A stretch of 64,000 bases of DNA, from positions 930,001 to 994,000 of the forward strand of contig NC_013799.1 of NCBI RefSeq assembly GCF_000010785.1, written 5' to 3'. The notes beneath the pieces are model-generated. The model was not told the DNA's origin, did no database searches, and was given only the letters and a program-made list of their open reading frames with translations. The position numbers and the translations under genes are program-made. This DNA comes from Hydrogenobacter thermophilus TK-6 (GTDB lineage: Bacteria > Aquificota > Aquificia > Aquificales > Aquificaceae). This document shows, one piece after another, positions 1-64,000 of this stretch (position 1 is the first letter of the stretch; the number at the start of each line of letters is the position of its first letter).

Positions 1-476
1 TGGGATACTTTCAGCTTTATACCTTCTTTCGTGCTTTGAAAATCCGTTATCTTTACCACCACCTTTGAGCCTTCTCTGAGCTTTCTACCTGCTTCACCCA
101 GAGGCATAAAGGCAGTGATACCATTGATGTCAACTGTGTAACCCTCCTCCGTCTTATCCTTTATCCTCCCAGTAAGGAACCTTCCCTTCTCGTAAGCAGA
201 ACGCAAAAAGTGAATGTATCTCTCCTCTATATACTTCCTGTATGAGAGGATAGGGGAACCCCCTCTTGATATCTTGGTTACCACAGCCTTTATCTCGTCT
301 CCCTCCTTTGCGTCCGGAATTTCCTCCCTTGGAATTATCCCCTCCACCTTGTAACCTACATCCACATATATGTTCCTTTCGTCCACCTTTATAACCTTAC
401 ATCGTATGATCTCCCCCCTTCTTATCTCTCTTGCCTCTTCAAGACTTTTCTCAAGCAGTTTCTCAAATTCGCCCAT
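1..476 (-). CDS. rpsA: 30S ribosomal protein S1, N-terminal part (runs off the window)
   Basis: Reading the minus strand from the ATG at 476 gives an open frame of 158 residues that continues past base 1. It starts MGEFEKLLEKSLEEAREIRR and contains two S1/OB-type repeats, recognisable from 'VDVGYKVEGIIPREEI' (about residues 38-53) and 'GYTVDINGITAFMPLGEAG' (about 112-130). S1 binds mRNA on the small ribosomal subunit and helps initiation. Its start lies 36 bases after the rtcB stop, so the two may be co-transcribed. A GGAGG-like sequence precedes the ATG. The C-terminal repeats are outside the window. Confidence 0.88.
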   Translation of the reverse strand, partial: MGEFEKLLEKSLEEAREIRRGEIIRCKVIKVDERNIYVDVGYKVEGIIPREEIPDAKEGDEIKAVVTKISRGGSPILSYRKYIEERYIHFLRSAYEKGRFLTGRIKDKTEEGYTVDINGITAFMPLGEAGRKLREGSKVVVKITDFQSTKEGIKLKVS

Positions 477-512
477 AAGGTCCTCCAGAAGCTTATATTA
501 TAATACCAAAAA

Positions 513-1955
513 TCAACCTTTCAAAGTCCCCAGTGGTTTGAACCTCGCCACAAGCTTAGCTATACCAAGCTCATGCACAACTCTCACAACTTCTGTTACA
601 TCTTTGTATGCTTGGGGCACTTCTTCCATTACTGTACCTTTCCCTCTGGCTACCACCACAAGACCTTCAAGTACCTTCTCTATACCCTCCCTCTTCACAT
701 ACTCTTTGGCTTTCGTACGAGACATGAGCCGTCCAGCTCCGTGACAAGCGCTTCCAAAGCTTATTTCCATGCTCTTGTGCGTACCTACCAGAAGGAAGGA
801 ATATCTCCCTACATCACCGGGAATTAAAACGGGCTGACCTATGTCTCTGTATGCTGGGGGCACATCTGGATTGTATGGTGGAAAGGCTCTTGTTGCGCCT
901 TTTCTATGGATCAAAAGTTCCTTATCTTTACCATCAATGGTGTACTTTTCTATCTTTCCTATGTTGTGAGCAAGGTCATATATGACTCGGTAACCGAGCT
1001 CTTCCCAAGATATACCTAAAAATCTTCTTATGACATCTGCGGTGATAAAGCCCAGTATCTGTCTGTTGGCAAAAGCATAATTTGCCGCCGCATTCATAGC
1101 TTTAAAGTAGTCCTGTCCCTCTTTTGACTTGAAGGGCATGCAGGCGAGCTGCATATCCGGTATTTCTATGCGATATTTCTCAAGAGCATCCTTGGCAACC
1201 TTGAGATAATCAACGCATACCTGATGTCCAAACCCCCTTGAACCTGAGTGTACCATAATGGTTATCTGTCCCTTGCCAAGTCCTAGCCTTTTAGCTATCT
1301 GCTCATCGTATATCTCGTCAACAGTTTGCACCTCAACAAAGTGATTTCCAGAGCCAACAGTACCAAGCTCCTCAGAACCTCTCTCGTAAGCAAAGTTTGA
1401 AACCTTATCAGGATCCGCATTAGCAAGCGTGCCAGAGCTCTCTATGTGCAGAAGGTCTTCTTCAAGACCAAAGCCGTGCTCGACAGCCCATCTTGCACCT
1501 TTTATGGCAACCTCTTTGAGTTGTTCTTTTGATAGCTTCAGCCTTCCTGTTGAACCAACCCCTGCCGGCACTTTACTTAGTATCTCTTTCATAAGCTCCT
1601 GTCTGATAGGTTTTATCCTCTCCTCAGAAAGATGAGTAGCTATGAGCCTTACGCCACAATTAATATCGTAGCCTATGGATCCCGGACTTATAACACCTTC
1701 ATCCGTGTTGACTCCCATAACACCACCTACAGGAAAGCCATAACCTACATGAACATCTGGCATAACATATATAGCTTTTTCAACACCTGGGAGGGTTGCC
1801 GCATTAGCAGCCTGTCTTATGGCATCCTCTTCAAGATGTTCAAAGAGTTTATCACTCAAGTAAAAGTAAACGGGGACGCGTTGACCCTTTACAGTGTTTT
1901 CGCTCAGAACATAAACATAATCAGAAAGGCGAAGGAGGTTATCTTTCAAGCCCAT
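513..1955 (-). CDS. rtcB: RtcB RNA-splicing ligase
   Basis: RtcB joins 2',3'-cyclic phosphate or 3'-phosphate RNA ends to 5'-OH ends using GTP and Mn2+; in bacteria it acts in RNA repair. The 480-residue protein has the family's metal-binding motif GYDINCGVR near residue 95 and the guanylylated-histidine motif CHGAGR (His405), plus 'HSGSRGFGHQ' in the middle. Length is normal for the long bacterial form. The start at 1955 is supported by a TATAAT box at 1965-1970, which would put the transcript start about 3 bases upstream of the ATG. rpsA follows closely on the same strand. There is no neighbouring RtcA or archease. Confidence 0.95.
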   Translation of the reverse strand: MGLKDNLLRLSDYVYVLSENTVKGQRVPVYFYLSDKLFEHLEEDAIRQAANAATLPGVEKAIYVMPDVHVGYGFPVGGVMGVNTDEGVISPGSIGYDINCGVRLIATHLSEERIKPIRQELMKEILSKVPAGVGSTGRLKLSKEQLKEVAIKGARWAVEHGFGLEEDLLHIESSGTLANADPDKVSNFAYERGSEELGTVGSGNHFVEVQTVDEIYDEQIAKRLGLGKGQITIMVHSGSRGFGHQVCVDYLKVAKDALEKYRIEIPDMQLACMPFKSKEGQDYFKAMNAAANYAFANRQILGFITADVIRRFLGISWEELGYRVIYDLAHNIGKIEKYTIDGKDKELLIHRKGATRAFPPYNPDVPPAYRDIGQPVLIPGDVGRYSFLLVGTHKSMEISFGSACHGAGRLMSRTKAKEYVKREGIEKVLEGLVVVARGKGTVMEEVPQAYKDVTEVVRVVHELGIAKLVARFKPLGTLKG

Positions 1956-1964
1956 ATACTTAAA

Positions 1965-1970
1965 ATTATA
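1965..1970 (-). promoter_or_regulatory. -10 box of rtcB, near-leaderless
   Basis: On the minus strand TATAAT ends nine bases before the rtcB ATG, so the predicted transcript has a leader of about 3 nt. No Shine-Dalgarno sequence is visible. A weak TTGAAG lies upstream but at poor spacing. Confidence 0.5.
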
Positions 1971-2016
1971 GCCCTTCTCTGTATCTTCAATAGTATTATT
2001 AATTAAGATCTAATCA

Positions 2017-2215
2017 TACGCCGGGTGAGAAATTAGGCGCATGTCAGAACCTCCCTTTTTCTAAAGAAACTATAACCCAAAGCATAAGCATATAAGTAGG
2101 TCAAAAGCGTAATTCTCCTGCTCTCACATCCTTGGGTTTCTTCTATGAGTTGCATAACTGGGAAGAGTTTGTTAGAGACTACTGTTTGGCAATTCTGATT
2201 TTCTCACTCAGCATA
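2017..2215. mobile_element. Decayed insertion element, copy A (about 0.2 kb)
   Basis: The left end TACGCCGGGTGAGAAATTA (2017-2035) and the right end TTCTGATTTTCTCACTCAGC (from 2193) form imperfect terminal inverted repeats. They match the ends of two further copies at 14367-14833 and 55708-56079. The minus strand inside reads roughly like the hydrophobic C-terminal tail of an IS4-type transposase (R..LL..LYAYALG), but stop codons interrupt it. It is a non-autonomous or internally deleted relic between rtcB and the sigma-54 promoter region. The family assignment is tentative. Confidence 0.55.
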
Positions 2216-2330
2216 TATCCATGGCTATTATAAAAATATAGTAAACACCAGATGAGAAGTTCAAAGAACATAACAAGGAAACTGTAAAGCTCTATGGTTG
2301 TAACCTTCTTAATGCCCAATTTCTTACCTA

Positions 2331-2379
2331 ACACAAAATGTGTCCAATTAATAGACATATATTGTCACAAAATGTTACA
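2331..2379. promoter_or_regulatory. Candidate upstream activator sites for the sigma-54 regulator
   Basis: The ten-base word CACAAAATGT occurs twice, at 2332-2341 and 2366-2375, 34 bases apart. Both are embedded in dyads: ACACAAAATGTGT at 2331-2343 and TGTCACAAAATGTTACA at 2363-2379. They lie about 120-165 bases upstream of the predicted transcript start, the usual distance for NtrC-type enhancer sites. Binding by the regulator at 12565-13866 is an inference. Confidence 0.5.
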
Positions 2380-2471
2380 CATAAATTAGTATAATTTTAA
2401 ATTAATTAAATTTAACAACAATAGAAGAAGCGCCACACTAAGCTGATGTTAAAACTATCAAAAAGAAAGCA

Positions 2472-2487
2472 TGGCACAAAGTTTGCA
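2472..2487 (+). promoter_or_regulatory. Sigma-54 (RpoN) promoter of the NosZ-like operon
   Basis: TGGCACAAAGTTTGCA matches the -24/-12 consensus (TGGCAC-N5-TTGCA) with the invariant GG (2473-2474) and GC (2485-2486) exactly ten bases apart. Transcription should start near 2498. That lies downstream of the in-frame ATG at 2493, so translation must begin at the ATG at 2523, which has a strong AAAGGAGGTG site. An NtrC-class activator with a GAFTGA motif is encoded in the same cluster. Confidence 0.88.
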
Positions 2488-2522
2488 TATATATGTGTGA
2501 AAACCTTAAAGGAGGTGCGGCG

Positions 2523-4040
2523 ATGAGTTGGAATAGGAGAGATTTATTTAAGTTAGGTATACTTGGTGCTGTGGTTGGAGGTATAGGTAAGTTAGCGACT
2601 GGTACAGCTCAAGCGTTGCCTATTATTGGTGGAGAGCCAACATTCAACGATGTATATAAACAGATAGGCAGATACATATTTCTAGTACCTGGTAAGTTCG
2701 CGGGTTTAGTGGCAGCTTATGATATGTCAACCGGTATGTGTTTAGCTTGGGCAAATATGAGTATATGGGCAGGGAACAGAACGCCTATTGTGCATCACTT
2801 AGCTGCATTTGCGTCACCAGACCCATATAAAGAGTTTGAGTTCGTTGTTAATACTCAGGGAGGTAAAAACCTATACATATACGGTGTGGCGACACCTGTT
2901 AAGGACCCGGACCCAGGTTTTAACATATGGAGGATAAAGTACGATGGTAGTAAAATGGTCCTTTTGGAGGAAGTAGATAAGACTACAGGTTTAGGGTTGG
3001 GTGTCCACGTTACTGCTGCACCTGACAACAAGCACTTCGCTGTAGCGGATGGACAAAAGGACATATTCGCAGTTTTTGAAAAGGGTGAAGGTACAGCACC
3101 TTCCAAGGTAAAGACTGCAGTTTTCTTTGACTGGGAGCCAAATAGCAAGGAACTTTCCAGAGCTTGGCTGGATGGGGGCACTTTAATCATAAAGAAGCTT
3201 CACCCTCCGTATGACTATACGGGAACAAAAGGTAATAAATTGGACTGGGAGCTCGTTCCCGGAGGAGAGCTATTCGCGGAGCAAGGTAAAGTAACCGGTG
3301 CAAGGGTAAGGAATGCATGCGCTTTAGACTCTCTAACTTGGAATCCTACAAAACCTTACGCCGCCGCTGCACTGAGGACTATAGGCTGTGCTGTTATATT
3401 TGACACTAGAACATGGGAGCCAGTAGCTTGCTTGGTAGGTTCTGATAAGTTTGCAAAGCATGGTTACAAGCTACCAATTAAAAAGGTATCTGCAGACGAG
3501 TGGGAAGTTAAGTTTCCTTTTGTACCTACACCGGCACATCAAGCGGGCTTCCATCCCAGCGGAAATTACTTTGTGCTTATGAATAACATAAGAGAAAACT
3601 CAATGCCTGTGTTTGATTGCTCTTCAAGTGACCCTGGTAAGTGGACAAAGATTGCTTCAGTTGGAGATCCTTCTTGGCGTGGTGCTTATCCAAATCCTTT
3701 CCATATGGTATTTACTCCGGACGGTAAAAAGCTGTTCGTTACCCTGTGGTGGCCTGCTCCAACACCCAATGGACTAGCTGCAGTAGATACAGACACATGG
3801 AAGATAGAAAAAACCATAACTATAGGGCCAGACATACATACATTGGCTATTACTTATGATGGAAAACATCTTTTAGGTGTATTTAGCGGGTATCAGAAAA
3901 CCCACAGTGGCATGTATGTGCTAAGGGTGAAAGATTACAAACTTCTTGGCTATCTACCTAGCCCATTGGGGCATCACGACTGTGTGATAGTACCGAGAAC
4001 CACTAAAGACCTTTACGTAAGTAGGTGTACAACTACATAA
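2523..4040 (+). CDS. Tat-exported NosZ-like beta-propeller protein without CuA domain (putative N2O-reductase-type copper enzyme)
   Basis: The 505-residue protein begins with a twin-arginine signal (NRRDLFK then a hydrophobic stretch, cut near TAQA), so a folded, cofactor-bearing protein is exported to the periplasm. The rest looks like a seven-bladed propeller. The histidines H91-H92, H162, H339, H394, H439 and H484 (or H485) have the order and local contexts of the seven CuZ ligands of nitrous-oxide reductase: HH in blade 1, 'AHQAGFHPSGNYF' like NosZ NPHGCNTSSDGKYF, 'NPFHMVFTPDG' like GPLHTTFDGRG, 'DIHTLAITYDGKHL', and 'GHHDCVIVPR' like PHDCIMARR. The C-terminal cupredoxin (CuA) domain is absent: the chain ends 20 residues after the last ligand. 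Function (N2O reduction or other Cu chemistry) is inferred. Selenium-binding/methanethiol-oxidase and lactonase-type propellers are alternatives but fit the motifs less well. Transcription is from a sigma-54 promoter. Confidence 0.68.
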   Translation: MSWNRRDLFKLGILGAVVGGIGKLATGTAQALPIIGGEPTFNDVYKQIGRYIFLVPGKFAGLVAAYDMSTGMCLAWANMSIWAGNRTPIVHHLAAFASPDPYKEFEFVVNTQGGKNLYIYGVATPVKDPDPGFNIWRIKYDGSKMVLLEEVDKTTGLGLGVHVTAAPDNKHFAVADGQKDIFAVFEKGEGTAPSKVKTAVFFDWEPNSKELSRAWLDGGTLIIKKLHPPYDYTGTKGNKLDWELVPGGELFAEQGKVTGARVRNACALDSLTWNPTKPYAAAALRTIGCAVIFDTRTWEPVACLVGSDKFAKHGYKLPIKKVSADEWEVKFPFVPTPAHQAGFHPSGNYFVLMNNIRENSMPVFDCSSSDPGKWTKIASVGDPSWRGAYPNPFHMVFTPDGKKLFVTLWWPAPTPNGLAAVDTDTWKIEKTITIGPDIHTLAITYDGKHLLGVFSGYQKTHSGMYVLRVKDYKLLGYLPSPLGHHDCVIVPRTTKDLYVSRCTTT

Positions 4041-4051
4041 CCCAATTCTGG

Positions 4052-4098
4052 CCTCACTCCTTAGATAGGAGTGGGGTCCCGGTTATATTTTTCTTTTT
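4052..4098 (+). terminator. Hairpin with T-rich tail between the NosZ-like gene and the ABC genes
   Basis: CCTCACTCCT (4052-4061) can pair with AGGAGTGGGG (4067-4076), with one wobble and a TAGAT loop. A T-rich stretch follows at 4083-4098. It may be a partial terminator or a 3'-end stabiliser that keeps the enzyme transcript more abundant than the downstream transporter genes. Confidence 0.5.
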
Positions 4099-4109
4099 GG
4101 AGGTCTCTT

Positions 4110-5318
4110 ATGAGATTATCAGTTTTTGGTATAGCCGTTGAAAACATAAAAGCTCGTAAACTGAGATACGCGATCATTATGATAGGCATTTCCATAGTGA
4201 CGGGTATATTAGTGCTTACTTTCATACTTGGTATAGGTGCTATATATAGTTTGCAGAAAGGATTATCCCGTTTGGGTGCGGACCTTTTGGTCGTACCAAA
4301 GGAATCGCTGGTGAATCTAAAATCCGCTCTCATCACCGGAGAGCCGTCATCTTTTTACCTTGATGATACTTTAGTTACGAGGATTCGCGAGTTACCAGGA
4401 GTAAAGAGAGTAAGTGCACAGGTATTTCTTGTTAGTGCGACTGGGGAGTGCTGTATTCTTGGAAATTCCTTTCTAATAGGATTTAATCCTCAGGATGATT
4501 TTACTGTACTACCATGGGTTAGAGATAAGTTAAGCGAAAAATTCCCGGAAGATGGTGCTATAGTTGGCCATGACACTCCGTGGAAATTAGGTGAGACCAT
4601 CTTCTTTTACAATGTACCCCTTAGGGTTTGGGGAAAACTTGAACGTACAGGAATTGGTATATACGATAATGCTATATTCTTTCACATAAACAAAGCGTAT
4701 GAAATGTCGGATAAATCCCAGACAGGTCCTGTTCCACTTAAACCGATGAGGGGGAAAGTATCAGCCATACTTATACAGCTGGAACCAGGGGCAAAAATAC
4801 CATTCGTGGTATTTTCTATTTTTAAGCTTGATCCTAACGTAAAAGTTGTTACAACCGGCAACATTATTACAGAAGCAAGACAGATACTAACAGGAGTTAT
4901 ATATGGTATTTTTGCTATTGTGCTTGCCTTAATAGTATCAAACATGTTAAATATCAATACGGTTTTTTCCGCAATAGTAAATGAACGGCTTAGAGAAATA
5001 GGCATACTAAGAGCCATAGGAGCTACAAAGTTTGATGTTTTTAAACTCATACTTTACGAATCTATTATAACTTGCTTATTAGGGGGAATTCTGGGTGTTC
5101 TTATGGGATTGATAATGCTTAGGATATTTCAAAGAAGCTGGATATTTTACTTGAAGTTGGTAAATATACCCTTTACTTTACCTCCAATATGGATAATCCT
5201 TTTGATATTTATAGCCATCCTACTTATAACCTTTGTAATAAGCTTATTCGGCGCATATTTACCTGCAAGAAGAGCTTCGGAAGTTCTTCCTTATGATGCT
5301 ATTCGGGAGGTAGCATGA
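4110..5318 (+). CDS. FtsX/MacB-type ABC permease 1 with periplasmic Cys pair
   Basis: 402 residues from the ATG at 4110, chosen because GGAGG lies 7-12 bases upstream (an in-frame ATG at 4071 sits inside the hairpin). One transmembrane helix near residues 18-44 is followed by a periplasmic MacB-like domain and three C-terminal helices, with the 'NERLREIGILRAIGAT' signature of FtsX/LolC/MacB permeases. A vicinal Cys pair (C114-C115, GECCILGN) lies in the periplasmic domain, unusual for the family and suited to metal or thiol chemistry. It directly precedes an ATPase gene. The role in maturation of, or export for, the NosZ-like enzyme is inferred from position. Confidence 0.85.
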   Translation: MRLSVFGIAVENIKARKLRYAIIMIGISIVTGILVLTFILGIGAIYSLQKGLSRLGADLLVVPKESLVNLKSALITGEPSSFYLDDTLVTRIRELPGVKRVSAQVFLVSATGECCILGNSFLIGFNPQDDFTVLPWVRDKLSEKFPEDGAIVGHDTPWKLGETIFFYNVPLRVWGKLERTGIGIYDNAIFFHINKAYEMSDKSQTGPVPLKPMRGKVSAILIQLEPGAKIPFVVFSIFKLDPNVKVVTTGNIITEARQILTGVIYGIFAIVLALIVSNMLNINTVFSAIVNERLREIGILRAIGATKFDVFKLILYESIITCLLGGILGVLMGLIMLRIFQRSWIFYLKLVNIPFTLPPIWIILLIFIAILLITFVISLFGAYLPARRASEVLPYDAIREVA

Positions 5319-6047
5319 ATGTGCTTTATAGAAGTTAAGGACCTTACAAAGATATATAAGTTAGGAAATAGAAACATAGAAGCCTTAAGGGGTGTGAACT
5401 TATGTATAAAAAAAGGAGAATTTGTAAAAATACTAGGATACTCAGGCTCCGGAAAAAGTACGCTCATAAGCATAATAGGAGGTTTGTTAGCTCCAACTAG
5501 CGGTAAAGTTTTTATAGAAGGTATAGATATATGGAGCCTATCAGATAAGGAACTTTCCAAGCTAAGGAACGAGAAAATTGGATTTATATTCCAGAACATG
5601 TCTTTGCTACCCTCTTTGAAGGTTATAGACAATGTTATCAGTCCAGCAATATTTGCATCTAAGAATTCCAAAATAGACATTTATGAAAGAGCTAAGGAAA
5701 TACTAAGCCTGGTAGGTTTGGAAAGCAGGATTCACAGTTACCCAAGCGAGTTATCCGGTGGTGAGCAGAGGAGAGTTTCAATAGCAAGAGCTTTAATAAA
5801 TGATCCGGATATTATCTTGGCAGATGAGCCAACGGGAGAGTTAGATATAAAGACAGAAAGAGATATCATTGAATTATTTAAGTATCTGAATAGAGATTTA
5901 GATAAAACTATTATAGTTGTTACTCACAGCTTAAGATGGTTAAGTGTAGAAGGTATAACTCTAATAATGAAAGATGGTTTGATTTATGATAAAGTAGAAG
6001 ATCCAGAGAAGTTTCTATTGGAAGGAGTTAAACATGAGAATAGTTAG
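5319..6047 (+). CDS. LolD/MacB-type ABC transporter ATPase 1
   Basis: 242 residues with Walker A GYSGSGKST (about residues 45-53), Q-loop, signature LSGGEQRR, Walker B ILADEPTGELD and the switch His in VVTHS. This is the standard ATPase partner of FtsX-like permeases. Its ATG follows the permease stop without a gap, with GGGAGG as ribosome site inside the upstream gene, and its end overlaps the next permease by 14 bases. It should energise permease 1 and/or permease 2. Confidence 0.93.
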   Translation: MCFIEVKDLTKIYKLGNRNIEALRGVNLCIKKGEFVKILGYSGSGKSTLISIIGGLLAPTSGKVFIEGIDIWSLSDKELSKLRNEKIGFIFQNMSLLPSLKVIDNVISPAIFASKNSKIDIYERAKEILSLVGLESRIHSYPSELSGGEQRRVSIARALINDPDIILADEPTGELDIKTERDIIELFKYLNRDLDKTIIVVTHSLRWLSVEGITLIMKDGLIYDKVEDPEKFLLEGVKHENS

Positions 6048-7284
6048 GCTTTCTCTCCTGTTTATTGCGAAAAATTATAAAGTTAATATTCCGTTCATGC
6101 TTATTTTAACTTTCGCACTAAGTGTTTTCTTAGTATCTGTAATATTCAAAGAAGTATCTATAAAATCAGTAATATCGGTATTAGATAGGAGCGGTCATAT
6201 GCTTGTGGTTGTGCCGACCTCCGCTGTGGAAGAAATAGAAAAAACTGGAGATGTTATATTTACAAACAGCTTTATACCAGAAGATAGCTTATCAGCAATA
6301 GCAAGTATATATGACAAAGCAATAGAGGCAGGTTGGAGAAGGAAAGGAGGATTCGTATCACAGCCGGGGATAGGTGAAGGGGGTAAAGCAAAAGAGGTGT
6401 TACAACCACCTACTTGGTCCCCGAGGCTCTATCAATATGCAAAAGTAAAAGGAGAAAAGATGGTGGTAGCTGGAGTAGATTTTAGAAAAGAGTATGAAGT
6501 AAGGTTATGGTGGGATTTGAAGGATGGTATGTGGCCGTTTGATATAGCGGATTCATATGCAGCTCTAATAGGTGAAAATGTACACGAAAAAATGAAGTTG
6601 AACGTTTATGATACTATTACAATAAACAACACACCCTTTAAAGTGTATGGGATTTTAAAAAGAATAGGCACTGAAGATGATAATATGATATTTATTCCCC
6701 TGAAAACTGCGCAAAATATTTTTAATAAAAAAGGATTAGTTTCAATGTTTGCGGTTAGAGCTATGTGTGATTTTTGTCCAGTAGGTGATGCACTTATTCA
6801 GATAAACAAAAGCATAGCGGGCATAAGTGTGCTATCGCAACAAGATATTTCTAAAGCACAATATTATTTTAGGGAAGTTATATACAAATATTTGCAATAC
6901 ATAGGCTTAACTGTAATACTTTTTACTATAACTATGCTGTACTTACTTGCTGGTTGGTATATATCAAGAAATGCAAAAGATTTAGCTCTGCTTAAAGCGT
7001 TTGGAGCTAAATTTTCCGATATGCTAATGTTTATCAGTATAAACATATTATTGCTAACTTTATTAAGTAGTTTACTTGGCTATGCTTTAAGCCTTGCAAT
7101 AGTCTATTCAGTGTGCAGTATTTCTAATATATATTTCCTATACACATTAAATTTATATCACATTCTTCTATCCAACGTAGTAGGTTTAGCTATAAGTTTT
7201 ATAAGTGTGTTTCTACGTTTGCTGAAGTTTTCTAAAATGAGTTTCATAAAGCTATACAACTATGGAGGAACTACCTATGGGTAA
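6034..7284 (+). CDS. FtsX/MacB-type ABC permease 2 with periplasmic CxxC
   Basis: 416 residues. There is an N-terminal helix (about 18-38), a large periplasmic domain with a Trp/Gly/Pro-rich insertion (about 100-170), and C-terminal helices beginning near residue 285. The family signature is weak ('ISRNAKDLALLKAFGAKFSD'). The periplasmic domain contains CDFC (C245, C248), the second cysteine motif in this permease set. It overlaps both neighbours, indicating translational coupling. The substrate is unknown; the cysteines suggest copper or thiol handling but do not prove it. Confidence 0.82.
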   Translation: MRIVRLSLLFIAKNYKVNIPFMLILTFALSVFLVSVIFKEVSIKSVISVLDRSGHMLVVVPTSAVEEIEKTGDVIFTNSFIPEDSLSAIASIYDKAIEAGWRRKGGFVSQPGIGEGGKAKEVLQPPTWSPRLYQYAKVKGEKMVVAGVDFRKEYEVRLWWDLKDGMWPFDIADSYAALIGENVHEKMKLNVYDTITINNTPFKVYGILKRIGTEDDNMIFIPLKTAQNIFNKKGLVSMFAVRAMCDFCPVGDALIQINKSIAGISVLSQQDISKAQYYFREVIYKYLQYIGLTVILFTITMLYLLAGWYISRNAKDLALLKAFGAKFSDMLMFISINILLLTLLSSLLGYALSLAIVYSVCSISNIYFLYTLNLYHILLSNVVGLAISFISVFLRLLKFSKMSFIKLYNYGGTTYG

Positions 7285-8467
7285 GGTTTTTTCCATAGCT
7301 ATTAAGGATATTCTAAACCGTCCTACAACTTTATATGTGTCTTTAGTGATACTTTTAATAATTAACCTTGTAAGTATTACTATAGGTGTATCTTTAAAAG
7401 TAAAGGAATCCACCATTAATACACTTACAAAATTAGGTTATACTTTCTCCGTATATCCTAAAAACTTTACACCAAGTAATGTAGAAGAGATAGGATTCGT
7501 GAAATTAAAAAAGATAAATGATACAACTATTGATTACACAAAAGATGCATTTATACCTAGGGAGAGCGTTGATAAGATATATAACTTAATAAAAAAGTAT
7601 GACAATAACGCACTATTACTACCTAGGCTATATGTAAGGGTAAATGTTTTGTATAAAAGAATACCTTTAAACTTAACTCTAGCTGGTGTGGATTTTAATA
7701 TAGAGAGAAAAGCAAGACCTTTTTTAGGACTTATCGCAGGAAGTTTGCCAGCTAATAAGGAAAATATTCTCATAGGTGCAGCAGTTGCAAAAAAAATCTC
7801 AGTAAATGATAACCTGGTTATTATGGGTAAAACATTCACGGTAAGCGGAATATATGAGTACACCGGCACAATTGATGATTTCCTTGTATTTGTTGATTTA
7901 CATGAACTCCAATCCTTATATAACACATACCAGCTTTCGCTAATAAATGTGAGTAGCTCCAAACTTGATGCTACACCAAACCTATTGAACGAATTAATTT
8001 CGCGCATAGAAAACACGATCCCGAATGTTAAGATAGTAGTACCAAAACAACTGGCAGAGCTAAAAATCAAATTCATTGATAAGATAATACTCATAACAAT
8101 AGTAAGTTGTTTAGTGCTAATACCTTTAGGGATAATATTCCTATATATTTCTGTTTACTTTGATATAAAGGCTAAGGAAAGAACTATAAATGTACTAAGT
8201 ATATTCTGGGGTTATAACAGACACATTGGAACATTTTTACTTATTCAGTATGGTATGATAACCCTTATTTCCATGATACTGGCGCTTTTAACTAGCTATA
8301 TAGGAAAAATTTTGATCACTAAAAATATACTAAACATGGTTATAGTACGGTTAGAGTTTTCAGATTTACAGTTAATTATAGCAGTTGCTGTAATATCCAT
8401 CCTAATAATTGTACTTATCGTTTCGCTTCATTATAAAGCAAAAAAGGAGGTGAAGTTCTATGGCTAA
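7277..8467 (+). CDS. FtsX/MacB-type ABC permease 3
   Basis: 396 residues from the ATG at 7277; GGAGG at 7264-7268 favours this over the ATG at 7262. It has the same plan as permease 2: an N-terminal helix, a periplasmic domain with 'LAGVDFNIERKARPF' parallel to 'VAGVDFRKEYEVRLWW' of permease 2, and C-terminal helices. So permeases 2 and 3 are probably paralogues that form a heterodimer with ATPase 2. It has no periplasmic cysteine pair. The final stretch overlaps the following ATPase gene by eight bases. Confidence 0.82.
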   Translation: MGKVFSIAIKDILNRPTTLYVSLVILLIINLVSITIGVSLKVKESTINTLTKLGYTFSVYPKNFTPSNVEEIGFVKLKKINDTTIDYTKDAFIPRESVDKIYNLIKKYDNNALLLPRLYVRVNVLYKRIPLNLTLAGVDFNIERKARPFLGLIAGSLPANKENILIGAAVAKKISVNDNLVIMGKTFTVSGIYEYTGTIDDFLVFVDLHELQSLYNTYQLSLINVSSSKLDATPNLLNELISRIENTIPNVKIVVPKQLAELKIKFIDKIILITIVSCLVLIPLGIIFLYISVYFDIKAKERTINVLSIFWGYNRHIGTFLLIQYGMITLISMILALLTSYIGKILITKNILNMVIVRLEFSDLQLIIAVAVISILIIVLIVSLHYKAKKEVKFYG

Positions 8468-9149
8468 TGTTATAGTCGAGCTTAAAAATGTATCAAAATC
8501 CTATACTGGTAGTGAACTTATTCCGGTTCTAAAAAGTGTTTATCTCACTGTGGAGTTGGGGAAAATTTATATAATCTTAGGTCCGAGTGGTTCTGGTAAA
8601 ACGACGCTTCTAAACATAATAGGCTTGCTGGATAAACCGTCAGAGGGTGAGGTGTTTTTCGAAGGAGAACGTGTGGATACCTTATCGGAAGATGAATTAG
8701 CTGTGAAAAGAGCTGGTAAGATAAGCTATATTTTCCAAGATATTAGATTAATTCCCACACTATCTGCTATAGACAATATCCTACTGCCTACATATTTCGT
8801 AAAATATAAGATTGATTTCTCTTTTTTAGAGTATCTTTTAAATTCTCTCAATTTAAACAATAAAGTTAAGATGTATCCATCGCAACTTAGTGGGGGACAA
8901 GCTCAAAGAGTTGCAATAATAAGAGCTCTTATTACAAAACCAATGCTACTTCTAGCGGATGAACCCACAGCAAATCTGGACACCAAAAATAAGGACATAG
9001 TGAAGGAGATTCTGTATAATTACTCAAGAGAGAATAACGCTTCCGTGGTACTTGCTACACACGATCAGAGTGTTGTTGATATAGGGGACTATGTTTTATG
9101 CATTTCAGATGGTGTTTTAAAAAGAAACCAGGATTGTTTGAGGTGTTGA
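8460..9149 (+). CDS. LolD/MacB-type ABC transporter ATPase 2
   Basis: 229 residues with Walker A GPSGSGKTT, signature LSGGQAQRV, Walker B LLLADEPTANLD and LATHDQS. A strong AAGGAGGTG site lies inside the preceding permease gene. Two ATPases for three permeases in one operon imply two transporters, or one mixed complex. The arrangement recalls the NosF-NosY part of the nos maturation system, though these permeases belong to the FtsX, not the NosY, superfamily. Confidence 0.92.
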   Translation: MANVIVELKNVSKSYTGSELIPVLKSVYLTVELGKIYIILGPSGSGKTTLLNIIGLLDKPSEGEVFFEGERVDTLSEDELAVKRAGKISYIFQDIRLIPTLSAIDNILLPTYFVKYKIDFSFLEYLLNSLNLNNKVKMYPSQLSGGQAQRVAIIRALITKPMLLLADEPTANLDTKNKDIVKEILYNYSRENNASVVLATHDQSVVDIGDYVLCISDGVLKRNQDCLRC

Positions 9150-9151
9150 GT

Positions 9152-9811
9152 ATGATAGATAGGGTGGAGCGCTTCAGTATAAAGAAAAAATATATTTTAG
9201 GCGCTTTACTAGTAGTAATTATTGCATTCCTGATTGATTATTCAATAGGATTCTGGCAAAGTTATCTTCTAAAGAAGAAAGAGGAGCTAAGAAAAGAGTT
9301 AGAGAATATAGCTTATTTCCAAATATTCCCAGACATAGCGGATATAAATTATAAAGGAGATGGGCATACTTATGTAATCAAGTTTAAAATAGAGAGTATA
9401 TATCCAGATACGGTCTATATAACTAACCCACAGGTTACAGCGTACATACAAACGGGTACAGTTTGGACTGAGCTACCCGTTTACGAGAGTAATATGCAGG
9501 GTCAAAAACAAATATTAGAGTTAAAAAATGGAACATACTACTTTTACAGAGAAGTAGACATAAAACCTTCCATAAAATATACCGAATATCTAATGCCATT
9601 CTACATGCATGTTAAGTTTAATATGATGTTCTTTGTTATGCCTAAAAAATACTTAGATATAAAAGAAAACATATATGAAAATATCACAACAAGATATGTT
9701 GATTTATATACTTACTTAAAACCTTATGGAATTAGCGATGAAGTTATACTTAAAAAACTAAATTTCCCAGATAATAAGGTACCCATTTTTATACCTATGC
9801 CACCACATTAA
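9152..9811 (+). CDS. Membrane-anchored periplasmic protein of unknown family
   Basis: 219 residues from the ATG at 9152, two bases after the ATPase stop; an earlier ATG at 9098 would overlap the ATPase. A single N-terminal helix (about residues 14-36) is followed by a short coiled segment (KKKEELRKELENI) and a beta-rich periplasmic domain with no cysteine and few histidines. I do not recognise the family. Like MacA or other adaptor proteins it could link the transporter to periplasmic clients, but no adaptor signature is visible. Confidence 0.75.
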   Translation: MIDRVERFSIKKKYILGALLVVIIAFLIDYSIGFWQSYLLKKKEELRKELENIAYFQIFPDIADINYKGDGHTYVIKFKIESIYPDTVYITNPQVTAYIQTGTVWTELPVYESNMQGQKQILELKNGTYYFYREVDIKPSIKYTEYLMPFYMHVKFNMMFFVMPKKYLDIKENIYENITTRYVDLYTYLKPYGISDEVILKKLNFPDNKVPIFIPMPPH

Positions 9812-9821
9812 GGAGGTTAGC

Positions 9822-10370
9822 ATGTTTATTGTTATGACTTTGTTAGTATGGTTAGGGTTAGGTTGTGCACATGAGGTAGCAGCCAATGTCTCCCCTTATT
9901 CTTATATGGTGAAGTATCCTTGGATAGTTAAAATACATCCCCCTATAGTGCACTACGCGATCAGCGTACCTATTATAAGTTTGGCTTTTGAACTATATTA
10001 CATATTAAGAAAAAGATCTAACAATACTTTAGCTATAATCTTGCATGTACTTAGTATATTAGTTATTACTGTGGCTGTTTTAACCGGTTATGTAGTACAT
10101 AAAGCTATATCAGCTATACCAGTATATGTTGAAGCTATGCATATCCTCCATATACACCAAAGAATCGGTTTTTACATATTAGCTATGTCTTATGCATGGC
10201 TATTTCTTATTATCATATATGCACTCAAGCCATATAAATATCTAAAAATTTTTTCTATTATCCTATTAATACTTATTTGCTGTTTCGTGTTTTATCAAAG
10301 TTATTTAGGTGGTATTATGGTTTACGATTATGGTTTAGGAGTAAATATAGAAAATCAAGACTGGAGGTAA
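9822..10370 (+). CDS. DUF2231 membrane protein, putative b-type cytochrome
   Basis: 182 residues, ribosome site AAGGAGG, with an N-terminal signal-like segment and about four transmembrane helices. The pattern 'KIHPPIVHYAIS' (H39, H44), 'LTGYVVHKA' (H93), 'HILHIHQRIG' (H107, H110, H112) and the final 'YLGGIMVYDYGLGV' are features of DUF2231 proteins, where the histidines probably bind haem. In this operon it is a candidate quinol-linked electron donor for the exported enzyme. That role is inferred. Confidence 0.78.
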   Translation: MFIVMTLLVWLGLGCAHEVAANVSPYSYMVKYPWIVKIHPPIVHYAISVPIISLAFELYYILRKRSNNTLAIILHVLSILVITVAVLTGYVVHKAISAIPVYVEAMHILHIHQRIGFYILAMSYAWLFLIIIYALKPYKYLKIFSIILLILICCFVFYQSYLGGIMVYDYGLGVNIENQDWR

Positions 10371-10375
10371 CACCG

Positions 10376-10786
10376 ATGTGTCGTTTTAAGGTTTTATTCA
10401 TATTTCTATTTGGAATTTTAGCATTATCAAGCACATCAACAGCTGAATATATAGCTAAATCTATATCAGAATATAAGGTTTATACAGGCAGGTTAGTTTT
10501 TGCCTCCAAGCCAAAAGTTGGAAAGAATTCAGCTCTTTTATATATCTTCTACACCAAAAGCAATAATCCTATTAATAAAAAGCTCAATCTTGAGGTAGTG
10601 CCTTGGATGACTGAGCATGAACATGGTTCTACTGAAATACCAAAGGTAAGTTTAGGAATGAAAGCGGGTGAATATAAGATAACATCTTTAACATTTACTA
10701 TGCCAGGCAAGTGGCAAATTTATGTAAAAGTAAAAGATAATAATTTTGAAGATACTTTGGTATTTGATGTAAATGTGGCAAAATGA
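10376..10786 (+). CDS. YtkA/FixH-like periplasmic protein
   Basis: 136 residues from the ATG at 10376 (GGAGG upstream; the longer frame from 10277 overlaps the DUF2231 gene). A signal peptide (about 1-23) precedes one immunoglobulin-like domain ending 'LTFTMPGKWQIYVKVKD', the YtkA signature. W77, M78, H81, H83 and M94 form a Met/His cluster of the kind that binds copper in related periplasmic proteins. It could deliver copper to the NosZ-like enzyme. No CuA-type CxxxC motif exists, so it does not replace the missing CuA domain. Confidence 0.75.
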   Translation: MCRFKVLFIFLFGILALSSTSTAEYIAKSISEYKVYTGRLVFASKPKVGKNSALLYIFYTKSNNPINKKLNLEVVPWMTEHEHGSTEIPKVSLGMKAGEYKITSLTFTMPGKWQIYVKVKDNNFEDTLVFDVNVAK

Positions 10787-12252
10787 GAAAGCCAATAACT
10801 GTTCTATTGTTTATTATATTTATTACCACAATTCCGTTTATGTTTCCTAGGAATTTTGTATATAAAAATATTTTCTTACATGCATTTATTGAAATACTAT
10901 CTGGAGTTTTAAGTATACTATTCGGTTCTTTTATAGCAATACATTACAAAAAATATGCCAAATTATGGCTTTTAGATGTTATCAGTGTACCTTTCATAGC
11001 GTTAGGAATTTCTGAAATTCTACATGCTTTTACTACTAATGTGCAATTTTTCATATGGACTAGAGTTTTAGGAAACTCCTTAAATATTTTGCTAATCTTT
11101 TTATATATGATTGCTTATAAATTTCTAAATGCAACTCTAATTCAAAAGCTTCCAATTAAGCTTTCAGTGATACTGATTTCTGTAATTTCTTTGGCAACTA
11201 GCCCCATATTTTTACCGCACCCTTTAGAAACTTATGTTGAGGACATAGATATAATAAGAAACGGTGTAGGTTTTTCTATATATACCAAAATCATAAATAC
11301 TTTCAACGGAGTAATATATTATGCAATATCACTGTTCCTAATTCAAGATTATCTAAGAAACAGAGAATACTTATATACCCCCTTCATTATAAGTTTTTTT
11401 CTTTTTGCAAGTAGCTGCTTTCTTTTCCCTGAATCTAAGCTATGGAATTTGCAGTGGTGGTATTGGCACATTATAAGGTTGTTAGCTCACATAATAATAT
11501 TAATATTTGCGTTTAGATTTTATAATCTGATCGTGGATAAAGTGATTGAACAGAAGACTATGTTAATAGAAATACAAGAAAAACTTTTGAACATGCATAA
11601 ATACGGTATAACTGAAAGTTTAAATGCACTATATTCACATAATATAAAAAATAAATTAAGCATACTAAAAAACCACATAGAGATACTGAAAAACTTCTAT
11701 ATTTTTGATAAGGAAGCACTCGAATTAGTAAATTTGATGGAAATAGAATTAGATAAAATTCATAAAACGTTAATCGATAGTAGACCGAAAATTAATAACA
11801 CATACGAGAATTTATATGATCTAATAAGTAATATAGTTAAAGAATTAACAATAATTACGATAGATAAAGCTATTCACTTAAATTGGTTTATAGATAAGCA
11901 ACTAGATAAGGTGATAGTTCCTAAGTTTTTAATAGAAACTGCTTTGTGGAATATAATTATAAACAGTTTAGAAGCATTAGCTAATACGGAAAAACCGGAT
12001 AGAATTATTAAGCTATCCGGAGAGATTTCAGGACAAACTAAAGAAGCTATTATTATAGTGGAAGATAATGCAGAAGGCTTACCAACCACAATTAAGGAAG
12101 AGATTTTCAAGCCTTTCCAAACGTCAAAACCTGGAGGATGGGGCCTGGGCCTAAGTTTTGCTAAATTTGCGGCTACTGTATTAGGAGGAAGTCTAGATAT
12201 TATAGGAGAAGAAGGTAAAGGAACGAGGGTTATACTTAAATTACCGACCTAG
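10783..12252 (+). CDS. Membrane histidine kinase of the cluster
   Basis: 489 residues, ATGA overlap with the YtkA-like gene. The N-terminal half has seven or eight transmembrane helices resembling a MASE3-type sensor ('HAFIEILSGVLSILFG', 'GISEILHAF'). The cytoplasmic half has an atypical H-box (YSHNIKNKLS, about residue 286), N-box IIINSLEAL, a G1 motif with Ala for Gly (EDNAEGLP), an F-box-like KPFQTSK and the G2 loop GGWGLGLSFA. The convergent NtrC-type regulator is the likely partner. Membrane-embedded histidines could sense a gas, redox state or metal, which is speculation. Confidence 0.88.
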   Translation: MRKPITVLLFIIFITTIPFMFPRNFVYKNIFLHAFIEILSGVLSILFGSFIAIHYKKYAKLWLLDVISVPFIALGISEILHAFTTNVQFFIWTRVLGNSLNILLIFLYMIAYKFLNATLIQKLPIKLSVILISVISLATSPIFLPHPLETYVEDIDIIRNGVGFSIYTKIINTFNGVIYYAISLFLIQDYLRNREYLYTPFIISFFLFASSCFLFPESKLWNLQWWYWHIIRLLAHIIILIFAFRFYNLIVDKVIEQKTMLIEIQEKLLNMHKYGITESLNALYSHNIKNKLSILKNHIEILKNFYIFDKEALELVNLMEIELDKIHKTLIDSRPKINNTYENLYDLISNIVKELTIITIDKAIHLNWFIDKQLDKVIVPKFLIETALWNIIINSLEALANTEKPDRIIKLSGEISGQTKEAIIIVEDNAEGLPTTIKEEIFKPFQTSKPGGWGLGLSFAKFAATVLGGSLDIIGEEGKGTRVILKLPT

Positions 12253-12564
12253 TGACTCCGCCTTTAAGAAAAAGAAAGTTATTGAGCTTAAGGTAACAGA
12301 TGATAGAGTTCATAACTCATAGAAGGCTATTGTGCATGGGTGCACAAAGCTTTCAGTGCTTTGCCTACTGAGTGGAAGCATTCTCTGATAGCTAAGGATT
12401 ACAGCCTTTGCCTTAACTCTTGATGGAACCCTATGCCAGTGGTAAATTTTATCAGGTAGCTCTCTGACAAGGTTTAGCGTACTCGTATTTCCATTCTACT
12501 TCCGGAGGGATCCCTTTCAAGAAAAGTAGTGACTTTATATAAAAGAGAAGAGTGTAGTCTGATC
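12253..12564. other. Intergenic stretch between kinase and regulator genes, no gene seen
   Basis: About 310 bases between two convergent genes. Every frame is broken. The minus strand has a short open stretch (RELPDKIYHWHRVPSRVKAK...) that resembles no family I know and may be decayed mobile DNA. No convincing terminator was found. Confidence 0.4.
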
Positions 12565-13866
12565 TCATTTCCCGTTGATAATTCTGTATATAGTTTGCCT
12601 GCTAATGCCTAACTCCTTCGCTGTTTTTGTTATATTATAATTAAATCGTTCCAAAGTCTTTAGTATGTAATATTTATTAAACTCCTTTAATTTTTTAAAT
12701 CCTAAATTATCGGTTTTTACTTCATTATTCCTAATGTAATCTGGTAGATCCATAAGAGTAAGATACACACGTTCACTTTTTGCAACAGAATAAAATATAA
12801 TGTTTTTAAGCTCCCTTATGTTTCCGGGATAATCGTGGTTAAGTAGAACTTCCATTACATCGTCAGATATATAACAAGGAATATCCTTAGAGAATTCTTT
12901 CTTAGCTTCTTCCATAAACTTATACGATAATGGAACTATCATATCTTTCAATTCCCTTAGCGGAGGTAGATGTATATGTATGACATTTATCCTATAAAAC
13001 AAGTCTTTACGTATCCTTTCTTTTAGCTGGTCACGGTCAATATTTGTGGCAGTTATTAACCTAAAATCAACTATCTTTTCTTGTATATCTCCAATACGTC
13101 TCATTCTTCTATTCTCTAAAACATCTAACAATTTTGCCTGCATATTGCCAGGTAGGCACTCAATCTCATCAATAAATAAAGTACCGTTATGCGCAAGTTC
13201 GATCATACCTGCTTTTTCATAGATCGCGCCTGTAAAAGCACCTTTTTTAAAACCAAAAAGCTCCGCTTCAAATAAACCATCAGGAATAGTGCTGGCTTCA
13301 ATGTGAACAAAATTGTAATCTTTTCTATTGGACATTTTATGTACATATTTAGCTAGAAATGTTTTACCTACACCAGTTTCCCCAGTTAGTAGTAGGGGTA
13401 AATTATACTGTGTGGCAATACACAACTTATCCTGTATATCTTTTTTATACATATAAATCTCATCTAAACTATTGGTGTTTTTTTGTTTACATGACAAGTA
13501 ATGTAAAGCTTTATTAATCTTAAGTATTAAATCATTAATGTCAAAAGGCTTAGAAATAAAATCAAATATTCCAGATTTTATTGAGTTTACAGCGTCCTCA
13601 AAACTACCATAAGCAGTGATAACAATGATAGGAATATCTGAATTCTTTAACATTATTTTTTTACTTAGTTCGAGCCCATTTTCGTTATTCAGCTTTAAAT
13701 CCATAAGTATAACATCTATGTGTTCTTTACTTAATAAATTTAGAGCTGAAAATGAGTTACAGGCTGTGAAAACTTTAAAACCTTTTTTCTCAAATAGATA
13801 TTTTAATGAGTTTAGGAAAGCTTGCTCGTCATCTATTATTAATATACTAGGGATAGCGGCTCTCAT
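12565..13866 (-). CDS. NtrC-family sigma-54-dependent response regulator
   Basis: 433 residues in three parts: a receiver domain (about 8-122; ILIIDDEQAF, phosphoryl Asp in VILMDLKL, SKPFD), an AAA+ domain (Walker A GETGVGKT, GAFTGA loop for contacting sigma-54, Walker B GTLFIDEIE) and a Fis-type helix-turn-helix at the C-terminus (NITKTAKELGISRQTIYRII). The start at 13866 is preferred over 13887 because TATATT at 13874-13879 predicts a transcript start one base before that ATG. It should activate the sigma-54 promoter at 2472 in response to the kinase encoded beside it. Confidence 0.92.
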   Translation of the reverse strand: MRAAIPSILIIDDEQAFLNSLKYLFEKKGFKVFTACNSFSALNLLSKEHIDVILMDLKLNNENGLELSKKIMLKNSDIPIIVITAYGSFEDAVNSIKSGIFDFISKPFDINDLILKINKALHYLSCKQKNTNSLDEIYMYKKDIQDKLCIATQYNLPLLLTGETGVGKTFLAKYVHKMSNRKDYNFVHIEASTIPDGLFEAELFGFKKGAFTGAIYEKAGMIELAHNGTLFIDEIECLPGNMQAKLLDVLENRRMRRIGDIQEKIVDFRLITATNIDRDQLKERIRKDLFYRINVIHIHLPPLRELKDMIVPLSYKFMEEAKKEFSKDIPCYISDDVMEVLLNHDYPGNIRELKNIIFYSVAKSERVYLTLMDLPDYIRNNEVKTDNLGFKKLKEFNKYYILKTLERFNYNITKTAKELGISRQTIYRIINGK

Positions 13867-13873
13867 GATTTTA

Positions 13874-13879
13874 AATATA
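13874..13879 (-). promoter_or_regulatory. -10 box of the NtrC-type regulator, leaderless
   Basis: TATATT on the minus strand ends seven bases before the ATG at 13866. No Shine-Dalgarno site is seen before either possible start. Confidence 0.4.
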
Positions 13880-13887
13880 TAGCCCAT

Positions 13888-14366
13888 CTAAAGAAAATCA
13901 ACTTCTTAAGGGTCTTTAAGCCTTTTTCCTTGCATGTTTAGTACCTCCTTTTTTTATAGTTTCCTTTTTTCCCTATGAACCTTTTTATCCTCTTTACTCT
14001 TGCTCTCTTAATCTTGGCAATCTCAAATAACATGCCATCCACTCTTAACTTAAGCTTCTTATCTGTAAGCAAGAAGAAAATTAGACAAGCATTCGGAAGA
14101 TATGACAAGATTCTATCCGTCGTCAGAATAACATTCCGGTAAATCCTGTGATGGTGGAATTGAATAGAGGTACTAAGATAAACTAGGCGTATGGCTGAGC
14201 TGTGGAGAGGTAAGGTTTCCTGCCTCCCCTATCTTTTTCTAGCTCAAACGAACGTTTGGATGAACTATTCCAGACATCTGCTTACCCTTTCCTTTCAGAT
14301 ACTTCCTTCGCACACTGCTATATTTTCTCGCCTTTTCTACTTTCTCTCACCAAAAGTATTAACTCA
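13888..14366. other. Degraded intergenic DNA at the island edge
   Basis: No convincing gene. On the minus strand, roughly 14170 down to 13936, an open stretch of about 78 codons without an upstream ATG ends in a basic tail (KIKRARVKRIKRF then GKKGNYKKRRY). It could be a transposase remnant, but no catalytic residues are recognisable. The rest is stop-rich. Confidence 0.4.
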
Positions 14367-14833
14367 TACGCTAGGTAAGAAATTAAACATACGATAAGAC
14401 CTCCTCATAGCTACTTCTGTAAAAACTGGAGTCAATAGCGTAACCATAGAGCAAGGCAAGTAGCGTTATTCCCTTCCACCACCTACCTTATCCTCTTTGT
14501 TCTCACATACCTCATTTCATGATAAACCCCAGGATGAAACCAAAGGTCATAAACTCTGCCCCCTGCACAGCACACTACCATAACCAGCACTCCATAGTAA
14601 AGCTCCTCAAACTCTACCTCTCTACCGTAGTATTTACTGTTATGAGCTTTAACTTCTTACCAAATAGCAATTTTGCCAAAAGTAAAAGGGATGCTTTGTG
14701 CAGCATGTATTCTCTTAGCAAGCGATAGGCTTTTTTGGTTCTGTCCTTTCTGAAGCTGACTATAACAGCTCCCTGCCCTTGAAGGACTTTTTACTCAAGA
14801 ACTATAGGCTTTCTGAATTTCTCACTTGGCGTA
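14367..14833. mobile_element. Decayed insertion element, copy B (about 0.47 kb)
   Basis: The left end TACGCTAGGTAAGAAATTA (14367) and right end TTTCTGAATTTCTCACTTGG ending GCGTA at 14833 are imperfect inverted repeats shared with copies A and C. Near the left end the minus strand encodes 'RITLLALLYGYAID', like the C-terminal tail of IS4-type transposases. The rest is broken. Copy B lies in the same orientation as copy A, and the two bracket the AT-rich 2-14.8 kb island. The right end directly abuts the start of the subtilase gene. Confidence 0.6.
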
Positions 14834-14854
14834 ATGTATTATAAGATACTAATC

Positions 14855-15877
14855 ATGGGGAAAAAGTTAATTGCACTCATGCTCTCTTTCTCTCTTTTGC
14901 AGGCTCAAACCGTTATCGTTCCTATACCCGGAGAGCCTCAACCCAAGCCTCCAACTTCACCACAGCAACCGCAGGAAGGAGGTGGTGGTTCAGGCTTTGG
15001 TATCTTAATTGGGAGTGTAATTGGAGCAGGCATACTGTTTTTGCTTACAAAAGCTGTTCTCTCAAAACCCTCAAAGCCTCCAAGAATGGCTTTTATACCC
15101 TTTGAATTTATAGCACTTCACACTGCGGACCTTCCTGAAGATGTAAAAGTGATAGACAAGGAGCGTTTTGAAGGCTACACCTTATCGCTTATAAAGTGGG
15201 ATGAGGAGGAGCAAAAGCTAAGAGATAAGCTCAAAGATAGAGTATTTTTGCTGGAACCCAATTACCTATATGAGCTTTACGGAGAGGTAGCATCTTTATC
15301 TGAGACGGTAATTAAAGAGGGATCACCTTCCTCCTCAGTTTTAGCTGTGCTGGACACGGGAGCTGATGGAGGTCTTTTGAAAAATGCCCTACTTTTTACC
15401 AAGAATGTAAGGAGGGACAGTTACAAACCAGAGAAGCACGGGACGGCTGTTGCTTACCTTGCTCATGAGCAGAAGGGTGCAAAAGTGGCGCTCTACAGAG
15501 TTTGTTCAGATGGTATATGTGATGGCTGGAGTGTATCAAAGGCTCTCGTGGATGTTTATAGAGAAGGTATAAAAGTGGTAAACATGTCCTTTGGAACTGA
15601 TAGAGAAGACAGAATTGTCGCTTTTCTCATAAAGGGTATGTCACTTAGAGGCTTTGTCTTTGTAGCACCTGTGGGGAATACTCCCTCCGATGAGCTTCCA
15701 TTTCCTGCCAGGCTTAAAGAGGTAGTATCCGTTGCAGGAAAACCTTGCTTCCCTGAAAAGATATGTCAAAGGGCAAAGGTCAGCGAAGAATACAGAGACA
15801 TACAGACACCTGTGGGTAAGGTTACCGGAACATCTTTCTCATCAGCAGTGCATGCAGGAAAGATAGTAGGTCAATAA
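14855..15877 (+). CDS. Subtilisin-like (S8) serine protease, membrane-anchored or exported
   Basis: 340 residues from the ATG at 14855 (an earlier ATG at 14834 touches the element end). There is a signal peptide (about 1-17), a Pro- then Gly-rich linker, a helix near residues 48-66, and a compact S8 domain with the triad Asp in AVLDTGAD, His in KHGTAVAYLA and Ser in GTSFSSAVHAG. The domain is short and ends soon after the catalytic Ser. The substrate is unknown. A TATTAT box at 14837-14842, just outside the insertion-element end, predicts a transcript start near 14849. Confidence 0.85.
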   Translation: MGKKLIALMLSFSLLQAQTVIVPIPGEPQPKPPTSPQQPQEGGGGSGFGILIGSVIGAGILFLLTKAVLSKPSKPPRMAFIPFEFIALHTADLPEDVKVIDKERFEGYTLSLIKWDEEEQKLRDKLKDRVFLLEPNYLYELYGEVASLSETVIKEGSPSSSVLAVLDTGADGGLLKNALLFTKNVRRDSYKPEKHGTAVAYLAHEQKGAKVALYRVCSDGICDGWSVSKALVDVYREGIKVVNMSFGTDREDRIVAFLIKGMSLRGFVFVAPVGNTPSDELPFPARLKEVVSVAGKPCFPEKICQRAKVSEEYRDIQTPVGKVTGTSFSSAVHAGKIVGQ

Positions 15878-15880
15878 AAG

Positions 15881-16645
15881 TTAAAGCACATCGTAAAAAC
15901 CCCTCCTAAGAAGCTTGTATACCAAGATGCCAAGCATAAAAGATAGACAGGATAGCACTAAGGAAGTCAAAAAAACGCTCACATCTATATAACCTTTAAG
16001 CAGAGCGGTCTGTATGTTCCTGAGCATATAAAAGAGGGGATTAAAGACCAGAAAAGGCTTTAGAGGGTCTGGCACATAAGATACGGGGTATATGATGGGA
16101 AGAGAGTAAAAGACAAAACTGAGCAGAGTTGAAACTATCTGAGAGATATCCCTAACATAAACGCACAGACTACCAAGCAGGAGAGCAACACCCATCACAA
16201 AGAACAGCTCTACCAAAAGTGCAGGTAAGAGAAGTGGCACATGCTTTAAACTGTAGGGAAAGTCTTTGAGTAAAAGGGCGTATGTCAGAGATACAAAGGT
16301 GGAAATAAAACCTGTTATGGTGGATGCCAGCACAAAAAGGTAAGGCGGTACTGCGGTTTTTTTGAGCAGGTAAGCATTGTCTGTTATAGCATTCATGCCT
16401 CTTATTAAGGATTGACTGAAGCCGTTCCAAAAGGCAAGTCCAGCAAGGAGATAAACTGTATAACTGGCTCCTTCCGTAGCCTCCTGCGGGAATTTGGCTT
16501 TGACTATGTGTTGAAATATTAGGTAGAAAACGCTCATCATAAGAAGGGGGTTTAAAAACATCCAAAAGGTACCAAACAGCGATCCCGCAAAGGACATTTT
16601 AATGTCTCTTTTGACAAGCTGATAAAGTACATAAAGCGTGCGCAT
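15881..16645 (-). CDS. ABC-2 type polysaccharide/O-antigen export permease
   Basis: 254 residues with six predicted transmembrane helices. Typical Wzm/KpsM features are an N-terminal amphipathic '[19 protein letters not shown]', '[15 protein letters not shown]' in the first loop and '[18 protein letters not shown]' near the end. Such permeases move polysaccharide or teichoic-acid-like chains across the inner membrane with a Wzt-type ATPase, which is not encoded in this window. The gene is convergent with the subtilase (3-base gap) and divergent from, and overlapping at its 5' end, the trpB1 promoter region. Confidence 0.87.
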
Positions 16646-16655
16646 CTTGAAGGAT

Positions 16656-16661
16656 TATAAT
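16656..16661 (+). promoter_or_regulatory. -10 box of trpB1, leaderless
   Basis: TATAAT ends six bases before the A of the ATG at 16668, so the transcript would start exactly at that codon. There is no Shine-Dalgarno site, and the -35 region is poor. Confidence 0.55.
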
Positions 16662-16667
16662 ATGGTT

Positions 16668-17870
16668 ATGCACTTACCTGACGAAAGGGGATACTTTGGA
16701 AGTTTTGGAGGTAAATTTGTTCCAGAAACGCTTATGTACGCTCTTGAGGAGCTTGATATTGAATATAAGAAAGCAAAATCTGACAAAAGATTTTGGGAAG
16801 AGCTAAATTACTACCTTAGAACCTACGCAGGTAGACCCACACCTCTATACTTTGCCAGAAATCTGACCGAGTATGCGGGGGGTGCCAAAATATACATAAA
16901 GAGAGAGGACCTTCTGCACACTGGTGCCCACAAAATAAATAACACTCTTGGGCAGGCGCTACTTACCAAGAGGATGGGTAAAAGAAGAGTTATAGCGGAA
17001 ACGGGGGCAGGTCAGCACGGTGTTGCTACTGCAACAGTCTGTGCCCTTTTGGGTCTTGATTGCGTAGTTTACATGGGTGAGGAAGATGCGCATAGACAGG
17101 AGCTAAATGTATTTAGAATGAAACTCCTTGGTGCGGATGTAAAAGTTGTAAAGAGTGGAAGCAAAACCTTAAAGGATGCCATAAACGAAGCACTGAGAGA
17201 CTGGGTAACCAACGTGGAGACTACTCACTACATTATAGGTTCAGTTGTAGGTCCCCATCCTTTTCCCCTCATGGTAAGGGATTTTCAAAAGGTAATAGGA
17301 GAGGAAACGAGGGAGCAAATACTTGAGCTGGAGGGAAGACTACCCGATGCGGTGGTTGCGTGTGTTGGGGGAGGTTCCAACGCTATGGGTATTTTCTATC
17401 CCTTTTTGGAGGACGAAAGGGTCAGGCTCGTGGGGGTAGAAGCCGGCGGTTTAGGCTTAAAAACAGGCAAGCATGCAGCCTCCATAAACGGTGGAAGTGT
17501 GGGTGTACTTCACGGTATGAAGTCTTACTTTTTACAGGACGAAGAAGGTCAGATACTACCTACTCACTCTGTATCCGCAGGCTTGGATTATCCAGGAGTT
17601 GGTCCCGAGCATGCCTATCTCTTTGAAAGCAAGAGAGCTCAGTACACTTATGCAACCGATGAAGAAGCTCTGGAAGGCTTTAAACTTCTGTCAAAGCTTG
17701 AAGGTATTATTCCCGCCTTAGAGCCTGCCCACGCAATCCTCAAAGTGATAAGCCTTGCAAGGGAGATAGGGAAAGGTGGGATTGTCATATTAAACCTCTC
17801 GGGAAGGGGAGATAAGGACACGTATCATGTGATGAAACTGCTCAAAGAAGTTCAAGACGCACAGGTTTAA
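16668..17870 (+). CDS. trpB: Tryptophan synthase beta subunit (TrpB1 type)
   Basis: TrpB condenses indole with serine on pyridoxal phosphate to make tryptophan. 400 residues; 'GRPTPLYFA', the PLP lysine in 'GAHKINN', and the phosphate loop 'GGGSNAMG' are all present. The start at 16668 ([11 protein letters not shown]) fits the TATAAT box at 16656-16661; ATGs at 16638 and 16662 are alternatives. trpA is not adjacent. A second paralogue (TrpB2) lies at 44720. The 3' end overlaps priA convergently by 29 bases. Confidence 0.96.
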
Positions 17871-19875
17871 GGCTCCTCACCTGTTTTATGAGCTTATCCA
17901 TAAGCTTTTTATCGGTTTTAAACAGAGCTTCCGTAAGTCTTCCCGTTTTTCTGCACCTTAGCTCCACTTTATACTCATTAGCTATCCTTTCAAGCTCTTT
18001 TCTTCTATCTTGGGAGAACCTCACCAGAAGCATTTTTGAGAAAGGTGGAAGACCTTCCTCCTCTCTGCGCAGGAGCTCCCTCTGAAAGTAGGCTTCCCAG
18101 TCTCCCTCCCTTAACTCCTCCAAAAGGGGATGCTTAGGAAAGAGTGTTTGAATTACAAGCGTGTCCTCCGCCACAGCCCTTGCCCTCCAGAGGTATTTAT
18201 AAAAGCCTTCCTCTGCGTTAAAGAAAGGGACGGAAAGCAAATTATCCGCACTCAAAACCACAACCAGGTGATAACCATCGCCAAGGTTTGGGTATGTGCT
18301 AAAGCTAAAGCTTTCCCTTATGCCAAAGAGATTTTCAACCTCTTCCATAACCTTTTCCACACCAAAGCTGGAACTTTCCACCTTTGAGCCACACTCTAAG
18401 CATGCAGGCTCGCCCTTAAAACCACAGTTGGTACACAGAAGCCTCTCCCTTTCTTTGTAAAGAGTTAGGAAGCTACCACAGACGGGACATACACAAAGGC
18501 TCTGGCATCTTGTGCAGTATGCATAGCCATAGCCCTTTTTGTTGACCAAAAAAAGCACCCTTCTGTCAAGGAAGTTCTCCAAGATTTTTCTACATTCGCC
18601 GGAGATAACCTCTTTTTCTTTCCTTTCCAGAACCAGCACCTTTAATCTTTTCCAACTGCACTCGTAATCCATCTTCTTTCTTCTGATAAGATAATAGGTG
18701 GATACATCAATGCTCGGTATAGCCATCAGAAACTTTGCCCCCGTGTATTTAGAAAGCACATAAAGGAAGTTTCTTACATCCACACCACTGGGTAGCTTTG
18801 TACCAGCATCGTCAAATAGCACTATTAGACCCAAATCTCTTATGGGTGTAAGTAGAGAGAGCCTGCTACCAAGCACTATCTTGCCACCTTCCTGAGCTTT
18901 AAACCAGTTTTTTATAACCTTCTTAGAGCTTTCCTTTGAAGAGATCACCAAAAGATGGTCGCCAAAGAAAGGTTTAAGCACTCTCTCTAAGGAGAAAAGG
19001 GTTGATAAGCTACTGCACACAACAAGCGCCGACCTTCCCATCTTGAAAGTATCATAAAGTATGCTCTTTAGTCTTTCTAAGAGCAAGCCGTAGCTTCCAA
19101 AAAGCACAGTACCTTTCTGGATCTTTTTGGGAGATATATCCTCAAGGGGCACACCCGCATAACTATCCGTGTATATATCCACGCCCTCTTTTACAGCCAC
19201 CATCCCTTTTCTGATAAGGTAATTCAGATCCTGTGATTCAAAGCCCATCTCCTTTATCTCCTCTTCTGTAGCAAAGCCCCTATCTTTGAGAAAGCTAAGG
19301 ATGGCAAGCTTTCCCTCTCTCTTCTTTAGCTTTTTTAACTCTTCGTAAGCGGACTCAAAAGGCACATTTAGCACAAAAATTCTGGTGCTTACCCTAAGTG
19401 TGTCCCACCTTCTCTCCTTTTTCAAAAATCCTTTTTCTATCAGAAGCTCCACAAGACGCCAGCCAAACTTATCTTTTAAAGACACCTCCTTCACACCTCT
19501 TCTTTTGCGCACATACTCAACAACCTCCCTGCTCTTGCTATCCAGCATATCCTTTGACCTTTCTGCAACCACTATGTATGTCTCTTCCTTCCAGATTAGT
19601 TCCTCAGGTAGGAAACTAAAAACCATAGACCAGGGGTTCAAGCCGTATATATTAGCAAGATCCTTTAGGGCTTCCAGATGCGTCTGCAAAACTACAGGTT
19701 TATCATCTGGAAAATCAGCAGACATGGATAACTCTGCTTTTTCTGAAAGCCCTACCACTATGCCAGTTTTTCCATTTGCCAAAAGCACACGATAGCCTAT
19801 GGGACTGCTCTCATAAGGGAACTCAAGGCTTAGATTAAGCACCCTTCCACCAGGCACTGCTACTTTGAGATTCAT
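17842..19875 (-). CDS. priA: PriA-like primosomal protein with lost ATPase motifs
   Basis: PriA recognises collapsed forks and reloads the replisome. 677 residues from the ATG at 19875, which overlaps the queD stop as ATGA. The C-terminal half keeps the zinc-binding cysteines ([25 protein letters not shown]; about 454-495) and '[14 protein letters not shown]'. The Walker A region reads [17 protein letters not shown] where active PriA has GxTGSGKT, and the Walker B/DEEH box reads [10 protein letters not shown]; motif III is also degraded. So it probably cannot hydrolyse ATP and may serve as a DNA-binding primosome scaffold, as proposed for actinobacterial PriA. Confidence 0.88.
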
Positions 19876-20366
19876 TCTGGTCTGTATTCCGCCTTTGATG
19901 TTTTGGTTTCCCAAAGGACTACGCTGACCACTTTAACATCTTTTAAGAGTCCAGCCTGCTCAAGTTTCTGTGTCAAAAAGTCATAAAAGTACTTGGCTAA
20001 AGCTTCCGCAGTAGGACAGAAGGGGACAGGGAATATTTTAAAAGCTCCATACTTTTCCGCTAGGCTTTTGAGCTCTTCATACATGGGGTCGTTAACATCT
20101 ATTATGAAGCTGTGGTCCATAGTATCTATAAGGTCTTTTAGAGCATTTTTAACATGATAAAAATCCATCACCATGTCCTGCTCGCTGAGGGTGTCAGAAC
20201 CCAATGTGACCTCAAGTGTATAGCTGTGTCCGTGGAGGTTTACGCACTTATTCTGCAGGGGAACATCCCTTCCCGTAAGCTCTGCACCTCTTCCATGTGT
20301 GAGATTTTGCTTCCACACTCTGTGCCCTGCTTCAAAGTTAAAGACCTTGGTTATTTTCCACTTCAT
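19872..20366 (-). CDS. queD: QueD / 6-pyruvoyltetrahydropterin synthase-like protein
   Basis: Makes 6-carboxy-5,6,7,8-tetrahydropterin from dihydroneopterin triphosphate for queuosine, or a related pterin step. 164 residues with the zinc histidines in FEAGH and LHGHSY, catalytic Cys in NKCVNLHGH, 'MDHSF' and the pterin-anchoring Glu in VVLWETKTS. It has an N-terminal insertion (RVWKQNLTHGRGAELTGRDV), longer than E. coli QueD. It is part of the leuS-priA operon: one base after dsrH, ATGA overlap with priA. folE, which makes its substrate, ends at the right edge of this window. Confidence 0.9.
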   Translation of the reverse strand: MKWKITKVFNFEAGHRVWKQNLTHGRGAELTGRDVPLQNKCVNLHGHSYTLEVTLGSDTLSEQDMVMDFYHVKNALKDLIDTMDHSFIIDVNDPMYEELKSLAEKYGAFKIFPVPFCPTAEALAKYFYDFLTQKLEQAGLLKDVKVVSVVLWETKTSKAEYRPE

Positions 20367-20367
20367 C

Positions 20368-20610
20368 TTACCACACTACCACCTTTTTGGCTTGTATTAT
20401 AAGCTCGGCTATCTCCTCATAACTCTTTGCACTGCCCTCTGGGAATTTAACACCCCTTGCCTGTGCATCCTCCTTGCAAAGGAACCATCCCTTTTTGGTA
20501 GGAAATCTTAATACAGCGTCCTGCAGCAGCACCACCACATCTCTTTCTTCGTTTACCAAGTCAGAGGAGAAGTCCCCAAGTTTTCTAACCAGCCAGAGAG
20601 TATTCACCAT
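20368..20610 (-). CDS. dsrH: DsrH/TusB-like sulfur relay protein
   Basis: 80 residues, the size of DsrH/TusB, with the family ending 'SAKSYEEIAELIIQAKKVVVW'-like helix and strand. The Cys in WFLCKEDAQARG is a candidate sulfur-carrying residue. It overlaps the end of the DsrF-like gene by 7 bases. DsrEFH/TusBCD hexamers pass persulfide sulfur received from TusA. Identity rests on size, neighbours and weak motifs. Confidence 0.75.
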   Translation of the reverse strand: MVNTLWLVRKLGDFSSDLVNEERDVVVLLQDAVLRFPTKKGWFLCKEDAQARGVKFPEGSAKSYEEIAELIIQAKKVVVW

Positions 20611-20948
20611 ACAAAAACCACCTCCGCCGCCTTTATAAGTTCCTTTATCTCCTCAGTGCTTATAAAGCTCACCTCTTTTACAAAATCCGTCTCTTTCAGA
20701 CCTCTCTCTTCTGCAGATGCATCTTCTACATAAAGCTTTACATTAACATAGTCTATGTTCTCCAGCAGTTTATCAAAGCCATATATGTCTAGTCTATCTG
20801 GATGCCAGCGAGTCAGAGCATACACACCGTCTTTGATAAGTATGAAGCTTACCTCACTGTTTATACCTATCGCCATACCCACACGAAAAGCCTCGTGAGC
20901 TTTCCAAGAGAATGGGTCCCCTTTTAGTAAAAAAACCACCTTCCTCAT
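20604..20948 (-). CDS. dsrF: DsrF/TusC-like sulfur relay protein
   Basis: 114 residues from the ATG at 20948 (a longer frame from 21068 overlaps DsrE). It opens with 'MRKVVFLLKGDPFSWKAHEAFRVG', matching DsrF/TusC ('SPYGSARAREGLD' position) in shape, and shares the C-terminal strand 'AAEVVFVW' with its DsrH neighbour. It contains no cysteine, unlike some DsrF proteins. It sits between dsrE and dsrH in the usual order. Confidence 0.75.
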   Translation of the reverse strand: MRKVVFLLKGDPFSWKAHEAFRVGMAIGINSEVSFILIKDGVYALTRWHPDRLDIYGFDKLLENIDYVNVKLYVEDASAEERGLKETDFVKEVSFISTEEIKELIKAAEVVFVW

Positions 20949-20949
20949 G

Positions 20950-21252
20950 CTAATTAAACACCAAAACTTTATCGTAATCAGGAAGCATTTTGGAGAGGTT
21001 ATAAGTGGAGCTACTTTCAAAAAAGTCTGAAGCGGTCTGTATGCCTCTCTGGTGTGCGGAGTGTGCACAGTAAAGTAGTCTTACACCCGCATCTTTAAAC
21101 TTTTTAGTCTCTGGTCTTGTAAGATAATACACACCGTTGCCTGAGAAAAATATAGCCACCTCACCATGCTTTGATAGTGCATTTACCAAGTAAAGCAATG
21201 TACTAAAGTCCTTTGCAAAAGGATTACTGGTTACAACAAATAGAAATCTCAT
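20950..21252 (-). CDS. dsrE: DsrE/TusD-like sulfur relay protein
   Basis: 100 residues from the ATG at 21252, overlapping the tusA stop as ATGA. 'FVVTSNPFAKDFSTLLYLVNALSKHG' and 'VAIFFSGNGVYYL' are typical of DsrE/TusD, and the candidate persulfide Cys is in 'VRLLYCAHSAHQRG'. With DsrF and DsrH it should form the hexameric sulfurtransferase that takes sulfur from TusA, either for tRNA thiolation or for dissimilatory sulfur oxidation. Confidence 0.82.
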   Translation of the reverse strand: MRFLFVVTSNPFAKDFSTLLYLVNALSKHGEVAIFFSGNGVYYLTRPETKKFKDAGVRLLYCAHSAHQRGIQTASDFFESSSTYNLSKMLPDYDKVLVFN

Positions 21253-21482
21253 TTTACCTTTCTCACTATTATCTCCCACTCTGAACTGCCTATCTGATTA
21301 ACTGCAAGAACTTCCTGCCCTTCCTCCCTCATACTTTTTGGCACATTCTCAGCAGATGGTCTGTAATCCACTATAACTCTCAATATCTCTCCCTTCTCCA
21401 TCTGTTCCAGCACCAGCTTACTCTTTACAAAGGTAAAGGGGCACACATCGCCTCTTATATCCAGCTCTCTGTCGTACTTCAT
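21249..21482 (-). CDS. tusA: TusA/SirA-family sulfur carrier
   Basis: 77 residues with the family hallmark 'LDIRGDVCPFTFVKSKLVLE': the sulfur-carrying Cys14 is followed by P-F-T rather than the usual P-x-P. TusA carries persulfide sulfur from cysteine desulfurases or rhodaneses to DsrE/TusD. It begins 26 bases after pilB and overlaps dsrE, so it leads the sulfur-relay block. Confidence 0.9.
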   Translation of the reverse strand: MKYDRELDIRGDVCPFTFVKSKLVLEQMEKGEILRVIVDYRPSAENVPKSMREEGQEVLAVNQIGSSEWEIIVRKVK

Positions 21483-21508
21483 AAGACTTATAATTATAGC
21501 AAACTTAT

Positions 21509-23209
21509 CTACTTGGCAAGGACCCTTGCCACCTCCTCCAGCGAAGTGATGCCCTTCCTCACTTTGAGTATACCTGCCTCGTATAGAGTTCTCATACCCT
21601 TTTTCTTAGCCAAATCCTTTATATCCTCAGAGGTAGCACCTTTTATAATGAGCTTCCTCATCTCCTCGTCTATTTCAAGGATCTCGTGGACAGCGGTCCT
21701 TCCTTTGTAGCCAGTATGGTTGCACGCTTCACAGCCACCTTCTCTGTGAGTGTATATGACTATTTCCTCGCTGGTGTCTTTTAACACGCCCATCCTGACT
21801 AAGGCATCTTTGGGCACCTTTGCTTCCACCTTGCAAACAGGACAGAGCCTCCTTATCAGTCTCTGTGCAACTATGAGTATGAGAGATGAACCTACTAAGA
21901 AAGGCTCTATACCCATATCAACAAGCCTCGTAACAGAAGAAGGCGCATCGTTAGTGTGCAAGGTGGAAAAAACTAAGTGCCCAGTTAAGGCAGCTCTTAT
22001 ACCTATCTCTGCGGTTTCTGTGTCTCTTATCTCACCTATGAGGATGATATCAGGGTCCTGCCTAAGGAAGGCTCTAAGCACAGAAGCAAAGGTGAGCCCT
22101 ATTTGCTCGTTTACCTGCACCTGGTTAAGACCGGGGATGGAGACTTCCACCGGGTCCTCCGCTGTCATAATGTTGACTTCCGGGGTGTTTCTTTCCATCA
22201 ATGAGGCATAAAGAGTTGTAGTCTTACCAGAACCGGTAGGTCCTGTAACTAAGATCATTCCCCAAGGTGTCCATATGGCTTTCCTAAACTTCTCAAGATC
22301 GTCCTCTTCAAAGCCTAAGTCTTCAAGCTTTACGCTCAGGTACCTTTCTGCCTCCTGTATCCTCATAACCACTTTCTCTCCATAAACTGTGGGAACTGTG
22401 GAAACCCTGAGGTCTATCCTCTTTCCCCCGATTCTCACCCTTATCCTGCCATCCTGAGGCTTTCTCCTCTCCGCTATATCCATGTTGGACATGATCTTGT
22501 ACCTGGCAGTAAGAGGGTCTTTGACACGCAATGGAAATTCGTGAAAGATACGCAAAATACCATCAACCCTGTATCGTACAACTACCTTCTTTTCGTAAGG
22601 CTCTATATGTATATCAGAAGCTTCAAGTCTCACGGCTTCGTAAATCAAGTAATTGGCAAGCTTTACTATAGGGGCTTCCCCAGCCTCTGCAGCAAGCGCT
22701 TCCGGAGAGAGGTCTATTGGTAAGCTTTCAATTTCCACTTCCTCCTCCGTCTCCATCTCCTCAATGAATTTTGCAACAGTTGGATAGAGTTTGTTAAGTA
22801 TATTTTCAACGGTTTTTCTCGTAGATGCGTAAGGTATTATGGTGTTTATCTTACTTTTAAACCTTAGCTCGTTTATAGCAGACTGATTAAAGGGATTTAC
22901 CGTAACTACTGTGAGTTTTCCATCTTCATACTTTACCGGTGCTATGTAGTACTTTCTCAGCAGTTTTTCCGGAAGTTCTTTGAGCACCTGCTCAGGTATA
23001 TTTACATCCTCCAGGCTGTCCTTCCAGAATCTTTGAGGCATGTTTCTGGAGTAAAAGTCTGCCAGCTTAGCATCATCCAAAAAGCCAAGCCTTATCAAGG
23101 TAGTTATGATATCTTCGTCCTTTTGTTTCTCCGTATAAGCTTGCTTTGCCTGCTCTTTTGTAATGTAGCCAAGCCTCACAAAAAGTTCTAAAAGCTTTGC
23201 CTCATCCAT
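21509..23209 (-). CDS. pilB: PilB/GspE-type pilus assembly ATPase
   Basis: 566 residues. An N-terminal MshEN-like region (about 1-150) is followed by the secretion ATPase core with 'SDIHIEP', Walker A GPTGSGKT, Asp box, Walker B 'DPDIILIGEIRD', His box 'GHLVFSTLHTND' and a four-cysteine zinc site (CPVC ... CEAC). It powers type IV pilus extension or type II secretion. Its start overlaps panB by eight bases. The only other pilus-like gene here is gspG at 32 kb. Confidence 0.93.
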   Translation of the reverse strand: MDEAKLLELFVRLGYITKEQAKQAYTEKQKDEDIITTLIRLGFLDDAKLADFYSRNMPQRFWKDSLEDVNIPEQVLKELPEKLLRKYYIAPVKYEDGKLTVVTVNPFNQSAINELRFKSKINTIIPYASTRKTVENILNKLYPTVAKFIEEMETEEEVEIESLPIDLSPEALAAEAGEAPIVKLANYLIYEAVRLEASDIHIEPYEKKVVVRYRVDGILRIFHEFPLRVKDPLTARYKIMSNMDIAERRKPQDGRIRVRIGGKRIDLRVSTVPTVYGEKVVMRIQEAERYLSVKLEDLGFEEDDLEKFRKAIWTPWGMILVTGPTGSGKTTTLYASLMERNTPEVNIMTAEDPVEVSIPGLNQVQVNEQIGLTFASVLRAFLRQDPDIILIGEIRDTETAEIGIRAALTGHLVFSTLHTNDAPSSVTRLVDMGIEPFLVGSSLILIVAQRLIRRLCPVCKVEAKVPKDALVRMGVLKDTSEEIVIYTHREGGCEACNHTGYKGRTAVHEILEIDEEMRKLIIKGATSEDIKDLAKKKGMRTLYEAGILKVRKGITSLEEVARVLAK

Positions 23210-24005
23210 AACTCTCTTCCTCTGAAGGGAAAATTCCCCTTTCTACCTCTTCCTTGTACCTTCTTAAAGCATCCCTGAATATCTTAGCTCCTTCCACATA
23301 CCTTTTTACAAACTTAGGCTTTATATCTTCCACCAGACCCACCAGGTCATGAAAAACAAGCACCTGACCATCACAGTAAGGACCTGCCCCTATACCTATG
23401 GTTATACTCTTTGATGCCTGTGTTATCTCCCTTGCAAGAGAAGAAGGCACGCTCTCCAAAACTATCATAAAAGCTCCTGCATCCTCCAAGGCTTTAAAAC
23501 TCCTTTTGACCCTCTCTTGCTCTTCCTCCTTTTTTCCAACTACCCTGTAGCCCCCCAAAGCATGAACGCTTTGAGGAGTAAAGCCCAGGTGCCCCACAAC
23601 AGGAATGCCAATATTTACAAGCCTGTAAGTTAGTTCTGCCAGCTCTTCCCCGCCCTCTAGCTTCACAGCATTTGCTCCCGTTTCCTTCATCACCCTTCCA
23701 CAGTTACGAATAGCTTCCTCAAGACTCACCTGATAGCTCATAAAAGGCATATCAACTATCAAAAAAGCCCTTTTTATACCTCTCTTTACAGCTTTTGTAT
23801 GGTAAATCATCTCATCAAGGCTAACCGGAAGAGTGGACTCATAGCCCTGAAACACCATACCAAGGGAATCTCCCACCAAAACACAGTCTATACCTACTTC
23901 ATCACACAGCTTGGCGGATATATAATCGTATGTTGAAACCATTGTGATTTTCTGCCCCTCCTTCTTCTTCTTAAAAAGGTGTCTTATAGTTATGCCTTCA
24001 GACAT
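23202..24005 (-). CDS. panB: 3-methyl-2-oxobutanoate hydroxymethyltransferase
   Basis: First step of pantothenate synthesis: adds a hydroxymethyl group from methylene-tetrahydrofolate to alpha-ketoisovalerate. 267 residues with 'TMVSTYDYISAKLCDEVGIDCVLVGDSLG', the Mg-binding 'DMPFMSY' and 'GHLGFTPQSVHALGGYRVVGK'. Standard length. It overlaps the preceding small orf by eight bases and pilB by eight, in the leuS-priA operon. Confidence 0.96.
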   Translation of the reverse strand: MSEGITIRHLFKKKKEGQKITMVSTYDYISAKLCDEVGIDCVLVGDSLGMVFQGYESTLPVSLDEMIYHTKAVKRGIKRAFLIVDMPFMSYQVSLEEAIRNCGRVMKETGANAVKLEGGEELAELTYRLVNIGIPVVGHLGFTPQSVHALGGYRVVGKKEEEQERVKRSFKALEDAGAFMIVLESVPSSLAREITQASKSITIGIGAGPYCDGQVLVFHDLVGLVEDIKPKFVKRYVEGAKIFRDALRRYKEEVERGIFPSEEESYG

Positions 24006-24321
24006 TTTTCTGTTCCTGCGTAGCGGATAGCTCTTCCTCTATGTCTTTTAGAACTTCTAAAAGTTTCCTTACTGACTCTTTAAGGGCTTCAAGGTCAGAA
24101 AGCTCCCTCATCTGGCTTACAAGAGGCGTAAGCACCTTCAAAAGTTCGTCTTTCCTGGGACCGCTCCCAACTCTGATCTGATAAGCTGAGGCTGTTATTG
24201 GATGGAAGAGAGCGTTTACCATCTTCCTTGCCGAAAGCTTGTCCTGAGCGTTAAGAAGAGCCTCAAGCTCCGGCATGACTTTTCTTATTAAACTTAAACC
24301 TATCTCAAACTCCTTGGACAT
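23998..24321 (-). CDS. Small helical protein of unknown function
   Basis: 107 residues, predicted almost wholly alpha-helical, with coiled-coil character in the C-terminal half ([22 protein letters not shown]). No cysteines, no membrane segment, no known domain. Its start overlaps leuS by 17 bases and its end overlaps panB by 8, so it is real and translationally coupled. Function unknown. Confidence 0.72.
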
Positions 24322-26125
24322 TCTTCACCTCCTTGCTGATATTTTCCAAAAGTTTATCCGAGCTATCCTCTTCTGTAAGACCAAGGTAAGAGAGGTAGGA
24401 TTCTATGCTGACCCATCTTCTTAACACCATACCTTGAGTGATGAGGTTCAAAAAGGGTTCTTCATCTTTAACAAGATTTAGGTCTTTTAAAAACTTCTGG
24501 AAGAATCTGGCATAAAGAAGGTGAAGGACTGCATGCTCTATACCACCTATGTAAATGTCAACCGGCATCCAAAAGCTTGCCTTTTGGTAGTCAAAGGGTA
24601 AGCTTTCGTTTTTGGGGTCGCAGTATCTTAAAAAGTACCAAGAGGAGTCAAAAAAAGTATCCATAGTATCCGTTTCGCGCCTTGCAGGACCACCGCACTT
24701 AGGACATGTGGTATTTACAAACTCCTCAACGCTTTCCAACGGGTTTCCGTGGCCAGTTATTTTAACATCCTTAGGGAGCAAAACAGGCAGGTCTTCCTCA
24801 GGAACTGGCACCGTACCACACCTTTTGCAGTAAATTATAGGTATAGGGGTGCCCCAGTATCTCTGCCTTGATATGTTCCAATCCTTTAGCCTGTATGTTA
24901 TCTTAAAATCACCATGTCCTCTGTCTTTGAGCCATGAGGTTATAACCTTTTTAGCTTCTGTAGAGCTAAGCCCATCAAATGGTCCTGAGTTTATAAGCAC
25001 GCCTTCGCCTTCGTATGCTCTATCTGTGGGTAGCTTTCCTTCGTAGGGAGAAATAACCTGTTTAATGGGGAGGTTATACTTTATAGCAAATTCGTAATCC
25101 CTCTGGTCGTGTGCTGGGACTGCCATTATGGCACCTGTGCCGTACTCATAAAGGACATAGTTGGCACTCCATACAGGTATTTTTTCACCATTGGCTGGAT
25201 TTACAGCATAAACCCCCAAGAAAACGCCTTCCTTTTGCTCCTCCTTTCCTCTCTCTTTGGGAGGTATGCTTCTTATCCTCTCTACAAAAGGAAGCACCTC
25301 TTTGATTTTTCCTCCCTTCTCTGCCAGGCTTAGTGTGAGTGGATGCTCTGGAGCAAGCACCAGGAATGTTGCGCCAAAAACAGTGTCAGGTCTTGTTGTA
25401 AAAACATCTACAGCAGTATCGTCAGCATAAAACTTTATTATGGCACCCTCTGACCTTCCTATCCAGTTTCTCTGCTGAGATATCACCCTTTCTGGCCACT
25501 TTCCTTCTAAAAGTTTAAGGTCCTCAAGAAGTCTATCTGCGTAATGGGTGATTTTAAGATACCAAGATGGCACTTCTTTTTTGATTACTGGAGTTCCACA
25601 CCTCCAACATCTCCCATCTATAACCTGCTCGTTGGCTAATACCGTCTCATCATTGGGGCACCAATTTACCTCTGCAAGCTTCCTGTATGCCAATCCCCTC
25701 TCATAAAACTTTAAGAATATCCACTGGTTCCATCGGTAATACTCGGGGTCACATGTGGCTATCTCCCTGTCCCAATCGTAGGAAAAGCCAAGCCTTTTGA
25801 GCTGATTTTTCATGTACGCTATGTTTTTGTAAGTCCAGTCAGCTGGATGAATGCCTTGCTTTATGGCTGCATTCTCAGCTGGAAGACCAAAAGCATCCCA
25901 TCCCATAGGATGAAGCACACGGTACCCTTTAAATCTCAAAAACCTTGCCACCACATCACCTATGGTGTAATTTCTCACATGGCCCATGTGTATCCTTCCA
26001 GATGGGTAGGGAAACATCTCCAGCACATAGACCTTTTTCCCTTCATCATGAGCCTTGAAAAGCTCAAGCTCCTCCCAGACTCTTTGCCACTTTTCCTCTA
26101 TATCCTTAGGAACATACTCCCGCAT
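24305..26125 (-). CDS. leuS: Leucyl-tRNA synthetase alpha subunit (split LeuRS)
   Basis: 606 residues carrying the HIGH signature ([14 protein letters not shown], about residues 40-53), the zinc/CP1 editing domain ('[20 protein letters not shown]', '[12 protein letters not shown]') and the second half of the Rossmann core up to '[11 protein letters not shown]'. It ends there: the KMSKS loop and anticodon-binding domain are missing. This is the known Aquificales arrangement in which a separate beta subunit supplies them; that gene is not in the window. It is the first gene of a minus-strand operon, with a TATCAT -10 box at 26133-26138 giving a one-base leader. Confidence 0.95.
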
Positions 26126-26132
26126 GTATGAT

Positions 26133-26138
26133 ATGATA
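26133..26138 (-). promoter_or_regulatory. -10 box of leuS, leaderless
   Basis: TATCAT on the minus strand sits between the dnaK terminator and the leuS ATG, predicting a transcript with one untranslated base. No Shine-Dalgarno site precedes leuS. Confidence 0.45.
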
Positions 26139-26149
26139 ACATCTTTATA

Positions 26150-26183
26150 AGAAAAAGGGGAAAGCCATTAAAGGGGCTTTCCC
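26150..26183 (-). terminator. Rho-independent terminator of dnaK
   Basis: On the minus strand GGGAAAGCC pairs with GGCTTTCCC around an eight-base loop and is followed by CTTTTTCTT. The stem overlaps the last codons and stop of dnaK (stop at 26168-26170). Confidence 0.85.
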
Positions 26184-28036
26184 TCTATCACATCACCACC
26201 TTCAGCACTATCTTTCTTACCTGCGGACTCGTATATTTTACTGCCTATCTTGGAAGAGGCTTCAAGCACCTTCTCTATAGCTTTTCTTACCTCTTGGGCA
26301 TCTTGCGCTGTGCTGATAACCTTTTTGGCTTCCTCTATGGTGTTTTCAACTTCTGACAGAAGGTCAGCAGGCAACTTATCTCTGTTTTCCTTTAGCACCT
26401 TTTCAAGATTGTATATGTATTGATCAAGCTGGTTCTTAGCTTCTACCAGCTCCTTCTTCTTTTTATCCTCTTCCTCGTGGAGCTGTGCCTCCTTTATCAT
26501 CCTGTCTATCTCCTCCTGCGTAAGACCAGAAGATGCCTGAACTCTTATGGATTGTTCTTTGCCTGTACCTAAATCTCTGGCAGTTACATGAAGTATCCCG
26601 TCCACATCTATGTCAAAGCATACCTCTATCTTAGGCACGCCTCTTGGAGCCGGAGGAATACCAGTAAGATAAAACTTACCCAGAGATTTGTTATCTTTTG
26701 CCAGAGGTCTTTCACCCTGAAGGACATGTATCTCTACCTCTGTTTGATAATCAGCAGCTGTAGTGAAGGTCTCGCACTTCCTGTAAGGTATGGGTGTGTT
26801 TCTGGGAATTAGCACTGTCATCACACCGCCGTAGGTTTCCACTCCCAGCGATAGTGGTGTTACATCCACAAGAAGTATCTCTTTAACCTCTCCCGAGAGA
26901 ACGCCAGCCTGTATTGCAGCACCAACAGCCACAACTTCGTCAGGATTTACACCTTTGTGAGGCTCCTTGCCGAAGAACTCCCTTATCTTTTGCTGAACCA
27001 GCGGTATCCTTGTAGACCCACCCACCAGCACCACGTCATCTATGTCCTGTGGTCTTAGCTTGGCATCTTCAAGAGCGCGCCTGACTATCTCCATGGTCCT
27101 GTTGACAAGGTCCTTTATCATCTCTTCAAGTCTTGCTCTTGTGAGTGTTTTTTGAAGGTGCGTAGGCTGGTTGGTGGAAGGGTCTATGGTGATGAAGGGT
27201 AGGTTTATCTCCGTTTCCAGCTTAAAGGATAGCTCCTTCTTTGCCTGTTCAGAAGCTTCCTTGAGTCTCTGCAAAGCCGTTCTGTCTTTTCTGAGGTCTA
27301 TACCCGTATCCTTCTTAAACTCCTCTATGAGCCACTCCATTATGCGCTCGTCTATGTTAGCACCACCCAAGTGAGTATCTCCTGCGGTAGCTTTGACTTC
27401 AATAACACCCTCTCCACCCTCCAGTATAGAAACATCAAAAGTCCCACCGCCAAAGTCGTAAACCAGTATTTTGACATTTTCCTTCTTGTCAAGTCCATAG
27501 GCAAGCGCAGCAGCAGTAGGCTCGTTTAAAATCCTTAGCACTTCAAGTCCGGCTATTTTTCCGGCGTCCTTTGTAGCTTGTCTTTGCCTTTCGTTAAAGT
27601 AGGCAGGCACTGTGATGACCGCTTTTGTGATCTTCTCACCCAAGTATGCCTCGGCTGCTTCCTTTAGCTTTTTGAGTACATGAGCACCCACCTCTTCGGG
27701 TCTTATAAGCCTGCCAGCATTTGGAACATCAAAGCTTGCATCTCCCTTGTCATCTGCCACCACCTTGTAGGACACCCTTTTGGCCTCTTCCCTTACCTCA
27801 TCAAACTTCCTACCTATGAATCTTTTGGATTCGTATATGGTATTTTCTGGGTCAAGTATGGCACGCCTTTTGGCAGGCTCACCTACCAGCACATCCTTCT
27901 CTTTTGTCCATGAAACTACAGAAGGAGTTAATCTTGACCCCTCCTGATTTGCTATAACCACAGGCTCATCTCCCATCATAACCGCCACCACAGAATTGGT
28001 AGTTCCCAAGTCAATACCAAGTATCTTCTCAGCCAT
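26168..28036 (-). CDS. dnaK: Chaperone DnaK (Hsp70)
   Basis: 622 residues with '[14 protein letters not shown]', the adenine-nucleotide phosphate loops '[14 protein letters not shown]' and '[14 protein letters not shown]', the linker '[19 protein letters not shown]'-type region and a shortened acidic C-terminus. It folds nascent and heat-damaged proteins with DnaJ and GrpE, which are not in the window. It has its own promoter and GGAGGTG ribosome site, and ends in a terminator, so it is probably monocistronic. No CIRCE element is visible. Confidence 0.98.
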
Positions 28037-28064
28037 CTTTTCACCTCCGCAGGATTTTTTCTTT

Positions 28065-28093
28065 AAGATATAACTTTAGTTATCTTTTGTCAA
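28065..28093 (-). promoter_or_regulatory. dnaK promoter (sigma-70 type)
   Basis: On the minus strand TTGACA (28088-28093) and TATCTT (28065-28070) are separated by 17 bases. The transcript would start near 28058 and carry a leader with GGAGGTG before the ATG. Confidence 0.65.
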
Positions 28094-28119
28094 GTTTTAT
28101 ATAAAAGGTTTTAGAAGAA

Positions 28120-29154
28120 TTAAGACTCCCCTCCTGTAAGCAGGTAAATGAGGTCCTTTGCTTCAACACCTGGCATGTCCACCTTTTCCAAAAACTCCCT
28201 AACCTTCTTATCCACCTCTTCCAATCCAAGACCCTTAAGAGAGCTTTCAAAGTCTCCAAGAGCATCCTTAGGCACCAAAGTAAAATCCCCGTAAATTTTT
28301 ACCCTATCTATCTTCCCATCTACCAGATAAACCTCGCATTTAAGAAGCCCACCTTTTGCCTTTCTTACTGCGTTCCGTATATACACACCTTCCCGCAGTT
28401 TTATAAAAGCATGCTTTCTTCCAGTATCTTCAAAGAGAACCTCCGGTGAAGTCATATCCTTCATGAGTTTATCCGCAAGCTCAAAAACATCCTCCCCTAT
28501 TTCTCCCTCACCTTCAAAATCCACCACCTTAGAAAACTCTTCTACCAGTATGCTTTCCACTTCCTTATAGGAGAAGCTTCTGCCGGTTTCTCTCTCCACC
28601 CAGCTTATGTTTTCCTCAAGACTTTTGTAAATCTTATCCCTAAACTTCTCCTCCTGAACCTTAAAAAGTTCAGCCATAAGCTTTGTGTCAAACCTTAAAA
28701 GCACATTACCTACAAAGACAAAAAAATTGCCTATATCTGCAGCTCCTTGACCACTTATTTTTTTACCGCTCTTCAAAACCAGGTCGTTAATTGGTCTGTA
28801 AAACACTTCTATACCAAGTTTTTTATAAGTCTCTATGACAGCCTTGGAAAACTTCTTATAGGCATCCTCTACCTTAAAAGGTACCAGGCGCTTTGGCAGT
28901 ATAAGCTGGTAGAAAACTTGCCCCTCCGACAGAAGAACCGCCCCTCCTCCAACTTCTCGCCTTATGACAGGTATGTTCAGCTTTCTACACTTTTCGTAGT
29001 CTATTATGTCCTCCAGCCTATCAAAGTAGCCTATACTAATGTAAGTATCTTCTGGCTCCGTAATTACCAACCCGGTGTATCCCAAACGTGCCATAGCGTG
29101 AAAGGTGGTGATGGACCTGAGATTTTTTACTCTTCCAAGCCTATATATTTTCAT
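28120..29154 (-). CDS. lplA: Lipoate-protein ligase
   Basis: Attaches lipoate or octanoate to carrier proteins through an adenylate. 344 residues: the N-terminal catalytic domain has the family's 'RREVGGGAVLLSEGQVFYQLI' (RRxxGGGxV) and the lysine-containing 'GKKISGQGAADIG', followed by a C-terminal accessory domain. In chemolithotrophs with the sulfur-oxidising sHdr system, related ligases load its lipoate-binding protein; glycine cleavage H protein is another possible target. No carrier gene is adjacent. It ends just before the dnaK promoter. Confidence 0.88.
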   Translation of the reverse strand: MKIYRLGRVKNLRSITTFHAMARLGYTGLVITEPEDTYISIGYFDRLEDIIDYEKCRKLNIPVIRREVGGGAVLLSEGQVFYQLILPKRLVPFKVEDAYKKFSKAVIETYKKLGIEVFYRPINDLVLKSGKKISGQGAADIGNFFVFVGNVLLRFDTKLMAELFKVQEEKFRDKIYKSLEENISWVERETGRSFSYKEVESILVEEFSKVVDFEGEGEIGEDVFELADKLMKDMTSPEVLFEDTGRKHAFIKLREGVYIRNAVRKAKGGLLKCEVYLVDGKIDRVKIYGDFTLVPKDALGDFESSLKGLGLEEVDKKVREFLEKVDMPGVEAKDLIYLLTGGES

Positions 29155-29260
29155 TATTCTCTCCTTATTGATCTTTTCTTTTTTTATAAATAATAATAAT
29201 AGACCCCCCCTAAAAACCGCTAAGCATTCAAATCCTTGATAATCTTGAGTTTCCCCAAAA

Positions 29261-29811
29261 GAATTTCACACCCCATACTTAAAATCGTTGATTCTGTAGG
29301 ATCTGCTTCATGAAAAATTGTACCGTAAAATCAAAGACTTATGCATCACACTCACAATTTCACATCTCATGTCTGAAGTGCTTGATTTTGTAAGGCGAAG
29401 TTTATTAAAAATTGTATCGTAAGATCAATAACTTATAAATTAGACTGTGAAATTCTTCTCTGAAGCTTGTCCTTCAACAACTTTAAACATGTGAAATTCT
29501 TTTTCAAAAAATTTCGTAATTTCAAAGACTTATGAACCATACCCCTTTACATGGCTGAAGGGATGTGAGTAAATGTGAGTGTCCATGTGAAATTCTTGGT
29601 CAATAAGTTATTGATTTTACGAAACTTTTTTTGGATATGTGAAATTCTGCTTCTACCTTACTCCATCAAGAATTTTACCAATTGACATTATATTAACAGA
29701 CGATATATTTATAAGCTTTGTCTTTCAAGGCTTTTCTGGAAGTTATATGATTTAAATCATATTACTTTAAAGCTTTGTAAAACAAGCACTTTATGTATAC
29801 ATGTGAAATTC
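29261..29811. repeat. Interleaved direct and inverted repeats in a 0.67-kb intergenic region
   Basis: The nonamer GTGAAATTC occurs at 29447, 29491, 29587, 29639 and 29803, and in inverted or near-inverted form at 29261 and 29356. A second word of about 30 bases, AAAATTGTAYCGTAARATCA followed by AWRACTTATR, occurs at 29314, 29407 and (diverged) 29507, and inverted at 29601-29632. Units 29261-29353 and 29354-29446 are imperfect tandem copies of about 93 bases, each able to fold into a long hairpin. Spacing is irregular, so this is not an intact CRISPR. The whole gap 29155-29829 holds no gene. It resembles REP/BIME-type or miniature-element clusters. Confidence 0.7.
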
Positions 29812-29817
29812 TTTTGA

Positions 29818-29823
29818 TATTAT
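29818..29823 (+). promoter_or_regulatory. -10 box of the glycosyltransferase at 29830, leaderless
   Basis: TATTAT ends six bases before the A of the ATG, so the predicted transcript starts at the start codon. No ribosome site is visible. Confidence 0.45.
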
Positions 29824-29829
29824 ATTATC

Positions 29830-30927
29830 ATGAAAAGTGTTATAGTTCACGATTGGCTGATATCTCAGGGTGGGGCGGAGCTGGTGCTGGAAGAAATATA
29901 CAAACTTTATCCTTCACCCATATACACGCTTTTATACGACAGTGTGAATTTTTCTGAAAGTTGGCTAAAAAATGCTGAGGTTCATACATCTTTCATACAG
30001 AAGCTCCCCATGTCCAAAAAGTATTACAGATACTATTTACCTCTTTTCCCATTGGCTATAGAGCAGTTTGACCTTTCTGAGTTTGATTTGATAATTTCTT
30101 CCTCACATGCTGTAGCCAAGGGTGTACTCAAGCACTCACGACAAACGCACATATGCTACTGCCACACGCCCATGAGGTATGCCTGGGACCTTTACCATCA
30201 ATACATAAAACAGTTAAATCTTGATAAAGGCATGAAAGGATTTATTGCAAAGCTTATATTTCATTACATAAGGATGTGGGATTACACAAGTTCCCAAAGG
30301 GTTGACCACTTTGTTGCCAATTCACAATCCGTGGCAGAAAGAATAAAGAAGACCTATGGGAGAACTGCGGAGGTCATATATCCACCTGTAGATACGGACT
30401 TTTTCAGCATAAACGAAAAAAGAGAGGACTATTACATTACCGTATCAAGGCTTGTGCCTTACAAGAGGATGGACATTATAGTGGGTGCCTTTTCATTAAG
30501 GAAGGATAAGAAACTTTTGGTGGTAGGGGACGGGCCGGATTACGAGAGGCTAAAAAGGATGGCAGGTAAAAATGTGGAATTTCTCGGTCGTTTAAGTCGT
30601 GTTCATCTGAGGTCTTACCTTGAAAAAGCAAGGGCATTTGTTTACATGGCGGAGGAGGATTTTGGTATAGCCATGGTGGAGGCTCAAGCTTGCGGAATAC
30701 CTGTTATAGCTTACGGAAAGGGTGGTGCCAGTGAGGTGGTTATAAACGAAAAAACGGGCATACTTTTTTGGAAGCAAACTCCAGAGGAGCTTCTAAAGGC
30801 TATAGACAGGTTTGAAAGGTTGGAAGAGAGCTTTATGCCAAAATCCATAAGAGCTAACGCAGAAAGATTTAGTAAAGAGGTTTTCAGAAAGAAGTTTATG
30901 GCTTTTGTTGATAGTGTCCTCTCGTGA
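29830..30927 (+). CDS. Family 4 glycosyltransferase (WbaZ-like)
   Basis: 365 residues in the GT-B fold. N-terminal domain: 'VHDWLISQGGAELVLEEI' and 'ISSSHAVAKGVL ... CYCHTPMRYAWD', as in WbaZ/mannosyltransferases of lipopolysaccharide and exopolysaccharide synthesis. C-terminal domain: the nucleotide-sugar site 'SRLVPYKRMD', 'GDGPDYERLK' and the EX7E-type 'EEDFGIAMVEAQACGIPVIAYGKGG'. Sugar donor and acceptor cannot be told. It converges with the next glycosyltransferase with a 32-base overlap. Confidence 0.9.
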   Translation: MKSVIVHDWLISQGGAELVLEEIYKLYPSPIYTLLYDSVNFSESWLKNAEVHTSFIQKLPMSKKYYRYYLPLFPLAIEQFDLSEFDLIISSSHAVAKGVLKHSRQTHICYCHTPMRYAWDLYHQYIKQLNLDKGMKGFIAKLIFHYIRMWDYTSSQRVDHFVANSQSVAERIKKTYGRTAEVIYPPVDTDFFSINEKREDYYITVSRLVPYKRMDIIVGAFSLRKDKKLLVVGDGPDYERLKRMAGKNVEFLGRLSRVHLRSYLEKARAFVYMAEEDFGIAMVEAQACGIPVIAYGKGGASEVVINEKTGILFWKQTPEELLKAIDRFERLEESFMPKSIRANAERFSKEVFRKKFMAFVDSVLS

Positions 30928-32020
30928 TCTCTTCAAAGACCCTTACATGCTCATCCGCCGACCTTTCCCAAGAAAACATCTTTGCCCGCTCAATGCCCAT
31001 AGTAGCGAGTTTGCTTTTGAGTGTGTGGTCCATAAACAAACGATAAATACCTTCTGCTATGCTATCCTTATGGTAAGGATTTACATAATATGCACTTTCG
31101 CCGCATACTTCCCTCAAGGGAGGAATGTCAGAGGTTATAACAGGACAACCACAAGCCATAGCTTCAATTAACGGAAGACCAAAACCTTCGTAAAGGGATG
31201 GAAACACAAGCGCCTCGGCACGTGAGTAAAGGTATGGAAGCTCTTCTGTAGGTACATAATCCAAAAATACCACTTTACCTTCCAGACCATACTCTTTCAC
31301 CTTATTAGAGAGAGCCGGGTAGAAACGCTTGTCCTTTTTCCCTGCTATTAAAAGTTTGAAATTGTATTGCTTTAACTCACCCACTGCTTGAATTAGCCTA
31401 TCAAGATTTTTGTGAGGTCTCATATCTCCCACAAATAGAAAATATCTCCCCAAGTCTTTGAAGAGCTTTTTTTCTCTTGGAAAGAAAATACTTCTATCAT
31501 AACCTGGGTATATTACATAAACGGATTTATCTTTCAGCTTATAGTGATTAAAAAGGTCCCTTTTTGTGCTTTCTGATACGCATATTAAAGCACGAGAGTT
31601 TTTTATAATTATCGGTAGGAAGTGAATAAAGTAATACTTCAATCTCTTAAAATAGTGAGGAAATTTGATAGCAATAAGGTCGTGTATAGTTATTATCTGT
31701 TTCGTTCCGCTTATTGGAAGGGCAACACCTTCGTGAACTGTTGAAAAGAGTATATCCGGCTTTTCTTTAAGCGTAATCAACCAAAGATAACTTTGCTCCC
31801 AAAGGATACGCAATATATGGCCAGAAGTGCCTCTTCTTGGGTTTATGCACTTGGGCGTTATTACAATAGAACAATAGCCATACGCTCCAACATCTTTATT
31901 ACCAGTAAAAACTTTTACATTTTTATACTTGTTTAGCAAAGCTTTGACTATGTTTTGGGTGTATACTCCTAAACCACTTGGCGCGTTGTAAAAGTGGGTT
32001 GCATTTATGAAAAGTTTCAT
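30896..32020 (-). CDS. Family 4 glycosyltransferase
   Basis: 374 residues, GT-B fold with 'YNAPSGLGVYTQNIVKAL' at the N-terminus, 'TIHDLIAIKFPHYF', 'FVGDMRPHKNLDRLIQAV' and the donor-site 'SLYEGFGLPLIEAMACGCPV'. It is close to mannosyl- or rhamnosyltransferases of surface polysaccharide clusters. It starts just after gspG on the same strand (3-base gap), an odd pairing. Acceptor unknown. Confidence 0.9.
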   Translation of the reverse strand: MKLFINATHFYNAPSGLGVYTQNIVKALLNKYKNVKVFTGNKDVGAYGYCSIVITPKCINPRRGTSGHILRILWEQSYLWLITLKEKPDILFSTVHEGVALPISGTKQIITIHDLIAIKFPHYFKRLKYYFIHFLPIIIKNSRALICVSESTKRDLFNHYKLKDKSVYVIYPGYDRSIFFPREKKLFKDLGRYFLFVGDMRPHKNLDRLIQAVGELKQYNFKLLIAGKKDKRFYPALSNKVKEYGLEGKVVFLDYVPTEELPYLYSRAEALVFPSLYEGFGLPLIEAMACGCPVITSDIPPLREVCGESAYYVNPYHKDSIAEGIYRLFMDHTLKSKLATMGIERAKMFSWERSADEHVRVFEEITRGHYQQKP

Positions 32021-32023
32021 GTA

Positions 32024-32455
32024 TCAATCTGCGTTGGATATGTCCTTAGCCTCACCTTCCCCACCTTCTTTACCGTCAGAACCGTAAGACATTATGATAA
32101 AGTCCACACCCTTCTCTTTGGTTTTTGGATCGTCAGGACCAAAGTAGTGATAGGGATTTCCCCAGGGGTCAAGAGGAAGTTTGTTGCCTTTAATGTAAGG
32201 ACCCTTCCAGAGATTCTCAGGAACTCCCTCAGGTTTTTTTATTAAAGCCTCTAAGCCTTCCTGTGTTGTGGGATACCTACCTACATCTGCTCTGAACAGC
32301 TCAACAGCTGTGGAAAGCATGGCTATCTGCTGCCTTGCTATTTTCTCCTTAGATTCTGTCAACTTACCAACAAGTCTGGGGGCTACCAGTGCAGCAAGAA
32401 GTCCTATGATAATAACCACTATTAGGATCTCAATAAGCGTAAAACCCCTTTTCAT
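32024..32455 (-). CDS. gspG: Type II secretion major pseudopilin GspG
   Basis: 143 residues. Class III prepilin leader MKRG cut before F, then the hydrophobic 'FTLIEILIVVIIIGLLAALV', the GspG loop 'ADVGRYPTTQEGLEALIKKP', 'DPWGNPYHYF' and a C-terminal 'IMSYGSDGKEGGEGEAKDI' that binds Ca2+ in relatives. It polymerises into the pseudopilus that pushes folded proteins through the outer membrane. No other gsp gene is in the window. Confidence 0.94.
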   Translation of the reverse strand: MKRGFTLIEILIVVIIIGLLAALVAPRLVGKLTESKEKIARQQIAMLSTAVELFRADVGRYPTTQEGLEALIKKPEGVPENLWKGPYIKGNKLPLDPWGNPYHYFGPDDPKTKEKGVDFIIMSYGSDGKEGGEGEAKDISNAD

Positions 32456-32511
32456 GGATAAACATTATAACTCAGGTTAGGTAGGCATATATAGTCAGTA
32501 AAATTATAGTT

Positions 32512-32517
32512 TAGAAT
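32512..32517 (+). promoter_or_regulatory. -10 box of cysS, near-leaderless
   Basis: TAGAAT ends eight bases before the cysS ATG, predicting a two-base leader. The -35 region is poor and no ribosome site is visible. Confidence 0.35.
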
Positions 32518-32525
32518 ATATCTCT

Positions 32526-33998
32526 ATGAGCCTGAAAATATACAACACTCTTAGCGGAAAGGTGGAGGAGTTTGTTCCCCTCAACCCTCCAAAGGTATAT
32601 ATATATACATGCGGTGTCACAGTATACGATGACTCGCACGTAGGTCACGGTAGAAGTCTTATAGTGTTTGATGTTTTCAGAAGATACTTGGAGCATCTGG
32701 GCTACAAGGTTAAGTTTGTCAGAAACTTCACCGATGTGGATGACAAGATCATAAACAGAGCCAAAGAAGAAAACACCGACTTTATGACCATAGCCAACAG
32801 ATACATAGCTAGCTACTACATAGATATGGAGAGCATAAAAGTTAAACCTGCAGATGTAGAGCCAAGGGTTACAGAGCATCTGCAGGAGATCATTGATGTA
32901 ATAAAGGGTCTTGTGGAGAAAGGATACGCTTACGAGTCGGGGGGAGATGTTTACTTTTCTGTAAAAGCTTTCCCCGAGTACGGCAAGCTCTCCAAGAGAA
33001 GCACAGAGGAGCTGGAGGTGGGGGCAAGGGTAGAACCTTCCGAAAAGAAAAGAGACCCTCTGGACTTTGCTCTGTGGAAGTCTGCAAAGGCGGGAGAACC
33101 TGCGTGGGAAAGCCCATGGGGGCTTGGAAGACCGGGATGGCACACCGAGTGTGTTGCTATGGTCTTCAAACATCTGGGGAAAACCATAGATATACACGGT
33201 GGTGGACTGGACCTTGTCTTTCCCCATCACGAGAACGAAATAGCTCAGGCGGAAGCGCTCACGGGAAAACCCTTTGCCAGATACTGGATGCACAATGGGC
33301 TTGTCACAGTGGGTGGACAGAAAATGTCCAAATCCCTTGGAAACTATGTGACCTTGAGAGAAGTCTACAGAAGATATCACCCGGATGTTTTAAGACTTCT
33401 GGTGCTTTTCACCCACTACAGGAGCCCCCTTGACTTTTCCTGGGAGAAGATGGAAGAGGCAAAAAGAGCCTACGAGAGAATAAGACATGCCATAGAAGAC
33501 CTTGATATGCTAAAAAATCTTCAGGTAGTTGAAGAAAATAAAATAAGCCAGCTCTATGAAAAGGTAAAAGAGGCGGAGGAGGCCTTTTTTGAGGACCTCA
33601 GCGAAGACTTTAACACACCCTCAGCACTCTCCCACATATTCGCTCTTGTGGGGGAGCTTGGCAAGGTCAAAAGCAGAGCTATCTCCGAAAGAAGGATAAG
33701 CAGGCAAGATCTTTCCGCTTACGAGTTTGCAGTGTCTTCCATTCTCAGGCACATGAGGGGTATATTTGGACTCTTTGAAGACATATATCCAGAGAAGCCA
33801 GTAAGGGAAGTGGTAAGAAGGGAGCTGGAGGCGGGGCAGGTCCTGGACGAAAGACTCATAGATATACTGGTTGATGTAAGAAATCAGGCAAGGGCAGAAA
33901 AGGTGTTTAAGATAGCGGACTACATAAGGGACAGGTTGAAAGAGGTGGGAATAGTTTTGGAAGATACCCCGGCGGGAACCAAGTGGAGGAAGCTATGA
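32526..33998 (+). CDS. cysS: Cysteinyl-tRNA synthetase
   Basis: 490 residues. The HIGH-equivalent is '[20 protein letters not shown]', zinc ligands lie in 'YTCGVTVYD' and 'WHTECVAM ... [13 protein letters not shown]', and KMSKS is '[10 protein letters not shown]'. Length is normal. It is the first gene of a tight operon with trpS, a PHP-domain protein, a small orf and two GGDEF proteins. Confidence 0.97.
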
Positions 33999-35179
33999 GA
34001 GTTATCAGCGGTATGAGACCCACAGGCAGGCTACACCTGGGGCATTACTTTGGGGTGGTCAAAAACTGGATAAGTCTTCAGGAAGAGCACGAGACCATAT
34101 TTTTTATAGCTGACTGGCACGCTCTTACCACAGCTTACAAAAAAACCTCCGAGCTTCAGCAAAACATAAAAGAAGTCATGCTGGACTGGATAGCTTTAGG
34201 CATAGACCCAAAAAAGAGTCTCCTCTTCATACAGTCCAGAGTGAAGCAGCACGCGGAGCTTTTTTTACTCTTTAGCATGATAACGCCAAAGAGCTGGCTG
34301 GAGTGGAACCCCACTTACAAAGATACCAAGTACAACCTTTTGAGGATTCAGGACCTTGAGCTACAGTTTAAAGGTGGCACAAGGGACCTGGTGAGGGAGT
34401 TCTTAGCAAAACTGCCTTACAAGGTGGAGGACTTTGAAGCCCTTGAGGAACTGATTCTTGATGACCTTTCGGACACTTTTATCAGAGCTGTTTTTGAAGG
34501 GTACATGGAAAGTGATGTGCTAAAAGAGCTTAATGTCTCCAAGAGGGACTTTTACGATACTGATACTTACGGCTTTCTTGGATATCCTGTGCTTCAGGCG
34601 GTGGACATACTCATATACAAAGCCAGCGCGGTGCCGGTGGGAGAAGATCAGCTTCCCCACATAGAGCTAACCAGGGAGATAGCCAGAAGGTTCAACCACC
34701 TTTATGGTGAGACTTTCCCAGAGCCTCAGGCAATCCTCACCGAAACACCAAAGCTTGTAGGCATAGATGGAAGAAAGATGAGCAAGTCCTACAACAACGC
34801 CATATACTTTGCGGACACAAAAGAGGAAGTTCAGCAGAAAGTCATGAGGTTCTTCACAGACCCCCAAAAGCTCAGAAAGGGAGACCCCGGAAGACCCGAA
34901 ATATGCCCCGTCTTTATGTACCACAAGCTCTTTACATATGAGGAGAAGGTTTATGAAATAGAAAGGGACTGCAGAAGCGGAAAGCTTGGCTGTGTAGAGT
35001 GTAAAAGAATCATGTTTGAGGGACTAGAAAGATTTCTTGAACCCATAAGAGAAAGAAGAGAAAGCCTCAGAAAGGACATAGACCAACTCATAGACATATT
35101 TGAGGAAGGCTCAAAAAAGGCAAGGCAGATAGCATCAAAAACCTTAGAAGAGGTGAGGGAGAAGATGAACCTATTATGA
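33995..35179 (+). CDS. trpS: Tryptophanyl-tRNA synthetase with inserted segment
   Basis: 394 residues from the ATG at 33995, which overlaps the cysS stop as ATGA (GGAGGA upstream). HIGH-equivalent '[11 protein letters not shown]', KMSKS '[10 protein letters not shown]' and '[19 protein letters not shown]' are present. Relative to the usual 330 residues it carries about 60 extra residues between '[10 protein letters not shown]' and '[15 protein letters not shown]' (roughly residues 108-185). The insertion looks helical and acidic. Confidence 0.95.
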
Positions 35180-36279
35180 GCTGGTTTTTTGTAGGCTTTA
35201 CCTTACTATACATAGGTTTTCTTGTGCTTTATCCCTTCAGGTGGGCAAAAGCTAGAAAGTTAACACCGGCTTACTCCCTGCCAGATTTTTACGTTTACTC
35301 TTACGAGTTTCACCTGCATACCCAGTTTTCCTACGACTCTCTTGGCAAGCCTGAAGATGTAATTGCAAGCATGCAGGCCCAGGACATAGACTTTGTCATA
35401 GTCACAGACCACGACAACGATACCATAAAGAATTTTTTAAGCAGCGACAGACTGCTGGCAGGTATTGAAAGGAAGATAAACGGTGAAAGAGGAGAGATAC
35501 TCGGCGACCTTATAGAAGTGGATGGTCTTAAGGTGATAGCCCACCCTTTTAAAGAAAAGTACAGGTGGAAGCTAAGCAGAGATAAAAACTACTTTGTGGA
35601 AGCGATAGACTTAAAAGATGCCCTTTTGGAGAGCAAGTTCAGGCTCTTTCTGTTTTTGATTCCCGCTTTGTTTCTTTACCCCTTTTTGAAAGAAAGAGCG
35701 CTGGCTCTATTGCGGAAGGTTATAGACCTTGAGAACATCGCGGAAAGGTACATAAAAGATGGATGGGAAAATCCAGTAGTAGGTGGGCTTGACCATCATG
35801 TTAAAATATACATAAGGGAGGTTGGATTGAGGTTCTTATTTCCACACTACAGGCACTCCTTTGCTTTAATGAGAAACTTCCTGCTCTCAGACAGAAAAGT
35901 GGAAAACTCAAAGGACTTTATTGATGCTGTAAAGAAAAACTTGTCAGTGGTGTCTTTCTGCGACAAGCCCTCCTTTGTGTGGGTGGAGGGGAAAGACCTA
36001 TACATTCAAACACCTTACGAAAACACGCTGGTGTTCCTTCAGGGAGCACAGGAGCTGTGCTTTGATGGTAGCTGTGCTTTTGCAAAGCTTCCCACAGGCG
36101 TTTATGTAATTTACAGCTATAGATACCTTTTTAAGCTGGGAAGGCTATATTTAGGACTTAGTCCCCTTTTTTTTACAGCTGTGGAGGTGGGAAATGGTGG
36201 AAAGACCTCTGCCAGAGGAGATAAAACAGAAGATACTTCAAAAGGTAAAAAACAAAGCTCTTGCCCAGAAGGCTTTTGA
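35176..36279 (+). CDS. Membrane-anchored PHP-domain phosphoesterase-like protein
   Basis: 367 residues. One N-terminal helix (about 3-20), then a PHP metal site: 'FHLHTQFSYDSLG' (HxH), 'VTDHDND', 'VIAHPF', 'GGLDHHVK'. A second hydrophobic stretch lies near residues 156-168. PHP proteins hydrolyse phosphoesters with a three-metal centre. The substrate is unknown. It overlaps trpS by 4 bases; the last 28 codons overlap the next small orf in another frame, and that Lys/Ser-rich tail may be dispensable. Confidence 0.8.
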   Translation: MSWFFVGFTLLYIGFLVLYPFRWAKARKLTPAYSLPDFYVYSYEFHLHTQFSYDSLGKPEDVIASMQAQDIDFVIVTDHDNDTIKNFLSSDRLLAGIERKINGERGEILGDLIEVDGLKVIAHPFKEKYRWKLSRDKNYFVEAIDLKDALLESKFRLFLFLIPALFLYPFLKERALALLRKVIDLENIAERYIKDGWENPVVGGLDHHVKIYIREVGLRFLFPHYRHSFALMRNFLLSDRKVENSKDFIDAVKKNLSVVSFCDKPSFVWVEGKDLYIQTPYENTLVFLQGAQELCFDGSCAFAKLPTGVYVIYSYRYLFKLGRLYLGLSPLFFTAVEVGNGGKTSARGDKTEDTSKGKKQSSCPEGF

Positions 36280-36430
36280 GTATGTAAGGCTGGTAGAGAA
36301 GGAAGACGGGACAGTTTATGTAAAGGAGGAGTTTGACAACACGGACCACCATGCTCTTTGGTTTATGGTGCTGGCGGTGGTAAACTACGCTCAGAGACTT
36401 TTAAGGGGTGAGGACATAGATGACATATGA
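36194..36430 (+). CDS. Small conserved-looking protein of unknown function
   Basis: 78 residues, opening 'MVERPLPEEIKQKILQKV' and ending in a helix that runs into the next gene (11-base overlap). GGAGGTGGGA lies just upstream. Its first 86 bases overlap the end of the PHP-protein gene, which is unusual and implies that one of the two frames, probably the PHP tail, is less constrained. No family recognised. Confidence 0.65.
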   Translation: MVERPLPEEIKQKILQKVKNKALAQKAFEYVRLVEKEDGTVYVKEEFDNTDHHALWFMVLAVVNYAQRLLRGEDIDDI

Positions 36431-37133
36431 CCAGTACTTGGCTCTTGGTTTTGGAGTGCTTTTTGCCTCCTTTGCCCTTGGTTTTAAAAGCTCCATAGCA
36501 AAGAAGCTTTCTGCCATTTTCAGCGTATCCTTTTTGCTACAGGCAGTTGTAGGCTTTTTTAATCAAAAACCCATAAGCATCCTCTTGCTCTTTTACAGCT
36601 ACCTGCTCATCTCTGTAGCCTTCTTTTACGGTCTTTCTATAACCAGAACAGTAAGGGCTCTTGCCAACAAGGCTTATACAGACCAGCTCACCAAGGTAAA
36701 CAACAGGACCTTCTTAGAAGACATTTTGAAGAAAGAGCTCAGGCATTACGAAACCCTTGGTATAAACTACTGTGTAGTATTTATAGATATGTTCAACTTC
36801 AAAAAGGTTAACGACGCTTACGGTCATACGGTGGGAGACCGTGTTTTGGCTGAAGTAGGTCAGAGGCTGAGGAAAAGCGTAAGGTCTGATGACTTTGTGG
36901 TAAGGTACGGGGGTGATGAGTTTCTTGTGGTACTCAAGGATGTCAAAGAGGATAGAATAAACTCAGTCATAGAGAGGCTCAGGGAGAGCCTCAACTTTGA
37001 CGCTGAAGGCATTCAAGTAAGAGCCAACATAGGCTACGCTATCTATCCGAAGGACGGTAAAAGTTTTGAAGAGCTTGTCAAAGTATCTATCGGACGCATG
37101 TATGAGGATAAAAAGGCAATGGAAAATGAATAA
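36420..37133 (+). CDS. Membrane diguanylate cyclase (GGDEF), first of a pair
   Basis: 237 residues. About three N-terminal transmembrane helices (residues 5-75) then a GGDEF domain: 'DQLTKVNNRTFLEDIL', 'FIDMFNFKKVND', active site RYGGDEF, and an upstream RSDD matching the RxxD inhibitory site five residues before GGDEF. It should make cyclic di-GMP and be feedback-inhibited. There is no separate sensory domain beyond the helices. Confidence 0.93.
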   Translation: MTYDQYLALGFGVLFASFALGFKSSIAKKLSAIFSVSFLLQAVVGFFNQKPISILLLFYSYLLISVAFFYGLSITRTVRALANKAYTDQLTKVNNRTFLEDILKKELRHYETLGINYCVVFIDMFNFKKVNDAYGHTVGDRVLAEVGQRLRKSVRSDDFVVRYGGDEFLVVLKDVKEDRINSVIERLRESLNFDAEGIQVRANIGYAIYPKDGKSFEELVKVSIGRMYEDKKAMENE

Positions 37134-37166
37134 AATTGTTTGGAGTTCCGGGGGGATTTGCGGGAG

Positions 37167-37883
37167 ATGGAGGATTATGAAGCCTTTTATATTGTGCTAA
37201 GTTTTTTGTTGATAACTTTTGCCTTCTTTATCAGATCCATAATAAGTCTTGTTGCAGGTTTCTGCTTTATAAGTCTTGCAATGGTGCATAATGTTTATGT
37301 AAACATGTTAATATATACTGTACTTTCTTTATCCATACTGCTACAAGGATACAAGATAAAGAAGTTATCCGAAAGAAAAGCTATCCTAAAAGATCCACTT
37401 ACAGACGCCTACTCAAGGTATTTCTTTGAAGAATTTCTAAAAGAAGAAATAAAAAAAGCTGACAGATTTGGAAAGAGGTTTGCTATTCTCTTTATTGATC
37501 TAAACGATTTTAAATTGATAAATGACACATACGGACACAGTATAGGAGATCATGTATTGAAAATAATAGCTTCAAAAATTAAGGATAACCTGAGAGAGTG
37601 TGATGTAATATCACGATGGGGAGGGGATGAGTTTGCTGTAATCCTTCCAGAAACCTCCTGCAGTGAGGTACTTGAGATCATTTACAGACTGTATCACAGC
37701 ATAAGCTATAGTATAGGTAATCACAAGGTGACATTGAGCATAGGTTATGCATGCTATCCGGAGCACGGACGAAGCTTGGACGAGCTAATACAGGAAGCTG
37801 ACAAGGGCATGTATAAAGCCAAGGCTGTTTACAAAGAAATGAAAAAAAGCTCATCAAAACAGAGATACGAAGAAAAACAGTGA
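37167..37883 (+). CDS. Membrane diguanylate cyclase (GGDEF), second of a pair
   Basis: 238 residues from the ATG at 37167, which has GGGAG upstream; a TTG at 37140 is possible. Two or three N-terminal helices and a GGDEF domain with 'DPLTDAYSRYFFEEFL', 'LFIDLNDFKLINDTYGH', active site RWGGDEF and inhibitory site RECD. It has the same plan as its neighbour, so it is likely an old tandem duplicate. The 3' end converges with the TauE-type gene, overlapping by 30 bases. Confidence 0.93.
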   Translation: MEDYEAFYIVLSFLLITFAFFIRSIISLVAGFCFISLAMVHNVYVNMLIYTVLSLSILLQGYKIKKLSERKAILKDPLTDAYSRYFFEEFLKEEIKKADRFGKRFAILFIDLNDFKLINDTYGHSIGDHVLKIIASKIKDNLRECDVISRWGGDEFAVILPETSCSEVLEIIYRLYHSISYSIGNHKVTLSIGYACYPEHGRSLDELIQEADKGMYKAKAVYKEMKKSSSKQRYEEKQ

Positions 37884-38600
37884 GAGAATGAATCCCCAAA
37901 GTATTACGAAAAGCTTTATTTTTTTTCTGTCAAACATGAGGGAGAGTCTCGCACCCGCGTATCCTCCGAGGGCGAAACCCAGCATAAGGGTGGGTATATA
38001 CTCCCACACCACGTGCTTGCTAAAGGCAAAGTAGCCGGAAGCTATACCGTTTATGAGCATGCCCAGAAGATTCTTTATACCGTTGGCTATGTGTATGTCC
38101 GCTATACCTATCATGCTAAGAGATGCCAGCACTATTATGCCCATGCCCGCACCAAAGTATCCCCCGTAAACCGCGGTAAGAAACTGCACCAGAAAGACCC
38201 ATGCGGAATACTTACCCCTGAGGTTCTTTTCCGCCCAGACTACCACTTTGTCGTTTATGGCAAGCAGGAGCGTGGCAAAGAGTATGAGAAAAGGCACGAG
38301 GAATTTAAAGGTCTGGACGGGGGTGTTTACCAGCAGGTATGCTCCTGCAAACCCTCCAAGCAGGGAGGGCAGAAGCAGGGGTTTTAGATATCTTCTGCCG
38401 GCTTTTATGTGCTTTCTGAAGCCGAAAGCTCCCATTAGCGGACCTATCCAGAGGGAGACGGTGTTGGTTATGTTGGCGGAAAGGGGGTCAAGCCCAAGCC
38501 ACACCAGCGCGGGGAAGGTGATAAGCGTGCCCCCGCCCGCTATGGCGTTGGTAGCTCCAGCCAGAAAGGATGCTACAAAGGCTATGAGATGTCCGCTCAC
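37854..38600 (-). CDS. TauE/SafE-family membrane exporter
   Basis: 248 residues with seven to eight hydrophobic segments and the family repeats 'GATNAIAGGGTLITFPALVWLG' (N-half) and 'AVYGGYFGAGMGIIVLASL' (C-half). Such proteins move sulfite, sulfoacetate or other organic anions across the membrane. It is the last gene of the seven-gene oxidoreductase operon (overlapping the nitroreductase gene by 4 bases), so it may remove an anionic product of that pathway. Confidence 0.9.
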   Translation of the reverse strand: MSGHLIAFVASFLAGATNAIAGGGTLITFPALVWLGLDPLSANITNTVSLWIGPLMGAFGFRKHIKAGRRYLKPLLLPSLLGGFAGAYLLVNTPVQTFKFLVPFLILFATLLLAINDKVVVWAEKNLRGKYSAWVFLVQFLTAVYGGYFGAGMGIIVLASLSMIGIADIHIANGIKNLLGMLINGIASGYFAFSKHVVWEYIPTLMLGFALGGYAGARLSLMFDRKKIKLFVILWGFILSLFFFVSLF

Positions 38601-39217
38601 ACTATCTTACCAAACTCCTCAAACTTGAACCTGTAAGCTCTTGGAAATAGCTTCTTCTCCGGATGCTTGTAGCCTATGGCAAGCACCATTATAACTATCT
38701 TGTCTTTGTCTATTGAGAGAAACTCCTTTAGTGCCTCCTCGTCAAAGCCCTCCATGGGATGGGTTTCAAGTCCGTAGGCTCTTGCGGCTATCATCACCGT
38801 CATGCCAAAGAAGGCGCAGTCCCTTATGGCTTTCCTCTTTGCCTTTTCCTTATCCTTCCAGCCTTCCAGTATTTTCTCCCTTAGCATGTCTCTGTTTTCT
38901 GCAGGCACATATCCCAGGTCTATCCAGCTGTCTAATACTTTATCCACATGCTCAAACCCCGCTTTTGTGTTGGCTATGAAAACTATGTTGGCGGAGGCAT
39001 CCTCCACCTTCTGCTGTCCATAGCATATCTCTTTGAGCCTTCTTTTCTTTTCTTTGTCCTTAACAACTATCACCTCCCACGGCTGGATGTTGTAGCCGGA
39101 GGGTGCGGTGGCGGACACCTCAAGTATTTCCTTTATCACCTCTTCCGGCACTTCTTTTGTAGGGTCAAAGAAGGTTATGGACCTCCTTTCGGTTATCAGG
39201 TTAAGACATTCCTTCAT
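38597..39217 (-). CDS. Nitroreductase-family flavoprotein
   Basis: 206 residues with the FMN-binding opening 'ERRSITFFDPTKEVPEEVI', 'TAPSGYNIQPWEVIVV', 'AFFGMTVMIAARAYGLETHPMEG' and 'AIGYKHPEKK'. The family reduces nitro compounds, quinones or enones with NAD(P)H. It overlaps the thioesterase gene by 17 bases; the co-operonic ene-reductase and aldo/keto reductase suggest shared substrates such as electrophilic carbonyls. Confidence 0.93.
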   Translation of the reverse strand: MKECLNLITERRSITFFDPTKEVPEEVIKEILEVSATAPSGYNIQPWEVIVVKDKEKKRRLKEICYGQQKVEDASANIVFIANTKAGFEHVDKVLDSWIDLGYVPAENRDMLREKILEGWKDKEKAKRKAIRDCAFFGMTVMIAARAYGLETHPMEGFDEEALKEFLSIDKDKIVIMVLAIGYKHPEKKLFPRAYRFKFEEFGKIV

Positions 39218-39602
39218 GACTAACCTCCTTTTCTAAGATAGCATATGTGCCTGTGGCATAAGCCACAAGCTCGTCCTGCATGTAGACCTCTACTACCGCA
39301 AAGGCTACTCTTTTACCTATCTTTATAACCTTTCCTACAGCTTTCAACTTGCCCATCTTTGCAGGCTTTAGGTAATTTATCTTTATCTCAATAGTCACTG
39401 AGGTTTTACTCTCAGAAAGATTTGCTATTACTGCATACCAGCCGGTATTGTCAGCAAGGCTTGATATAACACCACCGTGCACATAACCAAGGTGCTGAAG
39501 ATGATATTCCTGCACATCTATGCTCAAGATTGCTCTATCTTTGCTTAGCTCCTCAACTACAGCACCTATGTGCTCCAAAAAGGGAAGTTTTAGGTCTCTC
39601 AT
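39201..39602 (-). CDS. PaaI-type hotdog thioesterase
   Basis: 133 residues from the ATG at 39602. 'HLQHLGYVHGGVISSLADNTGWYAV' carries the HGG and Asp of the PaaI/YdiI hotdog family, with 'LKPAKMGKLKAVGKVIKIGKRVAF' after it. It should hydrolyse an acyl- or aryl-CoA. It lies two bases after the aldo/keto reductase stop, inside the oxidoreductase operon, so a CoA-linked intermediate is likely in this pathway. Confidence 0.88.
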   Translation of the reverse strand: MRDLKLPFLEHIGAVVEELSKDRAILSIDVQEYHLQHLGYVHGGVISSLADNTGWYAVIANLSESKTSVTIEIKINYLKPAKMGKLKAVGKVIKIGKRVAFAVVEVYMQDELVAYATGTYAILEKEVSHEGMS

Positions 39603-39604
39603 GT

Positions 39605-40600
39605 TCAACAATGTATAGGCGGTGCCATAAACTCCGGTCCCATAGGGTCCTTCACATGCCTTTCTATGATGCGATCTATCTCCTGCATGTCCTCTTGGCT
39701 TATTTTCCATCCGAAGACTTCTGGCAGGTCCTGAAGGTGCTCCGGCTTTCTCACTCCCCAGAGGGCTACCCCCAGAGGGCTTTTTTCAAGTAGCCACCTT
39801 ACTGCCAGATGTATGACCCTCTTTCCGTACCTTTCCTGTGCGAACCTGTTTAGCTCCTCCACCGCTCTTAGATACTGGGAAAAGCGTGGCTCCTGAAACT
39901 TGGGGTCTATCTGTCTGAGGTCATCCCCAGAAAACTTGCTGTCTTTGTTTATCTTTCCGCTGAGGAGTCCCCTGCATATGGCACCGTAGAAGAGCATGAG
40001 TATTTGTTTCTCCTCGCAGTAGGGTAACACATCCTTTTCTATATCTCTCTCAAAGAGGTTGTAGGGGGGCTGGCACACATGCAGGGGTGCTACGCTTCTG
40101 AAGGTCTCCATCTGCTGTGGTGAGTAGTTGCTAACTCCTATAGCTCTTATCTTTCCCTGTCTGTATAGCTCGTGCATAGCTTGGGCGGTTTCCTCTATGG
40201 GTACCTTGGGGTCTGGCCAGTGTACCTGGTATATGTCTATGTAGTCCCTTCCGAGCCTTCTCAGTGAGTCCTCTACCTCCTTCATTATCCTCTCCTTTGA
40301 GGAGTTCCTGCAGACTTTGCCCTCGGGCGTCCACTCGAGCCCTACCTTCGTGGCTATAACTATCCTGTCCTTTTCCCCGTATTCCTTCAGAGCCCTTCCC
40401 ACTATGCTTTCCGAAAGTCCAAAGCCGTAAACGGGTGCCGTGTCCACCAGATTTAGCCCCATGTCAAAGGCTTTCAGAAGTGCCTTTACCGCCAGCTCTT
40501 GGTGCGTCCCTCCCCACATCCAGCCTCCTATAGCCCAGGTGCCTACGCCTACTCTGGAGACCTGTATGTCCGTACCCGGCACTTTCACATACTCCACCAT
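39605..40600 (-). CDS. Aldo/keto reductase
   Basis: 331 residues, a TIM-barrel AKR with 'GLNLVDTAPVYGFGLSESIVGRAL' (catalytic Asp and Tyr), 'IATKVGLEW' (Lys), 'YQVHWPDP' (His), 'AIGVSNYS' and the NADP-binding 'ALWGVRKPEHLQD'. It reduces aldehydes or ketones. It follows the molybdopterin subunit gene with a two-base gap. Confidence 0.95.
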   Translation of the reverse strand: MVEYVKVPGTDIQVSRVGVGTWAIGGWMWGGTHQELAVKALLKAFDMGLNLVDTAPVYGFGLSESIVGRALKEYGEKDRIVIATKVGLEWTPEGKVCRNSSKERIMKEVEDSLRRLGRDYIDIYQVHWPDPKVPIEETAQAMHELYRQGKIRAIGVSNYSPQQMETFRSVAPLHVCQPPYNLFERDIEKDVLPYCEEKQILMLFYGAICRGLLSGKINKDSKFSGDDLRQIDPKFQEPRFSQYLRAVEELNRFAQERYGKRVIHLAVRWLLEKSPLGVALWGVRKPEHLQDLPEVFGWKISQEDMQEIDRIIERHVKDPMGPEFMAPPIHC

Positions 40601-40602
40601 CT

Positions 40603-42726
40603 TTATGCCTCCTTAAGAAGCGTTTTTATGTAATCGGGTGTCATGGGTAGGCTGTTTACTTCAATGCCGTATCCCCACAGGAGCGCGTTGGCAACCGCTG
40701 GAGCTATTGGTGGGAGTCCAGGCTCTCCAACACCACCCATGGGTCCCTCCCCTCTTACTATGTGCACCTCTATCTGAGGAGCTTCAGCCATAGTAAGGAG
40801 TGAGTAAGTGTCAAAGTTGGTGCTGGCAGGACCGTTCTTTGAAAACCTCACCTTTTCTTTGAGCGCGGCGCTCAGTCCCATGTTTATGGCACTCTCCATC
40901 TGAGAGACCACCAGGTCTGGATGCACCACCATAGGTCCCAGGTCTATGGCGCACACCACCCTGTGGACTCTTACCTGTCCGCTCTTTCTGTCCAGAGACA
41001 CCTCCGCCACCTCTGCTACATGGCTTCCAAAGGAAAAGTGGTAGGCTATGCCCATAGCCTCCCCGTATCTTGGCTTTTTGCCCCATCCTGCCTTTTCTAC
41101 AGCAACTTCTATAACCTTTTGTGCCCTCTCGTGGTTTTTGAGAAGCTCAAGCCTCAAATCTACAGGATCCCTTTTGCCCATCTTGGCAAGTCTATCAATG
41201 AAAGTTTCAAGAGTGAAGGCATTGTGAGAACTTCCTACTGACCTCCAGAACCACACGGGAATGGGAAGGTCCACCTTGACAAACTCCACATGCAGGTCAG
41301 GTACCTCGTAAAACATGTTCTCTATGCCTTCCACCGCAGCCCTGTCAATTCTGGAGGGTCTTCCTGCCCACTCAAAGACCGCAGGCACCGCTATCTTGTG
41401 ATAAAGAGCTATTACCTTGCCCTTTTCGTCAATGGCACCTTTGAGCCAGGTGGCGTTCATAGGTCTGTACCAGCCAGACTTTACATCGTCCTCTCTGGTG
41501 TAGATGAGCTTCACGGGTCTTTTGACTTTCTTTGATATTTCTATTGCCTCCCTCACAAACTCCACATTTGATTTTCTGCCAAACCCTCCTCCAAGATAAG
41601 TGGTGTGTATTTCTATTTTATCCTCGGGCAAACCCGTAATCTCCTTTGCCACCTTGAGAGCCCAGGTCTGCGCCTGAAGGGGTGCGTAGACTACGCATCT
41701 GTCCTCTCTCACATCTGCCACGCAAGCCATAGGCTCCATTGTGGCATGATAAAGGTAAGGAAGTAGGTATACAGCTTCCACCTTTTTTGGGGAGGCTTCT
41801 ATCTTTTTGAGGGCATTCCCATCGCTCCTTGCCACCAGACCTTTTCTTTTTAGCATGTCAAGGTAGTAGCGCTCCAGCTTCTCATCGTCAAAGCCTTCCA
41901 GCGGACTTTTGCTCCATTCTACTCGGAGTTTTTCCCTGCCTTTAAGGGCGGACTCAAAACTACTGGCGCATACGGCCACTCCCGTGGATATGGGGAATGT
42001 GTCAATGACTCCTTTCACCCTTCTAGTCTGGTTTGCGTCGTAGGACATCACCTTAGAGCCAAAGTATGGGGGTCTTTCTACCAGCGCGTAGATCATGTCT
42101 TTGACTCTCACATCTATGCCAAAGACAGCCTTTCCGTCTATCTTCTCCGGCACGTCTATTCTGGACACATTTTTGCCTATGTATATAAACTCGGATGGGT
42201 CTTTGAGCTTTGGGTTTTCTGGCAGAGGCAGTTTAATAGCCTTTTCCCAAAGCTCTCCGTAGCTTGCCTTTCTCTTGCCGTCCGTTATGTAGCCCATGCG
42301 AGCAGAGAGCTTTTTCTTTGACACTTTCCACTCCTGAGAGGCGCTTGTGAGAAGCATCTCCCTCATGGATGCACCCAAGAGCCTCAAAAACTCATACATG
42401 TTCCTTACGCTGGTGCTACCTCCCGTGAGCTGCGCCCCCATCTTTCTGTCTATGTAAACGCTCCCTGCGGGAGCTGGCTTTACCCTGACTCTTTCCCAAG
42501 GAAAGTTCAGCTCATCCGCCACTATCATGGCAAGACCTGTATAAACTCCCTGACCCATCTCCGACTTGTTAACCAGCAGCATCAGGTAGTTGTCCCTGCT
42601 GATGCTTGCCCAGAGAGCGGGTTTTAGGCTTGTCTCCTGAGCTTTGAGTATCTTTACGCCATCTGGCAGTAAAAAAACGCCTATGCTTAAAGCTCCAGCC
42701 TTTAACAACTCTCTTCTTGTGATCAT
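40603..42726 (-). CDS. Molybdopterin-binding aldehyde/isoquinoline oxidoreductase large subunit (IorB/xanthine dehydrogenase family)
   Basis: 707 residues starting with a twin-arginine signal (TRRELLKAG ... VKILKAQ), so it is exported folded. Molybdenum-cofactor motifs of the IorB branch are visible: 'MGQGVYTGLAMIVADELNFPWERVRV', 'GGSTSVRNMYEFLR', 'TYLGGGFGRKSNVEFV' and the catalytic Glu in 'GVGEPGLPPIAPAVANAL'. It oxidises aldehydes or N-heterocycles in the periplasm with the co-encoded 2Fe-2S subunit (4-base overlap). No FAD subunit is present, as in the IorAB type. The substrate is not predictable. Confidence 0.9.
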   Translation of the reverse strand: MITRRELLKAGALSIGVFLLPDGVKILKAQETSLKPALWASISRDNYLMLLVNKSEMGQGVYTGLAMIVADELNFPWERVRVKPAPAGSVYIDRKMGAQLTGGSTSVRNMYEFLRLLGASMREMLLTSASQEWKVSKKKLSARMGYITDGKRKASYGELWEKAIKLPLPENPKLKDPSEFIYIGKNVSRIDVPEKIDGKAVFGIDVRVKDMIYALVERPPYFGSKVMSYDANQTRRVKGVIDTFPISTGVAVCASSFESALKGREKLRVEWSKSPLEGFDDEKLERYYLDMLKRKGLVARSDGNALKKIEASPKKVEAVYLLPYLYHATMEPMACVADVREDRCVVYAPLQAQTWALKVAKEITGLPEDKIEIHTTYLGGGFGRKSNVEFVREAIEISKKVKRPVKLIYTREDDVKSGWYRPMNATWLKGAIDEKGKVIALYHKIAVPAVFEWAGRPSRIDRAAVEGIENMFYEVPDLHVEFVKVDLPIPVWFWRSVGSSHNAFTLETFIDRLAKMGKRDPVDLRLELLKNHERAQKVIEVAVEKAGWGKKPRYGEAMGIAYHFSFGSHVAEVAEVSLDRKSGQVRVHRVVCAIDLGPMVVHPDLVVSQMESAINMGLSAALKEKVRFSKNGPASTNFDTYSLLTMAEAPQIEVHIVRGEGPMGGVGEPGLPPIAPAVANALLWGYGIEVNSLPMTPDYIKTLLKEA

Positions 42727-43181
42727 GACGCCACCCCCATGAGTTTTTGAGCTCTTTGCACTGCTTTAAGTATCCTTCCGTAAGTTCCGCACCTGCAAAG
42801 GTGAGAAGACATAACGGAAACTATCTCCTCTTTGCTGGCTTTGGGATTCCTTTTGAGAAGTGCATAAGCCTCCACTATCTGTCCCGGTTGACAATAACCG
42901 CACTGGGGAACTTGAAGCTCTCTCCAAGCCACTTTAACAGGATGGTTGGAAGGTATGCCTTCTATGGTGGTTATTCTCTTTTTCTGAAGGGATTTTACCG
43001 GTGTTATGCAAGACCTTGTGGGACTGTCTTCTACCAGCACAGTGCACGCACCGCATATGCCCTTTCCACAACCGAACTTAGTGCCAGTGAGCCCCAGATG
43101 TTCTCTTATGACCCAGAGAAGAGGAGTTTCCTCCTCCACATTAACCCTATAAGCCTTTCCGTTGATATAAAGCTCCACCAT
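42723..43181 (-). CDS. 2Fe-2S subunit of the molybdopterin oxidoreductase (IorA-like)
   Basis: 152 residues from the ATG at 43181 (AGGAGG upstream; a longer frame to 43370 lies inside the ene-reductase gene). Two iron-sulfur sites: plant-type 'FGCGKGICGACTVL' with a later Cys (SCIT), and 'QCGYCQPGQIVEA ... HLCRCGTYGRI'. It passes electrons from the molybdenum centre outward. It has no signal of its own and probably rides out with the Tat-bearing large subunit. Confidence 0.95.
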   Translation of the reverse strand: MVELYINGKAYRVNVEEETPLLWVIREHLGLTGTKFGCGKGICGACTVLVEDSPTRSCITPVKSLQKKRITTIEGIPSNHPVKVAWRELQVPQCGYCQPGQIVEAYALLKRNPKASKEEIVSVMSSHLCRCGTYGRILKAVQRAQKLMGVAS

Positions 43182-43192
43182 AGCTAAACCTC

Positions 43193-44248
43193 CTATAACC
43201 ACGCTCTTATGTACTGCCTTGGCACTTCTGGTTTTAGCCAGTGGGTCTTTGCCCACCTCATGGGAAGGTATGGGTCTCTCAGAAACTCCCTTGCCATCGC
43301 CACCAGATCCGCCCTTGAATTCATCACTATCTCCTGAGCCTGCTCGTAAGTGGTTATGAGTCCTACGCACATGGTCATGATGCCTACCTCTTTTTTTATC
43401 CTCTCCGCGTAAGGCACCTGAAAGCCCGGGTAAGCGTTAACTTTTTCATCTTCCACAATACCACCAGAAGAGCAGTCTATGACATCACAGCCCTCATCTT
43501 TGAGTCTCTTTGCCAAGTGGATACTATCTTCCAGTGTCCATCCTCCCTCTATATGGTCAACGCAGGAGATTCTCACAAAAAGAGGCATGCTGTCGGGAAT
43601 GACTTTTCTTACCCTCCTTACCACATCTACGAGGAACCTCTCCCTGTTTTCTATGCTACCACCGTACTGGTCGGTTCTTTTGTTGGATATGGGAGAGAGA
43701 AACTCGTGAATGAGGTATCCGTGCGCAGCGTGGACTTCTATAACATCAAAGCCTGCCTCAACGGCTCTTTTTGCCGCATCCTCAAAAGCCTTCTGAACGC
43801 TCTGCATATCTTCCTCAGTCATTTCCTTGGGTGTATGCCAGTCCGCACCGTAAGGTACCGCGCTGGGTGCTATGGCGTGCTTTGAGCCTTTTATCTTCAT
43901 ACCATCTCGTTCCCAGGGTGGGTAATCCTCCGCCTTCCTACCTGCGTGAGCCAGCTGTATGCCCATCTTGGCACCAAAAGAGTGGCAAAAGTCCACAACC
44001 CTTCTGAGAGCATCTATATGCTCGTCCTTCCATATACCTAGGTCAACCGGAGATATTCTTCCTCTTGGCTCAACTGCAGTAGCCTCTGTGAATATGAGCC
44101 CTGCACCACCTACCGCCCTTGAGCCCAGATGCACCAGATGCCAGTCGTTGGCAAAGCCATCTTCCGAGGAATACATGCACATGGGTGAAACCACTATACG
44201 GTTCTTTATGGTGAGCCCGCGGATGGTTATGGGAGAGAAAAGACCCAT
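43193..44248 (-). CDS. Old-yellow-enzyme ene-reductase (YqjM-like)
   Basis: 351 residues; FMN-binding TIM barrel with 'VVSPMCMYSSEDGFANDWHLVHLGSRA' (the Cys of thermophilic-like OYEs), 'IQLAHAGRKA', catalytic 'VIEVHAAHGYLIHEFLSPISNKR' and 'DYG...GSIENR'-type segment. It reduces activated C=C bonds such as quinones and enals with NAD(P)H. It is the first gene of a seven-gene operon and is divergent from the HxlR regulator, with about 100 bases between them. Confidence 0.95.
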   Translation of the reverse strand: MGLFSPITIRGLTIKNRIVVSPMCMYSSEDGFANDWHLVHLGSRAVGGAGLIFTEATAVEPRGRISPVDLGIWKDEHIDALRRVVDFCHSFGAKMGIQLAHAGRKAEDYPPWERDGMKIKGSKHAIAPSAVPYGADWHTPKEMTEEDMQSVQKAFEDAAKRAVEAGFDVIEVHAAHGYLIHEFLSPISNKRTDQYGGSIENRERFLVDVVRRVRKVIPDSMPLFVRISCVDHIEGGWTLEDSIHLAKRLKDEGCDVIDCSSGGIVEDEKVNAYPGFQVPYAERIKKEVGIMTMCVGLITTYEQAQEIVMNSRADLVAMAREFLRDPYLPMRWAKTHWLKPEVPRQYIRAWL

Positions 44249-44292
44249 CTTTTACCTCCTTGCTTGAGGCTATTTTACCACTTGATGATCTT

Positions 44293-44327
44293 TTGTCAAG
44301 TACTTACAGTTTTGTGATATACTTACA
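44293..44327. promoter_or_regulatory. Candidate HxlR operator and promoter between the ene-reductase and regulator genes
   Basis: TACTTACA occurs twice as a direct repeat (44301-44308 and 44320-44327), 19 bases apart, close to two helical turns. The second copy overlaps a likely -10 region (GATATACT) that pairs with TTGTCA at 44293-44298. A regulator bound here would control both divergent genes. Binding is inferred. Confidence 0.45.
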
Positions 44328-44352
44328 AAAAGGGAACTATAGGAGGTGCACT

Positions 44353-44766
44353 ATGAGTAAGTGCCCCATTGAAGTAACGCTCAGCGTTATAGGTGGCAAG
44401 TGGAAATTTCTCATCATCAAGGAACTTATGGATGGTCCTAAAAGATTTTCTCAGCTCATGAGGTCTATAAAGGGTATAACTCAGAGGATGCTCACCAAAC
44501 AGCTCAGAGAGCTTGAAAGGGATGGGATAATAGAGAGGATACTTTACCCTCAGATACCACCAAAGGTGGAGTATACGCTTACACCAGTAGGTAGGGAACT
44601 CAGAACAGTGCTACTTTCCCTGCATCGGTGGGGCAGCTTGTATATGGAAAAAAACACCAAAAAGGTAAATCCCAGTTGCGAGACGAGATTGTTGTATAAT
44701 GGAGATGAGGAGGTAAGGAATGAAGATACTGCTATCGGAGGAGGAGATACCAAAAAGCTGGTTTAA
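44353..44766 (+). CDS. HxlR-family transcriptional regulator
   Basis: 137 residues from the ATG at 44353, with AGGAGG upstream. HxlR winged helix: '[35 protein letters not shown]', '[21 protein letters not shown]', '[12 protein letters not shown]'. Cys4 sits where the redox-sensing Cys of YodB/HypR-type regulators lies; those sense quinones and other electrophiles, which fits the divergent oxidoreductase operon. The last ~25 residues run beyond the usual domain and overlap trpB2 by 47 bases. Confidence 0.9.
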
Positions 44767-46018
44767 TATCACTCCGTATTTACCAAAACCTCTGGAGCCT
44801 CCTCTGGACCCCCAAACAAAAGAGCCAGTCAGTCCGGACAAACTCCTTGCCATATTTCCAGAGCCTATAGTGGAGCAGGAGGTTTCTGAAAAAGAGTGGA
44901 TAGAAGTGCCAGAGGATGTTCTAAGGGTATACTCCCTCTGGAGACCAACACCCCTTCACAGGGCAAAGAACCTTGAAGAGTACCTTCAGACACCTGCCAA
45001 GATCTTTTACAAAAACGAGAGCGTCTCACCACCCGGAAGCCACAAGCCAAATACTGCGGTGGCTCAAGCTTACTACAACAAGGTTTCAGGAGTTAAAAGG
45101 CTCACCACAGAGACGGGTGCAGGTCAGTGGGGAAGCTCCTTAGCCTTTGCCACTCAGTTCTTTAACCTTGAATGTGAAGTTTATATGGTAAGAGTAAGTT
45201 ATAACCAAAAGCCTTTCAGAAGAATACTTATGGAAACATGGGGAGCTAAAGTAATCCCATCACCCAGCCCTTACACTCGGGCGGGCAGGAAGTTTTACGA
45301 AGAGAACCCAGAGCATCCTGGGAGTCTCGGTATAGCCATAAGTGAAGCTATAGAAAAAGCTCTTACCTCTTCGGACACCAAGTACTCTCTTGGTAGCGTC
45401 CTAAACCATGTGCTTTTGCATCAAACGGTAATAGGTCTTGAGGCAAAAAAACAGATGGAAAAAGCAGGATACTATCCTGACTATGTGGTGGGCGCGGTCG
45501 GTGGTGGTAGCAACTTTGCAGGGCTTGCCTTTCCCTTCCTGAAGGACAAACTCACAGGTGAAAAGCCCCACCTTGAGGTCATAGCGGTAGAGCCAGAAGC
45601 CTGCCCTACCTTAACAAAGGGTGAGTACAGATACGACTACGGAGATACTGTAGGCTTGACGCCTCTGATCAAGATGCACACCCTCGGACACGAATTTGTT
45701 CCCCCACCTATACACGCTGGAGGACTTCGGTATCACGGAGATGCCCCTCTTTTATGCCTGCTCTACCATGAAGGTTATATATCCGCATCCGCCTATAAGC
45801 AGAGAGCTGTTTTTGAGGCTGCTATTACCTTTGCAAGAACGGAAGGCATAGTTCCCGCGCCAGAATCAGCCCACGCCATAAGAAAAGCCATAGACATAGC
45901 TTTGGAGTGCAAAGAAAGAGGAGAAGAGAAGGTGATACTCTTTAACCTATCCGGGCACGGCTACTTTGACCTCTCCGCCTATGATATGTACCTGAAGGGT
46001 GAACTGCCTGACACTTAA
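44720..46018 (+). CDS. trpB: Tryptophan synthase beta-like protein, TrpB2 type
   Basis: 432 residues, with GAGGAGG upstream of the ATG. TrpB2 features: long N-terminal extension ('[20 protein letters not shown]'), '[15 protein letters not shown]', PLP lysine in '[15 protein letters not shown]' (SHK rather than AHK), 'GGGSNFAG'. TrpB2 enzymes make tryptophan from indole or O-phosphoserine without the normal TrpA partnership. It is the second trpB in this window. It is co-transcribed with hxlR, and the stop overlaps the small His-rich gene on the other strand. Confidence 0.93.
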
Positions 46019-46272
46019 TCGTCCCAATCTCTCCAGTGCTTCCAGTGCTTGTGTTTGTGAATAATAATCACCCTCTCCACCGGAACATAATAAACTGGGG
46101 GAGGATAGTAATAAGGTCTGTATATGACTGGTCTTTCCACATAAACTACTCTGTCAGGACAGTAGTGGGGAACGCCAAGGTTTAAACCTACTGAGAAGAA
46201 TACTCTCTCATGTGCGGTTGAAACAGATAAAAGTCCCAAAACTAAAAGAAAGGTTATTGCTAGCCTTCTCAT
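46015..46272 (-). CDS. Small exported Tyr/Pro/His-rich protein
   Basis: 85 residues from the ATG at 46272 (AAGGAGGTGG upstream). A signal peptide ([20 protein letters not shown]) precedes a short mature chain dominated by Val, Tyr and Pro ([14 protein letters not shown]) and ending in a basic His/Trp/Lys cluster ([14 protein letters not shown]). One Cys. It may sit at the envelope or bind metal. The family is not recognised beyond a general likeness to short Tyr/Pro-rich envelope proteins. Confidence 0.7.
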
Positions 46273-46327
46273 ACTTTCCACCTCCTTACTTTTGAATATA
46301 CTCTTTTGTATGAACAAGAGATGAAAG

Positions 46328-46356
46328 TTGAAGAGTCTACAGAAAATGTTTATAAT
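46328..46356 (+). promoter_or_regulatory. tRNA-Asn promoter
   Basis: TTGAAG (46328-46333) and TATAAT (46351-46356) are separated by 17 bases and end ten bases before the tRNA. It may also drive minCDE. Confidence 0.7.
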
Positions 46357-46366
46357 TTTTAAGGTA

Positions 46367-46442
46367 TCCGGGGTAGCTCAACCGGCAGAGCGGGTGGCTG
46401 TTAACCACCTGGTTGGGGGTTCGAGTCCCTCCCCCGGAGCCA
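46367..46442 (+). tRNA. tRNA-Asn (GTT anticodon)
   Basis: A complete cloverleaf: acceptor TCCGGGG/CCCCGGA, D-arm GCTC...GAGC, anticodon stem GGTGG/CCACC with loop CTGTTAA (anticodon GTT at 46400-46402), T-loop TTCGAGT, and encoded CCA end. 76 bases. Confidence 0.96.
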
Positions 46443-46458
46443 AAAAAAAGGTAAAAGT

Positions 46459-47037
46459 ATGATAGAGATAAGGGGATTAACGCTACCTGTGGTAGTTGTA
46501 AAAGTAAAGGGGAAGCTGAGCTACCAAGAAATTATAGAGTATTTGAGCGAAAAGTTATCCTCCAAACTCTTCAAGGGAAGCTACTTTCTTATAGATGATG
46601 GAGGATTTTTGAGCGAAGAGGACCTGGCAAAAGTAGAAAGTTTCTTAAATTCCAGAGAGATAAAAAGTGTAAAAAGGCTCAGCTCGGATAAGGATGAGAG
46701 AAAGAGTGACAGACTCTTGATAGTTCAAAGGCATCTGAGGTCAGGGCAAAAGGTGGAGCACGGTGGTGATGTGCTTATCTTGGGAAATGTCAACAAAGAT
46801 GCGCAGGTGATAGCTGGAGGAAACATCATAGTGATGGGTAAGCTCAGAGGGATAGCGGTGGCTGGTGCTTTGGGTGATGAGAGCGCGGTTATAGTTGCCC
46901 TTCAGATGGAACCCCAACAGCTCAGAATAGGGAGGAAGGTTGCCATATCCAGCGACGAAGACAGAAACTCTCCGGGTTATCCTGAAGTTGCAAAAATTGA
47001 AAATGGTACAATAGTTTTAGAGAAGGTGAAAGGATGA
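46459..47037 (+). CDS. minC: Septum site-determining protein MinC
   Basis: 192 residues, shorter than E. coli MinC. A reduced N-terminal FtsZ-inhibiting domain is followed by the C-terminal right-handed beta-helix: 'VQRHLRSGQKVEHGGDVLILGNVNKDAQVIAGGNIIVMGKLRGIAVAG' pattern, which binds MinD. It blocks FtsZ assembly away from midcell. It overlaps minD by four bases (ATGA) and starts 16 bases after the tRNA. Confidence 0.93.
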   Translation: MIEIRGLTLPVVVVKVKGKLSYQEIIEYLSEKLSSKLFKGSYFLIDDGGFLSEEDLAKVESFLNSREIKSVKRLSSDKDERKSDRLLIVQRHLRSGQKVEHGGDVLILGNVNKDAQVIAGGNIIVMGKLRGIAVAGALGDESAVIVALQMEPQQLRIGRKVAISSDEDRNSPGYPEVAKIENGTIVLEKVKG

Positions 47038-47822
47038 CAAAGATATACGTTATTACATCGGGGAAAGGCGGCGTAGGAAAAACAACCATCACTGCAAACT
47101 TGGGAGTTGCTCTTGCCAAGCTCGGAAAAAAGGTTTTGGCGGTGGATGCGGACATTGGACTCAGAAATCTTGACATGATACTGGGGCTTGAAAACAGAAT
47201 AGTTTACGACATACTGGATGTGCTTGATGGTAGGGTAGAGTTTTCCAAAGCGCTGGTCAAGGACAAGAGGGGAATCCCCCTGTGGCTTCTTCCTGCCAAC
47301 CAAACAAAGAATAAGGATGCGGTGGATAAAGATAAATGGGTAAAACTTTTAGAAGACATAAAAGCCTTGCAAGAGTATGATTATGTGTTTATAGACTCGC
47401 CTGCGGGTATAGAGCAAGGTTTTCAAATAGCAGTACTTCCAGCGGATACAGCGCTTGTGGTTGTGAACCCCGAAGTTTCATCGGTCAGAGATGCGGACAG
47501 GATAATAGGACTTCTTGAAAATATGGGTAAGAAGGATTACTTTTTGATTGTGAATCGCATAAGGTGGGATGCGGTCAAAAAAGGAGAGATGCTCTCTGTT
47601 GAGGATGTGGTGGACATTCTCAAGGCACCCCTGCTGGGTGTTGTGCCAGAAGAGCCAAAGCTCGTGGACTTTACCAACAGAGGAGAACCTATAGTTCTTG
47701 ACGAAAGCTACAACGCATCAAAAGCCCTTCTGGATATTGCAAGGAGAGTACTCGGAGAAGATGTCCCCATAGTGTACCATGGTGAAAAAAAGAGCTTCTT
47801 AGAAAAGCTGTTTGGGAGGTAA
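47034..47822 (+). CDS. minD: Septum site-determining ATPase MinD
   Basis: 262 residues with the deviant Walker A GKGGVGKTT, 'VLAVDADIGLRNLDMILGLE', 'DYVFIDSPAGIEQGF' and a C-terminal amphipathic membrane-targeting helix (KKSFLEKLFGR). It binds the membrane as an ATP dimer and recruits MinC. Order minC-minD-minE with overlaps. Confidence 0.97.
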   Translation: MTKIYVITSGKGGVGKTTITANLGVALAKLGKKVLAVDADIGLRNLDMILGLENRIVYDILDVLDGRVEFSKALVKDKRGIPLWLLPANQTKNKDAVDKDKWVKLLEDIKALQEYDYVFIDSPAGIEQGFQIAVLPADTALVVVNPEVSSVRDADRIIGLLENMGKKDYFLIVNRIRWDAVKKGEMLSVEDVVDILKAPLLGVVPEEPKLVDFTNRGEPIVLDESYNASKALLDIARRVLGEDVPIVYHGEKKSFLEKLFGR

Positions 47823-47825
47823 AAC

Positions 47826-48065
47826 TTGCTGGATTTTCTGTTTGGGAGAGGGAAGAGTAAAGACGAGGCAAGAAAGAGACTTACCTTAGTGCTGGCTTAT
47901 GAGAGGCGTGGACTCCCACCTAACTTCGTGGAAAAGCTCAGAGATGACCTTGTTTCTGTTTTTTCCAAGTACCCCCAGTTTGAAGTAAGAAGGATAGAAG
48001 TGGATATAAAGAGGGAAAAGGAAGGTTTTGACGAGCTCTGGATCAGCATACCCTTCAAAATATGA
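47826..48065 (+). CDS. minE: Cell division topological factor MinE
   Basis: 79 residues starting at TTG 47826 (GGGAGG upstream, three bases after the minD stop). It has the membrane-binding 'LDFLFGRGKSKDEARKRLTLVLAYERR' and the 'VDIKREKEGFDELWISIPF' topological domain. It stimulates MinD ATPase and drives oscillation. It overlaps the next gene by 4 bases. Confidence 0.93.
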   Translation: MLDFLFGRGKSKDEARKRLTLVLAYERRGLPPNFVEKLRDDLVSVFSKYPQFEVRRIEVDIKREKEGFDELWISIPFKI

Positions 48066-48850
48066 TAAGACTTTTGCTTGACCTGGATGGCGTACTTGTA
48101 AGAGACAAAGCTCTCAACCCTTTTCCGGATACTTCCGATTTTTTAAACTTCCTCAGAAGGAAAGGCGTACCATTCAAGGTGGTTTCCAACAACTCCACAA
48201 AGCCACCCAGAGAGATGATAGAAAGCCTAAAAGGCAAAGGGATATTTCTTGAAGAAGAAAAGTTCGTATCACCTCTTAGCATACTGCCCCATTATCTAAG
48301 AAGAAACGGCATTTACCGTCTATTCGTAATAGGCACGCCTAACCTCAAGTCTTACCTTGAAGGAGGAGGTTTTCAAGTGGTGGAAAACCACGCTGTCCAA
48401 GCCGTCATAATAGGGCAGGATAGAAACTTAGACTTTAACAAGATAAAAACCGCAACATCTGCCGTATTTTTGTCCAACGCCAAGATACTGCCCGTTAACC
48501 TAAGCAGGATAGTTAAGGATGATGATGGTCTTTACTTTCCTGGTGCGGGTGCTATAGCACGGATGCTTGTACACGCATGCAACTACAAAGAGGATGTTCC
48601 CAACCTGGGCAAACCATCGGAAGAGTTCATAAACTACGCCATAGAGGACATGCCCGGAGAAGAGACTTACCTTGTGAGCGATGACATATACACGGACCTC
48701 GTTGGCGCCAAAAACCTTGGCATCAAAACCATTTTTATGACAACAGGTAAGTATAGAAAGGAAGAGCTTTCAAAGGCAAACTTTTGCCCGGACTTTATCT
48801 TTGAAAGCCTCAAAGACCTCAGAGATTTCTTAGAAACTTTGCCAAGATAA
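48062..48850 (+). CDS. HAD-superfamily phosphatase (NagD-like)
   Basis: 262 residues. HAD motifs: 'LLLDLDGVLVRD' (nucleophile and acid Asp), 'VVSNNSTKPPREMI', Lys in 'LGKPSEEFINYAI', 'VSDDIYTDLVGAKNLGIKTIFMTTGKY'. The C2-type cap puts it with NagD/PNPase-like sugar- or nucleotide-phosphate phosphatases. It is co-transcribed with minCDE by overlap and converges with the deacetylase gene (32-base overlap). Confidence 0.9.
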   Translation: MIRLLLDLDGVLVRDKALNPFPDTSDFLNFLRRKGVPFKVVSNNSTKPPREMIESLKGKGIFLEEEKFVSPLSILPHYLRRNGIYRLFVIGTPNLKSYLEGGGFQVVENHAVQAVIIGQDRNLDFNKIKTATSAVFLSNAKILPVNLSRIVKDDDGLYFPGAGAIARMLVHACNYKEDVPNLGKPSEEFINYAIEDMPGEETYLVSDDIYTDLVGAKNLGIKTIFMTTGKYRKEELSKANFCPDFIFESLKDLRDFLETLPR

Positions 48851-49847
48851 CCAAAAATGACCACATGTCTTTTGGCACAGTCACTCTCGGAATAAGGTAT
48901 TTATCTTCCCCATACTTGATAGTTCTCTTTTGGGTGGTGAAGGCTGATAAAAATCTTTGGGAAAGCATATTTCTTAAAAGCTCATCGTAATCTCCAAAAG
49001 GATAAGCTGAGTGAATTATGCGCTTTCCAGTCATTTCCTCAAGCTCTCTTAAAGACTCATCTATTTCCTTCTCAACCCTTCTTATCCTCTCTTCTTCTTT
49101 CTCAAATTCCAAAAGCTTATCAAAGTTCTTAAGAAGCTCTTGCCTTAGCCACTCTTTCCACCCTCTTTTCCTAAGGATGTCGGAAGGCAAATCCCTTAAG
49201 AAAGCTCTCACTTCCTCCCTAAGCCTGCCCCTTCTTATGGAAAGAGACCCCTTCATGGGAAATATGGGAAATCCCATCTTGGGCTCTTCTCCATAAGCAT
49301 GAAGAAGAGACCAGTGCCAGCTTTTGCCGTCATAAAAATCCAGCAATCTTTCTTCACAGAAGTCTTTTGTATGATACTTGGAGTGCCAGCCTATGTCAAA
49401 AACATCTCCCATACTGCAAAGCTCCTCTTGGCTTAAAAAGTCCTGACTTTTTCCTTCTTTTAGAAACTCGTAATTGGCTTGCCACATATTTTTGGGAGAG
49501 TAAAGCTCACTAAAAGAAGCTTTTGCCTTCCAGTAGTCCTCAAGGGTTTTTCTCTTTCCTTCCTCTTTTAGTACTCTTGAAGATGCAACAAAAATGGTAG
49601 CTCTGAGTCCATGCTTTTTAAGAAGAGGGTACGCGTAAATATAGTTGTCAGCATATCCATCGTCAAAGGTGATGGCAACTGATGGGTATTTGGGATGTTT
49701 TCCTTCACTTACAAGGTATACAACATCATCAAGAGTAATGACTTTAAAGAGTCTTTTTATGATGCAAAGCTGAAGGTCAAAGGTCTTCCACCAGAGGTCA
49801 AAGGTAGGGTACTTAATAACCTTGTGGTAGAGCAAGACCAGTATCAA
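48819..49847 (-). CDS. Polysaccharide deacetylase (CE4) family protein
   Basis: 342 residues with the NodB-like core: 'VLLYHKV', catalytic 'VAITFDDGYADNYIYAYPLLKKHGLRATIFVAS', metal His in 'IGWHSKYHTKD' and 'HSAYPFGDYDELLRN'. An unusual long acidic/helical insert (about residues 235-275) separates the halves. It removes acetyl groups from surface or cell-wall polysaccharides. It overlaps the glycosyltransferase gene upstream by 4 bases. Confidence 0.9.
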   Translation of the reverse strand: MILVLLYHKVIKYPTFDLWWKTFDLQLCIIKRLFKVITLDDVVYLVSEGKHPKYPSVAITFDDGYADNYIYAYPLLKKHGLRATIFVASSRVLKEEGKRKTLEDYWKAKASFSELYSPKNMWQANYEFLKEGKSQDFLSQEELCSMGDVFDIGWHSKYHTKDFCEERLLDFYDGKSWHWSLLHAYGEEPKMGFPIFPMKGSLSIRRGRLREEVRAFLRDLPSDILRKRGWKEWLRQELLKNFDKLLEFEKEEERIRRVEKEIDESLRELEEMTGKRIIHSAYPFGDYDELLRNMLSQRFLSAFTTQKRTIKYGEDKYLIPRVTVPKDMWSFLVILAKFLRNL

Positions 49848-50938
49848 GAGGTCAACCTCTCAAAGAGTTTTTCGTAAGCATCTGCCGTTTTACTTATGGA
49901 AAAGTCCTGAGCCGTTATGCAAGCTCTTTGGGATATTTTGCTAAGTTCTTCTTCAGAAAGCTTAAGGACATGGAGCATCTTCTTAAGAAGCCCTTCAAAA
50001 TCACCCACATCCACAAGAAAACCATTCTGCCCATCCTTTATAACTTTCCCTATCCCACCTGCGCTGGTGGATATTACCACTTTACCGCAAGCCATAGCCT
50101 GAAGTAGAGAATTGGATATACCTTCAAGGTAAGAAGAAAGCACAAAAAAGTCAGAGGCGTTTAAAAGGTTCTCCACATCCTCCCTAAAGCCAAGAGCCAA
50201 AACTCTATCTCCTATGCCGTACCCTTTTGCTATAGGTGGTGCGTGAAGGTCCGTATCTATACCTACCAATACTAAATAACACTTGTCGCACCGCATCTTG
50301 GAGAAGGCTTGTATAAGCTTGTCCTGTCCCTTTACCTTTGGGTTCCAGTTGGCAACATTTATAAAAACTTTATCCTCGGCAGAAAGTCCGAGCTTTTTTC
50401 TTGTGTGCCATCTGGCTTCTTCATTCTTTCTGAATCTTTCCGTGTCTATCCCGCTTTCTATAACGAATACTTTTTCTTCCGGAAATCCACCTTTTACCAG
50501 GCTCTCCTTTATGGCAGAAGACACTGCCACAAGAGCGTCCGCATAAGCATACTTGAGCTTCAAAGACAGAATATTGGGCATCCTGCCTGATCGCTTTACC
50601 GCCACTAACTTGGGTCTCTTTTTGAGAAAGGGATATACCATCCTCACAAAGTCAAAGGCGTGTGGTGAGTTGGCAATTACCACATGAAAGCCAATGTCTT
50701 TTATTATCTTCCAGAGCCTGTAATAGTTGGCCAAATTAAATCTTGAGAGTTTGTTATGGTGCTCAAAAAAGTGAAACCTTACGCGGTAAGGTTTTAGCTT
50801 TTCTACCATATGGACATATTCAAAGGCTAAAGCTAAATGGATGTCTGTACCCCTCTTGGCAAACTCCTTAGCCAGCAGGTACACCTGCTCTTTTGTACCG
50901 CCCCAGCCGATCCCATCAACTACCGAAAGAATACGCAT
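49844..50938 (-). CDS. Family 4 glycosyltransferase
   Basis: 364 residues, GT-B fold: 'VDGIGWGGTKEQVYLLAKEFAKRG', 'VAVKRSGRMPN', 'FINVANWNPKVKGQDKLIQAF', and the donor motif 'SSYLEGISNSLLQAMACGKVVI'. It probably works with the co-transcribed deacetylase on surface polysaccharide. Its 5' end overlaps the SurA-like gene by 23 bases. Specificity unknown. Confidence 0.9.
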   Translation of the reverse strand: MRILSVVDGIGWGGTKEQVYLLAKEFAKRGTDIHLALAFEYVHMVEKLKPYRVRFHFFEHHNKLSRFNLANYYRLWKIIKDIGFHVVIANSPHAFDFVRMVYPFLKKRPKLVAVKRSGRMPNILSLKLKYAYADALVAVSSAIKESLVKGGFPEEKVFVIESGIDTERFRKNEEARWHTRKKLGLSAEDKVFINVANWNPKVKGQDKLIQAFSKMRCDKCYLVLVGIDTDLHAPPIAKGYGIGDRVLALGFREDVENLLNASDFFVLSSYLEGISNSLLQAMACGKVVISTSAGGIGKVIKDGQNGFLVDVGDFEGLLKKMLHVLKLSEEELSKISQRACITAQDFSISKTADAYEKLFERLTS

Positions 50939-51788
50939 CCGAAAAGATCTTTACAAAGCTCTTCTTCTTTAAGTTTTCAAGAAGCTCCCTTCTTTTTTCT
51001 TCAATTTTTTTAGCCAGTATCTCTTTTCTTAGCTCATCCTCAGAAACACCGCTGTATATTTCCTTCTGGTCTTTTACCTGAGCCAAATATATGTGCTCAC
51101 CATCTTCTGCAACTACAAGAGTGTTTAGGGGAGCTTTCCAGACCTCTTTATCAAGAGGTTCCACCAGATCACCTTTCTCCACACTGAGACTCTCCACTTT
51201 TGCAGAGAACGCCCTTGCTATATCCTGAAGTGTCTTCCTTTCTTCCATCATCTTTAGCAACTTCTCTCCGTCCTTTTTATCAAGTACAAGCAGGTCTATG
51301 TCCCTCCTTAGCTTAACCTCTCCTCTCTTTAGTTTTTCAAGTTCCACATCAAGGTCAGAGACTTTTATCTCCTTAGAAAGGTATATGCTCAGACCTTGCG
51401 TAGAGAGAAGCTCCTTCTCAAGAAACCTTTTAAGGTCGTCAAGAGTAAGCTCTTCCTTTGCCAATTCTTTTGCCAGTCCCTCCAAGTCCGTGTTGTTGGC
51501 TTTTGCTATATCCATAAGGGTTGCACTAATGTATTCCTCTGGGACACGCCCTCCCCTACTTTCCAAAAACTGAGCAAGAAGATACACATCAACCAGCTTA
51601 TTTATAACCTTATGTCTATCCTGGGTGCCATAAAAAAGCTCAGCAAGCTTTACATCGCTCTCAAGGATAGGCTCACCGTTAACGGAAGCGATTACCTTAT
51701 CCACCAGTTTCTGCGCAAAGGCTGAAGCAACTAAAGTTGCCAGAAGAAGAATTCCACACGATATTCCTTTGAGACCTTTTGAAACCAT
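50916..51788 (-). CDS. SurA-N-domain periplasmic chaperone-like protein
   Basis: 290 residues with a signal peptide (about 1-25, ending AFAQ) and the SurA-type opening 'KVIASVNGEPILESDVKLAELFY', then helices and a long charged C-terminal helix. No PPIase signature is recognisable. It probably shepherds outer-membrane proteins. It overlaps the preceding parvulin-like gene by 58 bases, unless a later in-frame start is used. Confidence 0.8.
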   Translation of the reverse strand: MVSKGLKGISCGILLLATLVASAFAQKLVDKVIASVNGEPILESDVKLAELFYGTQDRHKVINKLVDVYLLAQFLESRGGRVPEEYISATLMDIAKANNTDLEGLAKELAKEELTLDDLKRFLEKELLSTQGLSIYLSKEIKVSDLDVELEKLKRGEVKLRRDIDLLVLDKKDGEKLLKMMEERKTLQDIARAFSAKVESLSVEKGDLVEPLDKEVWKAPLNTLVVAEDGEHIYLAQVKDQKEIYSGVSEDELRKEILAKKIEEKRRELLENLKKKSFVKIFSDAYSFGS

Positions 51789-52561
51789 TTTTTAAACACC
51801 TCCTGTCTCTTCTCCTTTAATAACTTCTCTTTAACCACGGGCTTTGCTTCCTCAAGGGATAAAATGCCATCACCCCGCCTGTCTATGACCTTAAGTATAA
51901 GGTACCCACTGCCTGTATCTATCGGTTTTGAAGTTTTGCCTACCTCGTAGGGATACAGTTGCTGCTTTACTATTTCTGGAAGCGTCTGAATAGAGTACCA
52001 CATAGGGTCACCCTCCTTTACTCCCCTTAGCCCTTCTAAACTTTCTGCTCCCTTTGATAGGCGGTAATAGACTTCATTGGCTGTGTCCAGATCCTCCACC
52101 AAAACTCTCCTTACTAGCACCTGTGCAGGTAGCTTAAAGTCTCTCAAATTTAGGTAATAGTATGCAGTTATCTCCCTATCGCTGACATCTATATCCTTTG
52201 CTATCCTGTCTAAGATTTTGTTGGTAAGTATCTCAGTCTTTACTAACTCTCTCACCGTTTCACTCAGAGGAACATTTCCTATATTTTTTGTTATGTATTC
52301 TTTAAATTCGCTTTCCTTCACATTTATGCCCATTTTTTTCGCCTCCTGCTGTATTATCAGGCTTCTTACATACTCCACAAGAAACTCCTGCATATCTCTT
52401 TTGGTAGCCTGAGCTATGGGCAGATGTATTATCCCACGCCAGTAAGCATTGAAAGCGCTAATAACTTCCTCTCTTGTTATACTCCTTTGGTTGACCTTTG
52501 CCACCACATTAGCATAAGAAAAACCAACCATCAGGAGAGTAATAAGTACAAAAAGTGCCAT
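51731..52561 (-). CDS. Parvulin/SurA-type peptidyl-prolyl isomerase-like protein
   Basis: 276 residues: signal peptide (about 1-17), SurA N-terminal helices ('VNQRSITREEVISAFNAYWRG') and a C-terminal parvulin-like domain ('VLVEDLDTANEVYYRLSKGAESLEGL ... SGYLILKVIDRR'). It catalyses or assists folding of exported proteins. It is paired with the following SurA-like gene, both probably serving outer-membrane assembly. It is divergent from glcD, with start sites 65 bases apart. Confidence 0.85.
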   Translation of the reverse strand: MALFVLITLLMVGFSYANVVAKVNQRSITREEVISAFNAYWRGIIHLPIAQATKRDMQEFLVEYVRSLIIQQEAKKMGINVKESEFKEYITKNIGNVPLSETVRELVKTEILTNKILDRIAKDIDVSDREITAYYYLNLRDFKLPAQVLVRRVLVEDLDTANEVYYRLSKGAESLEGLRGVKEGDPMWYSIQTLPEIVKQQLYPYEVGKTSKPIDTGSGYLILKVIDRRGDGILSLEEAKPVVKEKLLKEKRQEVFKKWFQKVSKEYRVEFFFWQL

Positions 52562-52590
52562 ATGACAATTATAGAAGATGCTTTACATCA

Positions 52591-52619
52591 TTTGCAATAA
52601 TCACCCTCAGGCTTATAAT
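52591..52619 (+). promoter_or_regulatory. glcD promoter, leaderless
   Basis: TTTGCA (52591-52596) and TATAAT (52614-52619) are 17 bases apart. The predicted start is one base before the ATG at 52627, and there is no Shine-Dalgarno site. Confidence 0.6.
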
Positions 52620-52626
52620 CACTCTT

Positions 52627-54021
52627 ATGCTCGGTTTGCTGAAGAAAAAGCCTGTTGATAAACTCGTAGAGGTGCTTGGGAAAGAAAAGGTAAAGGTTTC
52701 TTTGGTAGAAAGGAAGCTCTATTCTTACGATGCAACACCTATACCCATAGAGAGAGCTATTCCTTCGGCGGTAATTTTCCCAGAAAGCCAGGAGGATGTG
52801 GAGAAGCTGGTACAGGTTTGTTATCAAGAGGATATACCTATCTTTCCAAGAGGTGCGGGTTCTGGGCTTACTGGTGGTGCTGTCCCTACAGTAGATAAGG
52901 GCGTTGTGGTTTCTTTTGAGAAGATGAAGAGGTTCAGCGTGGATGTGGATAATGCGGTAGCTTTTGTGGAACCCGGGGTGATAACTTACGAATTACAACA
53001 GTTTGTGGAAGGGCTTGGACTTTTTTATCCTCCAGACCCTTCCTCCTTCAAATACTCCACCATAGGAGGGAACATAGCGGAAAATGCAGGAGGTCCAAGA
53101 TGTTTAAAGTATGGCGTTACGCGAGAATATGTGCTTGGACTTACCGCGGTTATAAGAGAGGGGAAGGTGCTAAGGACGGGAAGTCCAGTGCTGAAGGATG
53201 TGGCAGGTTATGATATAACCAAACTCTTTGTGGGCTCTGAAGGCACGCTGGGACTTATAACCTCCGCAATACTAAAGCTCATACCCAAACCTAAAGCGAG
53301 GGCGACAGCTTTGGTACTTTTTGAAAGACTCGAAGATGTCGGAAGGGCAGTCACAGAAATTATGACATCTGGCGTCTTTCCATCAGCCTTAGAGTTTATG
53401 GACGCCGATGCCATAAAGGCGGCGGAAGCATACAAACCTATAGGGCTTCCTAAGGACGTGGCGGCGATTTTGCTGGTGGAACTGGATGGGTCAGTTGAAG
53501 GTGTTAAGGAGGACCTTCAAACAGTTGAAAGATTGCTCAGCAGAATGGGTATTGAGGTAAAGGTGGCACAGGATGAGGCATCAGCAGAAAAGCTATGGAC
53601 AGTCCGTAAGAATTTGGGACCCGCTCTTGCCAACCTCAAAACTGGCAAGATAAACGAAGATATAGTTTTTCCAAGAACTTACCTCTCTGAAGCTATACCA
53701 AAACTCAGGGATATAGCCAAAAAGTATGACCTTCTTATGGTAGTTTTTGGACACATAGGCGACGGAAATTTACATGTTAATCTTCTGTACGATAAGAAGG
53801 ATCCTCAAGAAGAGGAAAGGGCGGAGAGAGCGGTGGATGAAGTTTTTCAGCTGGCACTCTCTTACCGTGGCTCAATAACCGGGGAGCACGGTGTTGGACT
53901 CACCAAGAGAAAGTTCTTAAAATGGCAGGTAGGCCATGTGGGCATAGAGGTGCTAAAAGGTATAAAAGCGGTGTTTGACCCCAAAAACCTCTTCAACCCG
54001 GGTAAACTCCTCTTAGAGTAA
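52627..54021 (+). CDS. glcD: FAD-linked 2-hydroxyacid dehydrogenase (GlcD-like)
   Basis: 464 residues from the ATG at 52627, chosen from the promoter position; an upstream ATG at 52555 precedes the promoter. FAD-binding PCMH domain with 'IFPRGAGSGLTGGAVP', 'PSSFKYSTIGGNIAENAGGPRCLKYG', and C-terminal 'VVFGHIGDGNLHVNLLYD' and 'ITGEHGVGLTKR'. It oxidises glycolate or D-lactate. GlcE/GlcF partners are not in the window. The end overlaps the DUF507 gene by 9 bases. Confidence 0.92.
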   Translation: MLGLLKKKPVDKLVEVLGKEKVKVSLVERKLYSYDATPIPIERAIPSAVIFPESQEDVEKLVQVCYQEDIPIFPRGAGSGLTGGAVPTVDKGVVVSFEKMKRFSVDVDNAVAFVEPGVITYELQQFVEGLGLFYPPDPSSFKYSTIGGNIAENAGGPRCLKYGVTREYVLGLTAVIREGKVLRTGSPVLKDVAGYDITKLFVGSEGTLGLITSAILKLIPKPKARATALVLFERLEDVGRAVTEIMTSGVFPSALEFMDADAIKAAEAYKPIGLPKDVAAILLVELDGSVEGVKEDLQTVERLLSRMGIEVKVAQDEASAEKLWTVRKNLGPALANLKTGKINEDIVFPRTYLSEAIPKLRDIAKKYDLLMVVFGHIGDGNLHVNLLYDKKDPQEEERAERAVDEVFQLALSYRGSITGEHGVGLTKRKFLKWQVGHVGIEVLKGIKAVFDPKNLFNPGKLLLE

Positions 54022-54561
54022 ACCTCTCCTCTTTAGAGCATCCTCGTAAATCCTTCTATAAAGATGATTCCACTCGGGGGTCCCTTCCACTATCCTTCTG
54101 GAGTAAGACTTTATCCTCTCTCTAACCTCTCTATCTATCTCCTCCTCCTCCTTTACAGCGTCCATGAGTATCTGCCTTATCCTGTTTCTTATGTGATGAG
54201 GCTCTTCATATATCTCTACGCTTTCATCCTTCATTATAAGGTCCTTTATCATGTTAGCTATCTGGTTCATCCTCTCCCTTCTGCTGGTGTGTATGTTCAT
54301 CTCTTCAGCCAGTTTTGCCCTCACAGCTCTGTAGGCCGTCCTGTAGTCAAGACTTGATTCTTCAAGCAGGTCAAGCTTCTCTTTTAACATCTCTTTAGTT
54401 TTTTCGTCAAGCATCCTCTCTTCTTCCTCAGCTTCTTTAAAAACTGCCAGTATCTTCTTCTTAAAAGTGTAAGGGTCCTCCACCTCTATAATTTTTTCCT
54501 CTCCCAACTCCTTTATAATTCTATCTGCTATCCTCTCCATAAGTTTTTCCGGCAACCTCAT
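54013..54561 (-). CDS. Duplicated DUF507 protein
   Basis: 182 residues, highly charged and helical. The two halves are related: 'MERIADRIIKELGEEKIIEVEDPYTFKKKILAVFKEAEEEE' against 'MNQIANMIKDLIMKDESVEIYEEPHHIRNRIRQILMDAVKEEEE', each followed by a helical segment, so it is a tandem DUF507. Function is unknown; the family is found mainly in Aquificales and other deep-branching bacteria. It is 26 bases downstream of the methyltransferase gene. Confidence 0.82.
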   Translation of the reverse strand: MRLPEKLMERIADRIIKELGEEKIIEVEDPYTFKKKILAVFKEAEEEERMLDEKTKEMLKEKLDLLEESSLDYRTAYRAVRAKLAEEMNIHTSRRERMNQIANMIKDLIMKDESVEIYEEPHHIRNRIRQILMDAVKEEEEIDREVRERIKSYSRRIVEGTPEWNHLYRRIYEDALKRRGLL

Positions 54562-54587
54562 AAAAGCCTCCTGAAGTGTTTATTATA

Positions 54588-55304
54588 TCATAGAAATCCA
54601 TAAAGTACGCTCTTTACTTCGTCAGTATATTCTCCATCATTCCTGTTTATTATGAGAGGTTTTTCAATTGTCATATATCCTTTACCATTCTTTATGCCGT
54701 ATATATGTATAAATTTGCCGTTTTTCTCTGCTTTAGGATAAAAAATACGCACAGCATAAGGGTTTATATTGTTATTTTTTAAGATTAAAAAAGCCTCCAT
54801 GCACCTAAAAGCTGTGTAAAGTAAGTTTACTCTTCCTCCATCTTTTAACACATACTTTGTGGCTTTAATAAAGTCTGCCAGATCCGTATCCGTCTCAAAG
54901 TGAAAGTAGTTGTTTTTATTTCTGTAAGTTCTTGGATAAAAAGGGGGATTCAAAAGGACATTATCAAAAAAATCTCTTTTCATAAACCTTTCTATAAAGC
55001 GTATGTCTCCTTCAATCACATGCACCTTACCATCAAGCTGGTTTATACGTACATTGTAGTTTAGGAGTTCCAGCATGGTCTCATCCCTTTCAACTGCCCA
55101 CACTTCACAACCGTACTTTAAGGAGGTTAGGATGGATAGCGTTCCAAATCCCGCTCCCAAATCAACTACTTTACTGTTTTTTTTAACTCCTTTAAGATTA
55201 GAAAGAAAGAGCAGTTCTACTACCGAAAGTCTGTGCTTTTTTGGCTGTTTGAATCTTACCTTGCCTCCAAAGAAGACAAATTCTTCAGCTTCCAAACCTT
55301 TCAA
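54588..55304 (-). CDS. TrmN6-like adenine-N6 methyltransferase
   Basis: 238 residues. SAM-binding motif I 'KVVDLGAGFGTLSI', motif II 'VWAVERDETML', 'VIEGDIRF' and catalytic NPPF (LNPPFYPRTYRNKNN). This is the family that includes tRNA(Val) m6A37 methylase. Target inferred, not shown. It overlaps atpC by 20 bases. Confidence 0.88.
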   Translation of the reverse strand: MKGLEAEEFVFFGGKVRFKQPKKHRLSVVELLFLSNLKGVKKNSKVVDLGAGFGTLSILTSLKYGCEVWAVERDETMLELLNYNVRINQLDGKVHVIEGDIRFIERFMKRDFFDNVLLNPPFYPRTYRNKNNYFHFETDTDLADFIKATKYVLKDGGRVNLLYTAFRCMEAFLILKNNNINPYAVRIFYPKAEKNGKFIHIYGIKNGKGYMTIEKPLIINRNDGEYTDEVKSVLYGFL

Positions 55305-55683
55305 GTATCTCCAGAAGCGTCCTCGCTCTATCCCTTACCCTTTCCCACTCTTGCATCTCTTCCATAGTCTGTGCGGTAGCCAGTTTCTTGACCGCTTGGT
55401 CAAAAAGTTCCTTTTCTTTACCCGCATCAATCTCACCAACTGTGTAGGCTTCTTCTGCAAGGATTATCACCCTTTCTGGTGTTATGTCAACAAACCCGTA
55501 TGTGACAGCTATTCCATCCTTCTGATTTCCGTCAAAATAGATAAGCCCGGGCTTTAAAAGCGTCATAAGGTACATGTGCCTTTCCAAAACTCCTATCTCT
55601 CCCTCTTGAGTGGGGATGTTGACCGAATTGACCTGTCGTGAAAACACAACACCCTGAGGCGTAACTATCTCCACACTTACCAT
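55285..55683 (-). CDS. atpC: ATP synthase F1 epsilon subunit
   Basis: 132 residues: beta-sandwich start 'MVSVEIVTPQGVVFSRQVNSVNIPTQEGEIGVLERHM', 'VTYGFVDITPERVIILAEEA' and the C-terminal two-helix arm. It links the rotor to the stalk and can inhibit hydrolysis. Other atp genes are absent; atpC sits alone with an unrelated methyltransferase, as is common in Aquificales with dispersed operons. Confidence 0.95.
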   Translation of the reverse strand: MVSVEIVTPQGVVFSRQVNSVNIPTQEGEIGVLERHMYLMTLLKPGLIYFDGNQKDGIAVTYGFVDITPERVIILAEEAYTVGEIDAGKEKELFDQAVKKLATAQTMEEMQEWERVRDRARTLLEILERFGS

Positions 55684-55707
55684 GGATTACTATTATAACC
55701 CGAGTTA

Positions 55708-56079
55708 TACGCCTGCTGAGAAATTAAGCATGATAGAGCGCCTCACCAAGAGAAGATGGCTGGGGAAACTTCCTTAACATAATCATCAAGAAGTCTCCAT
55801 CTTCTTCAAGGTGGATAGGGATGTAACAGCCCGAATTCACATGTGTGGACTGTGCTCTGACGGCGGAATGCAAGGAAATCTTGCAGTTTACGAGTCATCA
55901 CAGGATTAAGCAGGAAGCCACCACTTCTATAAGTGGTTGGTAGTTCACGTATATACTTGTCACTCCAGATAGTGATTTTGAACTCTACAATCCAGTTTTT
56001 ATGTGGGGAATGAGCACCTGAAGAACTACATAAGGGGGCTGTTATTATCACAGACTTTCTGAATTTCTCACTCGGCGTA
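55708..56079. mobile_element. Decayed insertion element, copy C (about 0.37 kb)
   Basis: The left end TACGCCTGCTGAGAAATTAA (55708) and right end TTTCTGAATTTCTCACTCGG ending GCGTA at 56079 match the ends of copies A and B. An 81-codon minus-strand frame (55806-56051) is inside but has no recognisable catalytic residues. It fills the atpC-mtnB gap and its right end immediately precedes the mtnB -10 box. Confidence 0.6.
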
Positions 56080-56085
56080 TATAAT
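56080..56085 (+). promoter_or_regulatory. -10 box of mtnB at the edge of the insertion element
   Basis: TATAAT overlaps the last base of the element's right end region and lies six to eleven bases before the ATG at 56091, predicting a leaderless mRNA. The -35 would lie inside the element (TTCTGA), which suggests a promoter created by insertion. Confidence 0.5.
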
Positions 56086-56090
56086 ATATT

Positions 56091-56690
56091 ATGGAAGCTT
56101 TAAGGGAGCTTGTAGAAGTCATAAGGGATCTTTACTTAAGGGGTTGGCTTCCTGCCACCAGTGGAAACTTCTCCCTGCGGATGGATGAGGATAGCGTCTT
56201 TATAACACCATCTGGTAAGCACAAAGGGAAGCTGACTGAAAGAGACTTCGCTCTTGTTGACTTGGAAGGAAATCTGAAAGATGGACAAAAAAAGCCTTCT
56301 GCTGAAACCCTCTTACATCTTACCATTTACAGCATGGTGCCTTCTGCCAAGTGTGTTATGCACGTTCACTCTCCCAACGCAACGGTTATATCAAGGCTTG
56401 TAAATGACAAGATTCCTTTAAAGGGCTACGAGCTTTTAAAAGCTTTTGGCTTAGATACTCACGAAGGTGAGGTGGTTATTCCCATCTTTGAAAACTCTCA
56501 GGACATGCCTTTTCTTGCCAGAAAGCTCAAAGATTACCTGTTTGAGCATCCTGATACTGTGGGATTTTTGCTTAAATCTCACGGTGTTTATATTTGGGGT
56601 GAGCAGGTAAGTCAAGCTCTTATGAGGCTTGAGGCTTTGGAGTTTCTCTTTGAGTGTGAGCTAAAACTTGCTATAATTTCAGGAAAGTAA
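56091..56690 (+). CDS. mtnB: Methylthioribulose-1-phosphate dehydratase / class II aldolase
   Basis: 199 residues: '[38 protein letters not shown]', zinc ligands in '[12 protein letters not shown]' and '[11 protein letters not shown]'. MtnB dehydrates methylthioribulose-1-phosphate in methionine salvage. The general class II aldolase family is the fallback. metE follows after 11 bases with an AGGAGG site, tying the operon to methionine. Confidence 0.88.
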
Positions 56691-56701
56691 AGGAGGAAGT
56701 C

Positions 56702-59011
56702 ATGCAGACTTTGGCTTATGGGTTTCCCAAACTTGGAGAGAAGAGAGAGTTTAAGAGCCTTTTAGAAAGCTTCTGGAAGGGGAAAGTTTCGGAAGCTGAG
56801 TTTCTGACAGGTATGAACGCCCTCAGAGATTGGATGGCAGACACATACAGCTCAAGCGTGGATATCTTTCCTTCCAACGAAATCTCTTACTACGACTTTA
56901 TCTTGGATACTGCCCTGATGGTAGGAGCAGTGCCATCAAGGTTTGGAGAGTACAAAGGTATTGAGACTTACTTTGAGATGGCACGCGGAAGACAGGCTAT
57001 GGAGATGAGCAAATACTTTAACACCAATTACCACTACATAGTGCCCGAACTGGAAAGCAAAAACTTTTATCTTCTCAAAAACTATCCCCTTGAGGAGTAT
57101 CTTTACTTTAAAAGCAAAGGCATAGATACATTACCTAAGCTCATCTCTCCTTACACTTTCCTGAAGCTCTCAAAAGCCCTCGTAAAGTCTGAAGGCTCTT
57201 CTTTACCCTTTTATCACCTTTCCAAGATAGAGAAGATACAAGACATGGAAAATTACCTTAATGCCATCCTTCCAGTGTACGAGGAGGTCCTAAAACAGCT
57301 AAAGCAAGAAGGTGCTCGGGAAGTTCTCATAGAAGACCCTGCCCTGTGCTACGATATGGACTCCCAAGAGTGGGACCTCGTTTATGAAATGTACAACTGT
57401 CTTAGCAAGTATGTCCATGTTTATGTCATCACTTACTACGACAGTGTGTCTGACTACGAGAGGTTTGTGAGGCTTCCTGTCAAAGCCTTAGGCTTTGACC
57501 TTGTATCCAGCACAGAAAATCTGGAAAACATAAGAAAGTATGGTTTTCCATCGGATAAAAAGCTCATAGCCGGCATAATAAACGGCAGGCAAGTTTGGAG
57601 GGCAAACCTCGTAGAAAAGATAAGGCTTGTGGAGGAGCTTCTTAAGATCACTCCTCATCTTTTAATATCCAACTCTTGTCCTCTCTTTCATCTCCCCATT
57701 AGTGTGGAGCCAGAGGAGGAGCTACCTGTTCATAGCGTCCAAATAGAGGGTTTGCCTACTCTCAGCTTAAAAGAGAGGCTCGCCTTTGCCAAAGAGAAAC
57801 TCAAAGAGCTGAAACTAATAAAGGAGGCTATAGAAGGCCATCAGCAAGCCCGTATGGAGGTGGAAAGGATACAGCATCTGGTCAGCGTCCCATTTGGTGT
57901 GAGAGAGGAAGTGAGAGAAAAAATTGCCAACCTAAAAGAAGAGGACTTTGAAAGAAAAGTTCCCTACAGAGAGAGGAGCAAGCTTCAGCAGGGGGTGCTG
58001 CAGCTTCCGGCATTTCCTACCACTACCATAGGGTCCTTCCCCCAAACGGAGGAAGTAAGAAAAATGAGGTCTTCCTATGTGGCAGGCAAGATATCTGAGA
58101 GTGAGTATAAAGAATTCATAAAAAAACAGATACAGCAGGCTATAAAAATTCAGGAGGACATAGGGCTTGATGTTTTGGTTCACGGGGAGTTTGAAAGGAC
58201 GGATATGGTGGAGTTCTTTGCTCAAAAATTGGAAGGTGTTGCAACTACTAAGCACGGATGGGTTCTGTCTTATGGCTCAAGAGTTTATAGGCCACCCATT
58301 ATATACGGAGATGTTTACAGGCCGGCGCCCATGACAGTAGAAGAGATAAGCTACGCCCAATCTCTTACAGAAAAACCCGTCAAAGGTATGCTAACAGGTC
58401 CTGTCACCATCCTTAACTGGAGCTACTACAGGGAAGACATACCCAAAAGGGAAATAGCTTATCAGATAGCCTTAGCACTTTTGGAGGAGGTAAAGGACCT
58501 TGAGGCTGCTGGAATAAAGATCATACAGATAGACGAGCCGGCCTTTAGAGAAGGTGTGCCATTAAAGAGGAAGGATTGGAAGGAATACTTTGACTGGGCT
58601 ATAAAGGCTTTTAGACTCTGCTCAAGAGCAGAACCTCATGTGCAGATACACACCCATATGTGCTACAGTGAGTTTAACGACATTATAGAGTACATATACC
58701 AGATGGACTTTGATGTAATATCCATAGAAGCTTCAAGGAGTAAAGGCGAGATAATAGAGGCTTTTGAGAGATTCAAAGACTGGGATAGACAGATAGGCAT
58801 AGGTGTTTATGATATTCACTCTCCGGCAGTACCTACCAAAGAGAGCATAGCATCCGTATTAGAGAGGTCTATGAAGGTTTTACCCAAGGAGCTTTTGTGG
58901 GTAAATCCTGACTGCGGACTCAAAACCCGAAGATGGGAGGAGGTCATACCAGCCCTCAAAAACATGGTGGAAGTAGCAAAGGAGTTTAGAGAGAGGTATG
59001 CGGTTGTTTAA
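56702..59011 (+). CDS. metE: Cobalamin-independent methionine synthase
   Basis: 769 residues in two related barrels. The catalytic barrel has '[17 protein letters not shown]', '[17 protein letters not shown]', '[14 protein letters not shown]', '[11 protein letters not shown]', zinc ligands His and Cys in '[10 protein letters not shown]' and '[11 protein letters not shown]'. It transfers a methyl group from methyl-tetrahydropteroyl-glutamate to homocysteine. It sits between mtnB and a histidine kinase gene. Confidence 0.97.
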
Positions 59012-60001
59012 ATGAGCATACTTAGCGATTTTTTGAAAGAGGTTGACGAAGGCTACACTGTTATAGCCACCTCTGGAAGAGTTGTATATGCTAATGAGTT
59101 TATGGTCAGAAGGGGCATAATAAAGGAGGAGTATGAGGGAAAGCCCTATTACGAATGCTTTAGGGTATTAACCCTCATATCCGCTGTGGCTGAGGGACTA
59201 AGTGAGAAAAGGAGAATAGCCACTTCCTTTGAACACGAGGAAGTTGAATATCAAGCGGATGTATTCCCTGCAGGTGACGGAACGCTTCTGAGACTTACAG
59301 ATATAACTAAGTTTAAAAGGTACGAGAGGTCTAAAAAGGAGTTTGTTGCTAATGTCTCCCACGAGCTCAAAACCCCCATTGCCATAATAAAGAGCATACT
59401 TGAAACCATCATTGAGGAAGAGAAGGACGAAGGTAAAAGAAGGCTTTTAGAAAGAGCTTTAAAAAGGACAGAGGATCTGAGAAACATAGTAGAAGACCTT
59501 CTTATCATCACCAAATTAGAATCAGGAGAAGAGAAACTCCACAAGAAGATGTTAAACGCTAAGGAGCTGGTAAGTGTTGTTTTTGACATGCTAAGAGAGA
59601 TAGCGCAGAACATAAACGTGGAGCTTATAAATGAGGTTGATGAAAACACAAAAGTGTATGCCGATGAAGACAAGCTAAACCTGCTGCTTTTGAACCTTGT
59701 AGACAACGCCATAAAGTATAACAAAGAGGGTGGGAAGGTGGTGGTAAAAGCTCGCACAGAAAAAGGCTATGTTATCTTAGAGGTTTCTGATACAGGCATA
59801 GGTATTCCCAAGGAGCACATCCCCTTCATCTTTGAGAGGTTTTACAGGGTTGACAGATCAAGGTCAAGGGAGTTGGGAGGCACTGGACTTGGTCTTTCTA
59901 TAGTCAAACACATAGCCCTCTCCCATGGCGGAAAGGTGGAGGTGGAGAGCAAGGAGGGAGAGGGTAGCACTTTCAGAGTTTACCTTCCTCAGAGCATATG
60001 A
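59012..60001 (+). CDS. Soluble PhoR-like histidine kinase with PAS domain
   Basis: 329 residues with no membrane helix. A degenerate PAS-like domain (about 1-105) is followed by HisKA '[21 protein letters not shown]', N-box '[14 protein letters not shown]', G1 'VSDTGIGIP', F-box '[14 protein letters not shown]' and G2 '[13 protein letters not shown]'. It begins directly after the metE stop. No response regulator is adjacent. The end converges with ribBA (13-base overlap). Confidence 0.95.
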
Positions 60002-61200
60002 CCTAACTTTTTCTTCTTGGTTTCAAGGTAGAGCTTATTGTGAGGATTTGGGTCTATTCTGAGAGGGACTACCTCCGCCACTTCCAGCCCGTAGCCTTCT
60101 AAGGCTACTATTTTTCTTGGATTGTTGGTGAGTAGCCTCATCTTCCTTACACCCAGGTCAAGCAGTATCTGCACTCCTATACCATAATCTCTAAGGTCCG
60201 CAGGATAGCCTATCTTCTCGTTGGCTTCTACAGTATCGTAACCCATGTCCTGAAGGTGATATGCCTTTATTTTGTTGACTATGCCTATGCCCCTTCCTTC
60301 ATGCCCCATTATGTATACCAAAACACCTTTACCCTCTCTGGCTATGATCTCCATAGCGGTTTCCAGCTGAGACCTGCAGTCGCACCTTAAAGACCTAAAA
60401 ACATCACCCGTGAGGCATTCTGAGTGAACCCTTACCAGTACAGGCTCGTCCTCCTTCCACTCTCCTATGGTAAGAGCTACCTGTTCCTCACCTGTAAGCG
60501 CATGTCTATAAGCGTGTATCTTAAAAAAGCCGTATCTGGTGGGAAGGTTTGCAGTAGCTTCTCTGATAACCAGCCTTTCCCTCTTCAATCTGTATCTTAT
60601 TAAATCCGCTATAGTCACTATCTTAAGGTTAAACCTTTTGGCAAACTCTATAAGGTCAGGAAGTCTTGCCATTGTTCCATCTTCGTTCATGATTTCACAT
60701 ATAACACCCGCAGGATAAAGACCAGCAAGCCTTGCAAGGTCTACAGAAGCTTCTGTGTGTCCAGCTCTTTCTAATACTCCACCCGGCTTTGCTTTAAGTG
60801 GAAATACATGTCCAGGTCTTATAAAGTCCGATGGTTTCGCTCCGTGGCTTATAGCTAACTTTATGGTGATGGCTCTATCGTATGCAGATATGCCTGTAGT
60901 GGTACCAAACTTAGGATGAGCATCTATGGATACGCAAAAGTAAGTCCCCTTAGGGTCTGTATTTCTGGTAGCCATTGGGTAAAGGTCCAGCTCCTCGCAC
61001 CTTTCGGGCGTAAGGGTAAGACATACGAGCCCACGTCCATACTTGGTCATAAAGTTTATGGCTTCTGGGGTCACCTTCTCCGCCGCCATAACAAGGTCTC
61101 CCTCGTTCTCTCTGCTTGGGTCATCCACCACTATCACCATCTTGCCTTCTCTTATATCTTCTATAGCCTCTTCAATGGTGCTTAGTTTAAAGTCTTCCAT
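59989..61200 (-). CDS. ribBA: Bifunctional RibBA (DHBP synthase / GTP cyclohydrolase II)
   Basis: 403 residues. RibB domain (1 to about 205): '[18 protein letters not shown]', 'GRGLVCLTL', '[16 protein letters not shown]'. RibA domain (about 206-403): zinc site '[19 protein letters not shown]', '[15 protein letters not shown]'. Both arms of riboflavin synthesis start here. AGGAGGTGAG precedes the ATG. No FMN riboswitch is visible. Confidence 0.97.
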
Positions 61201-61204
61201 GCTC

Positions 61205-61414
61205 TCACCTCCTTATGAATTTTTCCTTAAGATGGTTAAGCCTTTCTATACCATTGTCCAACACACTTTTCCTTTCGCTATCTTCTTCCACCACTTTTGT
61301 CTCCTTCCCCATAAGGTCTGAAGCTATCGCGTTTATAATCTTGGGACCGTAGTGAGTCCATACATGGTCTATGATCAAAAAGGCTACAAGCATGTATATT
61401 ATGTACTTCACCAT
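61205..61414 (-). CDS. Small single-helix membrane protein of unknown function
   Basis: 69 residues: an N-terminal hydrophobic helix (about 3-17) followed by a charged helical tail ([15 protein letters not shown]...). It ends four bases before ribBA, so the two are probably co-transcribed. It is divergent from the exporter gene, starts 24 bases apart. Family not recognised. Confidence 0.6.
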
Positions 61415-61438
61415 TTGTATTTTAAAATATTTCCACGC

Positions 61439-63103
61439 ATGGAAAGTGTAAAGTGGCTTTTTCTTAGGATAAAATCTTATATACCTTTTATCCTCTTAGC
61501 CTTGATTGGCTCTGCTTTTGAGTCTGCAGGAACGGCAGGTATAAGTCTTGTAATAAAAAAACTGGTTGATAATGTGTTTTTGATAAAAAGTTATAGTGAA
61601 CTTTTCCAATCGGTGCTTTTTTTGCTGTCTTTTGCTCTTCTTGGTCAGCTAGGAAACCTCCTTGCCTCCATTTTTATAAATCTTTATTCGGAACTTGAAG
61701 TCAAGAGAACAAGAGAAGAAGTCTTCGGCAGACTGCTGTTGGCACCTTACGGCTTCCTTTTAAGAAGGTCATCGGGAGATGTGATAGCGAGGTTTCTCTC
61801 AGACATGCAGGCCTATAGATCCCTTTTGGGAGATCACATACCAAAGCTTTTCAGAGATCCGCTAACCGTGCTGGCGCTTCTGGGCGTGCTATTTTACAGA
61901 GACTTCATACTTACTCTGCTTTTGGGTGTACTTTTGCCACTTCTCGCTTTTGCTATAAGGTATTTTGGGCGCAAAAAGGGTAAGCATGCCAAGAGGCTTC
62001 AGGAGAATGTAAGCACCATCACGCAAAGCTTGGCACATATCCTGAGAGGATATGAGAACATAAAGATGTTTTCTTCTGAAAGAAAATTCTCCCAGTGGTT
62101 TGATGCTTCTAACGAGAGGGTCTTTAGGGCAAGTATGAAGTCTGTTGTGTACTCCACCGCTAACTCCATCTTCAATTACACCTTTGGATACATAATAGTT
62201 TCTGCCATAATTTTGTACGGAGGCATAAGGGTGGTGCAGGGTGGGCTAACTCCAGGTGATTTTGTCTCTTACCTGACTGCTCTATTTTTACTTCATCAGC
62301 CTTTATCGGAAGTCCAAAAGGGTTTGATGGAAGTAAGAGCCGGCATTCCCATACTGAGTAGGATAAGGGAACTTTTGCACATACCGCAAGAGACATCTGG
62401 AAGCATAACTTTTAGGGGTTTGAAGGAAGGTATCAGTGTAAAGAACCTTAAGGTAAATGTGGAGGACCAGCAGATTATAAAGGGTGTGAGTTTGGAAATA
62501 AAAAATGGTGAGAAGGTGGGCATTATAGGTCATACAGGCTCTGGAAAGACTACATTTTTGAGGGTTCTTGCAGGGCTTTTGCCTTATGAAGGGAGTATAA
62601 GATACGACGGTAAAGAGCTAAAAGACATAGAAAAAGAAAGCTTTAGAAAGATGGTGGGGTTTTTCACACAAGAACCTTTTATTTTTGCCGGCAGTGTAAG
62701 GGAAAACCTGCTTATAGCAAAAGAAAATGCCAGCGACGAGGAGCTTTGGAAAGCTCTTGACCTTGCCCTCTGTGATTTTGTAAAAAGCCTTGACCAAGTT
62801 ATGGAAGAGGGTGGGAGGAACTTATCCGGGGGTGAGATGCAAAGACTCGCCCTCGCAAGACTCTTTTTAAAAAATCCTGATATAGTCTTTCTTGACGAGG
62901 TCACCTCCGCCATGGATGTAAAAACAGAGGAGATGGTTTTAAAAAACATCTTTGAATTTTTTAAGGATAGGACGGTCATATTGGTAGCTCACAGATTTTC
63001 TAATGTGCTTATGTGTGATAGAGTTTTGGCTTTTAAGGAAGGTTATCTGATAGCTCAGGGTGAGCCTGAAGGGGTGATAAGGCTCTTTCTTCAGAGCCCG
63101 TAA
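61439..63103 (+). CDS. MsbA-type ABC exporter
   Basis: 554 residues from the ATG at 61439; upstream ATGs overlap the divergent gene and its promoter. Six transmembrane helices (about 15-300) with the exporter domain, then an ATPase with Walker A GHTGSGKTT, signature LSGGEMQRLALAR, Walker B 'IVFLDEVTSAMD' and 'VAHRFS'. It is likely to flip a lipid such as lipid A core; lpxI, a lipid A gene, lies convergent next to it. The substrate is inferred. Confidence 0.9.
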   Translation: MESVKWLFLRIKSYIPFILLALIGSAFESAGTAGISLVIKKLVDNVFLIKSYSELFQSVLFLLSFALLGQLGNLLASIFINLYSELEVKRTREEVFGRLLLAPYGFLLRRSSGDVIARFLSDMQAYRSLLGDHIPKLFRDPLTVLALLGVLFYRDFILTLLLGVLLPLLAFAIRYFGRKKGKHAKRLQENVSTITQSLAHILRGYENIKMFSSERKFSQWFDASNERVFRASMKSVVYSTANSIFNYTFGYIIVSAIILYGGIRVVQGGLTPGDFVSYLTALFLLHQPLSEVQKGLMEVRAGIPILSRIRELLHIPQETSGSITFRGLKEGISVKNLKVNVEDQQIIKGVSLEIKNGEKVGIIGHTGSGKTTFLRVLAGLLPYEGSIRYDGKELKDIEKESFRKMVGFFTQEPFIFAGSVRENLLIAKENASDEELWKALDLALCDFVKSLDQVMEEGGRNLSGGEMQRLALARLFLKNPDIVFLDEVTSAMDVKTEEMVLKNIFEFFKDRTVILVAHRFSNVLMCDRVLAFKEGYLIAQGEPEGVIRLFLQSP

Positions 63104-63873
63104 AGAGCTATGCCACTCTCTTTTGCAAGACTTATGGTTTTCTCCATATCAAGCATGTATATCTTGCCAGCTTCAAGAAATATGGCATCCCCTTTTATCT
63201 TTTTTACCGCTTGTACCGTTAGGGGTCCTATAGTAGGCACATCTATGCGAAAGTCCTGAGACCTTCTGGCAACCTTTATAACTCTACAGTTCTTTCCGGC
63301 AAGTTTTCCTGCTCTCTCTATAGCCTCCTGCGTTCCCTCCATAGCTTCCACACTCACCACCGATTTGTTCTTCACCACTATAGTTTGGCCTATGTCAAGG
63401 CTGGCTATCTCCTTAGCTATAGAAAAACCCCAAAGGCCATCTTCCATAGCTTCTGGCGAAGGTTCCAAAAAACCTATCTTTCCACTCTTTGCAAGTATGC
63501 TCTCAAGGTAAGGTTTTGGGTCTATAAACTCAAAACCTCTCTTTTCAAGCTCCTGTATGAAGGACGTGATTATTGTCTGCGGTCTTTTGTCTTTTGCCTT
63601 TCTAAGTATGCTAAGGGCAATACTGTCAAAGGTAAAAAAATGCGAAAATATAAGCCTATGTTCAAATTTGCCCAGCATCACTATCTTTTTGATTCCTTCC
63701 CTTTCCAGCAGTTTTATAAGCTTGCCCACATGGCCCAGAGGAAGGTATTCATCAGCAAAAGCGGTAGTTATGCCCTTTACACCTACTGTAAAGACCTCTA
63801 TACCTTTCTTGCTGGCTTCCTTTTGAAAAATTGCAGGAAGCTCACCCCAACCTGCTATTAAACATACCTTCAT
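63091..63873 (-). CDS. lpxI: UDP-2,3-diacylglucosamine pyrophosphatase LpxI
   Basis: 260 residues from the ATG at 63873, which overlaps the folE stop. LpxI replaces LpxH in lipid A synthesis. The opening 'MKVCLIAGWGELPAIFQKEASKKGIEV', 'LPLGHVGKLIKLLEREGIKKIVMLGK' and the C-terminal 'DIGQTIVVKNKSVVSVEAMEGTQEAIERAG' and 'DFRIDVPTIGPLTV' are characteristic. It implies an outer membrane with lipid A. Confidence 0.95.
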   Translation of the reverse strand: MKVCLIAGWGELPAIFQKEASKKGIEVFTVGVKGITTAFADEYLPLGHVGKLIKLLEREGIKKIVMLGKFEHRLIFSHFFTFDSIALSILRKAKDKRPQTIITSFIQELEKRGFEFIDPKPYLESILAKSGKIGFLEPSPEAMEDGLWGFSIAKEIASLDIGQTIVVKNKSVVSVEAMEGTQEAIERAGKLAGKNCRVIKVARRSQDFRIDVPTIGPLTVQAVKKIKGDAIFLEAGKIYMLDMEKTISLAKESGIALYGL

Positions 63874-64000
63874 TCCCTTCCCCTTTTTATGAGCTTTAAA
63901 AACTCCTCCCTTGTTCTTATGTCGCTCAGGAAAATGCCCCTTAAGGCGGAGGTGGTGGTAAGGTGCCCCGGAGATATAACTCCCCTCATGGACATGCACA
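63870..64000 (-). CDS. folE: GTP cyclohydrolase I, C-terminal end (runs off the window)
   Basis: The last 42 residues are readable on the minus strand: CMSMRGVISPGHLTTTSALR followed by GIFLSDIRTREEFLKLIKRG and RE. The zinc-binding Cys and 'TTTSALRGIF' are the family's C-terminal signature. It makes dihydroneopterin triphosphate, the precursor of folate and of the queD product. The stop overlaps the lpxI start (ATGA). Confidence 0.88.
   Translation of the reverse strand, partial: CMSMRGVISPGHLTTTSALRGIFLSDIRTREEFLKLIKRGRE

Follow-up and report, generated by a model that had tools for sequence, protein, structure and literature searches.

A thiocyanate dehydrogenase-linked ABC gene set of the FtsX/MacB type in Hydrogenobacter thermophilus with conserved periplasmic cysteines, a candidate copper-delivery machine

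Five ABC transporter genes, encoding three permeases (P1, P2, P3) and two ATPases (A1, A2), were found downstream of a thiocyanate dehydrogenase (TcDH) homologue in the 64 kb stretch of the H. thermophilus TK-6 genome analyzed here (the window). The features of the locus are as follows, with positions counted from the first nucleotide of the window.

2472..2487, + strand: TGGCACAAAGTTTGCA, a sigma-54 promoter-like element ahead of TcDH, exact match to TGGCACRNNNNTTGCW
2523..4040, + strand: TcDH homologue with Tat signal NRRDLFKLG
4050..4078, + strand: stem-loop of 12 bp and, after it, a T-rich run in the TcDH/P1 gap (z = -2.94)
4110..5318, + strand: P1, FtsX/MacB-type permease with [CH]C motif (Pfam; best folds MacB/LolE/LolC)
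4449..4454, + strand: codons of P1 Cys114-Cys115
5319..6047, + strand: A1, LolD-like ATPase in which Walker A, signature and Walker B are intact
6034..7284, + strand: P2, FtsX/MacB-type permease with MCxxCPVG
6766..6777, + strand: codons of P2 Cys245-x-x-Cys248
7262..8467, + strand: P3, extra permease, a P2 duplicate without CxxC
8460..9149, + strand: A2, second LolD-like ATPase with intact motifs
9152..9811, + strand: membrane-anchored periplasmic protein with conserved YMH and C-terminal MPPH (alignment over TcDH loci)
9822..10370, + strand: DUF2231 membrane protein
10376..10786, + strand: YtkA-like periplasmic protein (PF13115, E = 6.9e-17)
10783..12252, + strand: sensor histidine kinase of the cluster, with homologues in other TcDH loci
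12565..13887, - strand: sigma-54-dependent response regulator carrying GAFTGA and homologous to the regulator of the TcDH cluster

P1, A1, P2, P3 and A2 form a tight operon in which neighboring ABC genes touch or overlap by 8–23 nt. Gene calls and Pfam agreed with the original prediction of three permeases and two ATPases with overlaps: MacB_PCD and FtsX were detected in both P1 and P2 and ABC_tran in A1 and A2, whereas P3 passed the cut-off for MacB_PCD and narrowly missed that for FtsX. The anchored protein had no Pfam match, and CopC/CopD were absent at the locus. Elsewhere in the genome, a paralogue of the DUF2231 gene (108 bits) lies next to NosL and a metal P-type ATPase; the YtkA-like gene also occurs in TcDH loci L002, L003 and L043, and homologues of the response regulator (259–295 bits) were found in other TcDH loci.

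The gene preceding P1 had been predicted to be NosZ-like. In phmmer searches against solved TcDH-family chains, its product matched 8q9x with E = 7.5e-188 (628.8 bits) and 5f75/5oex with about 1e-163 (549.6 bits to 5f75), the close homology spanning the whole propeller. All 13 active-site residues of 5F75, as listed for TcDH in PMC6504805, were present. Judged by its sequence, the gene is established as a TcDH homologue. Identity as a NosZ of clade I, clade II or the lactonase type was rejected: no Pfam family was assigned, the L-NosZ model gave 14.6 bits against a cut-off of 700, and the Pfam search returned neither nos_propeller repeats nor a CuA cupredoxin domain; the true nosZ of the same genome carries nos_propeller.

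A classical nosZ/NosL/NosD/NosF/NosY operon lies at about 164.7–170.3 kb of the same genome (locus L047). The predicted absence of NosDFY and NosL was correct for the TcDH locus but not for the genome, where the set is complete, and the idea that the ABC genes are an independently evolved NosDFY replacement was ruled out by this operon. The two systems share a logic, in that a copper enzyme of the beta-propeller type is encoded next to an ABC machine and periplasmic factors, NosL being the CuZ copper chaperone (PMC6530538). They differ in permease class, FtsX/MacB in the H. thermophilus set and NosY in Nos; no NosL is present at the TcDH locus, and no homologues of NosD, NosF or NosY were found in the operon.

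The genome also encodes cyanase, and H. thermophilus, a thermophilic, hydrogen-oxidizing member of the Aquificota, may be regarded as a candidate thiocyanate oxidizer that apparently acquired TcDH along with a membrane ABC machine to serve it. Copper is required by TcDH (PMC5744179), and the Thioalkalivibrio papers leave the way its trinuclear copper site is assembled for later work (PMC5328954, PMC5744179).

The association of TcDH with ABC genes was published for Thioalkalivibrio (Berben 2017; PMC5328954, PMC5744179), with H. thermophilus named as a near homologue. In these soda-lake bacteria, the ABC genes rose by log2 4.5–6.75 on thiocyanate (PMC5744179). In the clusters of both Thioalkalivibrio (locus L009 is from T. 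thiocyanoxidans itself) and H. thermophilus, the series permease-ATPase-permease-ATPase comes after TcDH, and both contain one or more anchored hypothetical proteins, a histidine kinase and a sigma-54 regulator. P1-A1-P2-A2 thus lies directly downstream of TcDH in H. thermophilus as well, with P3 inserted between P2 and A2. In contrast to Thioalkalivibrio, YtkA-like and DUF2231 genes replace copCD/tatA/fccAB, P1 carries CC instead of HC, the regulator is on the opposite strand, and a third permease is present.

Nitrospirota and proteobacteria also show the arrangement TcDH-P1-A1-P2-A2-anchored protein, and the operon order was kept in loci L002–L010, L042, L043 and L073. A TcDH-type P2 (at least 494 bits) was found in seven genomes out of 296 from Nitrospirota and 300 from the order to which a Sulfuritalea belongs, and all seven contained TcDH; no TcDH-type P2 without TcDH occurred in this sample. 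The original view of a dedicated machine, which was to fall if the ABC genes occurred widely without the enzyme gene, was therefore upheld, the enzyme served being TcDH, a periplasmic copper enzyme of the beta-propeller type. The ABC set is not always needed, however, since distant-type TcDH homologues at L071 and, as published, in Thiohalobacter and Guyparkeria stand without it. On plasmids, only a divergent Methylocella copy of TcDH was found.

P3 was found only in the H. thermophilus locus, L002 and L003. P2 and P3 of the H. thermophilus lineage formed one group in the tree (100/99 support), and on this phylogenetic placement P3 is a lineage-specific duplicate of P2. A three-permease machine as the basic form was ruled out by this local duplication.

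The cysteines of P1 are C114, C115 and C322, and those of P2 are C245, C248 and C361. In predicted models, C114-C115 and C245/C248 lie between TM1 and TM2, in the periplasmic domain (about residues 51–250 of P1 and 54–269 of P2), where they had been placed originally. In the first set of P1 proteins, C115 was invariant (11/11) and position 114 was C or H throughout (11/11); H took the place of C in the seven proteobacterial loci. MCxxCPVG was invariant in all ten TcDH-linked P2 proteins. The conservation asked of these cysteines was thus observed and is far above chance. A C/H exchange such as that at position 114 would be tolerated by metal ligands but not by a disulfide. MCxxC resembles Cu(I)-chaperone motifs. 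The conserved periplasmic cysteines suggest that the ABC machine loads copper into the enzyme.

We consider it probable, with appreciable doubt, that the set is a MacB/LolCE-type mechanotransmitter from which TcDH receives Cu(I) in the periplasm. P1 and P2 with A1 and A2 (plus P3) would assemble into a heteromeric machine of this type, in which ATP hydrolysis by A1/A2 would set the P1 and P2 periplasmic domains in motion. Cu(I) would be held by P2 MCxxC, P1 [CH]C and, in the anchored protein, Met/His motifs, and passed to Tat-exported TcDH, whose copper site would be filled in the periplasm. We infer the pairing of subunits, copper as cargo, and the direction and order of transfer. Points against this reading are that MacB-type machines are not known as copper carriers and that the locus has no CopC/CopD. 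If the cysteines do carry copper, a metallochaperone role would be added to a mechanical ABC class known from the export of lipoproteins and drugs, mutations could be aimed at specific residues, and the set would be suggested as partner proteins for expressing such enzymes in other hosts.

The Thioalkalivibrio papers guessed that the cluster's ABC transporter brings copper into the cytoplasm (PMC5328954, PMC5744179), which would be consistent with the thiocyanate induction of the cluster and the need for copper reported there. Such an importer is extremely improbable, since the predicted models place the motifs in the periplasmic domain and no import channel is known for MacB/LolCE-type machines.

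The original pairing of "copper or sulfur" as cargo remains the right one. In the main rival to copper loading, permease thiols would take or move the zero-valent sulfur of TcDH as persulfide or polysulfide, and the machine would clear or export it. S0 is indeed a product of TcDH (PMC9456337), and vicinal cysteines and CxxC are able to carry sulfane sulfur, but C to H at P1 position 114 would break the persulfide pair, and sulfur handling is regarded as unlikely. The evidence favors copper.

The fold class was established by MacB_PCD between TM1 and TM2 and a C-terminal FtsX, the best matches being MacB, LolE and LolC. These folds and the LolD-like ATPases could point to ordinary LolCDE/MacB-like lipoprotein or peptide export or envelope signaling, with structural cysteines. 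However, scores were far below the NCBIfam lolCE and LolD cut-offs (P1, 39.5 of 362; A1 and A2, 230.5 and 182.6 of 307.75), and the operon has no lipoprotein substrate gene. Together with the strict P2-TcDH linkage and the conserved single-motif cysteines, this renders ordinary export highly improbable. The set shares permease fold and domain order with LolCDE/MacB but has two ATPases and conserved [CH]C and CxxC, and its ATPases are unfused, in contrast to that of MacB.

FetABCDEF of C. jejuni and uropathogenic E. coli, associated with P19/FTR1, is likewise a periplasmic metal system; it has a LolD-like ATPase and two permeases of the FtsX type, which the tree shows to be distantly related to P2. 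The FetABCDEF model, FetBCD with FetA/E/F of Campylobacter, invokes reducing power (PMC10783030). By analogy, the ABC set might feed periplasmic reducing equivalents that keep copper as Cu(I) or thiols reduced, and DUF2318 proteins accompany sister permeases. Such a relay is improbable, as CxxC is missing at the P2 motif position from FetB/FetC of the E. coli plasmid cluster, no PF10080 (DUF2318) was found among the operon proteins, and the TcDH operon has no thioredoxin gene. P19 and FTR1 are absent from the TcDH locus.

Sister modules of P1 and P2 were observed beside copper genes. A sister P1 with an ATPase adjoins NosL at L054 (PF05573, 30.5 bits, cut-off 24), another adjoins DUF2318/FtrD at L056, and a sister P2 with the same CxxCP lies in a CopA/HMA/Cus island on pPRO1. 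The neighborhood of NosL and copper efflux genes speaks against sulfur handling, whereas the sister pair of P1 genes at L052, adjoining a Sulf_transp/YedE gene and a DsrE gene, speaks for it.

In one clade of TcDH homologues, a copper ligand was changed (H482Q), and enzyme ligand and permease motif changed jointly: [CH]C was absent from all 19 P1 genes examined, and these loci had no P2/A2 pair. This association falls on a single branch of the tree rather than recurring independently, and its cases were rejected as independent support. Other sister permeases of P1 carry CC.

It is possible, though rather doubtful, that the TcDH set is a branch of a wider, undescribed FtsX/MacB-type copper-loading class marked by [CH]C and CxxCP, in which each machine serves a particular periplasmic enzyme and the motifs vanish where H482Q arises. 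If so, it would be a further copper-site assembly route beside NosDFY/NosL and Sco/PCuAC. The Nitrospirota client would in that reading be a beta-propeller-like protein family with a C-terminal heme c; the idea that this sister beta-propeller is an already known enzyme was rejected, as it had no relative in the PDB. The recurrence and P2/TcDH linkage, cysteine conservation, P3 origin, Q482 clade and sister modules beside copper genes are new.

The TcDH reading frame opens at 2493, but a start at 2523 appears likelier because the ribosome-binding site AAAGGAGG is present and the promoter is too near 2493. TGGCACAAAGTTTGCA was the only site in the 64 kb with at most one mismatch to TGGCACRNNNNTTGCW, and its match was reached in none of 200 shuffles of the TcDH upstream region. 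A scan of the other TcDH loci ruled out conservation of this site: none was perfect, L007 and L043 had one mismatch, and at most of the others the match was no better than chance. The stability of the stem-loop in the TcDH/P1 gap was equaled in 2 of 200 shuffles, and the element looks attenuator- or terminator-like, in which case the enzyme would exceed the transporter.

An almost gapless run of genes on one strand (2523-12252) was found in the window, which covers bases 930001-994000 of a 1,743,135-bp genome assembled as a single contig. In order, it encodes a Tat-signal protein, the FtsX/MacB-type permease P1, the LolD-like ATPase A1, permeases P2 and P3, ATPase A2, a membrane-anchored periplasmic protein, a DUF2231 protein and a YtkA-like protein, and it ends with a histidine kinase gene. 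The next gene, on the opposite strand, specifies a sigma-54 response regulator containing GAFTGA. The G+C content of the operon was 28-37%, compared with mostly 40-50% in its surroundings.

2472-2487, perfect sigma-54 site 5' of the Tat-signal gene
4050-4098, strong, attenuator-like stem-loop with a T-rich run, between the Tat-signal gene and the P1/ABC genes

The stem-loop and T-rich run fit an enzyme made in excess of the transporter.

The Tat-signal gene had been termed NosZ-like in the original prediction; this premise was wrong, and the gene encodes a homologue of thiocyanate dehydrogenase (TcDH). Its product had zero Pfam matches, scored 14.6 bits against the L-NosZ model (cut-off 700), and aligned end to end with solved TcDH-family chains, at 628.8 bits for 8q9x and 549.6 bits for 5f75, the TcDH of Thioalkalivibrio paradoxus. 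All 13 active-site residues published for 5F75 (PMC6504805) were found. The true nosZ, with nos_propeller repeats, lies at approximately 168.4-170.3 kb of the same genome, among classical nos genes (G000:C1, ~164.7-170.3 kb; L047) that include NosL, NosD and NosF/NosY-like genes. TcDH produces cyanate, so that a cyanase would be expected alongside it, and a cyanase gene is present (G000:C1:1019113-1019319). Elsewhere in the genome, a copper locus (L046, 7162-10625) encodes a second NosL-like protein, a small Met-rich protein, a DUF2231 paralogue and a metal P-type ATPase.

The association of TcDH with ABC genes is not new. In ten Thioalkalivibrio strains, Berben et al. 2017 (PMC5328954) described a TcDH gene with genes for four ABC subunits behind it, along with hypothetical genes and a two-component system of the sigma-54 type; they suggested copper acquisition and listed H. 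thermophilus as holding one of the two nearest further homologues. In a transcriptome study by the same authors, growth on thiocyanate changed TcDH expression by log2 7.47 and that of the ABC genes by log2 4.54-6.75 (PMC5744179). The additions made here, which were not found in the literature consulted, are the conservation of the Cys motifs, the duplication that gave P3, the sister modules and the covariation with Q482.

A genome scan for TcDH yielded ten further loci. All nine extending beyond P1 had the order TcDH-P1-A1-P2-A2-anchored protein(s), as did three more loci (L042, L043, L073). In L072, A2 was absent from the gene list because the gene caller's overlap filter had removed it. In L043, a Nitrospirota cluster, P2 is split by one internal TAG stop (10569-11783), reflecting decay or sequencing error. 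The expected co-occurrence of the ABC set with its neighbouring enzyme was borne out among 296 Nitrospirota genomes and 300 genomes from the order of a Sulfuritalea: TcDH-type P2 (494-713 bits) occurred in seven, all with TcDH, and the next-best P2-like proteins reached at most 274 bits. Close TcDH (at least 798 bits) was present in eight; in the eighth, the contig stops after P1. Within Aquificota, full-length TcDH was detected in 1 of 136 genomes, the window's own, and it grouped with Nitrospirota (100/100), which, together with the low operon G+C, points to horizontal transfer.

The predicted cysteines were present, within conserved motifs. P1 C114-C115 and P2 C245/C248 sit between TM1 and TM2 in predicted models of moderate confidence, given pLDDT values of 77.5 and 75.6 and ten-row alignments. 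C115 was invariant in 11 P1 sequences, while position 114 was C in four of them (the window and three Nitrospirota loci) and H in the other seven, all proteobacterial; MCxxCPVG was invariant in 10 P2 sequences. The motif is absent from P3, which is regarded as a duplicate of P2 because the P2 and P3 proteins of this lineage form one group in the tree (100/99). Sulfur as cargo of the ABC set is the serious rival to copper; the C/H exchange at position 114 is of a kind often seen among metal ligands, and it would presumably break a disulfide or persulfide pair.

In one group of TcDH homologues, which forms a clade, Gln replaces His482 of the copper site. The group comprises the Methylocella tundrae plasmid copy, L041 and, from a family sample of 239 genomes, 18 of the 20 positives. 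Printed alignments gave the same H-to-Q difference for PDB chain 8yu5 relative to 8q9x. Apart from L041, which has no P1, these homologues retain P1-A1-anchored protein, lack P2/A2, and have lost both [CH]C residues of P1 (positions 114-115) by substitution or deletion. Ligand change, motif loss and P2/A2 absence count as one joint change because Q482 forms a single clade, and they are only suggestive of a link between enzyme and permease. Ordinary TcDH function is unlikely for these natural H482Q homologues. Clade members (L041, L062, L078, L098-L114) come mostly from the family of Methylocella tundrae. Around the three distant H482-type homologues (L071, L115, L116), the contigs carried no comparable ABC genes.

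Related permeases also occur away from TcDH, and the three P1 groups were separate in the tree. Nine P1-like permeases with CC were examined in the same Nitrospirota, often with a LolD-like ATPase; one adjoins NosL (L054), one DUF2318 (L056), and two (L052) lie near Sulf_transp and DsrE genes. Eight P2-like permeases with CxxCP accompany an ATPase and often adjoin DUF2318. On Pelobacter plasmid pPRO1, the island that holds such a permease also encodes a heavy-metal P-type ATPase, an HMA protein and a CusA-type pump. The P2-type CxxC motif was not found in FetB/FetC.

L051 7030-9839, Pelobacter propionicus pPRO1, HMA protein, DUF2318 protein, CxxC FtsX permease and ATPase within the copper/heavy-metal resistance island

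Copper is proposed as the cargo of P1/P2-A1/A2. The reasons are that the partner is a copper enzyme, that C and H interchange at P1 position 114, that sister modules are linked to copper genes, and that losses occurred jointly in the Q482 clade. MacB and LolCDE are mechanotransmitters, in which ATP-driven cytoplasmic closure shifts the periplasmic domains, and fold comparison placed the window permeases in this class. A similar stroke would drive Cu(I) handover, starting at CxxC, passing by way of [CH]C and the anchored Met/His protein, and ending in the TcDH tunnel. In the anchored protein, the conserved YMH and a C-terminal MPPH, carried by one copy per locus, are possible copper ligands.

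Most CC P1-like permeases stand after a beta-propeller-like protein with C-terminal CxxCH (L053, L056-L059); L060 carries the ATPase and such a protein. The Nitrospirota proteins with this heme site are:

L053 6203-7339
L056 6732-7862
L057 9587-10831
L058 211-1452
L059 7451-8611
L060 2450-3604

A search with the L057 protein found no PDB relative. Encoded ahead of a P1-type permease and a LolD-like ATPase, these proteins may form a hitherto undescribed family of periplasmic enzymes that has a loading machine to itself.

Follow-up and report, generated by a model that had tools for sequence, protein, structure and literature searches.

The DUF2231 protein and the YtkA-like protein encoded at 9822-10786 probably form a periplasm-facing copper-handling pair (we put the probability at roughly 0.6), which would serve the thiocyanate dehydrogenase (TcDH) of the same operon, a multi-copper enzyme, by supplying or guarding its copper. 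The window, i.e., the whole stretch of DNA that was analysed, measures 64 kb and belongs to the Hydrogenobacter thermophilus genome, which is a single contig of 1,743,135 bases. The enzyme family, the operon layout, the conservation and the genomic context were computed, and from these we infer copper binding, the direction of transfer and the contacts between the proteins. A third protein of the operon, P220, is a stronger candidate partner of TcDH than the DUF2231 and YtkA-like proteins, being present in 60 of 64 TcDH-like loci, and was overlooked by the sequence-only reading that had singled out the latter two.

The open reading frames and Pfam matches place both genes where they had been claimed. 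Starting from TcDH, the genes for a permease, an ATPase, two further permeases, a second ATPase, P220, DUF2231, YtkA and a histidine kinase make up one tight run, in which the gap between P220 and the DUF2231 gene is 11 nt and that between DUF2231 and YtkA 5 nt. The pair had been described as the end of the operon, which is nearly correct; the histidine kinase gene (10783-12252) overlaps the YtkA stop. The features of the locus are the following:

2332..2342, no strand assigned: putative activator site 1, palindrome CACAAAATGTG, direct-repeat family D1/D4, upstream of the sigma-54 promoter
2363..2379, no strand assigned: putative activator site 2, repeat TGTCACAAAATGTTACA
2472..2487, plus strand: sigma-54 promoter TGGCACAAAGTTTGCA, a zero-mismatch match to TGGCACNNNNNTTGCW
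2523..4040, plus strand: thiocyanate dehydrogenase (TcDH), predicted from PDB phmmer (E=7e-188) and 13/13 active-site residues
4101..5318, plus strand: MacB/FtsX-type permease 1 (PF02687, 66.9 bits; PF12704, 43.9 bits)
5319..6047, plus strand: ABC ATPase 1, LolD/MacB type (PF00005, 118.8 bits)
6034..7284, plus strand: MacB/FtsX-type permease 2 (PF12704, 42.8 bits; PF02687, 36.4 bits)
7262..8467, plus strand: MacB/FtsX-type permease 3 (PF12704, 36.8 bits)
8460..9149, plus strand: ABC ATPase 2 (PF00005, 109.4 bits)
9152..9811, plus strand: P220, a 220-aa membrane-anchored Ig-like protein ending in PMPPH (in 60/64 loci; AF2 pLDDT 91.6)
9822..10370, plus strand: DUF2231 protein with four TM helices (PF09990, 39.8 bits, cut-off 26.4)
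10376..10786, plus strand: YtkA-like periplasmic protein (PF13115, 63.1 bits, cut-off 25.9)
10783..12252, plus strand: sensor histidine kinase (PF02518, 56.6 bits), with a homologous kinase in other TcDH clusters
12565..13887, minus strand: sigma-54 response regulator with GAFTGA (NtrC-type NCBIfam matches), with homologues in other TcDH clusters

Neither strand of the 64-kb window has a second zero-mismatch match to TGGCACNNNNNTTGCW besides the promoter TGGCACAAAGTTTGCA, which ends 35 nt upstream of the ATG at 2523. The two candidate activator sites upstream of it are spaced 34 nt apart, and TGTCACAAAATGTTACA is the sole match to TGTnAC..GTnACA in the window.

The enzyme at the start of the run is, by predicted family, active-site residues and agreement with the published TcDH gene order, a thiocyanate dehydrogenase. 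A phmmer search of the PDB matched query residues 41/42-505 to the solved TcDHs 8q9x (E=7e-188) and 5f75 (E=6.9e-164). All 13 active-site residues given for T. paradoxus TcDH in the legend of Fig. 4 of PMC6504805, hand-mapped from the alignment, are present (K58, H91, H92, Q112, H162, E243, D269, H339, H394, H439, H485, D486 and R501), and a Tat signal, NRRDLFKLG, is visible by eye in MSWNRRDLFKLG. Kinship with TcDH is in itself not new, as PMC5328954 counts a H. thermophilus protein of unknown function among the two nearest to TcDH. An assignment to N2O reductase was rejected, with L-NosZ (clade III lactonase type, NF052460) reaching 14.6 bits where the curated cut-off is 700. The earlier statement that the enzyme lacks CuA holds as far as can be seen, yet it misleads, since it concerns a protein that is no NosZ. 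Elsewhere in the genome, a separate NosZ-type gene (C1:168440-170329, minus strand) scores 353 bits to TIGR04244, below the cut-off of 625. TcDH is described in PMC9456337 as converting thiocyanate to cyanate and sulfur with transfer of electrons to cytochrome c; since it releases electrons, no CuA-like entry is required, and the supposed need for another electron entry disappears. The electrons would instead pass to a c-type cytochrome whose gene lies elsewhere; c-type cytochrome genes (CxxCH) were not found in the window, except for one 99-aa ORF (25034-25330) that matches apparently by chance. A cyanase gene in the genome (C1:1019110-1019529, minus strand; 183 bits, cut-off 113.3) fits a thiocyanate pathway. 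Among 136 Aquificota genomes, cyanase exceeds the cut-off in only five, and the four others from this genus are not among them.

TcDH itself occurs in one of the 136 Aquificota genomes, that of the host. In a tree of 27 rows it clusters with four Nitrospirota sequences (support 100/100), and this grouping suggests that the gene was acquired by horizontal transfer. From a scan of genome contigs, 80 of 105 relatives were kept and supplemented with a Methylocella plasmid locus, giving 81 loci. Setting aside 17 loci with less than 4 kb downstream of the enzyme left 64, in which neighbours were called by phmmer at E<1e-5. Among these 64 TcDH-like loci, an FtsX permease, an ATPase and P220 are each present in 60, YtkA in four and DUF2231 in none. 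The active-site columns of the window enzyme are kept in its 12 close relatives, i.e., 12 of the 81 loci carry all 13 residues. The remaining 69 (L009, L022-L089) constitute a sister group with 12 of the 13, the His at position 439 being replaced by Gln (n = 68) or Glu (n = 1). Hosts of the sister group include Reyranella, Methylocella, Melainabacteria, Verrucomicrobia and others; the acidophilic methanotroph Methylocella tundrae, for example, carries a plasmid TcDH-like gene (L009 and L024; 47% identical, H439Q). P220 and one ABC pair are common to the TcDH group and the sister group, which argues for a task at the copper site and not one tied to thiocyanate as such.

Wherever P220 occurs it stands alongside an FtsX/ATPase pair, and in the remaining four of the 64 loci P220, permease and ATPase are all missing. 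No Pfam family matches the protein. Its C-terminal motif is Met-Pro-x-His; a C-terminal His, mostly in the form MPPH, ends 71 of 72 P220 rows, the exception (L081) being cut by the contig end. Invariant in 49 rows are Q101, W106, Y152, H154, L190, P212, M217, P218 and H220 (numbered from base 9149, one more than from the ATG at 9152). The AF2 model (pLDDT 91.6) consists of a long helix (residues 2-58) and an Ig-like sandwich. Foldseek returned a LEA protein as the sole match below 1e-3 (6.1e-4), with the Cu(I) chaperone 3zk0 at 7.1e-3, and the best VIA-align score (Z 8.2) was to gamma-adaptin ears, which have a common Ig-like arrangement. As neither search gave a decisive structural relative, a function based on the fold was not accepted. 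We propose that P220 may deliver copper together with the MacB-type transporter; PMC5744179 states as open both how TcDH acquires copper and what role the adjoining ABC transporters have.

The idea of the YtkA-like protein as a copper partner gains support from other TcDH clusters. In the four readable Nitrospirota clusters (L011, L012, L013 and L018), YtkA directly follows the P220 genes, so that the association with the enzyme gene is conserved there, together with metal-type residues. The proposed Met/His cluster largely stands: W77, M78, H81 and H83 are invariant in an alignment of all five TcDH-cluster homologues, M94 is variable and M109 is invariant in its stead. When the PDB was searched with a YtkA profile, the top match was a 'Copper resistance protein' (9ll2), at an E-value (0.023) too weak to be relied on. 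Known YtkA proteins load copper into cytochrome oxidase. In B. subtilis, YtkA/CtaK and YcnJ, a CopC-CopD-YtkA protein, are described as supplying copper to oxidases (PMC13344008, PMC12362106). L011, L012 and L013 share the gene order of the window, i.e., TcDH, FtsX, ATPase, FtsX, FtsX, ATPase, P220 and YtkA, and thus also the extra (third) permease. They differ in having two P220 copies and an additional protein of 177-206 aa after YtkA, and in lacking DUF2231.

The DUF2231 protein, by contrast, does not accompany the enzyme across loci and was rejected as a conserved TcDH partner: in addition to the zero count by phmmer, an HMM search found a single PF09990 gene near TcDH (L017:18719-19342, minus strand), which lies some 9 kb further down on the opposite strand, and PF09990 is above the cut-off in two of 12 TcDH genomes and not in the other ten. 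It is therefore at best a lineage-specific helper. DUF2231 proteins occur in 69 of 136 Aquificota genomes. A long class comprises 19 full-length proteins including the window copy, and the surroundings of 15 of the 18 others were fetched; a DNA pattern search for further rows gave three loci, and scans of viral contigs none that was usable. Copper genes (CusB, NosL, Cu-ATPase, CusA, DUF411 or multicopper oxidase) surround the long-class gene in 14 of the 15 contexts, L139 being the one with none of these. A NosL-like gene lies directly downstream in ten contexts, and a CusB-type protein with a YtkA domain in its model is found in 11. The host has such a copper operon of its own with a paralogous long-class DUF2231 gene, as confirmed by Pfam, and its genome contains exactly two PF13115 genes, namely the operon YtkA and the CusB adjoining this paralogue. 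Like the window, the Aquificaceae copper operons (L123 and others) combine a DUF2231 protein bearing the same six His, including the N-terminal one, with a nearby YtkA domain (in CusB); unlike in the window, the neighbours of DUF2231 there are not TcDH but NosL, Cu-ATPase and RND genes. In a tree sampled from Aquificota only, the window copy falls, with 97/95 support, into a group with the paralogue from the host's copper operon and four relatives, at the end of a long branch (1.39). In Nitrospirota, matches occur in 22 of 198 genomes with at best 39 bits, compared to 118 bits within Aquificaceae. As the Nitrospirota matches are confined to the core and do not extend to the region of the N-terminal His, the donor lineage appears an unlikely source of the DUF2231 copy. 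With its Nitrospirota-type TcDH genes and Aquificaceae copper-class DUF2231, the operon looks like a mosaic.

This genomic company also fits another explanation. DUF2231 may shield cell or enzyme against surplus copper or toxic products in an efflux-linked role and may have been captured with the operon; maturation of TcDH would then fall to YtkA, P220 and the ABC transporters alone. Its kin reside in efflux operons and it is dispensable in other TcDH clusters. Indeed, the copper-operon context could mean efflux rather than delivery, and the occurrence of YtkA in only four of 64 loci and the divergence of DUF2231 likewise count against a copper-supplying pair. Nonetheless, the gene is located between P220 (11 nt) and YtkA (5 nt) under the TcDH sigma-54 promoter and not in a copper-responsive unit, and we consider a purely efflux-linked role rather improbable.

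The residues of the DUF2231 protein bear on the original proposal of an electron partner with haem b in the membrane, i.e., a cytochrome by which the enzyme would exchange electrons with the quinone pool. The protein has eight His (17, 39, 44, 75, 93, 107, 110 and 112); an alignment of the long class shows H17, H39, H44, H93, H110 and H112 to be conserved, H75 and H107 not. H17 is the predicted mature N-terminus: a His is present in 19/19 long-class proteins, and an AxA-like signal-peptide site precedes it in 18/19. The charge bias of the loops predicts that both termini, as well as the loop joining helices 2 and 3, lie outside, which would make all six conserved His face the periplasm, the five other than H17 being at predicted periplasmic helix ends. 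The six conserved His thus all lie on one face, one of them N-terminal, and do not form a trans-membrane haem ladder. An AF2 model of the protein alone (pLDDT 63) is too poor for placing the His, and a Pfam search gave no cytochrome match. A single haem could in principle be held on the periplasmic side by four predicted helices with His close to their outer ends, and the gene does lie within the TcDH operon. A role as electron partner is, however, at odds with an enzyme that is a dehydrogenase and not a reductase, and with a protein that is absent from the other TcDH clusters examined and whose class sits in copper-efflux operons. Methionaquinone is a naphthoquinone of low potential. It is the quinone of the host (PMC3111988), and because of this low potential its reduction by electrons from TcDH would be uphill; the acceptor of the T. 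paradoxus enzyme is given in PMC9456337 as a c-type cytochrome of about +250 mV. A haem-b cytochrome is consequently improbable. In CopC-type and YcnI proteins, Cu(II) is bound at an N-terminal His (PMC12362106), and the predicted pattern of a periplasmic N-terminal His with helix-end His is no less compatible with copper than with haem. A chance insertion without a part in thiocyanate oxidation, as the lack of conservation with TcDH and the long branch might imply, is very improbable for an open, intact frame that is tightly spaced between operon genes and retains all six class His at about 35% identity.

For the copper-handling pair, the following course can be envisaged. DUF2231 would be a membrane copper-binding protein that uses its mature N-terminal His and the five conserved His at the outer membrane face, and YtkA a soluble or loosely anchored copper chaperone acting via W77, M78, H81, H83 and M109. 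Together, they would fill the place of copCD in the Thioalkalivibrio TcDH clusters. Copper would move from DUF2231/YtkA to P220 and on to the exported TcDH, aided by the MacB-type ABC transporters: the Met/His tail of P220 may present it to TcDH and the transporter may drive the exchange in a manner resembling NosL/NosDFY.

Known systems offer partial parallels. The published TcDH gene order of T. thiocyanoxidans ARh 2, where copCD flank TcDH (PMC5744179; PMC5328954), matches the window operon. The latter differs in its three permeases, its DUF2231 and YtkA genes and a regulator on the opposite strand, and in being without copCD, tatA or fccAB beside TcDH; the Thioalkalivibrio cluster has two permeases, compared to three, with two ATPases, in the window (4101-8467 region). 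B. subtilis YcnJ/CtaK similarly combines an N-terminal-His Cu(II) site, a His-bearing membrane part and a YtkA domain that supplies a respiratory enzyme (PMC13344008, PMC12362106). YcnJ, however, is one fused protein with CopC and CopD, whereas DUF2231 and YtkA are separate and show no CopC or CopD domain in Pfam at E<=1. The pair is therefore likened to CopC/CopD by presumed function, with no claim of family membership. NosL and NosDFY, which are thought to load copper in N2O reductase, likewise represent an ABC transporter and a copper chaperone adjoining a multi-copper beta-propeller enzyme (PMC6530538). In contrast, the window has a MacB/FtsX-type permease and P220 but no NosY, NosD or NosL, and the enzyme belongs to a different family. 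A more ambitious version is possible, although we regard it as doubtful. DUF2231 would then be the first of a novel class of copper proteins in the membrane, binding the metal at an N-terminal His, and would form, with YtkA, a split, non-homologous counterpart of CopC-CopD-YtkA. This pair would feed a copper-insertion machine of P220, with its C-terminal Met-Pro-x-His tail, and the MacB-type ABC transporter, which would load the trinuclear copper site of TcDH and its sister group, convergent with NosDFY/NosL.

A full-text literature search for DUF2231 gave a single, unrelated paper, and the present analysis may provide the first copper-linked functional lead for this family. It also corrects a misreading, in that the second 'NosZ-like' enzyme of the organism is predicted to oxidise thiocyanate rather than to reduce N2O. 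For the question of how TcDH acquires its copper, the locus offers a specific list of parts: P220, YtkA and, in this thermophile, DUF2231.
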